37,644 nucleotides of DNA from contig JAGNEZ010000058.1 of the NCBI GenBank assembly GCA_018003015.1, forward strand, positions 1-37,644. The letters are read 5' to 3'. Shown here in pieces: positions 1-37,644 of this stretch. Each line of letters begins with the position of its first letter. The stretch's first letter is position 1. A program made the translations under genes and the position numbers. The stretch comes from Phycisphaerae bacterium. Its GTDB lineage: Bacteria; Planctomycetota; Phycisphaerae; UBA1845; PWPN01. Below the pieces are notes generated by a model that saw only the letters and a program-made list of their open reading frames with translations, did no database searches and was not told the DNA's origin.

Positions 1-1
1 C

Positions 2-802
2 ACGGTTCGCAGGCTCCGGCGCGGCCTGACCAACGCCCTCCGCTCGGCCGAGAAACGGTGCTGGAGAGATGAGCAGCTCCGGGGCGAGCTCTCGCAGCGC
101 ACGCTGTACAGGCTGTGCATGGACCGGCCGCGGCTGGACATTTTCCGCATCCGCTCGACGGTCCAGGGCAAGTCCACGGCCGTCTCCATTGTGCTGGACG
201 CCTCGGGCAGCATGCACAACCGCAAGATGGATGTGGCCAGGAAGGCTGTGCGGGTCTTGCTGGAAGCCTTGGCCGATCTGCGGATCGCCACCGAGGCCTT
301 CACGTTCACCACCGGCGACCGGGTAGATGTGCAGCGAATCCTGCAGGAGACCGGGCTTGAGGCCAGCAAGCTGCGGGAACGCTACGGCCGACTCTCCAAC
401 CTAGAGATCGGCCTGATCAAGCGTTTCGAGGATCCGGTCAACCTGGCCCTCGAACGCCTGCCCGCCATTCACGGCACCGGCCTGACGCCTCTGGGCGAGG
501 CCATGCAAATCGGCGCTGCCCGGCTCATGCCCCGGCCCGAGACCCGCAAGATCCTGCTGGTGCTCACCGACGGTAAGGCCGGCTGCGATGGTGGTGGTGA
601 AGCGGCCAGCGCTCACGCCGAGCACATCGCCGGGCTTATCAACAAGGCCGGCATCGAGCTCGTGGGCGTGGGCATCCAGGATGACAGCGTGCGTGCAATC
701 GTGAAGGACGCAATCGTTCTTCAGGAACTCGAGGACCTACCGGCTCAGCTCTGCAAGCTGCTGGGCCGCACATTAACGAAGGGAGTTCAACGTGTTGGAT
801 AA
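2..802 (+). CDS. CobT-like VWA domain protein, 5' end outside the window
   Basis: The frame is open from the first bases of the window, so this is the C-terminal part of a longer protein. It holds a von Willebrand factor A domain with a metal-ion-dependent adhesion site: DASGSM near base 195 gives the DxSxS triad, a TGLTPLGEA segment supplies the threonine and LTDGKAG the downstream aspartate. The arginine-rich lead-in before the domain (RRLRRGLTNALRS) resembles CobT, the VWA partner of the AAA+ protein CobS in cobalt chelatase and in CobS/CobT-like pairs on plasmids and phages. By analogy it would work with a MoxR/CobS-type ATPase encoded to the left, which cannot be seen here. A true cobalamin role is not supported by the visible context. 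The next gene starts inside its last codons, which indicates an operon. Confidence 0.8.
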   Translation, partial: TVRRLRRGLTNALRSAEKRCWRDEQLRGELSQRTLYRLCMDRPRLDIFRIRSTVQGKSTAVSIVLDASGSMHNRKMDVARKAVRVLLEALADLRIATEAFTFTTGDRVDVQRILQETGLEASKLRERYGRLSNLEIGLIKRFEDPVNLALERLPAIHGTGLTPLGEAMQIGAARLMPRPETRKILLVLTDGKAGCDGGGEAASAHAEHIAGLINKAGIELVGVGIQDDSVRAIVKDAIVLQELEDLPAQLCKLLGRTLTKGVQRVG

Positions 803-1397
803 GAAAACAGAAGCGATGTTGGCAGTGGCCAACACCCTGACGGCAGACGATCTCGACTGTCTTCGGGGCGTCGCGTCGGTCGCGACAGTCGATCCGCCTG
901 ACGAGGAGACCGAGACAACAACACCCGCTGTCCCGGACGACGTCGATCCGACAGGTTCGGACGACGAGACTGAGGTTGACGAGGGTTCGTCTCTCGCACC
1001 GGAGCAGCCGCGCGCTAGGCGCAAGGGCCCTCGGCACGCGGTTCCGACTCCGGCAAGCCTGTCGGCAGGCGAGTACGAACGCCAGCGCACCCGGGAATCC
1101 AAAGTCTCCACCGGCTGCCTGGGCAAGCAGCGAGAGGGGCACGACTGGTGGCCACTGGGCACGGAACTGGTCGGGCGGATCGGCTCCGAACAGTTCACGG
1201 CCGTGGTCATCGAGAACCCGCAGGTCAAGAGTGGCCGCAGCCTCCGGATCGCGTCGGGCGCCGCCGCCGGCAGAGTGTGCATCACACCCACGCGTGCGGC
1301 CATCGAAGCCACAGAAGACTATCGCCAAGCCCTCAAGCTGGGCCGAGGCGGCGGAATCACGAATGGGTGGGAATTCTGGAGACCGGCCAAGCACTGA
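792..1397 (+). CDS. Acidic-linker protein with a C-terminal RAMA/DUF2924-like domain
   Basis: The GTG start overlaps the VWA gene by 11 bases and has GGGAG about 6 bases upstream, so the two are probably translationally coupled. Residues 1-30 look helical. About residues 35-75 form a disordered Asp/Glu/Thr/Pro-rich linker, followed by a short basic stretch. The C-terminal 85 residues (GTELVGRI, then FTAVVIENPQ, LRIASGAAAG, a TRAAIEAT helix and a final NGWEFW) have the layout of the RAMA/DUF4357/DUF2924 type of small domain. That domain type ends in NGWxFW and is found beside DNA methylases and in mobile elements. A nucleic-acid-binding or adaptor role next to the VWA protein is inference; no catalytic residues are seen. 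Confidence 0.7.
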   Translation: MLDKKTEAMLAVANTLTADDLDCLRGVASVATVDPPDEETETTTPAVPDDVDPTGSDDETEVDEGSSLAPEQPRARRKGPRHAVPTPASLSAGEYERQRTRESKVSTGCLGKQREGHDWWPLGTELVGRIGSEQFTAVVIENPQVKSGRSLRIASGAAAGRVCITPTRAAIEATEDYRQALKLGRGGGITNGWEFWRPAKH

Positions 1398-1745
1398 GCG
1401 CGACTCATCTCTCTGGCGTGCGTCCCGTCCCAGGCTCCCCCGGGGGGCGGGTCGCACAGGCCCGCCCCCACCCCTTCGTGCTCGTTTCTCATTCTTCTTC
1501 CTGCGAGCGGACCGATTCCCTCGGTGCGGCTGCATGATCGCTCACCCGACCACCCTCTTTCTACTTGGCCTCCGATGCCGAAAGCTGCGCGAGCTCTTTC
1601 GACGGTGCTGAAGCCGGCATGACCTTCGGCGCGGCTGCAATCACCAGTTTTCCCGCCGTCACCGGCGTGATCTACGGCCTGATGCTTCATGCCTGCAACA
1701 CGCTTCACGGCCTCGGGCATATCCTTGGCCCGAATTGGCTGAGTA
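1398..1745. other. Gene-free spacer with a GC hairpin after the VWA operon
   Basis: No credible gene is seen. Bases 1443-1451 (GGGGGCGGG) pair perfectly with 1461-1469 across a 9-nt loop. The hairpin is about 45 bases after the preceding stop codon and is followed by a pyrimidine-rich stretch (about 1470-1500), so it could act as a transcription terminator, although a clean T-run is lacking. The next gene converges from the right on the minus strand. Confidence 0.45.
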
Positions 1746-2651
1746 CTATATGGACGGCGCTGAGCTACCAAGAATTGCAGACGCAAACTCTTCGGCGGAC
1801 AGGCCCACTTCCTCAACCGTGTACCCCCGTCCGCACTCCGGGCAGCGGTTTTCGGTCAGGCCATAGAGGAGATAGCCACAGCGCGGACATTGCCCCTGAC
1901 CCAACGGTGGAGGCAGCCGGCCGATGAGGAGTTGGCCGCCGGTCCGCAACCAGGACTGGCCGGTCAGGGCGCGGGCCTCACCGACAGCGCCCAGCAGAAG
2001 GACGCCGCCTGCGACCATTGACAGAATCACGCCGTACCGAGCGGAAGACCAGTCAACGACCCAGTAGCCAAACCACAGCAGCATCCAAAATGCGATCACG
2101 AACCCGTGGCAAAGCCAGGTGTGCCCGCGTGCCTTGCGGGCCAGCGGCAGGTATACCAGCGTCAACAGCGGGGCGATGAAGCACACCCAAACCTGAATCG
2201 AGTAGCCAGGGCTGAACAGACTTCTAAGGTAGCCCTCGCGCACGGCATCCAAGAGAGCTCCTGCCGGCAGTGTCACCGCCATCAGCCAGACAATGGTTGC
2301 GGCCGCGCGCTGGCAACCGCGCGCAAACCGCGCCCACTCGGCCAAGCGGGCGACTGCGGCCTAGGCCAGGGCGAAGCCCAGTAAGTAGGCCGACACAAAT
2401 AGATAGACGGCGCCTGGCACGACCAGTAAGTGGTGAACCAGATCCGAGCCAAACGGCGAGGTGAGAATGTTGCACGCCCCGCAGGCAGGCACGACGTCCC
2501 CAAAGATGTCGACCGCCGGCAGGAAGAACGTGAGGGCCATCAAGGCTCCGCCCGTGGCCGTCAACCAGCGCCAGGGACGTGCGCGGCGGCGGGTTTCGAC
2601 GTGTTTATCAGATTCGCGAACCGTACCGGGTGACACTGGTCGTCCCCGCAT
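1746..2651 (-). pseudogene. Zinc-ribbon membrane protein interrupted by an in-frame TAG
   Basis: Two pieces lie in the same reading frame, separated only by an amber codon at 2361-2363 (minus strand). The upstream piece has a basic start (TRRRARPWRW) and two membrane segments (ATGGALMALTFFLPAV; LLVVPGAVYLFVSAYLLGF). The downstream piece adds about four more segments and a C-terminal zinc ribbon, CPRCGYLLYGLTENRCPECG, a form common in planctomycete membrane proteins. Read through the TAG, the protein is smooth across the join (LLGFALA, stop, AAVARLAEW) with no frameshift. This suggests a recent nonsense change from a CAG, TGG or similar codon, a sequencing error, or readthrough. The start is uncertain: ATG at 2651 is used, but the frame stays open to 2783. 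Function unknown; probably an integral membrane protein of about 300 residues. Confidence 0.6.
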
Positions 2652-2960
2652 CTTCGCGTTCCCCACGAGCACGTCCGGCACCGAGGCCGGACGCCACGAG
2701 GTGGACCACCCGGCCACCCGCTTCCGGCTGGGCATCGTTCCCAAACCGCGCACACGCGGACAGGTTGGTCTCAAAGACCGCACTCAACACGATGAAGCTT
2801 GGCTACATGGTTGTACAACACGCCGAGCCGAGCGGATGCATGCAGATCCGCTTCAACATTCCCCTCGATAATGGTATTGGCTACCCCGCACTTGGTGCGG
2901 ACTCGTTCGGACACCTTGGTGTAACACGACCGGCTTCGGCATTGCTGCCGATGGGTTCGG
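2652..2960. other. Spacer between two minus-strand genes
   Basis: No gene, RNA or clear repeat is recognised. The minus-strand frame of the preceding gene stays open to 2783, so up to about 130 bases could belong to its N-terminus; the predicted residues there are Arg/Pro-rich and look non-coding. Confidence 0.3.
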
Positions 2961-3623
2961 CTACCATCTTGGCCGCCACGGGTCCCCGTAGTAGTCGGCC
3001 CGTCTTTGGTACTCCCTGACCTTCACTCCCACCAGCTTTGCCTGGTTCTGCGGTTTCCCCAGCGCCGTCCGGGATTGCGCCGACTTCCGATCCGGATTGT
3101 ACCTTCTGGCCGCCCTAAGCCGTGGGCACCGGGCCTGCTTTCGGTCGCGTTCCGCCTGCATGGCCCGCTTGATACGTCCTCGCAAGCCCAACCACTCCAC
3201 GCGAAAAGCGGTCACTGCTTCCTGGGCAACCTGGTTACAGCGGAACTCCATCGCCGCTCGCTCGATTCGCCCGCCATGACTGAAATGATCAGGGTGCCCG
3301 TCGGTCGCATGATGAGCTTCGTGGGCCATCAGCCCGACGAGCACGTCCAGCCGAGATCGGTATATCTCCTCCATCGCCCCTTTGAATCGGTGGTCTTTCG
3401 TGAGCAAAGGCCAGCCCTCATGAGGTTGATAGCGGCGGCTCAGAGAGACTTCCTGCCCGTTTCGACCACCAGTCCCCCTGAAAGACCTTCTCCGGCAGGT
3501 TGACTTGAATACGAATTCATACTCCCAGTTCTTCCCAAGGCCCTCACGGCCGGCTACCCATCGGGCCAGCACTCTCAGGGCCGGCGTTGGCCACTGGCTG
3601 CGATTGACGATGCGAATAGACAT
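2961..3623 (-). CDS. Hypothetical protein with an HEAHH zinc-peptidase-like motif
   Basis: Start ATG at 3623 is preceded by a strong AGGAGGT Shine-Dalgarno sequence 4 bases away. The 220-residue protein carries LVGLMAHEAHHATDG, in which HEAHH (residues 101-105) fits the HExxH zinc-binding motif of gluzincin or SprT-like metallopeptidases. Glutamates 121 and 126 in the following helix (RIERAAMEFRCNQ) could give a third ligand. The C-terminal 70 residues are very basic (many Arg/Lys) and may bind nucleic acid. There is no signal peptide or membrane segment, so it is probably cytoplasmic. The exact family is not recognised; a degenerate peptidase or a purely structural metal site is possible. 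Confidence 0.65.
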   Translation of the reverse strand: MSIRIVNRSQWPTPALRVLARWVAGREGLGKNWEYEFVFKSTCRRRSFRGTGGRNGQEVSLSRRYQPHEGWPLLTKDHRFKGAMEEIYRSRLDVLVGLMAHEAHHATDGHPDHFSHGGRIERAAMEFRCNQVAQEAVTAFRVEWLGLRGRIKRAMQAERDRKQARCPRLRAARRYNPDRKSAQSRTALGKPQNQAKLVGVKVREYQRRADYYGDPWRPRW

Positions 3624-3730
3624 CCTGACCTCCTACCAGATCCGGTGGTGAGGCTGCACACAAGACTCAGGTGCAGAAACTTTCTGTGGAAACACCAAGG
3701 GGGGTCAGGAGCGGGCCCGGGGGACAAGGC

Positions 3731-3737
3731 TTAAATA
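3731..3737 (+). promoter_or_regulatory. Possible promoter box (TTAAATA) before the nuclease-like gene
   Basis: TTAAATA is the only AT-rich heptamer in a GC-rich leader and is centred about 26 bases before the ATG at 3760. There is no Shine-Dalgarno sequence between box and start. It could be a -10 element with a short leader. The position also fits leaderless transcription, as with an archaeal TATA box. This is inferred from composition and position only. Confidence 0.3.
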
Positions 3738-3759
3738 CAGGGGCCCACTCTGTTGCGCC

Positions 3760-4227
3760 ATGACATCATCAGGAACCGAACCAGCGGGAGAAAGGCGCTT
3801 TCGTAGCTGGGGCGAGGCACAGATCGCACGCTGCCTCGACCGCTACCGGATCCCCTACCTCTACGAGCACCCGCTGGCCGTCGTTGATCGAGGCAAGACC
3901 AGAGTCTGGTACCCTGATTTTCAGCTTTGCCGCTACGGCATGCTCATCGAGTACTGCGGGCGTGTCGGCGATCCGGATTACGCGGCAGGGATGGCCAGGA
4001 AGCAGACCGTCTACGACGAGAACGGCCTGACCGCCCTGATGCTGACTCAGGAGGACCTTCGGGGCAACTGGCCGGGGAGGATTCTCGGGCGGATCGACGA
4101 GGTGCTAGAGGACCGCCTGACCGCGTTCCGGGCCGCGGCGTCCGACCTCTGGCCCAGTGAGGACGTTCACAGTGCGTCCCGTTTGGCCCCCAGTGGGCCG
4201 AGTAGGTCGCTACATTACCCGCGGTAA
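3760..4227 (+). CDS. Putative PD-(D/E)xK-fold endonuclease-like protein
   Basis: The 155-residue protein has the layout of small restriction-endonuclease-fold nucleases: a helix with a glutamate (SWGEAQIARCLDRY, E19), a beta strand with YPDF (D53) and a second strand ending in MLIEYCG (E64). A helix with a basic R-K (residues 80-81) and a strand-like ALMLT follow. In canonical enzymes the second strand reads ExK; here Lys is replaced by Cys66, so the lysine may have moved to the helix (K81, as in Vsr/DUF559-like proteins) or activity may be lost. The last 25 residues look unconserved. No Shine-Dalgarno sequence precedes the ATG. A DNA repair or defence nuclease is plausible, but there is no supporting partner gene. 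Confidence 0.6.
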   Translation: MTSSGTEPAGERRFRSWGEAQIARCLDRYRIPYLYEHPLAVVDRGKTRVWYPDFQLCRYGMLIEYCGRVGDPDYAAGMARKQTVYDENGLTALMLTQEDLRGNWPGRILGRIDEVLEDRLTAFRAAASDLWPSEDVHSASRLAPSGPSRSLHYPR

Positions 4228-4725
4228 CTGTGAATTCTCCCCCGCAATTTCTTCCCCGTTGCACACGGCAAGGGCTGCCACCACGCCGCTAATCCTGATA
4301 CCCGGTGCGGAGCAGACCGTGCCGGCCGATAATCCGGTGAGCAACCGGGCACATATGGTCATGCGTGCGTCGTCCCCAGTGCCACTGGACTTGCGCTTTC
4401 CGGGGAGCGCCGTGGTCACGACCCATCGTTACCGGACGTTGCCGTCCCCACGGATTCCGTTCGGTGATTGTACCGCCCCCACGGCTTGTTAGAATGGACT
4501 CTGTGCGGTGCATTTCTGAGGCCCGAAGGAAGGCCGTGACGGGAGCCCATGTGTCTTAGCCGGCTAGTCGGCCCTCCCCGTCCCGCCCTTCTCGCTCGTC
4601 CAGGACTCGAGGCGCCGCACTCGTCGCGGCCGTTATGCCGCCGGCACGAGTCTGCTCGTCTGCGGGCCGGCTGGTCGCACCGGTCGTGGCCCAGAATCGA
4701 TCCCCTCAGTCTGGAGGATGAACAG
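4228..4725. other. Gene-free spacer before the dockerin gene
   Basis: GC-rich DNA without a recognisable gene. An open frame runs from 4549 in phase with the next gene, but its translation is Arg/Pro/Ser-rich and lacks a signal sequence, so it is taken as an untranslated leader. GGAGG at 4713-4717 is the ribosome-binding site of the next gene. Confidence 0.4.
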
Positions 4726-6033
4726 ATGGCCCAATGTACTGATTCTCCGAAGACCAAAGACGGTCGCAAACGCGCAATTATGTGCGCTGCAGGGCTTGCA
4801 TTTGCCGCAGCTAGTTTTCTAGGAAATCCAGGATATTCGAAGACGATTGAAGTTACGCCTGAGTGGAGTTATGAGCAGGTTAATGCATTATTCGACGGAG
4901 ATCCAAAGACAACTGGGATGAACGGAGAGGAAGATGCTGTGGCAGGAGATACTGTTCATTTTAAGGCAGGAGAATATATTTTGCCGCAAGAAGGGCCAGG
5001 GACAAAAAGATACTTTTTAGTCAGTTCTGGCGGGGAAGATAAAAATCCCATAACAATCGAAGGAGAAGGAAATGATACAACCATTTTTAGAGGTTTTGAT
5101 GTTGAACATGTCAGAGTATGGCAGGTTAATGCAAAACATGTAGAATTTAGAGATATTGGAACTGAAAGTGCTCAAGCAGGGTTTCAAATCAGTGATATTG
5201 TAACGCGTCCAGAATATGATGGTCTGGTTTTCACTAGGGTGAAAACAAAGGGGCATCCTTATCATCTTGTATACAATCAACAGCAAACTGATTCAGAGAC
5301 AAAAACACCAAGCATAACTCTTAATAGCCCTGTTATGGAGGGGGGAATAGAAGGAATTAGTTTTTCTAAAGATCGCGGAGCACCTGCAAGTGCAAAGACA
5401 AAATATCTTGGAGCAAATAATGGGACATTTAAGGGATTAAGCGGGACCTGTGTTAACGGGCCTACATACAGAGATTCAGAGACAGGCGAATTTGTTACTA
5501 AGGGAAATAATGATCTTAATTTTAATGTTATGACTGGTTGTGGGGGCAATTTTACTGTACCCATGAGACAAGGATTTCAGACACCCGCAGGTTTGGTGGA
5601 GGTAAATATTGGATCAGGAAGTTTAGCGTCGCTTGGTATACAACCACATGAGGGAATATTGAATAGGGAATTTCCGACGCTGGATGAGCTGATGCTTGAC
5701 GATGATGGAAGACCAATGAGAGGAAGTCCTCTAATTGATTCAAGATATCCATTGGGATATGCGGGGTCAATGGCGCCTCGACAGAGATTTGATTTCAATG
5801 AAGATGATGCTGTTAATGGAAGTGATTTTTCAAAGTTTGTCGCATGCGTGACAGGACCTTCAATTCCATATACTGGCGGATTGCCAGCAGGATGCGATTT
5901 AATTCCAGATGGTGAAGGATTTATCAAGGCAGATAGTGATAGGGATGGAGATGTTGATCAGAGCGATGTTGGGATGATGCAGAGATGTTTCTCGACGCGT
6001 GGCGGAAGAATTGAGCCTGATTGTGTTAATTGA
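4726..6033 (+). CDS. Secreted AT-rich protein with a C-terminal dockerin
   Basis: ATG 4726 follows GGAGG with 8 bases of spacing. The first 38 residues form a signal peptide: basic KDGRKR, hydrophobic AIMCAAGLAFAAASFLG, probable cut near YSK. The middle (about residues 45-340) has short strand-rich segments typical of a parallel beta-helix (ITIEGEGNDTTIFRG, VEFRDIGTES, FTRVKTKG), similar to pectate-lyase-like or polymorphic-outer-membrane-like planctomycete exoproteins; no catalytic set is recognised. The C-terminus has two dockerin-type repeats, a degenerate DFNEDDAVNGSDFSKF and a canonical DSDRDGDVDQSDVGMM, which would bind calcium and probably anchor the protein outside the cell. Base composition differs sharply from its neighbours: two sampled 60-base lines are about 32% and 38% G+C against about 67% for a neighbouring gene. 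Recent transfer from an AT-rich relative is likely. Confidence 0.8.
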   Translation: MAQCTDSPKTKDGRKRAIMCAAGLAFAAASFLGNPGYSKTIEVTPEWSYEQVNALFDGDPKTTGMNGEEDAVAGDTVHFKAGEYILPQEGPGTKRYFLVSSGGEDKNPITIEGEGNDTTIFRGFDVEHVRVWQVNAKHVEFRDIGTESAQAGFQISDIVTRPEYDGLVFTRVKTKGHPYHLVYNQQQTDSETKTPSITLNSPVMEGGIEGISFSKDRGAPASAKTKYLGANNGTFKGLSGTCVNGPTYRDSETGEFVTKGNNDLNFNVMTGCGGNFTVPMRQGFQTPAGLVEVNIGSGSLASLGIQPHEGILNREFPTLDELMLDDDGRPMRGSPLIDSRYPLGYAGSMAPRQRFDFNEDDAVNGSDFSKFVACVTGPSIPYTGGLPAGCDLIPDGEGFIKADSDRDGDVDQSDVGMMQRCFSTRGGRIEPDCVN

Positions 6034-6488
6034 TTCGGGGAAGCGTGTAGTTGAGGTGTTGCGGTAGGTTTGAAGAAGTGCGCCTTGTCGGCTGCGCCGA
6101 CTTCGGCGCGGCCCCTTCGGGGCTCGGCCCTGCGGGCCGGTTCGCGTTCCGAGGGCGCTGCCCTCGGGCTCCCGAAAACATCTGAGCAATGGCGGGCCGG
6201 CGGATTGACGTTTGACCATGCGGAACCGGGCGCCGCCGTCTCGTTTACGGTCAAGCGGTCGCCGGCCGAGGGTAAAGCCAGGGCCGCCCAGAACGTCCGA
6301 GCACTCGCCCCCAACCAGACATGATGCCCGTCCAGGACCTGGAATGACGTAGCCGGCCATTTCTCGCCGACGGCTGGCTGCCGCCCCTGCCCAGGCAGTC
6401 AAAAAAGCCCGGCTTTGCCGCGCGGCCCTGAGTACCCGCAACATTTTTAAACCCCACGCTCGTCACTTCGTCACTGGAGAGTTACACC
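6034..6488. other. Spacer between the dockerin gene and the coiled-coil/ATPase operon
   Basis: Holds the four-hairpin cluster at 6090-6167. Otherwise no gene is supported: the frames that stay open are Arg/Ala/Pro-rich and lack start signals. A TTTTTAAA stretch at 6444-6451 is the only AT-rich block before the next gene and may be part of its promoter; GGAGAG at 6476-6481 is the ribosome-binding site for the ATG at 6489. Confidence 0.4.
6090..6167. repeat. Cluster of four adjacent GC-rich hairpins
   Basis: Four separate perfect or near-perfect stems follow one another: 6090-6100 with 6103-6113 (11 pairs including one G-T), 6111-6115 with 6119-6123 (GCCCC/GGGGC, which shares three bases with the first stem), 6125-6130 with 6134-6139 (CGGCCC/GGGCCG) and 6149-6156 with 6160-6167 (CCGAGGGC/GCCCTCGG). 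They lie about 55 bases after the dockerin stop codon. They could protect or terminate the transcript, or be the remains of a palindromic repeat element. No T-run follows. Confidence 0.55.
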
Positions 6489-7028
6489 ATGACATCACGA
6501 TTCCACTACCAGACCATCAGCAGCTACCGGATCCTCCCGCCAAAGGTCAGGATCATCGAGGACGAGGATAGCCGCCGGACTCCGGTGGAGCGATATCTCG
6601 ACCACGTCGATCAATTCCTCGCGCGATCACGGCCGCACACGATGTATGGCGGACCCGGTGACCCGGTTTCGTGGGTGTTTGGCAACCAGATGGCCAGCCA
6701 CGAGGTGAGTGCCCGCCACTTCGCTGAACTGGTTGAAGAACGGCGGGCCCTGACGCAGCGCCATCTTCGCGATATCCAGTGGCGATTGGATGAGCTCTGG
6801 GAACGCAGGCCGCTCCGCCGACGAGGCCCATTCATGTACGACGACGGTGAACTGAACGATGTCGAACGCGAAATCCTCGAGCTGGAGAAAGAGAAGCGGG
6901 CTCTGCAGATCAACCTCTGGCGCGACACGCAGGAACTGCGGAGCACCCTGGTCACCGAACGCCGCGAGGCGGATAACACGCGCCGCCGCATCGACTACCT
7001 GGCGGGAGGTAGCAGTGCGGGAGCATAG
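6489..7028 (+). CDS. Coiled-coil partner of the HerA-like ATPase
   Basis: ATG 6489 has GGAGAG 8 bases upstream. The 179-residue protein starts with an unstructured or beta segment (FHYQTISSYRILPPKVRII). From about residue 70 it becomes almost entirely helical and charged (SARHFAELVEERRALTQRH, DVEREILELEKEKRALQIN, ELRSTLVTERREAD), predicting a two-part coiled coil. No enzyme motif is present. Its stop codon lies 14 bases inside the next gene, so the two are translationally coupled and probably act together. A role as structural adaptor or oligomerisation partner of the ATPase is inference. Confidence 0.7.
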   Translation: MTSRFHYQTISSYRILPPKVRIIEDEDSRRTPVERYLDHVDQFLARSRPHTMYGGPGDPVSWVFGNQMASHEVSARHFAELVEERRALTQRHLRDIQWRLDELWERRPLRRRGPFMYDDGELNDVEREILELEKEKRALQINLWRDTQELRSTLVTERREADNTRRRIDYLAGGSSAGA

Positions 7029-8730
7029 CGCCGGCGAGGCCCTGCGGGTCCGGGAGCTTTGCCGCCAGCTCAAGCCGGTCATTGGGGCCCGCGCCGACCG
7101 CATCTGGATGGCCTACGTCATTGAGGATAAGGACGGCAAGGCCCAGATTCTCGATTATCTGGAGGTCCTGGCGGCCCAGCACTTCCAGGGGACGCTGGAA
7201 AACGAAGGCCCGGGGCTGCTTCCGCCCAGCACTGAGGCCGCGCGCGGCGAGTATGAATTGGGCACCGTGACGTACAACGGCCGGGATCTGCATCCCTTAG
7301 GCCTGCGTGAAAGCGAGTGGATCCAACATGTAGGCGTGTTTGGCCGCTCGGGCGCGGGTAAGACGAATCTGGGCTTCCTGGTGGTACAGGAACTCGTCAA
7401 AGCCGGCAAACCCGTACTCATCCTCGATTGGAAACGCAACTACCGTGATCTTCTGACTTTGCCCGGCTTCGAGAACACGGCGGTGTATACGATTGGCCGT
7501 GCGGTCTCCCCGTTGTCCTTCAACCCGTTGATTCCGCCGCCGGGCACTTCGCCGCAGACCTGGCTGAAGAAGGTGATCGCCGTTCTGGGGCACAGCTACC
7601 TGCTGGGCGATGGCGTCGCCTACCTGCTGCAAGAGGCGATCGACCGCGCCTTTGAGGAGGCGGGCGTGTACACCGGCAGCGTCGATCGCTGGCCCACGTT
7701 CAAAGAGGTTCTTGAGATCCTGAAGCGCCGCCAGGTCTCGGGCAGAGAGGCCGGCTGGATGTCCAGCGCGCTGCGGGCCCTGGCGAGCCTCTGCTTCGGC
7801 GAGATGGATACACTGGTCAACCAGGGGCATGACGACATCCGGTCGCTCCTGTCGCGGCCGGTGATCCTGGAGCTGGATGCCCTGACCCAGCCGGACAAGG
7901 TGTTCGTGGCCAGTACGCTCGTACTGTACATCCACCACCTGCGCATGACCGAGCCTGTCCGCGAGACACTGAAGTCCGTGCTTCTCATCGAGGAAGCCCA
8001 CCACATCCTGTCGGGTGAGCGCCAGAGCCTGGCCGGAGGCCAGAGCGTCATGGACATCGCCTTTCGCGAGATCCGGGAATTCGGGACGGGAATTGTGCTG
8101 TTAGACCAGATGCCCTCAACGATCACCGCCTCGGCGCTGGCGAACACGTATGCCGTCCTGTGCTTCAACCTGAAGCACCGCGCGGATGTAAGCGCCATCA
8201 GCCAGGCCATGCTCTTGGAGGACCAGGAGAAAGACATCCTCGGCCGGCTGCAGGTCGGCGAGGCGGTCGTGCGTTTACAGGGCCGTGGTGTGCGCCCGTT
8301 CATGATCCACGTCCCGGAGTTCGCGATCCACAAGGGCTCGATAAGCGATGCCCAGGTTATGGTGCACATGCGGCAGCTCGGACTGCTGTCTGACCGGCGA
8401 CGAGCGGTACTCCGCACCGTCTCCGTGGCGAACGTGGCCGATTCACTTCAGGAACCAGCGACAGATCCCGAATGGCCAACGCACAGCTTGCCTGAAGCGG
8501 CCTTTCTGGCCGACGTGGCCGCCTTTCCAGATAGCGGCATTGCGGAACGTTACCGGCGCCTGGGGCTGAGCGTTCGCCAGGGGCAGAGAATCAAGGATGC
8601 TGGGATCGAGAAGGGGCTGATCAGCGAAGAGATCCACACCACACGCATGGGCAAGATCCGAGTTGTTCGGTTAACCGACCAAGGGCGCCTGTTGGTCGAC
8701 CACCCCGATTCGCGCCCAGAAGCAGCCTGA
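7015..8730 (+). CDS. HerA/DUF87-type hexameric ATPase with C-terminal winged helix
   Basis: GTG 7015, preceded by GGGAGGT (7004-7010), is chosen over an upstream in-frame start because the earlier codons overlap the coiled-coil gene. The 571-residue protein has a Walker A motif GRSGAGKTN (residues 110-118), ILDWKRNYRDLL just after it, a Walker B LLIEEAHH (323-330), and LLDQMPSTI with an arginine-rich C-terminal subdomain, as in HerA/FtsK-superfamily DNA translocases (DUF87). About residues 505-560 resemble a winged helix (RYRRLGLSVRQGQR, GLI, VRLTDQGR). Such ATPases pump or unwind DNA in archaeal end resection (with NurA), conjugation and anti-phage systems. No NurA, SIR2 or DUF4297 partner is adjacent; the overlapping coiled-coil gene is the only partner seen. 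Confidence 0.85.
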   Translation: MREHSAGEALRVRELCRQLKPVIGARADRIWMAYVIEDKDGKAQILDYLEVLAAQHFQGTLENEGPGLLPPSTEAARGEYELGTVTYNGRDLHPLGLRESEWIQHVGVFGRSGAGKTNLGFLVVQELVKAGKPVLILDWKRNYRDLLTLPGFENTAVYTIGRAVSPLSFNPLIPPPGTSPQTWLKKVIAVLGHSYLLGDGVAYLLQEAIDRAFEEAGVYTGSVDRWPTFKEVLEILKRRQVSGREAGWMSSALRALASLCFGEMDTLVNQGHDDIRSLLSRPVILELDALTQPDKVFVASTLVLYIHHLRMTEPVRETLKSVLLIEEAHHILSGERQSLAGGQSVMDIAFREIREFGTGIVLLDQMPSTITASALANTYAVLCFNLKHRADVSAISQAMLLEDQEKDILGRLQVGEAVVRLQGRGVRPFMIHVPEFAIHKGSISDAQVMVHMRQLGLLSDRRRAVLRTVSVANVADSLQEPATDPEWPTHSLPEAAFLADVAAFPDSGIAERYRRLGLSVRQGQRIKDAGIEKGLISEEIHTTRMGKIRVVRLTDQGRLLVDHPDSRPEAA

Positions 8731-8839
8731 CCGCTGGGAGAGAGTTGGCTCTCGGGCAGAATCCGGCAGAGGCAGACGTTTGCCCGCAACTGCGTAAGGG
8801 TATTGCCCATCTCGTCCGCACCGGTAAGCTGTCAGAAAG

Positions 8840-9703
8840 ATGATATCCTCTCCCCATCAACCGCCAGACTTGGAGACGCCCCATACGCCAGGGGACTCCG
8901 GCCTCTGCTGTCCGCATTGCGAGTACAACCTGACCGGGCTGACCGAGAACCGCTGCCCCGAATGCGGCCTGCAATTCGATCCCGACGAACTGCGCCGCCT
9001 GCTTTCGGGCCAACCGCAACCGATCCCCGATTGGGACGGTCGGCACGGCCCAGGGCTCTTCCTGGCCTTCTTTCGCGTCTGCTGGACGACGTGGTTTCAC
9101 CCGATCCGATTCTCCAGAACCTTCCCCTGGTGCGTCAACCCCCACTCCGCGATGAGCTTCTGGTTCCTGACGCGAGTGGCGGCGGCCGGTCTGGTCTGCG
9201 GTGTGGCCGCCAGCGGTTTACTCGGCGATCTGTCATCTTCCTGGGAACGTGCCAATCTCTTTGCCGTCATCTGCGGCGGGACTTCCGCATCCCTCGCCTG
9301 CGAGGCGGTTCTGGTGCTGCTGTTGCGGCTCCTGACCCGCCGGCGGATCAGGGTCCAGTCGGAGCACGGCGGCTCCGTATCCTGGTGGCCCTTCATCGGT
9401 TTTCACGGCAGCTTCCTGGTGGTAAGCGGCTTAACGATGCCGTTGTATGTCCTGGTCGTAGATCAGTGCTTTTTTGACTGGCCACATCAAACGTGGGAGA
9501 GGGTGTTCTGGTTCGTGGTGTGCGTGCACGTGGCGTGGTGGTGGTATTGCCTCGGCAGGGGTGTCGTCGAGCGCACGCGGCCGTCCAAGGCCAGAATCAT
9601 CGCCATTCTACTCATTCCGGCCGTGGGTGCCGGGGCGATCCTGCTGGGCATTTACGCCACCATTTTCTTTGGCTTCGCGATTTTTGTACCCTTCCCCCGT
9701 TAG
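8840..9703 (+). CDS. Membrane protein with N-terminal double-CxxC zinc ribbon
   Basis: A 287-residue protein that begins with a short Pro-rich tail, then CPHCEYNLTGLTENRCPECG (about residues 24-43), the same zinc-ribbon type seen at the C-terminus of the interrupted gene near 1.8 kb. A soluble linker with RRLLSGQPQPIPDW follows, then about five membrane segments between residues 110 and 285 (for example VAAAGLVCGVAASGLLG, FLVVSGLTMPLYVLVV, IAILLIPAVGAGAILLGI). Its layout resembles the Yip1/zinc-ribbon membrane proteins common in planctomycetes. Function is unknown. It lies 109 bases after the ATPase gene on the same strand and could share its transcript. Confidence 0.75.
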   Translation: MISSPHQPPDLETPHTPGDSGLCCPHCEYNLTGLTENRCPECGLQFDPDELRRLLSGQPQPIPDWDGRHGPGLFLAFFRVCWTTWFHPIRFSRTFPWCVNPHSAMSFWFLTRVAAAGLVCGVAASGLLGDLSSSWERANLFAVICGGTSASLACEAVLVLLLRLLTRRRIRVQSEHGGSVSWWPFIGFHGSFLVVSGLTMPLYVLVVDQCFFDWPHQTWERVFWFVVCVHVAWWWYCLGRGVVERTRPSKARIIAILLIPAVGAGAILLGIYATIFFGFAIFVPFPR

Positions 9704-10118
9704 CGATGCCCAGGCCGTGGTGATCGCCGGTCGATGAGGCACCGAAGAGGGGCGCCTGTTTCTGGATCATGCGGAAGCGAGCGGAGGAGTCCGGGTTAAT
9801 GCCGGCGAAGAGTATGTGGAGTTTACGCGTCAGCAGTCGCGATGAACGCGTGTGCGGGTATTGAATCGCCCGAATCGCCGCTTCTCTCGCAGCCACGACT
9901 ACGGCCAGCCTTCTCCGGCGGCAAGAAGATGCGGAACTGTACAGACCTGAAAATCGGCGGAATTTAAGAGCTTTTCCTGTCACGCGAGAGTAGTCTGGCA
10001 GGGCAGGAGATCTGTGTCCTCCGGCCAGACCCACGCATAAACTCCACATATACTCTACCCTGTGCCTGAAGGCTGGCACAGCGGCAACCCTGCTCTCCGG
10101 ATCCTCCTTGCAGCCGTT
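9704..10118. other. Spacer holding a small inverted-repeat element
   Basis: No gene is supported. The only structure seen is the pair of imperfect inverted repeats at 9809-9830 and 10033-10056. A 155-residue minus-strand frame crosses the whole interval, but its translation is Arg/Ser-rich and it runs through the inverted repeats, so it is not called. Confidence 0.35.
9809..10056. mobile_element. Possible MITE-like element with terminal inverted repeats
   Basis: Bases 9809-9830 read AGAGTATGTGGAGTTTACGCGT. The reverse complement of 10033-10056 is the same sequence with two inserted bases (AT) and one changed base. The pair encloses about 200 bases without a gene, giving an element of about 250 bp. 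This layout fits a miniature inverted-repeat transposable element or a decayed insertion sequence. No target-site duplication was established. Confidence 0.4.
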
Positions 10119-10403
10119 CTACTCGGTTGCCTTGACCGCGACCAGCGTAGCCCGGATCTCCGCCGCCTTGTCCGCGTCCAGCCTGGCCAGCAGCGCTTCA
10201 ATCCGCGTGCCCAGCCCGCCCGCTGCGGCTGGCCGTGGGAGCGTCAGATAGGCGTAGCGGATCACGTCCGCGTCCTGCTCTTTCACGAGTTGGTTGGCCG
10301 CCTTGACGCCCTTCTCGCCGATCCGTTGCCGCAGCCGCTCCAGACGCTCCTGCCGGCTAGGGACGCCCCGCCGCTTCTGCGTACCCGTCTTGCCCCTGGC
10401 CAT
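10119..10403 (-). CDS. Small basic hypothetical protein
   Basis: The 94-residue protein begins at ATG 10403, with a weak AAAGGA about 6 bases upstream. Residues 1-40 are strongly basic (RGKTGTQKRRGVPSRQERLERLRQR read in part) and predict helix. The rest is two or three further helices (QLVKEQDADVIRYAYLTL; GTRIEALLARLDADKAAEI). No family is recognised. A small nucleic-acid-binding protein is plausible from charge alone. It stands alone on the minus strand between plus-strand genes. Confidence 0.5.
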   Translation of the reverse strand: MARGKTGTQKRRGVPSRQERLERLRQRIGEKGVKAANQLVKEQDADVIRYAYLTLPRPAAAGGLGTRIEALLARLDADKAAEIRATLVAVKATE

Positions 10404-11039
10404 ATCGTTCCTTTCGTTTTTCAGAAGAACCGCCGATGAAACCGGTTGCGATGTTAATTATATCGGCGTTCGAATTCAAGTTTTGGCATCTTAATACCCC
10501 TGCTGCGCCTTTTAGGCTTTCAGTGAATAAAAGGCCATATTTGGCTGATCGCCAGGAATCCGCTATTCGCAGGGAGTCCCTGGTCTTTCTCTGCGGCCTG
10601 GATGCGCCCGCCCCGCCGGCCTGAGGTAGTCGTGGCTCATGCAGGCCGTTCGGCTGTCGATCGCCGGCGTGCCCGGCGGTCCCGTGCACACACCGATCGT
10701 GCTCCTCGACCAGGGACGAACTGGTGAGCGCCGCGAGCGAGCTCAAGCAGGTAGTGTCGGCGAGGCCTGCGTGGTTCGTCCTGGCACCTGCGGCCACCTC
10801 CCTCTCCCGATTGGATCATGCGGCTGAGCAGAATGCGTCGACGCGGTACTCCTGTGCGAGGCCACCGCCCAAGACGGCAAGAAGTGCTCCGCGTTCTCTC
10901 GTTGGTGGGTTTCGTTTCCTTCAGCACTGCGACGGGACGGCATTATAGATCTTTCCCCTGCGGGTCGGCTGCGTCCTTGGAGGTGCCGCTCTCAAGGGCC
11001 TCGCCTAAAGACGTATAAAGCCTGCGTCGACGGTCGTGC
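10404..11039. other. Long spacer before the first leader ORF
   Basis: No gene is supported over about 570 bases. The last part holds a hairpin with a conserved loop (10975-10997) and a TATAAAG box at 11014-11020, about 24 bases before the ATG at 11040. Bases 10904-10960 carry several short AT-rich words (TTATAGATC) that might be part of a promoter, but no convincing -35/-10 pair was established. Confidence 0.35.
10975..10997 (+). promoter_or_regulatory. Hairpin with conserved 13-nt loop, copy 1
   Basis: CCTTG (10975-10979) pairs with CAAGG (10993-10997) around the loop GAGGTGCCGCTCT. The same 13-nt loop, with one A/G change, sits at 21751-21763 within a stem of different bases. Both copies precede the two homologous leader ORFs (ATG 11040 and 21840). 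A cis-acting RNA or protein-binding site is inferred. Confidence 0.45.
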
Positions 11040-11201
11040 ATGGAAACGAAAACCTTATCACCAACGGAGAAGCGCAGAGAGCTGATCTTGGAGCTCATGG
11101 GGGCGGTGAATTCCGAGGCGAAGTACCGCTACCTCGAGCGACAGCTCAGCCGCCTGGATTCAGATTCATCTTCAATAACTGAAAAGGAGGTGACCACGAA
11201 C
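11040..11201 (+). other. Leader ORF reading in frame into the next gene
   Basis: ATG 11040 opens a 54-codon frame (METKTLSPTEKRRELILELM...) homologous to the free-standing leader ORF at 21840-21991: both contain R/E-REL, VNS, a Tyr, LDS and a terminal KEV. Here no stop codon intervenes, so it continues into the 11202 gene and a 160-residue fusion is possible. The KEV codons AAG GAG GTG are also the Shine-Dalgarno sequence for ATG 11202. No Shine-Dalgarno precedes ATG 11040. It is listed separately because two products, one starting at 11040 and one at 11202, are possible. Confidence 0.5.
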
Positions 11202-11522
11202 ATGGACGAAACAACACAAACCAAGTTGAACGCATACCTGGAGCTGCTCGCTGCGGCCAAGGAACACGTCGAGGAGGAATTTGTCGCGATGAACCTCGTG
11301 CAGGAAATCGCACGGGATCGCCGGGCGGAACAGATCCGCGCCGAGCGGGCTGGGCGATCCGCCACGCAGCAACGCCCACGCGGCGATGTCGCAGGCGACC
11401 GCGCCTCGCAAAAACAGATCGACTGGCTCCGCGACCTGGGCGTGCAAGTGCCGCAGTACTGCACCCGGGCACGCGCAAGCGAACTCCTCACGGAGGCGCT
11501 GGCCAAGCAGGCCGCAAGGTAG
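11202..11522 (+). CDS. Small helical protein with C-terminal QKQ(I/L)xxLxxL motif, paralogue 1
   Basis: ATG 11202 has a near-perfect AAAAGGAGGTGA site (11183-11194) 7 bases upstream. The 106-residue product starts MDETTQTKLNAYLELL, has a charged helix (IARDRRAEQIRAERA), a variable linker, and ends with ASQKQIDWLRDLGVQVP followed by an ASELLTEAL helix. The gene at 18471 encodes the same arrangement (ETQTTLDAYASL, VARDRRAQQIRDER, ATQKQLEFLKDL). A KQxxFLxxLG...P-x-G-L-T-K-x-x-A-S-x-L-I unit recurs, to my knowledge, in small phage and plasmid proteins; its function is not known to me. The longer start at 11040 would add 54 residues. Two GC hairpins follow the stop codon. Confidence 0.7.
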   Translation: MDETTQTKLNAYLELLAAAKEHVEEEFVAMNLVQEIARDRRAEQIRAERAGRSATQQRPRGDVAGDRASQKQIDWLRDLGVQVPQYCTRARASELLTEALAKQAAR

Positions 11523-11530
11523 GCCGTGCA

Positions 11531-11573
11531 CCCCGCGGCCTTCGGGCTGCGGGGCCTGCCCCCCGTTGGGGGC
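11531..11573 (+). terminator. Two adjacent hairpins, the first with a UUCG tetraloop
   Basis: CCCCGCGGCC (11531-11540) pairs with GGCTGCGGGG (11545-11554) around TTCG, nine Watson-Crick pairs plus one G-T. GCCCCC (11558-11563) then pairs with GGGGGC (11568-11573) around CGTT. They start 8 bases after the stop codon at 11522. No T-run follows, so a role as RNA-stabilising end or factor-dependent terminator is more likely than intrinsic termination. Confidence 0.45.
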
Positions 11574-11769
11574 GGCCAAGGTGGCCGCAGCAGGCGGTAG
11601 CCGGCCAGGCAAGCCGGGATTGCCCGCGCTGGCGGCGCACGCTGGGGCAACTGCCTGTCAGCCCGGCCCTCACGAACGCCGTCATGCGAAGCCCCGCGCA
11701 ACTTGCGGGTGCCCGGGCACAGCCCGTGGTTTTCGGCGGGACGCGAGCACGAGTCTGATGGCGAAAAGC

Positions 11770-11776
11770 TAATAAA
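11770..11776 (+). promoter_or_regulatory. Possible promoter box (TAATAAA) before the exonuclease gene
   Basis: TAATAAA is centred about 25 bases before ATG 11798 and is preceded by the purine block GCGAAAAGC. The layout and distance recall an archaeal BRE/TATA pair with a leaderless transcript, but it is equally a plausible bacterial -10 element. This is inferred from position only. Confidence 0.3.
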
Positions 11777-11797
11777 CCCGTCTGTCCTTGCGGGGGC

Positions 11798-12592
11798 ATG
11801 ACCAACTTCTACCTCGATATCGAAACCACCGGCATCGACGCCCAGCATGATCACATCCTCACGATCCAGTTCCAGCCGCTGGACCGCTCAACGGGACAAC
11901 CCATCGGCACCCTCCGGATCCTCAAGGCCTGGGAGTCGTCGGAGAAGGAGATTCTCGATCAGTTCATCGCCGAGGTCGGCATCCTGGATCCATACCCTTT
12001 CGCGTTCATTCCCGTCGGCTTCAACCTGATGTTCGAGCACAACTTCCTCAGGGCAAGGAGCGTGGCCCACGGTCTGCCCGAGATCGACATCCTGGCCAGG
12101 CCGTTCATCGACCTCAAGGCGGTCGGGGTGCTCATGCGCCACGGCGAGTTCAAGGGCACGAGCCTGGACGCGCTTACCGGCAAGCAGGGCAACGGCTCTC
12201 AGATTTCAGTTTGGTACGCGGCGCGCGATTTTGGAGCCATCGTGCGTTACATCGAGCAGGAAGCCCGGGAGTTCATCCGCTTCTACGCGTGGCTGTGCGC
12301 GAGGATGCCGGTGTTGCGGAGCGAGTGGATGAGGGAGTGCAGCCGAGAAGCCCGCGATCCTGAGGTTGATTCTCCGGCCACGCCAGCTGTGCGGAGTCAG
12401 GCAGGGAACGATACCAAGCTCCAGGCAGGAGTGCCCCCGGATTGCGGCGGGGCTCGAGCGAGCCGATTCCCGACAAACGCATCGGCCGAACAGGCTGCGC
12501 GGTGGTCCGCATACCCTCGTAACTCGACGGCGCCCTTGAAGGGGTGGCAATCTCGAGTAGAATCCCACCCATCAACATCAACCGGACGCTGA
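11798..12592 (+). CDS. DEDD-type 3'-5' exonuclease/RNase H-fold protein
   Basis: The N-terminus FYLDIETTGID carries the DxE pair of the DEDD exonuclease Exo I motif. It is followed by HILTIQFQPLD and LKAWESSEKEIL, PVGFNLMFEHNFL (an Exo II-like N-x-x-F-E) and YIEQEAREFIRFY in the Exo III position. I associate this arrangement with a ribonuclease H-like protein family that is well represented in archaea and also present in bacteria. The family region ends near residue 185 (about base 12355). The last 80 residues are Pro/Ser/Ala-rich and may be a read-through tail or non-conserved extension. The start is ATG 11798 with only a weak GGGGG upstream. A DNA or RNA 3'-end trimming role is inferred. 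Confidence 0.75.
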   Translation: MTNFYLDIETTGIDAQHDHILTIQFQPLDRSTGQPIGTLRILKAWESSEKEILDQFIAEVGILDPYPFAFIPVGFNLMFEHNFLRARSVAHGLPEIDILARPFIDLKAVGVLMRHGEFKGTSLDALTGKQGNGSQISVWYAARDFGAIVRYIEQEAREFIRFYAWLCARMPVLRSEWMRECSREARDPEVDSPATPAVRSQAGNDTKLQAGVPPDCGGARASRFPTNASAEQAARWSAYPRNSTAPLKGWQSRVESHPSTSTGR

Positions 12593-12653
12593 CCGGTATT
12601 CTATTGGACCCGGGAGAGGTTGGCGGGCCCACTTGCGGGAGATCCGGCTGGAC

Positions 12654-14759
12654 ATGGCCTTCGCAGCTTCCAGATACTCCGTTGACCGGCTTGCTCCTGA
12701 CCGCGTGCACCAAATCCTCGCACGGGTTGCGTCGGCCTACGGCCTCGCTGTCTTTCGGTCAGACCAAGGTGGCGGCAAATACCGCACGGAGTTTGTCCAA
12801 ACCAGACCGTGGTACGCCGTCCTGATCCGCCGCCGCCCCCAGCGTATAACCTGTGCGCTGAAGGCTACGGATCGCGGCACTTGCCTAGACATAGACCACC
12901 GTTTCTTCCGCTCGTACAGCATCCTGGTTTCTTGTGTGGTAGCCTTTACTGGCGGGCTATTCCTGTACGGCGCGCACGGCGTGTTCTCAGTCCCACATTT
13001 CACGTTTGCTGGCTTCAGCCATTCTCTTCTCGCCATATTCCTCGGCATCCTCTTGATGGAGAGGACTCTCTCTCTGATTCGGATGCCCGCTGGCCCCTTT
13101 CTCGATGACTTACGAGAGGAGGTCAGGCGAAGCCAGGGCTTGCTCGAAGAAGACAGAATCGGCGTACGTAGTCCCGAGTATCGCGTGCACATCGCCTTCC
13201 TCGTGTACATTTTGATACTCTTCTTGCTGGGCGCATGGGTCAGCGGTATATGGCTCGCCCGCTTGCCCGCCGCCCTCCTGGTCGTCTCCGCTACGGCGAT
13301 AGGACTGATTCTGGTACTGCTGATAATGCTCGCTGTTACGGTGTGCCGACCCCCTGCAGCCCTTCGACTGAGCATACCACTCGCTTGCCTCGGAAGTTCG
13401 ATGGTTAGCACCACACTAATCGTAGCCCTCTGTATTCCAATGGTCTTCGGCGTCCCCCGAAGAGCACTGTGGAATCAAATTCTGACAAGGAATGGCACAG
13501 TCGAACGTCTTGACCCGCGAGCATCTGCTGCACTCGGCTCTGAGAGGCCCACTGGTTCCCCAGGCGCGGAACAAATCGAGGCGAAACGGCGACTCATTGG
13601 CCTCCTTTGTCCCATCGTTCTTGCATTCGTCGTCGTCGCAGGAATTTACGCCGCAGGAACCCTCGGTAGCGTCGGGTCTGTCATAGAACACGCAAATCGA
13701 CTTCAGGCACAAATCCAAGGCAGGACGACCCATGAGGCCGTCTCAGGGGGCAGCTTCTTCCGACCAATGCGCCTGCTCTTAATCCTGGTCTGGATTTCGT
13801 TCGGTGCGCTGATCTTAACTGGTGCTGGTTGTGTGATCATGACAGGGATCGGAGTTATTGACCCCGCGCATCTGTTATTCGGTCAACAAAGCGTGGGAGT
13901 CATTGAGGGAACCGCCATGGCGCTCGCGCTTGTCCTCGGCTTACCCTCTTCTGGCCCAGGATTACTCCTCCTCAGCCGTGTGTTGTGGGCGGCGAGCGCG
14001 TTTTGTGCGCTTGGCCTATTCGCTTTATCCCTGATGAGTTACTACTGGCGCCGCTGGTTGACTTTGCGCAGGCTGCGCGCCTGCGTTTTGACCGGCGCGG
14101 GAGCACAGAAATCGGCACCCATCGAAGACATGATCTGTGACTTGGCTCGACGCGCCCGTTGCCCAACGCCGCAGCTGGCAGTAACGTCCCGATCCGATCC
14201 GTACGCAGGCGTGTACGAGTTTGGGCTTTTGAAGAGAGAGAGGTACATCGAGCTGTCAGTGCGGTTCATCGAAACACTTGAGCGGGACGAGATCGAGGCC
14301 GTGCTCGCTCACGAGCTTGGCCATTTTATGAGTGGACACTGCACAAGACACAATCTGCTGCACATTCTTGCCCGTCTGACATTCGTCGGCGGAGGGTTCG
14401 TCAGCGGGATCGAGAACAGCTTCGGAAATGAACTCGAGGCCGACCGCGTTGCCGTTTCGCTCCTGAGCGTCAGGCCGCAAGTCCTGCGCTCCTGCCTGGA
14501 GAACACCCTGGCAACCCTCGCTTTGGACTCGCTGAAAAGGCACCGCATGTCTGTAGGCTTGGCACTCGCGCAGAGCAGCGGTGCTTTGGGCAGATCGTCC
14601 GCATGGGCTCGCGGCGAAGCCAGGGAGTCCCTCTCGCTCTCCAGCCGCATTCGCCTTTGGCTGTCGATTTATGCATCGGATGTGGATGTGTTTTCGTATT
14701 GGCATCCATCGCTCAGGGAGCGCATTGAGCTACTGAAGGCGATGGAGGAGCCCCCGTGA
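12654..14759 (+). CDS. Multi-pass M48-family zinc metallopeptidase
   Basis: About 701 residues. The catalytic domain lies near the C-terminus: AHELGHFMSGH gives HELGH at residues 553-557, and ELEADRVAV about 35 residues later supplies the third zinc ligand, as in HtpX/Ste24-type M48 peptidases. It is preceded by DLARRARCPTPQLAV and YAGVYEFG, which match the usual M48 lead-in. Unlike the short HtpX (about 290 residues, typically four membrane segments), this protein has some eight or nine hydrophobic segments between residues 85 and 470, plus a soluble N-terminal 85 residues. An ATG at 12654 is chosen; an in-frame TTG at 12633 is the alternative. A soluble winged-helix gene follows after 130 bases, so membrane proteolysis linked to gene control, by analogy to BlaR1/BlaI (M56), is a hypothesis. 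Confidence 0.8.
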   Translation: MAFAASRYSVDRLAPDRVHQILARVASAYGLAVFRSDQGGGKYRTEFVQTRPWYAVLIRRRPQRITCALKATDRGTCLDIDHRFFRSYSILVSCVVAFTGGLFLYGAHGVFSVPHFTFAGFSHSLLAIFLGILLMERTLSLIRMPAGPFLDDLREEVRRSQGLLEEDRIGVRSPEYRVHIAFLVYILILFLLGAWVSGIWLARLPAALLVVSATAIGLILVLLIMLAVTVCRPPAALRLSIPLACLGSSMVSTTLIVALCIPMVFGVPRRALWNQILTRNGTVERLDPRASAALGSERPTGSPGAEQIEAKRRLIGLLCPIVLAFVVVAGIYAAGTLGSVGSVIEHANRLQAQIQGRTTHEAVSGGSFFRPMRLLLILVWISFGALILTGAGCVIMTGIGVIDPAHLLFGQQSVGVIEGTAMALALVLGLPSSGPGLLLLSRVLWAASAFCALGLFALSLMSYYWRRWLTLRRLRACVLTGAGAQKSAPIEDMICDLARRARCPTPQLAVTSRSDPYAGVYEFGLLKRERYIELSVRFIETLERDEIEAVLAHELGHFMSGHCTRHNLLHILARLTFVGGGFVSGIENSFGNELEADRVAVSLLSVRPQVLRSCLENTLATLALDSLKRHRMSVGLALAQSSGALGRSSAWARGEARESLSLSSRIRLWLSIYASDVDVFSYWHPSLRERIELLKAMEEPP

Positions 14760-14889
14760 GTATTTCCCTAGCGGGTGTAGCGGCTGGCGGTAAGCGGGTG
14801 GCAGGACACCTGCGGAGGCGTAGGACCGCAATCGCGACAGTATGCGTCTCGTTACGATCGGAAAAGAGAGCAGATCTTCTGGAGCATCC

Positions 14890-15807
14890 ATGATCATGAT
14901 ACGTTTTGATGACGATGAACTCCGCTCTCTCACCCATGACCTAGTAAGGTCTTTTATTGAGAGGCATTATCCCGAGGAGGTTGCGTACTTCCCTCTCATC
15001 TGGCAACGGTTCGTCAAGGAGAGAGTCCTCGATCCCGGCAGCGGGCCGGTTGACAATCAGGAACGATTTGCGCATCGGCTCGGGTTGCCGTTCGCGGAGG
15101 ACCGCGGTATCGATCTGGCGGGCGCTCTCGCCGTAGTAGCCATAGGAGCCGTGTTACACCAACTGAACCGGCAAGGCATAGCTCCAGACCTCTCGAAGAT
15201 CAGGATGGCCATTCAATGCTCGTCCGTAGAACTTGGCGCTGGAGACCAACTGGCCAACGAGCTCGCGCAAGAACTTGGGCCTCAGCTACACAATGCTTTT
15301 CAGAGGCTGAATGAGAAGACCGACAGCGTCTACGTGGAACGACTCGAAAGCGGAATGGAGAGGCCCCAAGGTGCCCAATGTTCGAGAGAAGAAGCAGCAC
15401 GACTCTGTGCCGGAGGGCATCACGATATCATTATCGATGAAACTGTTCACAAGCTGTGGATCACGGGCCGTCAAGAGATGGAGATTCTTCAGGTCCCCGG
15501 AATGCAGCGCTCCATGCTATGGCTTGTCTTGACCCACGTGGGGGATTACATAAAGCTCGAGGAGATCGAGAGCCTGCGGCGGCCGCGCAAGGATGAGGAG
15601 CCGCTGCTGGATCGGTCTTATTACGCCTATAAGGACCACCTTGGTCGACTTCTTGGATTGGAGCTGCGGAACAGAGTTATTGGCGACGCCCGCGAGAGGA
15701 GGTATCCCGTCAGAACAAGGGCTTTCTCGTTCTGCTGGATCCGTGCCCAATCCGACCCGAAGTCGAGCGAGTTACTTCAAGGGCTTGGGACGCCCGCTGG
15801 CCACTGA
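14890..15807 (+). CDS. Hypothetical protein with C-terminal OmpR-like winged helix
   Basis: ATG 14890 has GGAG 5 bases upstream; an in-frame ATG at 14842 lacks such a site. The N-terminal 150 residues are helical (DDDELRSLTHDLVRSFIER, IDLAGALAVVAIGAV) with no recognised family. The C-terminal 110 residues have the order of an OmpR/PhoB effector domain: strand DIIIDETVHKLWI, helix MQRSMLWLVLTHVGDYI, helix KLEEIESLRR, recognition-like helix YYAYKDHLGRLLG, and a wing ending YPVRTRAFSFCWI. No phosphoacceptor receiver domain is present. It follows the M48 gene by 130 bases on the same strand and is probably a DNA-binding regulator. Confidence 0.65.
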   Translation: MIMIRFDDDELRSLTHDLVRSFIERHYPEEVAYFPLIWQRFVKERVLDPGSGPVDNQERFAHRLGLPFAEDRGIDLAGALAVVAIGAVLHQLNRQGIAPDLSKIRMAIQCSSVELGAGDQLANELAQELGPQLHNAFQRLNEKTDSVYVERLESGMERPQGAQCSREEAARLCAGGHHDIIIDETVHKLWITGRQEMEILQVPGMQRSMLWLVLTHVGDYIKLEEIESLRRPRKDEEPLLDRSYYAYKDHLGRLLGLELRNRVIGDARERRYPVRTRAFSFCWIRAQSDPKSSELLQGLGTPAGH

Positions 15808-16263
15808 CCTACTGCATCTGCACCGTCTTCGTGTCCAGGCCCCGCGCCCCCCTGTCACGCGTCAAATCTGGTTGTCGCCGAGCCGGGTCTTTGTTGCCGC
15901 CGGTCACGTGTCCCTCCTCGCTCCCGTTCCGATTGTCGGCGTTTGTCCCCCGGGCAACAACAATCAGATGCCTTTCAGCTCCCGTTAAGCGACCTTAAGG
16001 ATTGTCTCGTCCTGATCGGATGCTCAGCGCTGTGGCAAGTGCTGAAGGAGCCGGGGCTTAGCCATCTTGTCTAACTCTGGCCACCCATGTTCGCTCTGCT
16101 TGCCAATTCAGGGGCTTTTGAGCGCTTCTGGGCTAGTGCTTTATGCGCACAAATCATTGAATGATAGGTCGTTAGGCCGTGTCCTGCAGGCACGGCTCAG
16201 GATCAAACCAGTTCACCTGGCGCCAGGTGTCTTTTTCCGGCAGTTGCCGAGAAAGGCACCAGA
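15808..16263. other. Gene-free spacer before the second winged-helix gene
   Basis: No gene, RNA or repeat is recognised. GAGAAAGG (16248-16255) lies 8 bases before ATG 16264 and serves as its ribosome-binding site. A self-complementary CACCTGGCGCCAGGTG (about 16214-16229) is a perfect 8-bp palindrome upstream of that start and could be an operator or protein-binding site; this is inference. Confidence 0.4.
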
Positions 16264-17580
16264 ATGTCAAGGAGAAACGAGAAGAGGATTGTTCAGGTTC
16301 TCACTGTGCTCGTGAGGCTTCTGAATTTGGCCCCGATGCTCCGGGACGCGCTGGCCAAGGAAGCCGGCCCCGAGCCGTCCACAGGGCCGATACACGACGG
16401 AGCTGAGCAAGGACCGCAGGCCCACGTTGCGCGTCAAGCTGCCGGCAGGGCCAGCCGTCCACAGATGCAACCCCGGGAGCACCGGTTGGCGTGCGAAGCC
16501 GCCGAGGCAACCAATTGCGACAGGGGTTGCGTCACGATCTGCGACTTGGCGGTGGTGCAAGATTCGTGGTTGAACGGTAAAGCAGACAGATACGGAAGCC
16601 TGGACAGGATGATCCAGGTGGCGAACAGCGCTATCTCGAAGACATGCGCATCGTTGGAACCGTACGGTTGTACTGTGAGCCAATGCTCCCGCGGCGCATG
16701 GAAATGGCAGCCACTTGAGGGCAGGAGCTACGACGATATTCGAATCCCGATACTGGAGGAAGTCCAGCTGATCAAAACGGCTCGGGCTGCCTTCCAGACG
16801 CAAGACTACATGCTGGCCGTCGCCAAAGCAATCGCGGCCCTGGAGTTGTATCCGGAGTCGTATCTCGCGCACCGCCTCGTGGCAACTTGCAGTCTGCTGC
16901 ACAGCGCGCCGGTGGATCCAGAGTTCCTCACGCGCTCGGCCCGCTTTGTCCACGATCGCGATCTGGTGATCCAGAAGGCGATTCTGTTCTTCCGGCAGCT
17001 TGCCGCAGCGAACCCCGATGACAAGGCGCGGCCCATCGTCGAAACACACGTCGAGTTGTTCGAGGCCGAACGCGTCCAGAACAGCGGACTCCTCGATGCG
17101 ATCCGCGAGTTCCTGAACAAGCCCTTGTCAGTCTGTAGGGCATCCGGTTCCGGAAACGATGGCGACTATTCGACTCTGATCGCCCTGGTGTTTAATGCAC
17201 CGCGGTGTTCTGCCGGACGTGTCAAAGAGATCGGGATGATTCTGAACCACCCTGATCTTGCCCGACTGGTGCATCAGATCGCGGATCGGATTGGCGGCGA
17301 TGACCTCAAGGCCAGAGATCGCGTTCAGCAGGCGAGCGGCCCTGCGATTGCCCGGCTGATCAAGTCGTTCGGTACCGGTCCGACGATGGAGGAGCTCGTG
17401 GCCTACGCGGAGCAGAAGCTCGAGGGCCTGATCAAAGAGAGGATGGCTCGGCAGCCAGATGACCGAGATAAGAACAACTGCAATATGCTTCCTGATGACG
17501 TGAGGCGGGAGCACGATGGGAGGCTGGTGCAGAACCACAATCCCCGTAAGCGACCGCCTCGCAATGGCGATAACGACTGA
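16264..17580 (+). CDS. Hypothetical protein with winged-helix-like and TPR-like segments
   Basis: 438 residues from ATG 16264. After a helical, then disordered N-terminus (residues 1-85), the stretch SWLNGKADRYGSLDRMIQ, SAISKTCASLEPYG and SRGAWKW resembles the second half of an OmpR-type winged helix (the 'LWG...dr.i...IsrLR.kLep.G...RG.GY' pattern). The next 60 residues (IKTARAAFQTQDYMLAVAKA, IAALELYPESYLAHRLVA) look like tetratricopeptide helices, an order reminiscent of SARP/BTAD regulators. The C-terminal 30 residues are Arg/Asn/Asp-rich and disordered. A regulator related to the gene at 14890 is plausible. Family assignment is uncertain. A strong terminator follows. Confidence 0.55.
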   Translation: MSRRNEKRIVQVLTVLVRLLNLAPMLRDALAKEAGPEPSTGPIHDGAEQGPQAHVARQAAGRASRPQMQPREHRLACEAAEATNCDRGCVTICDLAVVQDSWLNGKADRYGSLDRMIQVANSAISKTCASLEPYGCTVSQCSRGAWKWQPLEGRSYDDIRIPILEEVQLIKTARAAFQTQDYMLAVAKAIAALELYPESYLAHRLVATCSLLHSAPVDPEFLTRSARFVHDRDLVIQKAILFFRQLAAANPDDKARPIVETHVELFEAERVQNSGLLDAIREFLNKPLSVCRASGSGNDGDYSTLIALVFNAPRCSAGRVKEIGMILNHPDLARLVHQIADRIGGDDLKARDRVQQASGPAIARLIKSFGTGPTMEELVAYAEQKLEGLIKERMARQPDDRDKNNCNMLPDDVRREHDGRLVQNHNPRKRPPRNGDND

Positions 17581-17610
17581 AAGACCCGAGTAATCGGCGG
17601 TGGATTAACG

Positions 17611-17642
17611 GCCCCGTGGGCGCAACTCCGCGGGGCTTTTTT
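17611..17642 (+). terminator. Intrinsic (rho-independent) terminator
   Basis: GCCCCGTGG (17611-17619) pairs with CCGCGGGGC (17628-17636), nine pairs including one G-T, around an 8-nt loop, followed directly by six T. It lies 30 bases after the stop codon of the 16264 gene and is the clearest terminator in the window. Confidence 0.9.
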
Positions 17643-18438
17643 CTTGGCCGCAGCTTGTAGCTGACCGGCTGGCCGCAGCGTTCGAACGGCCGGAGCCCGC
17701 TTGGGACGGCCTTGGGAAACCACTCCGTGAGCGTGGAAACAGACCCGCTCTATCGCACCACGTGAGAACACGCAGTGACGCCGCATCCGTTCGAGAGCAT
17801 CGCTTCGCTTCACGTTGAGGCAGCCCTGAGCTGCCGGCTTGGTATTGTATCGGCCGTGGTCAGGCATACGGGAGTGCCACCAGTTTCCGTGGCGCCCGTC
17901 CCGCCACGTCTACACACATGCTCATGGGCAGGACACGATCCCTTCGTATGACTCTCGGCTCACACAGACGGCAGTCGTGCTTTCAGCCCTTCAGCACGCT
18001 CGATCAGCAATCCGAGCCTGCAGAGATGGAGCCTGACGAAGGGCTTCGCTCGTCGGCGACCTTGCTGAAACCTGCAAGAAGGAGCCCTCGGACCTTCGTC
18101 CGTATCCCCACTTGGAGCTTTCGCTCTTCGCTTCACTTCGAGCCGCTGCGGTCAGCAGGCGTTGGCCCAACTCCACGTGGACGACGCACGAAAGAGCACA
18201 CGGCGCGGCTGGGCCGCGAATTGCCACTGGCCGGCTGAAAGCCATAAAAGGCGCCGCCGGAGTTGGCTAACCATTTAAGGCTTTCGTCCAGGGACTCGCC
18301 GGCATCACATCAAGGATGGCCTTGCGGCCAGGATTATCTCCCCAGGAGGGTACAACGGGGTGAGCGGTATCTCATCGCGCTGGTTCGAGAAGTTCGACGG
18401 CGCCGGTTTTGATGGATGGAGCAACGAAGAACCACATC
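17643..18438. other. Gene-free spacer between terminator and the second KQ(I/L)-motif gene
   Basis: About 800 bases without a supported gene. Open frames are Ser/Arg/Pro-rich with no start signals. Isolated AT-rich words occur at about 18240-18290 (CCATAAAAGG, CCATTTAAGG) and could be promoter parts for the gene at 18471, but they lie 180-230 bases upstream. Confidence 0.35.
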
Positions 18439-18473
18439 ATGCTCATCAACTGTAAGGAGGTGAAAAGAACATG
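18439..18473 (+). promoter_or_regulatory. Translation-initiation module of the ATGCTCA...AAGGAGGTGA type
   Basis: ATGCTCATCAACTG is followed by TAAGGAGGTGAAAAGAAC and ATG 18471. The first ATG opens a frame MLINCKEVKRTW that runs over the start of the real gene in another phase. The word ATGCTCA recurs at 22684 and 22989 before two further small genes, where the short frame stops after four codons (MLRR, MLTN) just ahead of the Shine-Dalgarno sequence. Confidence 0.55.
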
Positions 18474-18785
18474 GAAGCAGAAACACAAACCACTTTGGAT
18501 GCGTACGCGAGCTTGTTCCAGACGCTCAAGCAGCGCCTGGGAGACGCAGGAGCAGCTACGGCCGTCCTGCAGGAAGTCGCCCGGGATCGACGGGCCCAGC
18601 AGATCCGCGACGAGCGGCAGGCAAGGCAGGAGAAGGTAGACGGAGAAGCGGCCACGCAGAAGCAGCTCGAGTTCTTGAAGGACTTGAAGATGGACATTCC
18701 GCAAGGATTGACCAAGCAGGCAGCTTCGCTGCTCATCGACCAGGGCAGAGCGAAGCGGGTAGCGGAACAACTCGAAGCCTACTGA
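18471..18785 (+). CDS. Small helical protein with C-terminal QKQ(I/L)xxLxxL motif, paralogue 2
   Basis: ATG 18471 follows AAGGAGGTGA by 8 bases. The 104-residue protein matches the 11202 product in order: TQTTLDAYASLFQTL at the start, VLQEVARDRRAQQIRDER in the middle, a short charged linker, then ATQKQLEFLKDLKMDIP, GLTKQAASLLI and a charged helical end. It lacks the upstream leader ORF that precedes its paralogue but shares the initiation module. The role is unknown. The paralogy and shared control region suggest both belong to one accessory-element gene set. Confidence 0.75.
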   Translation: MEAETQTTLDAYASLFQTLKQRLGDAGAATAVLQEVARDRRAQQIRDERQARQEKVDGEAATQKQLEFLKDLKMDIPQGLTKQAASLLIDQGRAKRVAEQLEAY

Positions 18786-18981
18786 GCCGGCGCACGAGCA
18801 GGCCAGCAAGGAGCACTCCAGGAGATAGCACTTTTTCTGGGCTTGGCCGAGAAATCGGTCAGGCCCGACCTTTTCTGAATGTACCCATGCGGCGGCAGCG
18901 CCTGCACCAGGCTCACTGGCGGCTCTCTCCCCGGTGGTCCTCGGGTTGGCGGGAGCAGGTCGGGCGAGGGATAATCCACTC

Positions 18982-21432
18982 ATGAAACACCAATCCAGTA
19001 GCCGCGCGGCGATGGCATTCTGCATGGCATTCGTGGGGCCAGGAGCGACGAATGCCGTGCAGGCCTTGGTTCGCGCCCAGGCCGCGACTCAGGGCTATGC
19101 CGCCCCCATGATCTGGTCCGACCGATCGGCTGCAACCTGGCATGAAGCGATGCCCATCGGCAACGGGCGCCTGGGCGGGATGATCTTCGGTGGCGCGGCG
19201 AAGGAGCGCATCCAGCTCAACGAGGAGAGTCTCTGGGCAGGCCAGCCGTTCGAGACCTTTCCGGAGGATTTCCCGGAGCATTTGGCGGAAGTGCGTCGCC
19301 TCCTGTTTGCCGGTCAGAACGCTGAGGCTAACGCCTACGGGCTCAAACATCTCACGGCCAGCCCCACGGCTTTCCGTTCTTACGAGCCGCTAGGTGATCT
19401 GTGGCTGGATTTCGAAGACATGGCCGCCAACACGGCTTACCGCCGGGAACTCCTCCTGGCCGATGGTTTGGCCCGCGTCAGTTTCCACTATGGCAATGCC
19501 ACCATCACTCGCGAGGTCTTCGCCTCCGCGCCGGATGATGTGCTGGCGATACGCATCGCCACGGATCAGCCCGGCACGCTGGACTTCAAGGTACGTCTGA
19601 CCCGCGACCGCAATGCCACCGTCACGGCGGTTGCGGGCGGGGAGTTGCAGCTCGAGGGCCAGCTCGTGGACGTGGAGAAGAAGGACGGTGGCTACGATGA
19701 CAATCCGGGCGGGTCTGGACCCGGCGGGGCACACATGAAATTCGCGGCCCGACTGCTGGCGCGCGCGGATCGAGGGAATGTGACGGCCGAAGGCGGCACA
19801 CTTCACATCGCCGGGGCGAGCGAGACAGTCCTCCTTTTTACGGCAGCGACCGATTACAGCCTCGCGAAGCTCAACTTCGACCGGGCAATTGATCCGGCGA
19901 GGAAGTGTGAGGCCATTCTCGCTGAAGCAGCGAGGAAAACCTGGGCCCAGCTGCTCGAAGCGCATCTGGCCGCACACCGCTCCTTGTTTAACCGCGTTTC
20001 CCTGCAGATCGGCATCCCCGACGCGACGATGGATAGCCTTCCCACCGACGCGCGCCTGGTCGCCCTCGGCAGGGAAGGCGCGGACGACCCCGCCCTTGTG
20101 GCGTTGCACTTCCAGTTCGGTCGCTATTTGCTGATGGGCAGCTCACGGCGACCCGCGCGCCTGCCGGCAAATCTGCAGGGCATCTGGAACGACCAGATGT
20201 GGGCGCCGTGGGAGTCCGACTACCACCTGAACATCAACCTCCAGATGAATTACTGGCCCGCCGGAGTGGCCAACCTGCCGGAGACCATCGGTCCGCTGCT
20301 GGATTGGTTCGAACTGCTGGCTCAACGGGGGCGCGAAGCGGCAGAACGCCTGTACGGGTCGGACGGCTGGGTGGCGTTCCTGAGCACGAATCCGTTCGGG
20401 CGCGTGTCGCCGGCCGCCTCCACGCTCCAATCCCAGTTCAACAACGGCTCCATCGAACCGCTCTGCGGTGTCTGGATGGCCGCACAGTTGTTTGATTTCT
20501 ATCAGTTCACGGGCGATAGGAAGCTGCTGCAACGTCTCTATCCGGTACTCCAGGGTGCCGCGGAGTTCCTTTTGGACACGCTGGTGGCCGCGCCGGACGG
20601 CAGCCTGGTCATCGTGCCCTCCGCCTCGCCGGAGAACAGCTACATTGATCCGAGAACCGGCCGGCGCATTCGCATCACCGTTGCCTCCACCTATCACATG
20701 AGCCTGGTGCGGGCGCTTTTCGACGCGACGGATCGTGCGGCGGCGATTCTGGGCACAGATGAGCCCATGCGGCGGCGTATCGGCGAGGCGCAGGCGAAGC
20801 TGCCGCCGATCAATCTGGGTCCCGACGGACGCATCCTGGAATGGATCGAGCCCTACGCGGAAGCCGAGCCGGGCCATCGGCACATGTCGCATCTTGTCGG
20901 CCTGCATCCATTCGATCTCATCACGCCGGCCACGCCGGAGTTGTTCGCGGGTGCGCGCAAGGTTCTGGATTATCGATTGGCCCGCGGTGGCGGTGCCACC
21001 GGCTGGAGCCGGGCGTGGCTGGTCAACTTCTTCGCCCGCCTGCAGGATGGCGACGCGGCGCGCGAGCACTACCTCGCTTTGCTCCGGCGCAGCACGCTGC
21101 CCAACCTGTTCGACAACCACCCGCCGTTCCAGATTGACGGCAACTTCGGCGGCTGCGCCGGGTTGGCGGAGATGCTGCTGCAGAGCCACGAACGCGTGCC
21201 CGGCTCCGGGCCGGCCGATCAGCAGTTTATCCTGCATCTGCTGCCCGCCTTGCCCAAAGCCTGGGCCAACGGTGCGGTCAAAGGACTGCGCGCTCGCGGC
21301 GGGTTCACCGTCGACATTGACTGGAAGGATGGCCATGCCACCCGTTATCGCGTCACCTCCCCCGAACCGCGCGAGGTCAGGGTCCGCGTCAACGGAGAAA
21401 TCCACACCGTTTCAGCATTGCCCGAGCCGTGA
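18982..21432 (+). CDS. GH95 alpha-L-fucosidase-type glycoside hydrolase
   Basis: 816 residues starting at ATG 18982 (in-frame codons upstream lack a better start). An N-terminal signal-like segment (AAMAFCMAFVGPGATNAV) suggests export. The mature start has the GH95 pattern WHEAMPIGNGRLGGMIFGG, then IQLNEESLWAG. The catalytic (alpha/alpha)6 domain contains NLQGIWN, HLNINLQMNYW (N417 and N419), SASPENSY (E551) and FQIDGNFGG (D719). These correspond to the asparagine pair, general acid and general base region established for Bifidobacterium AfcA (N421, N423, E566, D766). The length fits the family. It would hydrolyse terminal alpha-linked L-fucose or L-galactose from plant, algal or mucin-type glycans. 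It stands alone here, without neighbouring glycan genes. Confidence 0.93.
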   Translation: MKHQSSSRAAMAFCMAFVGPGATNAVQALVRAQAATQGYAAPMIWSDRSAATWHEAMPIGNGRLGGMIFGGAAKERIQLNEESLWAGQPFETFPEDFPEHLAEVRRLLFAGQNAEANAYGLKHLTASPTAFRSYEPLGDLWLDFEDMAANTAYRRELLLADGLARVSFHYGNATITREVFASAPDDVLAIRIATDQPGTLDFKVRLTRDRNATVTAVAGGELQLEGQLVDVEKKDGGYDDNPGGSGPGGAHMKFAARLLARADRGNVTAEGGTLHIAGASETVLLFTAATDYSLAKLNFDRAIDPARKCEAILAEAARKTWAQLLEAHLAAHRSLFNRVSLQIGIPDATMDSLPTDARLVALGREGADDPALVALHFQFGRYLLMGSSRRPARLPANLQGIWNDQMWAPWESDYHLNINLQMNYWPAGVANLPETIGPLLDWFELLAQRGREAAERLYGSDGWVAFLSTNPFGRVSPAASTLQSQFNNGSIEPLCGVWMAAQLFDFYQFTGDRKLLQRLYPVLQGAAEFLLDTLVAAPDGSLVIVPSASPENSYIDPRTGRRIRITVASTYHMSLVRALFDATDRAAAILGTDEPMRRRIGEAQAKLPPINLGPDGRILEWIEPYAEAEPGHRHMSHLVGLHPFDLITPATPELFAGARKVLDYRLARGGGATGWSRAWLVNFFARLQDGDAAREHYLALLRRSTLPNLFDNHPPFQIDGNFGGCAGLAEMLLQSHERVPGSGPADQQFILHLLPALPKAWANGAVKGLRARGGFTVDIDWKDGHATRYRVTSPEPREVRVRVNGEIHTVSALPEP

Positions 21433-21839
21433 TTCATGGATATGGCGAGCGCCAACCTCAGCATCTCGCAGATTCGCCTGACCGACAAAGACTTGCCCGT
21501 TCGTCCATGCGAGGTCGTTTGGTCATCGCCAGCCGTCAGAACGTCGCCCTCGGCAGTACGGATGGTCTCAGGCCCCTCACCTCCTTGCCGGCCGTCCCTG
21601 GAATGCTGCCAGAGGCTGCTTGCGGCAGACTGACCTCCCTCTGGCGGGCTGTTCACCTTCCGTATCGAGTGGCCGCTCTGTTCCTGGCGATCGTTTTTGA
21701 TCTATCGCCATGCCCTGGAGGACGGGCTCCGTAAGCCTTTCGCCTTTTTCGAGGTACCGCTCTGAAAAAGGCGGACCTGTCCCAGAGGTGCCGCTCGGGC
21801 CAGGAAAGGCATATCGATCCCGCCCTCCTGTTCCGGGCA
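21433..21839. other. Spacer before the five-gene cassette
   Basis: No gene is supported. The last 100 bases hold the hairpin with conserved loop (21742-21772), a second copy of its loop sequence GAGGTGCCGCTC (21785-21796) with only a 3-bp flank match, and CATATCG at 21810-21816, about 27 bases before ATG 21840. Confidence 0.4.
21742..21772 (+). promoter_or_regulatory. Hairpin with conserved 13-nt loop, copy 2
   Basis: GCCTTTTTC (21742-21750) pairs perfectly with GAAAAAGGC (21764-21772) around GAGGTACCGCTCT. Copy 1 at 10975-10997 has the same loop with G for A, but a CCTTG/CAAGG stem, so the stem changed on both sides while the loop stayed. It lies 68 bases before the leader ORF at 21840. Confidence 0.5.
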
Positions 21840-21991
21840 TGATAAATCAAAAACCGACAACGGAACGAGAGCTTCTGCTCTTCCTCCAGGAGAGCGTGAA
21901 CAGCCAGGAGGAGTACGAGTGGGTCTGCCGCAGACTCACCGAGCTGGACTCTCGCCCCGGCGTCGGGACTCACAAGGAGGTGAGAACATGA
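21840..21991 (+). CDS. Leader ORF of the small-gene cassette
   Basis: ATG 21840 opens a 50-codon frame (MINQKPTTERELLLFLQE...). It ends in GTHKEVRT, whose codons CAC AAG GAG GTG contain the Shine-Dalgarno sequence of the next gene; its TGA overlaps the next ATG (21988). It is homologous to the leader at 11040-11201, which precedes an unrelated gene. The peptide is charged and helical (NSQEEYEWVCRRLTELDS) and has no known family. Its conserved reading frame argues that it is translated. Whether the peptide acts itself or only couples translation is open. No Shine-Dalgarno sequence is visible before its own ATG. Confidence 0.55.
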
Positions 21992-22245
21992 AAAGGAGAT
22001 TAGTTTGCCCGCACTGCCACGATGACACGTTCATCCGTCGGCAAGATGTCGTGGTGCGGGTCTACGCGGACGGGAACGACATCGCCACCGAGGCCACGCG
22101 CGAGTTCGCGACCTGGCCGCTGCAGTGCGCCGGCTGCTTTGAGATGATGGCAGTGGATGAGCTGGTCGTGAGGGGTGAGCACCGCTCCATCGACCGAGTG
22201 AAAGGGGGTACTTGGCGACCATGGGACAATACTTCGTCATCGTGA
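21988..22245 (+). CDS. Small zinc-ribbon protein of the cassette
   Basis: ATG 21988 has AAGGAGGTGA 5 bases upstream, inside the leader ORF. The 85-residue protein has CPHC at residues 7-10 and CAGC near residue 48, forming a four-cysteine zinc ribbon with beta strands between (DVVVRVYADGNDIA, REFATWPLQ). A CxxC pair set 40 residues apart is typical of small nucleic-acid or protein-binding ribbons in phages and plasmids. The C-terminal RVKGGTWRPW is encoded by the Shine-Dalgarno region of the next gene, which starts 25 bases before this stop codon. Confidence 0.7.
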   Translation: MKRRLVCPHCHDDTFIRRQDVVVRVYADGNDIATEATREFATWPLQCAGCFEMMAVDELVVRGEHRSIDRVKGGTWRPWDNTSSS

Positions 22246-22721
22246 ACCTCGACAAGCAGGAGTACCTTGACCCCAGCAGTTTGGGCTGCGGTTCAAAGCT
22301 GCTGGAGATTGCCGCCAACGATTGCCTGAACGTGCTGGCGTTTCTGCTGCGTCAGTCGAGCGAAGGTGGCGGCGGGGATATCCACAAGCCATACCACAAC
22401 GCAGGGCGCTGGGCTGGTGACCGCATCGCCATCGTCGGCGACTACGACGAGAGCCGGATCTGGCAGCGGTGCGTGGATGGCCTTTACCGAGAGGTTAGCC
22501 AGAAGATCCGCGAGGAGTGGAACGACTTCATCGAGATTCCGCGGCTGAAGATTCCCCGGCCGGGACATGAGAAGTGCTTGGTCTGCGGTATCGAAGTCGA
22601 GGAGAAGGGCGAGTGGTATTGCCCGAAGCACTCGGCCGCGGATCTGCGGATCAAGGTGGAAGGGGGCAGATCCCCCTCCGCTGATGCTCAGAAGGTAAAG
22701 GGTGGTGCCCAGCGACCATGA
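22221..22721 (+). CDS. MGQY-type hypothetical protein with C-terminal cysteine motif
   Basis: ATG 22221 is preferred over TTG 22212 because AAAGGGGGT (22201-22209) is then 11 rather than 2 bases away. The protein begins MGQYFVIVNLDKQEYLDP and continues with LAFLLRQSSEGGGG and GRWAGDRIAIVGDY, a layout I know from uncharacterised phage and actinobacterial or planctomycete proteins ('MGQYYxVVNLDKKEYL'). After about residue 120 a short unit CLVCGIEVEEKGEWYCPKH could bind zinc. The last residues QKVKGGAQRP overlap the Shine-Dalgarno sequence of the next gene, and ATGA overlaps stop and start (22718-22721). Function unknown. Confidence 0.72.
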   Translation: MGQYFVIVNLDKQEYLDPSSLGCGSKLLEIAANDCLNVLAFLLRQSSEGGGGDIHKPYHNAGRWAGDRIAIVGDYDESRIWQRCVDGLYREVSQKIREEWNDFIEIPRLKIPRPGHEKCLVCGIEVEEKGEWYCPKHSAADLRIKVEGGRSPSADAQKVKGGAQRP

Positions 22722-23020
22722 CCAAAGGATTTGACACTGTGAACCTGTCCCAGCTCGTCGAAGTGTGGGAGAGTTACACGGGGTGGTACTGGTTCATCAC
22801 CGAGATCGTGGACGATGAGCTGGCCTTCGGCTTGGTCCGTGGCTTCGAGACCGAATGGGGCTATATCAGCCGCCAGGAACTGGCGGAACTGGCAGACGAG
22901 GGCAAGGTCTGGCGCGTGCCCAGGCGGAACTGGCCACTATGTCCGTGCGTCGTCGACGCGAACGGTGGGAGTGGCTTCTCATCTTCCCATGCTCACAAAC
23001 TGAAAGGGGGTGTGCGTTAA
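22718..23020 (+). CDS. Small hypothetical protein of the cassette (YTGWYWFITE type)
   Basis: ATG 22718 overlaps the previous stop codon by ATGA and has AAAGGGTGGT (22697-22706) 11 bases upstream. The 100-residue protein reads as a compact beta-rich domain: SYTGWYWFITEIVDD, AFGLVRGFETEWGYIS, ELAELADEGKVWRVPRRNW, then CPCV. Its pattern (aromatic strand, EWGYxS, helix, WxVPxxNW) resembles short proteins of archaeal and bacterial mobile elements, with no known role. The tail AHKLKGGVR copies the KVKGG tail of the previous gene because both are encoded by the repeated initiation module. Confidence 0.65.
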   Translation: MTKGFDTVNLSQLVEVWESYTGWYWFITEIVDDELAFGLVRGFETEWGYISRQELAELADEGKVWRVPRRNWPLCPCVVDANGGSGFSSSHAHKLKGGVR

Positions 23021-23022
23021 CG

Positions 23023-23250
23023 ATGAGTGGCGCAAACTACAACTCAGAGTGCCCGCGGTGTGGCGGTGAAATGATCTGCTATTCCGACTGGAAACCTATC
23101 GACCGTATCCACGGAGAGTGCCTGGACTGCGGGTTTTGCTACTGGACGGAGGATGACCTGATGACGCTCGAGGAAGTCAACAAGCTGAGAGAGGCCTTTG
23201 GACTTGAGCTGCTGACCGCGCTTAAGGAGCCACAGGAAGGGGCGCAGTAA
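23023..23250 (+). CDS. Small CxxC zinc-binding protein at the end of the cassette
   Basis: ATG 23023 lies 2 bases after the preceding stop codon, with GAAAGGGGG (23002-23010) upstream. The 75-residue protein has CPRCGGEMICYSDW near its start and CLDCGFCYWTEDD in the middle, a classical two-CxxC ribbon, followed by a helix (TLEEVNKLREAFGLELLTAL). It is the last gene of the cassette; a GC hairpin follows at 23259-23291. A nucleic-acid- or protein-binding adaptor is plausible from the fold only. Confidence 0.7.
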   Translation: MSGANYNSECPRCGGEMICYSDWKPIDRIHGECLDCGFCYWTEDDLMTLEEVNKLREAFGLELLTALKEPQEGAQ

Positions 23251-23258
23251 TAGCTGGC

Positions 23259-23291
23259 CCGCCCCCCCTTGCGGGATGTGAAGGGGGGCGG
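23259..23291 (+). terminator. GC hairpin at the end of the small-gene cassette
   Basis: CCGCCCCCC (23259-23267) pairs perfectly with GGGGGGCGG (23283-23291) around a 15-nt loop, starting 9 bases after the last cassette stop codon. There is no T-run, so intrinsic termination is uncertain. Confidence 0.45.
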
Positions 23292-23510
23292 TCCGCTGTA
23301 TCAGCCCGCCCCAGCGGCGGGCGCTGGACTGTCCCGCTTCGCCCGGCCAAGTTGCGGTACCGCACTTCTGCCCCAATCACTGTGATTGAAGGCTGGTTCT
23401 GCGGTGCCAAGACACCTGGGGGCACGCTCGCGCAAAGCTGGCGGCGAAACGCGTAAGAGGCTTCATTCCGCCACTGATAATACGCCCGTCGGACAACCGG
23501 GGGCGCCTAC

Positions 23511-25283
23511 TCACCGGAGCTTCTTGCCCACGCCAGTAACCTCGATGACCTGGGCCGATTCCACGCGACAGGGAGATCCAGCAACCAGGCCGATGACGTC
23601 CGCACGACTCAGATTAAGAGGCCCGGGCATGCCGACGTCATCGTAATTGGTGTTGATGCTCGCGATCGGCTTGTCGTCCAGAAGGGCTTGCGCGCCGTCG
23701 TTCCTCACTTTGATGACCAGCGTATACCGCTGATCGTTGACCAGCCAGGCGTTGCTTTTTCTGGTAGTCCGATTCTCGTTGGCGTGATGACCATTGATCA
23801 TGGCGAAGCCGACCACGGTGTTTCCCGACCCGCCCACCACACAGCAAAACTGCCTGCCGTTAGCACGGCAGATCGGCGAGATGGCGTCTTTGCCACCGAT
23901 CCGGACGAAGACCACGCGGTAATCGTATTCCTCCGGCGGCGTATAGGGGAATTCGATGCGCGAGCGGTTGTCCCGCCGCGGTCTGGAGAACAAGACGCCT
24001 TTCTCCAGTGTCCAGGCTCCCGCAACAGCGTCCCTGGCGGGATCAACGAGCTTGAGGAGGTCCACCGTCCGCGAGCCCATATCGGCGGCGGGTTCCGCCT
24101 TCTCGGGGCTCGCACTTTCGGGACCAGGCTTTGTCCCCGGCCCGACCGGCATCGCCGGCACGGCATCGGATGTCACCACACCCTTTTCATACGAAATGCC
24201 CCAAGCCTGGGCCGCGGCCCCTAGCTGGTCGTGCAAGTCGGCCACCGCCGCCGCGAAACCGGCCAGTGACGCCTGCAGTTGTTCGCGGAAAGCCAGCTTC
24301 GAGTTGTCTTCCCTGGCGCGATCCCTGTCCAGCGCGTTGCGGTAGTTGGTGCCCACCACCGTGCAGTACTCGAACACCTCCTTGCACGATGTCAGCATCT
24401 CCTCGGCCTGCCTGCGGTCGTCGGTCTTCAGGGAATCAGCCGCGTCCAACGAGTCAGCCAGCGACTTACGTAACGCCTCGTAGGCCACCGTCATCCGCGC
24501 GTTCAGGCCGCCGAATGTCCCCTCTTGGTCCGCTTCCACCGTCTTGAGTCCGTCGATGGCGGCCTGATCAGCGGTGCGAATGAACAGCGCCAAGGCGCGC
24601 ACGATCTCCGCCCGCGGATCCCGCGCCGTCGGCGACTTGACCTTGAAGCGGTACAGCGGTTTGCTGCCTATCTCCAGGTCGGCCACGCGTTGCCACGCCA
24701 ATTGGGCCCACAGGCTGCTCTGATCGGTCTCGTGCTTCTGGCGGCGAACCAGCAACTTCTCCTGATCCTGTGCCAGCGCTGTGGCCTGCGCCTTGGCCCG
24801 AGCGGCCTGCTCGTCGTTGGCACGATAGATGTAGTCGAACTGCTTTGGTCTGGCCAACTGGCCGGAAACGCCGTCCCTGTGCACGGCCCCGGCGCCTCGG
24901 AGACCGCGCCAAACCCTATTGCCCACATAGTGGCGCGCGGCAAAATCCCGGGCCGTCCTGCCGTAGAAGGTTTGCCAGCCCACCGGCCCACCGCCCTTGC
25001 GATCCATCGCTTCATTGGCCGCTTGGGCCCTTTCAATGCGACCGTAGGCCGCGCCGACCTTGTAACCGAGCTTGCGCAGGGCGTCATTCAGGGCCTTGAT
25101 GTTGGCCTCGGCATCGGCCAACTGCATCAACCGGGAGGCTTGCAGCGGGCTGAGTGTCTCTTCTTCTTGAGCCGGCTTGGTCGCCGGATCGCCAGCCAAG
25201 GCGGCGATGGCCGACCCGTAGCAGAAGACGGTTGCGAGCAATCCGAGATTCGCGCCCACAGCGCGCAGACATGGCTTGATCAT
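23511..25283 (-). CDS. Secreted protein with coiled region and LamG/DUF1080-like C-terminus
   Basis: ATG 25283 starts a signal peptide (CLRAVGANLGLLATVFCYGSAIAALAG after MIKP, read in two parts) and is preferred to the open frame further out at 25334. Residues 35-365 are mainly helical and charged, with heptad-like stretches (ADAEANIKALNDALRKLG, QAARAKAQATALAQDQEK). Residues about 415-585 form a beta-rich domain (GAWTLEKGVLFSR, EEYDYRVVFVRIGG, RYTLVIKVRNDGAQALLDD) like the 3-keto-disaccharide hydrolase (DUF1080) or concanavalin-like domains that often accompany planctomycete kinases. It follows the kinase gene by 73 bases and is probably in the same operon. A periplasmic sensor or sugar-binding role is inferred. 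Confidence 0.7.
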   Translation of the reverse strand: MIKPCLRAVGANLGLLATVFCYGSAIAALAGDPATKPAQEEETLSPLQASRLMQLADAEANIKALNDALRKLGYKVGAAYGRIERAQAANEAMDRKGGGPVGWQTFYGRTARDFAARHYVGNRVWRGLRGAGAVHRDGVSGQLARPKQFDYIYRANDEQAARAKAQATALAQDQEKLLVRRQKHETDQSSLWAQLAWQRVADLEIGSKPLYRFKVKSPTARDPRAEIVRALALFIRTADQAAIDGLKTVEADQEGTFGGLNARMTVAYEALRKSLADSLDAADSLKTDDRRQAEEMLTSCKEVFEYCTVVGTNYRNALDRDRAREDNSKLAFREQLQASLAGFAAAVADLHDQLGAAAQAWGISYEKGVVTSDAVPAMPVGPGTKPGPESASPEKAEPAADMGSRTVDLLKLVDPARDAVAGAWTLEKGVLFSRPRRDNRSRIEFPYTPPEEYDYRVVFVRIGGKDAISPICRANGRQFCCVVGGSGNTVVGFAMINGHHANENRTTRKSNAWLVNDQRYTLVIKVRNDGAQALLDDKPIASINTNYDDVGMPGPLNLSRADVIGLVAGSPCRVESAQVIEVTGVGKKLR

Positions 25284-25356
25284 GAGCACGCCCAACCTTT
25301 CGTCCTCTTTAGGTTCGGACACGAGAGCAATCACCGGCTTCGCAGAACTGCCCAGC

Positions 25357-28300
25357 CTAACCAGCGTGGGTTGTTGCTGTGACAGGCTGCGTCGCCGGCT
25401 GGGTTGTAGGGGGACTGACGAGGTTTGTCGCCGTCACGAGCAAATGGAGCAAGTACTCATTGGTGGTGCCCTGCGCGGCTGCGGCCGCCGACGTCAACGA
25501 CGCGCGCGCCTCTTCGAGCTGCCCAAGCTTGAATTGCGCCATCGCGATCCGGCACAAGGCGAACGCGTCCATCTCTCGATTCGGTTCCGTCTTGATATCG
25601 ATTGCCCGACGGCTGAGTTCAATCGATTGCTCATACCTGCCCACGTGGTAATAGGCGGCGCCGATCCTGCGCAAAATGACCGCCTTGGGGAGTGCGGACG
25701 GTGTTGACTCCGGGTTCATCGTCAGAACCTCGTCGGCATCCTCGGCAGCGGCCTGGTAACGCTCCTTCGGTTGATCGTCTCGATCGATGATCGGCTGCAA
25801 TGCGTTCATGGTGATGGCCGGCCAGTCCTGCCTGTCCGCCAGTTGAAGCATTCGCGCCCGAACCACCGAGTCCGCCTCTTCCCTTACCGCCGCAATAACT
25901 CGCGACTTGGACAACCGCTCGGCCATCAGCGAGCCGAGCACTCGCCCGGCTGTGTCGTCAATTCCCTTAATTTCGACGTCGGCGAGCCTAAGGGCGATCG
26001 CTTTTCGCAGCGGAGGGAGCGTTCGATCCTCCCGAATGGCCCGCAGCAGATCCTCCCGTGTTGTTAGCGGTTGGGAGAGCAGCGTTTTGACGTATTCACG
26101 GGCGGGTTGCGATTCTCGTGACCGCAGCCCCCAATACTCTTTGCGCGCCTCGTAACCACGCGTATCCCAGACTTCTGCGCCGCCCTCAGCGAACTTGAGA
26201 ATCAAACGGGTGCCGTCTTTGGTGAACTTCAGGCTCGTAACCCTCGATGCGACAGGAAGGATGGCCAGGTCGCGGGACGATACCGCATCCTGAAATCGTA
26301 CACAACCGTTTCCCGCGCATACTACGCGCCGGTGGTCGGGACTCACCACTGCGGCGGTGATCGCCGGGTCATGTGCCACACTGACAGTCTCGGAATCGGG
26401 CGCTGTGCTCGAAAACTCTTTGCCCGCTCCGGGGCTAGCTACTGTTTGCGTGACCAGGGTGGTCCCACTGGGAGCCACTCCACAGTCCGCGATCAGCGCA
26501 TCCACTTCCTCGTCGGGGTGCTGATCGGCCGCAAACGCAGTTACCGGTGAAGCACGGTGGCTCAGGCGGCACACCGCTATTGAAGTCTCGCGGGTTTCCG
26601 CCGTCCCCCCTCCTAGATAGCCGATGACAAAGTCGCCTGCGCTGTCCATGCTTTCGGGCAAAAACGGTCCGTAGTCCATAGGGCTCAACGAGGACAGAGG
26701 CGCCTGCCCTTCACAGCGTCCATCGAGGTCCCACAGGCAAACGCCCTGTGAGCCTTCGCCAATCATATGTCGTTCGTCTCGAGTTAAGCTGACGCCGCCG
26801 AGCGCCGAATCCAGGAATATCGGCTCCCCGACGCGCCTGCCCGCCAGGTCCCACCACTGAACAATGCCCTCTTGCGACCATGCGAGAAGGCGGCGGCTGT
26901 CCTGCGTGAAGACCTGACTCCACGTGCCGTACCGCTCCTGCATTCGCTCGCCGACAGGTGATCCCGAGAGATCGTAGAAGCAGGCTGTGTAACCAGGGCC
27001 CCGGTCCTTCCAAGCCAGCACCGACCGCCCGTCCGGAGTAAACTCGACGGATGCGGCATCTGGCATGGCCTTGCCGACGGATAGTCCGGCAGCAGTCCAG
27101 AGACGAGCTTGCTCGTTATAACTGGTGAGTATCATCTTGCCGTCCGGACTAAAGGCGGCAGTTGCGCTTGGCTCGGAGCCGTCTGCGTTCTTCGCTAGGC
27201 CCACGACCATTGGCGATCCTACGTACTTCCCCGAGAGGTCACGGATTCTGACCGAAGCAGTGTTGTTGCTGCGTTCGAGGACCAGAAAGCACTTCTCGTC
27301 CGGGCTCAATGGCTTGACCCATGGACGCCAACCTGTAGGGATGGGTGTGCTTATAGGTTTACCCTCGCGACTCCATAGTTGCGTGGATCTGGAGTTTGCG
27401 GCTCTGCCATATGCATCGATAAGAATGGAGTTGCCAGTGGGCCCGAATGTCAAATACCCACCGTGGCCGTAGTCTTGGACTTCTTCCCCATACACGATCG
27501 GCGGTCCAATAGACTTTCCATTCAGATCCCATAAGTGGGCGCGACCTTTGTCCGACCATGTTAGCAGGAGTGTTCCGTCTGGACTGAACATCGCGCCACA
27601 GTTACTGCCTTCGTGGATCCCGCTAACGGGTTCGCCGTTGGCATCCCATATCACGCACGTTCGAGTTTCGGAGTCGGAGTCTGAGTTCCATAGGGGAAAT
27701 GTGACTACGCGCTTGCCGTCGGGACTGACCCTAAACAGGTCGAACCGTTCAGGGAAGCTGTAGGCGATGCCTTGCGCTCTCTGGCTAAGAAACTGCCATT
27801 CAAAAGCCCTTTTCGAGGCCGGACAAGCGCTCAGGCTGCGACGTGCCTGGGCCCAGTTGCCGCGGTCCATGTCGGCAATCGCCAAGGCGATATTCCCGAT
27901 GTAGGCCTCCAGCTCCGCCGCATCGCGTTGTCTGTCGGCTTCGATCTTCCGAGTTTCGGCAAGCTGTTGGTTCCGTGTCGCCGTCCTTGCATTTGCATCG
28001 GCGCGGCGCCATTGCCAGGTGGTGGCGGTGAGCCCGAGTGTCAGCAACGCCACGGCCCCGGCGCCGGCGAGCACGCCGGTTCTGTGCTTCCGAGCGAATT
28101 TTCGGATTCGGTAGCCGACTGAGGGCGGCGCGGCCACCACGGGCTCATCGTTCAAGTGCCGCTCGATGTCCGCCGCCAGCGCAGTGGCCGAGTCGTAGCG
28201 GCGGCTGCGTTCCTTCTCCAACGCCTTGAGAACGATCCAATCGAGGTCGCCCTTGATCAGGCCCGAGAGCTTGGCCGGCTCAATGTGCCGGCTGGCGGCC

Positions 28301-29307
28301 AGGTTCGGGAGGATGACGCTGGTGGAGACGCGCAGGCTGGGCTTGGGCGGCTCTTCCTCGCGGATGACGCGGCAGACCTCGTCCCAGGCAGCCTTTTCGA
28401 ACCGCGCGCGCTCCAGCGGGGGTGTGCCGGTCAGCAACTCGTACAGCAGCACGCCCAGGGCGTAGATGTCGGCGCGGGTGTCGACGTCCAGGGCGTTGAT
28501 CGCCACCTGTTCGGGCGCGGTGTAGAGCGGAGTGCCGGCCATCGCGCCGAAGGCGGTGTGCAGGGTGTGCTCGGTCAGCACGCCGGCTCCGCCCAGCGCC
28601 TTGGCCAGGCCGAAGTCGATCACCTTGGGCACCGGCTGGCCGTCGTGTTCTGTCACCAGGACGTTGGTGGGCTTGATGTCGCGATGCAGGACCCCTTTCT
28701 GGTGGGCGTGCTGAACGGCGTGACAAATCTGGGTAAACACCACCAGCCGGTCCCGAATGGTCATCCGCGACTGATCGCAATACTGCATCAGCGGCAGACC
28801 GCGCACCAGTTCCATGACAAAATAGGGACGGCCTTGTTCAGTCACGCCCCCGTCGAATACACGGGCAATGTTGGGATGATCCATCAGGGCCAGCGCCTGG
28901 CGCTCGGCTTCAAAGCGGGCGATGACGGTTCGGGAGTCCATGCCCGCCTTGATCAGTTTGACCGCCACCAATCGCCGAACGGGCGACCGCTGCTCGGCCA
29001 TCCAGACAACGCCCATGCCACCGGCGCCGATTTCTTCCAGCAACTTGTATCGGCCGCCGATCACGGCGCCTGCCAGGGCTTCGGGTAGGGATGTTTTGGG
29101 AGGCGCGGTTGCGAACGTCGGCAGCGACCCTTCGGCGTCGTGGGCCGCCAGTAAGGCTTCAACGCGCTGCCGCAGGCCGGCGTCGCCGGCACACTCGCGG
29201 TCCAAAACCGCCTGCCGGTCGGTCGCGGTGGCCGCCTCGACGGCCGCCATGAACACGGCCTGTTCGCGCCGAAAGTCAGCCTGCCTTGCTTTCTCGTCAT
29301 CCGGCAT
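25357..29307 (-). CDS. Membrane Ser/Thr protein kinase with WD40-like and TPR-like extracytoplasmic regions
   Basis: ATG 29307 has CGGAG 8 bases upstream. An earlier ATG at 29343 overlaps the sigma-factor stop codon (ATGA) and is the alternative start. About 1316 residues: a short helical N-terminus, then a Hanks-type kinase domain with glycine loop GAGGMG (94-99), lysine K117 in VAVKLIKAG, HRDIKPTN, KVIDFGLAKAL and YTAPEQ, so it should be active. A single membrane segment (VLAGAGAVALLTLGLTA) follows the kinase. The outer part has repeated WD40-like units (SPDGTLLLTWSDKGRAHLWD and similar) and ends in TPR-like helices and a Thr/Pro tail. This is the planctomycete large-kinase design, probably signalling extracellular cues together with the linked ECF sigma factor. 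Confidence 0.92.
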   Translation of the reverse strand: MPDDEKARQADFRREQAVFMAAVEAATATDRQAVLDRECAGDAGLRQRVEALLAAHDAEGSLPTFATAPPKTSLPEALAGAVIGGRYKLLEEIGAGGMGVVWMAEQRSPVRRLVAVKLIKAGMDSRTVIARFEAERQALALMDHPNIARVFDGGVTEQGRPYFVMELVRGLPLMQYCDQSRMTIRDRLVVFTQICHAVQHAHQKGVLHRDIKPTNVLVTEHDGQPVPKVIDFGLAKALGGAGVLTEHTLHTAFGAMAGTPLYTAPEQVAINALDVDTRADIYALGVLLYELLTGTPPLERARFEKAAWDEVCRVIREEEPPKPSLRVSTSVILPNLAASRHIEPAKLSGLIKGDLDWIVLKALEKERSRRYDSATALAADIERHLNDEPVVAAPPSVGYRIRKFARKHRTGVLAGAGAVALLTLGLTATTWQWRRADANARTATRNQQLAETRKIEADRQRDAAELEAYIGNIALAIADMDRGNWAQARRSLSACPASKRAFEWQFLSQRAQGIAYSFPERFDLFRVSPDGKRVVTFPLWNSDSDSETRTCVIWDANGEPVSGIHEGSNCGAMFSPDGTLLLTWSDKGRAHLWDLNGKSIGPPIVYGEEVQDYGHGGYLTFGPTGNSILIDAYGRAANSRSTQLWSREGKPISTPIPTGWRPWVKPLSPDEKCFLVLERSNNTASVRIRDLSGKYVGSPMVVGLAKNADGSEPSATAAFSPDGKMILTSYNEQARLWTAAGLSVGKAMPDAASVEFTPDGRSVLAWKDRGPGYTACFYDLSGSPVGERMQERYGTWSQVFTQDSRRLLAWSQEGIVQWWDLAGRRVGEPIFLDSALGGVSLTRDERHMIGEGSQGVCLWDLDGRCEGQAPLSSLSPMDYGPFLPESMDSAGDFVIGYLGGGTAETRETSIAVCRLSHRASPVTAFAADQHPDEEVDALIADCGVAPSGTTLVTQTVASPGAGKEFSSTAPDSETVSVAHDPAITAAVVSPDHRRVVCAGNGCVRFQDAVSSRDLAILPVASRVTSLKFTKDGTRLILKFAEGGAEVWDTRGYEARKEYWGLRSRESQPAREYVKTLLSQPLTTREDLLRAIREDRTLPPLRKAIALRLADVEIKGIDDTAGRVLGSLMAERLSKSRVIAAVREEADSVVRARMLQLADRQDWPAITMNALQPIIDRDDQPKERYQAAAEDADEVLTMNPESTPSALPKAVILRRIGAAYYHVGRYEQSIELSRRAIDIKTEPNREMDAFALCRIAMAQFKLGQLEEARASLTSAAAAAQGTTNEYLLHLLVTATNLVSPPTTQPATQPVTATTHAG

Positions 29308-29339
29308 GGCCGTATCTCCGAAAGTGGTGTTCCGGAGAG

Positions 29340-29858
29340 TCATGCGTCGTCCAACGTCTGAGCTGTCGAAGAAAATTCAGCCATCGCATTTTTCAGCCAG
29401 GCCCGGGCGAACGTCCACTGTCGCCGGGCCTCGTACACGGTGATGCCCATCGTCTCGGCGACGCGTTCGTGAGACAGTCCTGCGAAGTGGTGAAGTTCGA
29501 CCACCCGGGCGGCGGAAGCATCACGACCCGCCAAGGCGTCGAGGGCGATATCCAGGGCGATCAACCGATCGTCCGTGACCGGGGCGGGAATCTCGCTTAG
29601 TTCGACGCGCACCGCACCACCCCCGCGCTTGAGCCGGCGGCGGGCTCGGGCTCCATCAATCAGAACCCGCCGCATCGCGGTCGCGGCGGCAGCGTAAAAG
29701 TGTGCCTCGTTGGCGAAGCTGTTTCCCAAGTGCAGATAGGCTTCGTGAACGAGCGCCGTGGCCGTGAGCGTGTGCTCAAGCCGTTCCCCGCGCATCAATC
29801 GTTCGGCTTGGCGCCGAAGCTGTTCGTAGAGGTCTTCTTGAAGCTTCTCTCGCCGCAT
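29340..29858 (-). CDS. ECF sigma factor of the planctomycete (TIGR02999) type
   Basis: 172 residues from ATG 29858. Region 2 includes LTATALVHEAYLHLG and the helix FYAAAATAMRRVLIDGARAR, a pattern diagnostic of the Sigma-70_X6/TIGR02999 group. Region 4 is the C-terminal VVELHHFAGLSHERVAETM and YEARRQWTFARAWLK helix-turn-helix. The stop codon overlaps a possible kinase start. Its gene order with a Ser/Thr kinase is the usual planctomycete arrangement, in which the kinase is believed to control the sigma factor. Its own promoter would lie within 29859-30050, where no consensus is evident. Confidence 0.92.
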   Translation of the reverse strand: MRREKLQEDLYEQLRRQAERLMRGERLEHTLTATALVHEAYLHLGNSFANEAHFYAAAATAMRRVLIDGARARRRLKRGGGAVRVELSEIPAPVTDDRLIALDIALDALAGRDASAARVVELHHFAGLSHERVAETMGITVYEARRQWTFARAWLKNAMAEFSSTAQTLDDA

Positions 29859-32504
29859 GGTGCCTAATCCCTAAGCCGACCCGCTCGGAAACCGTCAAAA
29901 CTGAGTGTAACCAGCGTACAGCCGAAGCTCAAGAATCAAAACAGGGACGCTTCTGACCTCATACGAGATTTCTCAGAGAACTACCGCCCGGCTACGGCGC
30001 CGTGCGATCTCCCGCTATTCTACGAGCCTCCCCCCGCTGCACATACCCTGTTTTCAGGCGTTATTAGGCGTTTCGGCCCGCGCGGAGCAGTGTCCGAGCC
30101 GCCCAAACAGCTGCAGCATGGCGGGCTCAGCGACTTGATGCTGTTGCTGCTGGCCCAAGGGCCATCCCGTGGCTGTGAGAGTGCCAGGAGGCCACGACCG
30201 GGTGGAGCGTGGGTGTATCCTGGCCGCGCCCGTTGCGGGCGGCTGGCGCGGCTGGTGGTGTAGGTTTAGCGCGGGCTGGGCAACTGCGAGACTGCCGAAA
30301 CGCAAGCGGCCCGGCGGTGAGGGAAGGGTCGCGTGAAAGGCCAAGACGCAGATATCAGGACGACGTGGTCGGCCGTGGGAGCGATGGTGTCTGGGTTGAC
30401 GATGACACGTGGAAGCGCGGGGAAGCGATTGGGAGATGGCTGTAATTTCGGCTGGACGCTGGGCGGGTAGCGGCCTGCTGACGTGTGGTGTTGCCATTGG
30501 GCAAGCCAAAGCCCAGGGGGATGAGGGTAAATGGCGACGAGGGCGCTGGTGATCATGCCAAGGACGGTGCCGACTACGGAAGCATGACTGTGAGGTCGAC
30601 GCTGACAGCAACGAGGACGACGAGGCCCGGAGGAGGGTCAGGGCAGTGCTTTTGATGACGGTGTGCGGAGAACTGCGACGGTCATGACGAGGGGAGCGAC
30701 GAGCGGGAGGGCGGTGAGGGTGATCGGAACCAAGGTAACGACGGTGATGACGGTGGCCAGGCTGGCGGCAATAAGGGCTATGAACGTATTGACTGCGGAG
30801 AAGGCGTTCGTGAACACAGGCGGTACGTTGAGGAGAGCATGGCGGTGCGTGGCGACGGCGATGATCGCAGGAACGGGCATGAGATCGAAGTGGTTGCATG
30901 GCCGGTGGGCGTGGATCTGCGGATGGAACGCGGTTGATGCTGATCGAGCGATATCGAGGTTCTGAGTGATATGCGGGAAAGCTGATGACGCGGGTGGCGG
31001 TGATTGGCTCGGAGTGTAGACATGGATGATGAGGTCTGTGAGCGAGGCAAGTGGAGCATAAAGGTCGGTGGCGGAGTAGCTTGTGCTGTATGACGACGAT
31101 GGCTGGTGGTGTGCGGCTGATGGTGGCGTCGGGGATGCAGAAATGGTGAACGGAGATGACGGGCAGGATGGTGGTGGTAGGTGCAGACGCGGACGGTGGC
31201 GGTGGCGTGGTTACGCGGTAGGACCGTAGGGGAACGAGAAGATTGCGGTCTAAGGAAAGATGGCAGCGGAGCGAAGGGCATGGGTTTGGGGAGATGCCGT
31301 AGCGTGGCGGGCAGAGCATGAGAAGAGGTCAGGGAGTTGGTGGAACTGATGACGAGAGTGCGCAAGGGCGAGAACCAGCAGAGTGGTCGAGAGCAGGTGA
31401 GTTGAACGGGTGAGTGTGTTCGTGGCAGGTGGTGATCGTGGCTTGAGGGGAAGATACTATTGGAAGGTGCAGGCGGGAGCGGAGTGGTGATCGGTTGGGA
31501 GTCGATGATGAGCGAGGGCCATGATGTAATCGGCTGACGCCGAAATAGGAGCTGCTGCGGCAGCTCAGTTGACACGGCGGGCCGCCGTTGTGGGCGGCTG
31601 CGGCCCGCGGCGAATTCGCGGGGAGACTGGTGGTCGGTGTGGCGGTGCGATAGAGCGGAGAGAGGACACGGGTTGGCGGGGCTTCTAGCGATGAGCGGAG
31701 GGTAGGAAATGAAAGCGTTGCGGACTAGGGGAGGTGGCTGTGCGATGGGCGGCAGGATGCGCAGGACAGGCTGTCCCGGGGTACATGCGGGAGTTGTGGC
31801 GGGACGTTACCGGGCGGTGAGCGGGGCTTTTCGCGGGAGGGAAAGCCGGAGGATCAGGGGCTTTAAGATGAGTGGGATGTAGATGAGAGGGGCCTATGGG
31901 GAACCCTTCAGAGGGTTGAAGACGGGATTCACGGCTGGATGACTTAAGTGCTTTTAGCAATTAGTTTTAAGTCGGATTGAGGAGAGGAGAGAGGAGATAC
32001 CAGCAACTAGGAAGTCAGAATCAGAAACCAGAACGCTCCGCAGCCGGCTTTGGCGGGCCGATCCCGCAGCACGGCGACACGGCTGATCCCCAGGCACGAC
32101 ATGCATTGACCGGCAATCTTCCCACGACGGCACCCATGCCGAAGCGCAAAACGCCGGCGCAACGCGCGCCCACGGCCGCCAGATGTCTCCCGGTCCGCGG
32201 CTTCATCCGCACCGTTCCCGTGCGTGATAGGACGGGCTGGTTGACCACTTTTGAGGTGGCTTACGTCCCGTATGCTCGCGATCATGGCAACATGCACCGA
32301 TGAGCCAGGGGAGACGCGGGGGCTGCCTTGTCCCGACATGAAGGAGAGGAAGTGGTGTCGAGCCAGAACGCAGGGCAAGGGATTCCTCAGAACTTCGGTA
32401 GACGCCTCCTCGACCGCGACAAGATCGACCGGATAGGCTGGCCTGAGCTCAGCTCACCCGGTCGCGTTTGTGGCCCACAGCATTCTGGAACCAGCGTCCA
32501 TCCG
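29859..32504. other. 2.6-kb stretch without a convincing gene
   Basis: Contains the strongly G-skewed block described separately (about 30130-31930), a T/A-rich segment at 31940-31990 and some 500 bases of ordinary composition (31990-32504). Open frames in the last part are short or lack start signals; one (ATG 32136, MPKRKTPAQRAPTAARC) is the best of them but is not supported by any family. Such a long gene-free interval is unusual for a bacterium. Confidence 0.5.
30130..31930. other. Gene-free block with extreme G-over-C strand asymmetry
   Basis: On the plus strand G exceeds C about three to one throughout. Sampled 60-base lines give 30 G to 10 C (31261), 32 to 10 (30661), 33 to 8 (31621) and 26 to 8 (31201). 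The plus strand is rich in purines as well, and stop codons are frequent on it. The minus-strand frames that stay open (421 and 265 codons, overlapping in different phases) translate to Pro/His/Arg/Ser/Thr-rich nonsense because C-rich sequence avoids stop codons. No RNA family or tandem repeat is recognised. A local stem GGGCCGC/GCGGCCC (31579-31585 with 31600-31606) is the only clear hairpin seen. Confidence 0.6.
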
Positions 32505-33305
32505 TCAGAACGGTATCCAGTTCAGGGGCGTATCATCCCACGTCTCACCATCGAGCAGACGGCCGCCCTTGGCGGTTCCACCATTCTGCTTGGCGGTCGG
32601 ATCAGCACCATTGGGGTTATTGCGGACGTGACCCCATTGCTTGAAGAAAAACGGGATCCGGGCACGAACACACTGTTCCTGAATGCTTGTGACCCACCCA
32701 TGCGCCATCGGTCGGGCGCCAGGACCGGATTCGCCGCCCACGATCACCCAGTTGATGCCCCGTAGGTTCAGACTCGGAATCGGCCCGAGGAGGGGCTCGA
32801 GGGAAAGGAACTTGACCCAGGCGCCTGTGGCTCGAAGCTCGTCGATACGGAAGGTGGACTCGGCGTTCTCGACGCTGACGCCCATCCACACGTTCTCCGG
32901 CCAAGGCAACCTGGGCGACAGCTCAAGCAGGCGCTGCGATCGCTTGGTCAGCACCTGGAAAGTGTGCTGCGGACAGTCGGCCATGACGGCGAACACGCGG
33001 ACAATGAACTCGACCGGGACAGCCTCGTGGAACAGATCGCTCATGGAGTTGACGAAGATGGTCCGTGACTCCAACCACCGCCGAGGCTGATCCAGAGCCT
33101 TTTCGTCGAGCACGATCTTCCCGGTCCAGCGGAGCCGCCCACCCTCCGTGGTGGTCGTTCCCTGATATTTGGGCTGGCCCATGGCATGGAGCCGGTGGGC
33201 CATGGGGAGCGCATAGCAATGCGCACATCCGGGACTGCACATCGTACAACCAGCGCACGGGTTCCAGGTCAGTTCGGTCCACTCAATCGTCGAAGTCTGA
33301 GCCAT
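32505..33305 (-). CDS. DUF5131 / phage Gp37-Gp68-family protein
   Basis: ATG 33305 is preceded by AGGAGGT with 7 bases of spacing. The 266-residue protein starts TIEWTELTWNPCAGC and continues with the cysteine cluster TMCSPGCAHCYA, then TIFVNSMSDLFHEAV, LTKRSQRLLEL, WMGVSVENAEST, FLSLEPLLGPI, VIVGGESGPGARPM and PFFFKQWG. These are the diagnostic blocks of the Gp37/Gp68 (DUF5131) family, which has radical-SAM-like cysteines and is found on phages and integrated elements, often near three-Cys-motif partner genes. The enzymatic reaction is not established. No partner of the three-Cys-motif type is visible beside it here. Confidence 0.88.
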   Translation of the reverse strand: MAQTSTIEWTELTWNPCAGCTMCSPGCAHCYALPMAHRLHAMGQPKYQGTTTTEGGRLRWTGKIVLDEKALDQPRRWLESRTIFVNSMSDLFHEAVPVEFIVRVFAVMADCPQHTFQVLTKRSQRLLELSPRLPWPENVWMGVSVENAESTFRIDELRATGAWVKFLSLEPLLGPIPSLNLRGINWVIVGGESGPGARPMAHGWVTSIQEQCVRARIPFFFKQWGHVRNNPNGADPTAKQNGGTAKGGRLLDGETWDDTPLNWIPF

Positions 33306-33387
33306 GTTCGGCACCTCCTATCAGTAAACCTGTTCCGCTGAACTGACGATGAACGTCCTGGCAGCAACGAGCCCTGCCGGCGTCTCG

Positions 33388-33696
33388 TCAAGGAACAATC
33401 AAGACGTAGGCGGCGCCGCGAAGCGCCAACCGGCAGACGGCCACGGCCAGCAGGGCCACTGCGGCCACCAACCGAGTACGCTGCGGTTCCCGGCTCGCCC
33501 ACTCCATCGGGATCACTCGTTGCACTGCGGATAAGATCGGGTCCACCAGGGGCTGACCAACACGGTCAAAGGCGAGCAATGGCCGAAGTCGCCAGTAGAG
33601 AGTGATGAGGCGGACGATGACGAAGAAGCTGAGAATGTCGAGCCCTTGTGCCACCAAAGACCCAACTGCCGACAACAACGCTTGGGGCAAACCCAT
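33388..33696 (-). CDS. YggT-like small membrane protein
   Basis: ATG 33696 has GGAGGT about 7 bases upstream; a longer open frame to 33753 lacks such a site. The 102-residue protein has two hydrophobic spans, LVAQGLDILSFFVIVRLI near the start and LVAAVALLAVAVCRLALRG near the end. Between them is a DPILSAVQRVIP segment typical of the YggT family of integral membrane proteins (linked to osmotic response and cell division in other bacteria). It is the only gene between the DUF5131 gene and the tRNA-Pro fragment, on the same strand. The family fit is suggestive, not certain. Confidence 0.55.
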   Translation of the reverse strand: MGLPQALLSAVGSLVAQGLDILSFFVIVRLITLYWRLRPLLAFDRVGQPLVDPILSAVQRVIPMEWASREPQRTRLVAAVALLAVAVCRLALRGAAYVLIVP

Positions 33697-34119
33697 GGCT
33701 CGGACCTCCAATCGCCAATCCCGCGAGTCACGGCGTCCCCCCTCGTTAATCATCTGCGCAGAAAGTTTCAGCAGTGAGTTTTCGGTACGGCACGAGGTCG
33801 ATGAGACGTCTCGCCAGCTGATGCTGGTCGGTTAAGTCGGTGGCAAGTGGGGTAACAGGAAACTCTCCTGATATGAGGCCGTCCGCGCCCTGCCAAGTAC
33901 AGGTTGGTCTGGGGCTCGTCCAAGGAACCGACCGAGCGGGCGGGTATGGCGAGCAAGACGCCTGACCTGTGCCAACGCACCAGCCGAAGACCATCATCCG
34001 CATCTGATGAAACGTGTCCGCGAGAGTACGTTTTATGAGGTTTCTGACGCGGCAATCATCAGAATGTCATAACTCATAAAGGTTTATTATGTCGGCGTTT
34101 ACGTATAGATCGACCTGAT
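33697..34119. other. Spacer to the tRNA-Pro attachment fragment
   Basis: No gene is supported. TTTATGAG (34031-34038) and its reverse complement CTCATAAA (34072-34079) form an inverted repeat beside the tRNA fragment. The AT-rich stretch 34066-34092 also folds on itself. These could be recombinase arm sites or a terminator for the truncated integrase; this is inference. Confidence 0.35.
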
Positions 34120-34163
34120 GGTTTGGGACCAGGAGGCCGAAGGTTCAAATCCTTTCGCCCCGA
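34120..34163 (+). other. 3' fragment of tRNA-Pro, probable integration (att) site
   Basis: Bases 34120-34163 match the second half of a proline tRNA: anticodon loop TTTGGGA (UGG anticodon) with the 3' stem strand CCAGG, a T arm GAAGG-TTCAAAT-CCTTT, the acceptor 3' strand CGCCCCG and discriminator A. No CCA is encoded and the 5' half (D arm, acceptor 5' strand) is absent; the bases before 34120 do not complete it. Partial 3' tRNA copies next to a tyrosine recombinase are the usual mark of element integration into a tRNA gene. It lies 3 bases from the 3' end of the truncated integrase. Confidence 0.85.
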
Positions 34164-34165
34164 AT

Positions 34166-34900
34166 TCATATCCGCCTGTAAACACCGCAATTCGCGGGGT
34201 TCTTTGTTTCTCCGTTTTTGTCCTGCGGGGTGTTTCGTCCGTCTGGGTGTAGTTGCTGTGCCGGATTCTGTGCCGCGCTGCCTGTAACCCCGTCGCCCCG
34301 GATAGCCGCCTCGAAGTGGGCATCCATGGTCATCAAGTAATGCCTCATCGTGATCTTCGGGGTGTTGCCCATCCAGTCGGTCAGGACCTGGGCGGGAAAA
34401 CGCTCGACCCACTCGGTTTCGAGGCTTGCACGCATGTTGTGGAAGGGGCGGGGCCAGATAGTCAGTCCGGCCCGGCGAACGATCTTGGCGAAGGTCGTTC
34501 GCGGGTTGCTGTTCGCCCAGCCAGCCGCCCCCGCTGCCGCTCGGCGGAATCGTTGATCGACTACATATACATCGCCCTCTGAGGCGAGCTCGAACGAATC
34601 GAGCAGTATGTCCCGCAGTTCAGGGAACATCGGAATGACGCGAGTCGCCCGGTCAGGGAGGTGTTCGGTTTTCGGGCTGGTTACGCGAATCCGGCCGCGA
34701 TCCCAATCAACGTCGTCCCATCGCAGACTCAGAACCTCGCTTGGGCATCGTAGTCCTCCGTACCTGCGCAAGCCAACGATGGTTCGCCAGTGGTGATCCG
34801 GACAGGCGGCCAGCACTCGGGCGGTTTCCTCCCGTGTGACGAATTTCTGCCGAGCCTTTATCCCGGCCAGCCAAAAAGCTCCCTGAAATCGGCGTAGCAC
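34166..34900 (-). pseudogene. Truncated tyrosine recombinase (integrase)
   Basis: 244 codons that hold the catalytic domain only. Seen are the first arginine block GLRRYGGLRCPSE, the lysine strand TSPKTEH, the H-x-x-R block FHNMRAS, the tryptophan block TDWMGNTP and the tyrosine HYLM. The sequence matches a planctomycete integrase type I know as 'VTREDAAKVLEACP...RYGGLRCPSE' of about 380 residues. The N-terminal core-binding domain is missing: homology starts near KARQKFVTREE (about base 34860), exactly where the end of the adjacent CxxC gene begins. The open frame's first residues (MLRRFQGAFWLAG) come from the CxxC gene read in another phase. The protein is probably inactive. Confidence 0.8.
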
Positions 34901-35094
34901 GTTTCACAAACCCAGTAGTAGCCATCTGGACTCACGTAGCCCTCGTGGAGGTCACCTTCACAACCCGAGAACTTGGCTCGACAGAATTCACAGTGCTCAT
35001 GCTCCCATCCTTCTCGGTACGTAGCATAGGTTTTCTTGCACAGAGCCATACCCCTCAAGTACTTCTCTTGTCCCTGTAACCGCCAATCCGTCAT
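34858..35094 (-). CDS. Small CxxC protein of an uncharacterised mobile-element family
   Basis: ATG 35094 has AGGAG 8 bases upstream. The 78-residue protein reads LQGQEKYLRGMALCKKTY, then YREGWEHEHCEFCRAKF, DLHEGYVSPDGYYWVCETC and DFRELFGW. I recognise this as a small uncharacterised bacterial family ('EGQEKYLKGV..., HDHCEFC..KF, EGY...W.C..CY.DF...F.W'). Four cysteines probably bind zinc. The family normally ends near this FGW, so the gene looks complete, and its stop codon lies at the join with the truncated integrase. Function unknown. Confidence 0.75.
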   Translation of the reverse strand: MTDWRLQGQEKYLRGMALCKKTYATYREGWEHEHCEFCRAKFSGCEGDLHEGYVSPDGYYWVCETCYADFRELFGWPG

Positions 35095-35103
35095 CGTTCG
35101 CTC

Positions 35104-35505
35104 CTACTTCGGTTCGGCCCTCCTCGCGTCGCTGGCATCATCCCGCTTGCTGACGACGGTCTTGGCTGCTTTTCCGCCGCCGGTCACGCCCGGCAGCAGT
35201 GTCGAAATGGCGTCGCCCTCTATCGCAAGCGCGTCTTTGGCGGCTTCGTCTCCTGCCTTCTTGGGATCGCCATACGATGCCCCGGGTTTGTCCAGAATGA
35301 AATCGATCTGGGTCTTGACTTGCTTCCCCCAGTCGTAGAGGTCGCTCGCCAAGCTGCAAACGTCGGCAATCGTGTCCCACCACAGACCGTACGGGTCGTG
35401 GTAGTCCAGCGGCTGGCTGGCTACATACTCACACAACCCCACCCCGTCGACATACCCCAGCGGATCGCGCTGCAGCCGGCGGCCCAGGGCGTCGGAGGTG
35501 GCGAT
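35104..35505 (-). pseudogene. RHS-core C-terminal fragment with putative polymorphic-toxin tip
   Basis: The frame is open from just after a TGA (35506-35508) and starts DALGRRLQRDPLGYVDG, followed by LCEYVASQPLDYHDPYGL. This is the end of the RHS repeat-associated core ('GRWLQRDPxGY...YxYVxxNPxxxxDPxGL'), after which RHS proteins carry a variable tip. The tip here is about 85 residues (DTIADVCSLASDLYDWGKQ, a Gly/Lys-rich end VTGGGKAAKTVVSK) with no known toxin motif. It ends 9 bases before the CxxC gene start. The long RHS shell is missing, so it is a remnant or a displaced tip cassette rather than a working gene. Confidence 0.7.
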
Positions 35506-35623
35506 TCACGGCGATGCGCCGCGGGCGCAGAGACGCAGGTGCGGGAGGGCTGTCACTTGCGGTCGTTGAGGTGAGTCTGTGAGCACCTTCCTTCATCAGA
35601 ATGGCACTTTATCCACCAACCCC

Positions 35624-37453
<1,830 letters not shown>

Positions 37454-37535
37454 GTCATCTTCTCCCGCGTGTGAGGTGAACAAGCGAGTTCTGCCAGCGC
37501 TGCACGAGGGGCAAGCTCCCCAGGGCCAGCGCACA

Positions 37536-37644
37536 TTAAACTCCTGTTCCGGTAATCACTTGCATGAGGAACTGGTTGTTCCAGCCCGCGATGCGGCTCT
37601 TGCACTTGATGCTATCCTTCGACGCGTGACGCTTCAGGAGGCTG
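37536..37644 (-). CDS. Last codons of an ISAs1-type transposase, 5' end outside the window
   Basis: The final 35 codons read LLKRHASKDSIKCKSRIAGW, followed by NNQFLMQVITGTGV and TAA. This matches the usual C-terminus of ISAs1-family transposases ('...LLR....SIK.KR..AGWD.DYLLKVL'). Too little is present to judge intactness. No terminal inverted repeat was identified between the stop codon and the protease gene. Confidence 0.6.
   Translation of the reverse strand, partial: SLLKRHASKDSIKCKSRIAGWNNQFLMQVITGTGV

What the first reader, a model, noticed from the sequence alone, without database searches (positions are those of the whole stretch)
30130..31930. 1.8-kb gene-free block with G about three times C on one strand
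The asymmetry is sustained, starts and ends within about 100 bases, and does not follow codon structure. Coding, ordinary spacer or replication-strand bias do not explain it. It could be a long G-rich RNA or R-loop-forming region, a decayed skewed repeat, or a target or spacer of an unknown system.
Basis: seen in the sequence. Interest (0 to 1): 0.6.

Follow-up and report, generated by a model that had tools for sequence, protein, structure and literature searches.

The report
Strand-skewed 1.8-kb gene-free spacer
A 1.8-kb stretch between two bacterial genes really does carry 2.5 times more G than C on one strand, far beyond anything else sampled from this genome; it is the host's own DNA, has no recognisable gene family, repeat or RNA fold, and may at most act as an oversized stop zone for transcription on the opposite, C-rich strand.

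Summary
The maximal G-over-C segment is 30169-31996 (807 G, 320 C, 376 A, 325 T; GC skew 0.43). Its 1-kb skew reaches 0.49; the largest in 1.6 Mb sampled from the same genome is 0.33. G+C content and strand-symmetrised dinucleotide signature are the host's, so it is native DNA. It has no relatives (114 genomes of the order, phages, plasmids, Pfam, NCBIfam, PHROGs, Rfam), no repeats, no quadruplex motif (GGG runs are depleted) and no RNA fold beyond chance. Most other skewed spacers here have G>C with T>A; this one does not, so ordinary strand-mutation bias fits poorly. Both neighbours read on the minus strand, whose RNA would be C-rich, G-poor and weakly folded for 1.94 kb: the signature of Rho-loading C>G bubbles, nearly twice as long as any other sampled. 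A Rho-type transcription stop between DUF5131 and the ECF-sigma/kinase operon is my best guess (about 0.3), untested; gene ends genome-wide do not show it. Real, odd, apparently lineage-specific spacer.

The parts
30169..31996 (.). The skewed block: G 44%, C 17.5%, A 20.6%, T 17.8% on the + strand
30665..30934 (-). Island with codon-type signal inside the block; minus strand scores 22.4, plus strand 18.3, so the strand is not settled
30638..30880 (-). 80-aa hydrophobic ORF with ATG start, in phase with the island; no relatives found; existence as a gene unproven
31549..31608 (.). Two GC-rich hairpins in the middle of the block (31549-31566 and 31577-31608), locally more stable than shuffles (z -2.3 for 31500-31640; the spot was chosen by eye)
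31941..31973 (.). AT-rich inverted repeat GACTTAA...TTAAGTC just inside the sharp right edge
   Evidence: seen directly; folds it
29964..30055 (-). Diverged copy of a dispersed promoter-like element (GGGGGGAG, GTACAAT-like box, hairpin) in front of the ECF sigma gene; not part of the block. 29985-30055 is the matched part, the end towards 29964 is read from the alignment
29340..29858 (-). ECF sigma factor (PF07638), next gene after the block on the minus strand
25357..29343 (-). Serine/threonine kinase with WD40 and TPR repeats, behind the ECF sigma gene
32505..33314 (-). DUF5131 (PF07505) gene, reads towards the block, ends about 500 bases before it

Best explanation
The block is a lineage-specific, mostly non-coding spacer made of the host's own DNA. 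Shown: its composition is that of the host except for a strong G/C strand asymmetry, and it lies between two genes that both read on the minus strand. Inferred: minus-strand transcripts that run on from DUF5131, or start inside the spacer, are untranslated, C-rich, G-poor and weakly folded over 1.9 kb; Rho loads on such C>G bubbles and ends them before they reach the promoter of the ECF-sigma/kinase operon. The C-rich sense strand would be kept by selection for termination, or merely tolerated.
For: Native dinucleotide signature. Unbroken C>G bubble on the minus strand, 30123-32063, 1.94 kb at C > 1.2 G, against at most 1.12 kb in 1.6 Mb; rut-like C spacing 266 per kb against 20 on average and 0 on the plus strand. 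The minus-strand RNA of the right half folds at -178 kcal/mol against -320 for the plus strand. Rho is encoded. No hairpin terminator found between the two genes. C>G bubbles characterise rut sites, and their length or area correlates moderately with Rho binding and ATPase rate (PMC9160355).
Against: Bubble length and rut-like density restate the skew and are not independent evidence. 1.9 kb is far more than termination needs. Sense-strand DNA after 208 gene ends of this genome shows no C>G excess, and other skewed spacers lie in either orientation relative to their genes. No relative exists in which conservation could be tested. No RNA data.
Confidence: 0.3

Rival explanations
1. Spacer without function whose asymmetry arose by a strand-specific mutation process (for example long exposure of one strand as single-stranded DNA).
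For: No conservation, no structure, no relatives. Spacers of this genome are somewhat skewed in general and follow regional skew, r 0.62.
Against: Deamination-type bias gives G>C together with T>A, as in most skewed spacers here; in the block A slightly exceeds T and G+C is unchanged. It would need C-to-G-type change or a mixture. The surrounding contig is unskewed.
Confidence: 0.25
2. Orphan or decayed coding DNA on the minus strand: an unusual C-rich, G-poor gene with a hydrophobic core at 30638-30880, of which most has lost its frame.
For: Codon-type signal at 30665-30934, above all surrogates; ATG at the edge of the phased stretch; minus frames open over long distances.
Against: Open frames are expected from the composition (P 0.07-0.13). 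Outside the island phase is weak or absent, and substitutions enough to erase it should have erased the skew as well. No protein relative. Plus-strand score is nearly as high.
Confidence: 0.2
3. A long G-rich RNA or R-loop-forming region transcribed from the + strand.
For: G clusters and purine excess (65%) on the + strand over 1.8 kb; such asymmetry favours RNA:DNA hybrids (general knowledge).
Against: No sigma-70-type promoter found, no fold beyond shuffles, no Rfam match, no three-tetrad quadruplex motif and depleted GGG runs, no conservation.
Confidence: 0.12
4. Assembly or binning artefact.
For: Metagenome-type assembly in 144 contigs, 3.4% estimated contamination; the block has no relative anywhere searched.
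Against: Host-like G+C and strand-symmetrised dinucleotide signature; no long G runs of the kind left by sequencing artefacts.
Confidence: 0.06

Closest known systems
Rho utilisation (rut) region with C>G bubble
   Same: RNA of the genes' own strand is C-rich, G-poor, weakly folded, with spaced C; lies after a gene on the same strand
   Different: 1.94 kb long, nearly twice the longest in the host sample; no termination data; gene ends of this genome do not show the pattern in general
Replication-strand or deamination GC skew
   Same: Sustained excess of G over C on one strand
   Different: Confined to 1.8 kb in an unskewed contig, far stronger, and without the T-over-A that mostly goes with it in this genome
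Skewed intergenic stretch of Belliella pelovolcani (L177, about 1000-1800)
   Same: Non-coding, |GC skew| about 0.5, A about equal to T
   Different: Unrelated in sequence, lower G+C, opposite orientation to its neighbours

Membership tests
Rho-dependent terminator (rut region) | C>G bubble on the RNA strand of the upstream gene | tested here: met
Rho-dependent terminator (rut region) | Weakly folded RNA on that strand | tested here: met
   energy close to shuffles and far weaker than the other strand; follows from composition
Rho-dependent terminator (rut region) | Host encodes Rho | tested here: met
Rho-dependent terminator (rut region) | Transcript ends that depend on Rho | not testable with these tools
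   needs RNA data or an assay
G-quadruplex region | Four runs of three or more G within short loops | tested here: not met
   none; GGG runs 63 against 87 expected
Structured non-coding RNA | Fold more stable than shuffles, or match to a known family | tested here: not met
   covariation could not be tested, no relatives
Decayed repeat array | Self-similarity or cryptic simplicity above composition-matched surrogates | tested here: not met
Protein-coding gene | Codon periodicity through the open frame | tested here: inconclusive
   met only at 30665-30934, strand not settled
Protein-coding gene | Relatives in other genomes or a known family | tested here: not met
Replication or deamination skew | G>C together with T>A and with the regional skew | tested here: not met

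The most novel reading that the evidence does not exclude
A new kind of long, unfolded, strand-polarised spacer: kilobase-size DNA kept G-rich on one strand and C-rich on the other by selection, working as a transcription insulator through Rho or as an R-loop region, with independent examples such as the one in Belliella.
Probability: 0.1. Interest if true: 0.65.

Novelty: new variant of a known kind. Interest (0 to 1): 0.3.

Why it matters
If selection keeps kilobase spacers this polarised, transcription insulation in some bacteria may rely on extended Rho-loading DNA rather than hairpins, and skew alone could flag such sites in any genome. If it is neutral, it points to a strand-specific C-to-G type process that the usual deamination model of GC skew does not give.

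Tried and rejected
Part of a DUF5131 system: not supported; none of the other DUF5131 loci of the order has such a block within 1.5 kb, and of 80 loci elsewhere only L177 has a non-coding one of similar strength, about 3 kb away on the other side. Body of the dispersed element at 29964-30055: rejected, the other copies with enough flank are followed by DNA without the skew. Foreign DNA: signature is the host's. Quadruplex, structured RNA, repeat array, replication skew: see membership test. Phage or plasmid origin: no DNA match. Short DNA matches near 31576-31618 looked like chance matches. Orthologous empty site: not found; the best ECF-sigma match in the sister species is 48% identical and DUF5131 is absent there. 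AlphaFold of the 80-aa ORF from a single sequence gives one long helix, which does not decide whether it is a protein. Literature searches gave nothing on such spacers or on DUF5131.

Full report
WHAT IS THERE. Skew profiles confirm the block. A maximum-scoring segment of G over C runs from 30169 to 31996: 807 G, 320 C, 376 A, 325 T. The ratio is 2.5 to 1 overall and up to 4.8 to 1 in single 100-base bins. G+C (61.7%) is close to the host's. The right edge is sharp (31989-32037), the left gradual (30157-30322). The window is the whole of contig C58 of a 6.86-Mb, 144-contig genome, 98.7% complete. A genome of the same order (G016) has a contig of the same length, with a DUF5131 gene at a matching place, as a public Phycisphaerae MAG contig, so the host is most likely a planctomycete of or near Phycisphaerae (inference).

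HOW UNUSUAL. In 1.6 Mb of the same genome no 1-kb window exceeds |0.33|; the block reaches 0.49. The best other segment scores 50 against 105. Among 68 gaps of 600 bases or more between predicted genes in 2.0 Mb (own genome, sister species and window) this one is first; the median |skew| is 0.09. Over 3.4 Mb of all DNA fetched, the only other non-coding stretch of comparable size and strength is in Belliella pelovolcani, L177 about 1000-1800, also with A about equal to T; single 600-base windows at |0.33| to |0.39| occur in the own genome and in Algoriphagus.

WHAT IT IS NOT. No DNA relative in 114 genomes of the order beyond short, weak matches, apart from the dispersed element left of the block; none in phages or plasmids. 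The main frames match no Pfam, NCBIfam or PHROGs family with significance. No Rfam family, even at E 1. Folding z-scores are 0.2, 0.3 and -0.55 for the halves and strands tested; two GC hairpins at 31549-31608 are locally better than shuffles (z -2.3), at a spot chosen by eye. GGG runs are depleted, 63 against 87, and no three-tetrad quadruplex motif exists. Gapped self-comparison and cryptic simplicity do not exceed surrogates. Long open minus-strand frames (421 and 265 aa) are largely a by-product of G-poor composition (P 0.07-0.13).

A CODON-TYPE ISLAND. The statement that there is no codon structure fails at one place. At 30640-30879 the bases at coordinates divisible by 3 are 82-95% purine; purine 3-periodicity over 30550-31000 has z 11.6; a codon score trained on the host gives 22.4 on the minus strand and 18.3 on the plus strand, the former above 300 of 300 surrogates of each Markov order. 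A phase model marks 30671-30882, which matches an ATG-started 80-aa hydrophobic minus-strand ORF (30638-30880). It has no relatives in 81 genomes of the order or in viral contigs; single-sequence AlphaFold gives one long helix, which proves little. The island is real as a statistical signal; whether it is a small gene or a relic is open. The rest of the block has weak or no phase.

NATIVE DNA WITH AN ODD ASYMMETRY. With both strands pooled, the dinucleotide signature is that of the host: distance 0.066, the 65th percentile of host pieces, against 0.169 for the shuffled block. So recent foreign or artificial sequence is unlikely. Most other skewed spacers of this genome have G>C together with T>A, and spacer skew follows regional skew; the block has A slightly over T and sits in an unskewed contig. 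Deamination-type strand bias is therefore a poor fit.

MECHANISM. Both neighbours read on the minus strand: DUF5131 ends at 32505 and points into the block; the ECF sigma starts at 29858, with its kinase behind it, after a promoter-like element at 29964-30055. The minus-strand RNA would be 44% C and 17.5% G, an unbroken C>G bubble of 1.94 kb against at most 1.12 kb elsewhere in the sample, with rut-like C spacing 13 times the genome average. Rho is encoded, and no hairpin terminator is predicted between the genes. C>G bubbles characterise rut sites, and their length or area correlates moderately with Rho binding and ATPase rate (PMC9160355). A transcription stop by Rho is thus the best available function. 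It is inference: bubble length and rut-like density restate the skew, the size is far beyond need, and gene ends in this genome show no general C>G rise. I give it 0.3.

VERDICT. A real, exceptional, native and apparently lineage-specific spacer with a small codon-type island inside; the mechanism is unproven. A second, unrelated example in a small sample makes a wider scan worthwhile.

Noticed in passing
window 29964-30055 (minus strand); L107 1480-1722; L115, L117, L118, L266, L276, L282, L285: Dispersed element of up to about 245 bp with promoter-like boxes, a GCCCGGCGGCGTAGCCGGGC hairpin and a constant end AAATGTCGG followed by variable DNA: 10 copies in the own genome, 23 in the sister species, 22 and 7 in two others of the family; several copies stand directly before genes with signal-peptide-like starts, one before the ECF sigma gene here. 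No Rfam match.
   Followed up: partly
L078 14731-14872, L066 11040-11052, L056 318-518, L062 19593-19693, L065 13229-13485 (own genome): Short motif GGCTTCGTTTGGC repeated in this genome (19 exact copies in 12 of the loci then fetched), in spacers where looked at, sometimes three or four in a row; absent from the window.
   Followed up: no
L177 900-1800 (Belliella pelovolcani): Non-coding C-rich stretch, GC skew to -0.63, A about equal to T, about 3 kb upstream of a DUF5131 gene; the only comparable block in 3.4 Mb.
   Followed up: partly
L146 12396-13460 (sister species G001): About 1 kb spacer with C over G (skew -0.2 to -0.4), sharp end near 13400, before a gene whose product ends like a PEP-CTERM protein.
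   Followed up: no
L242 and L243 (own genome, C50 and C19): Two Rho-type proteins: one over the curated cut-off (655 bits), one clear relative below it (461 bits).
   Followed up: no
window 34166-34900 (minus strand): Phage-type tyrosine integrase, apparently lacking its N-terminal part, upstream of DUF5131.
   Followed up: no
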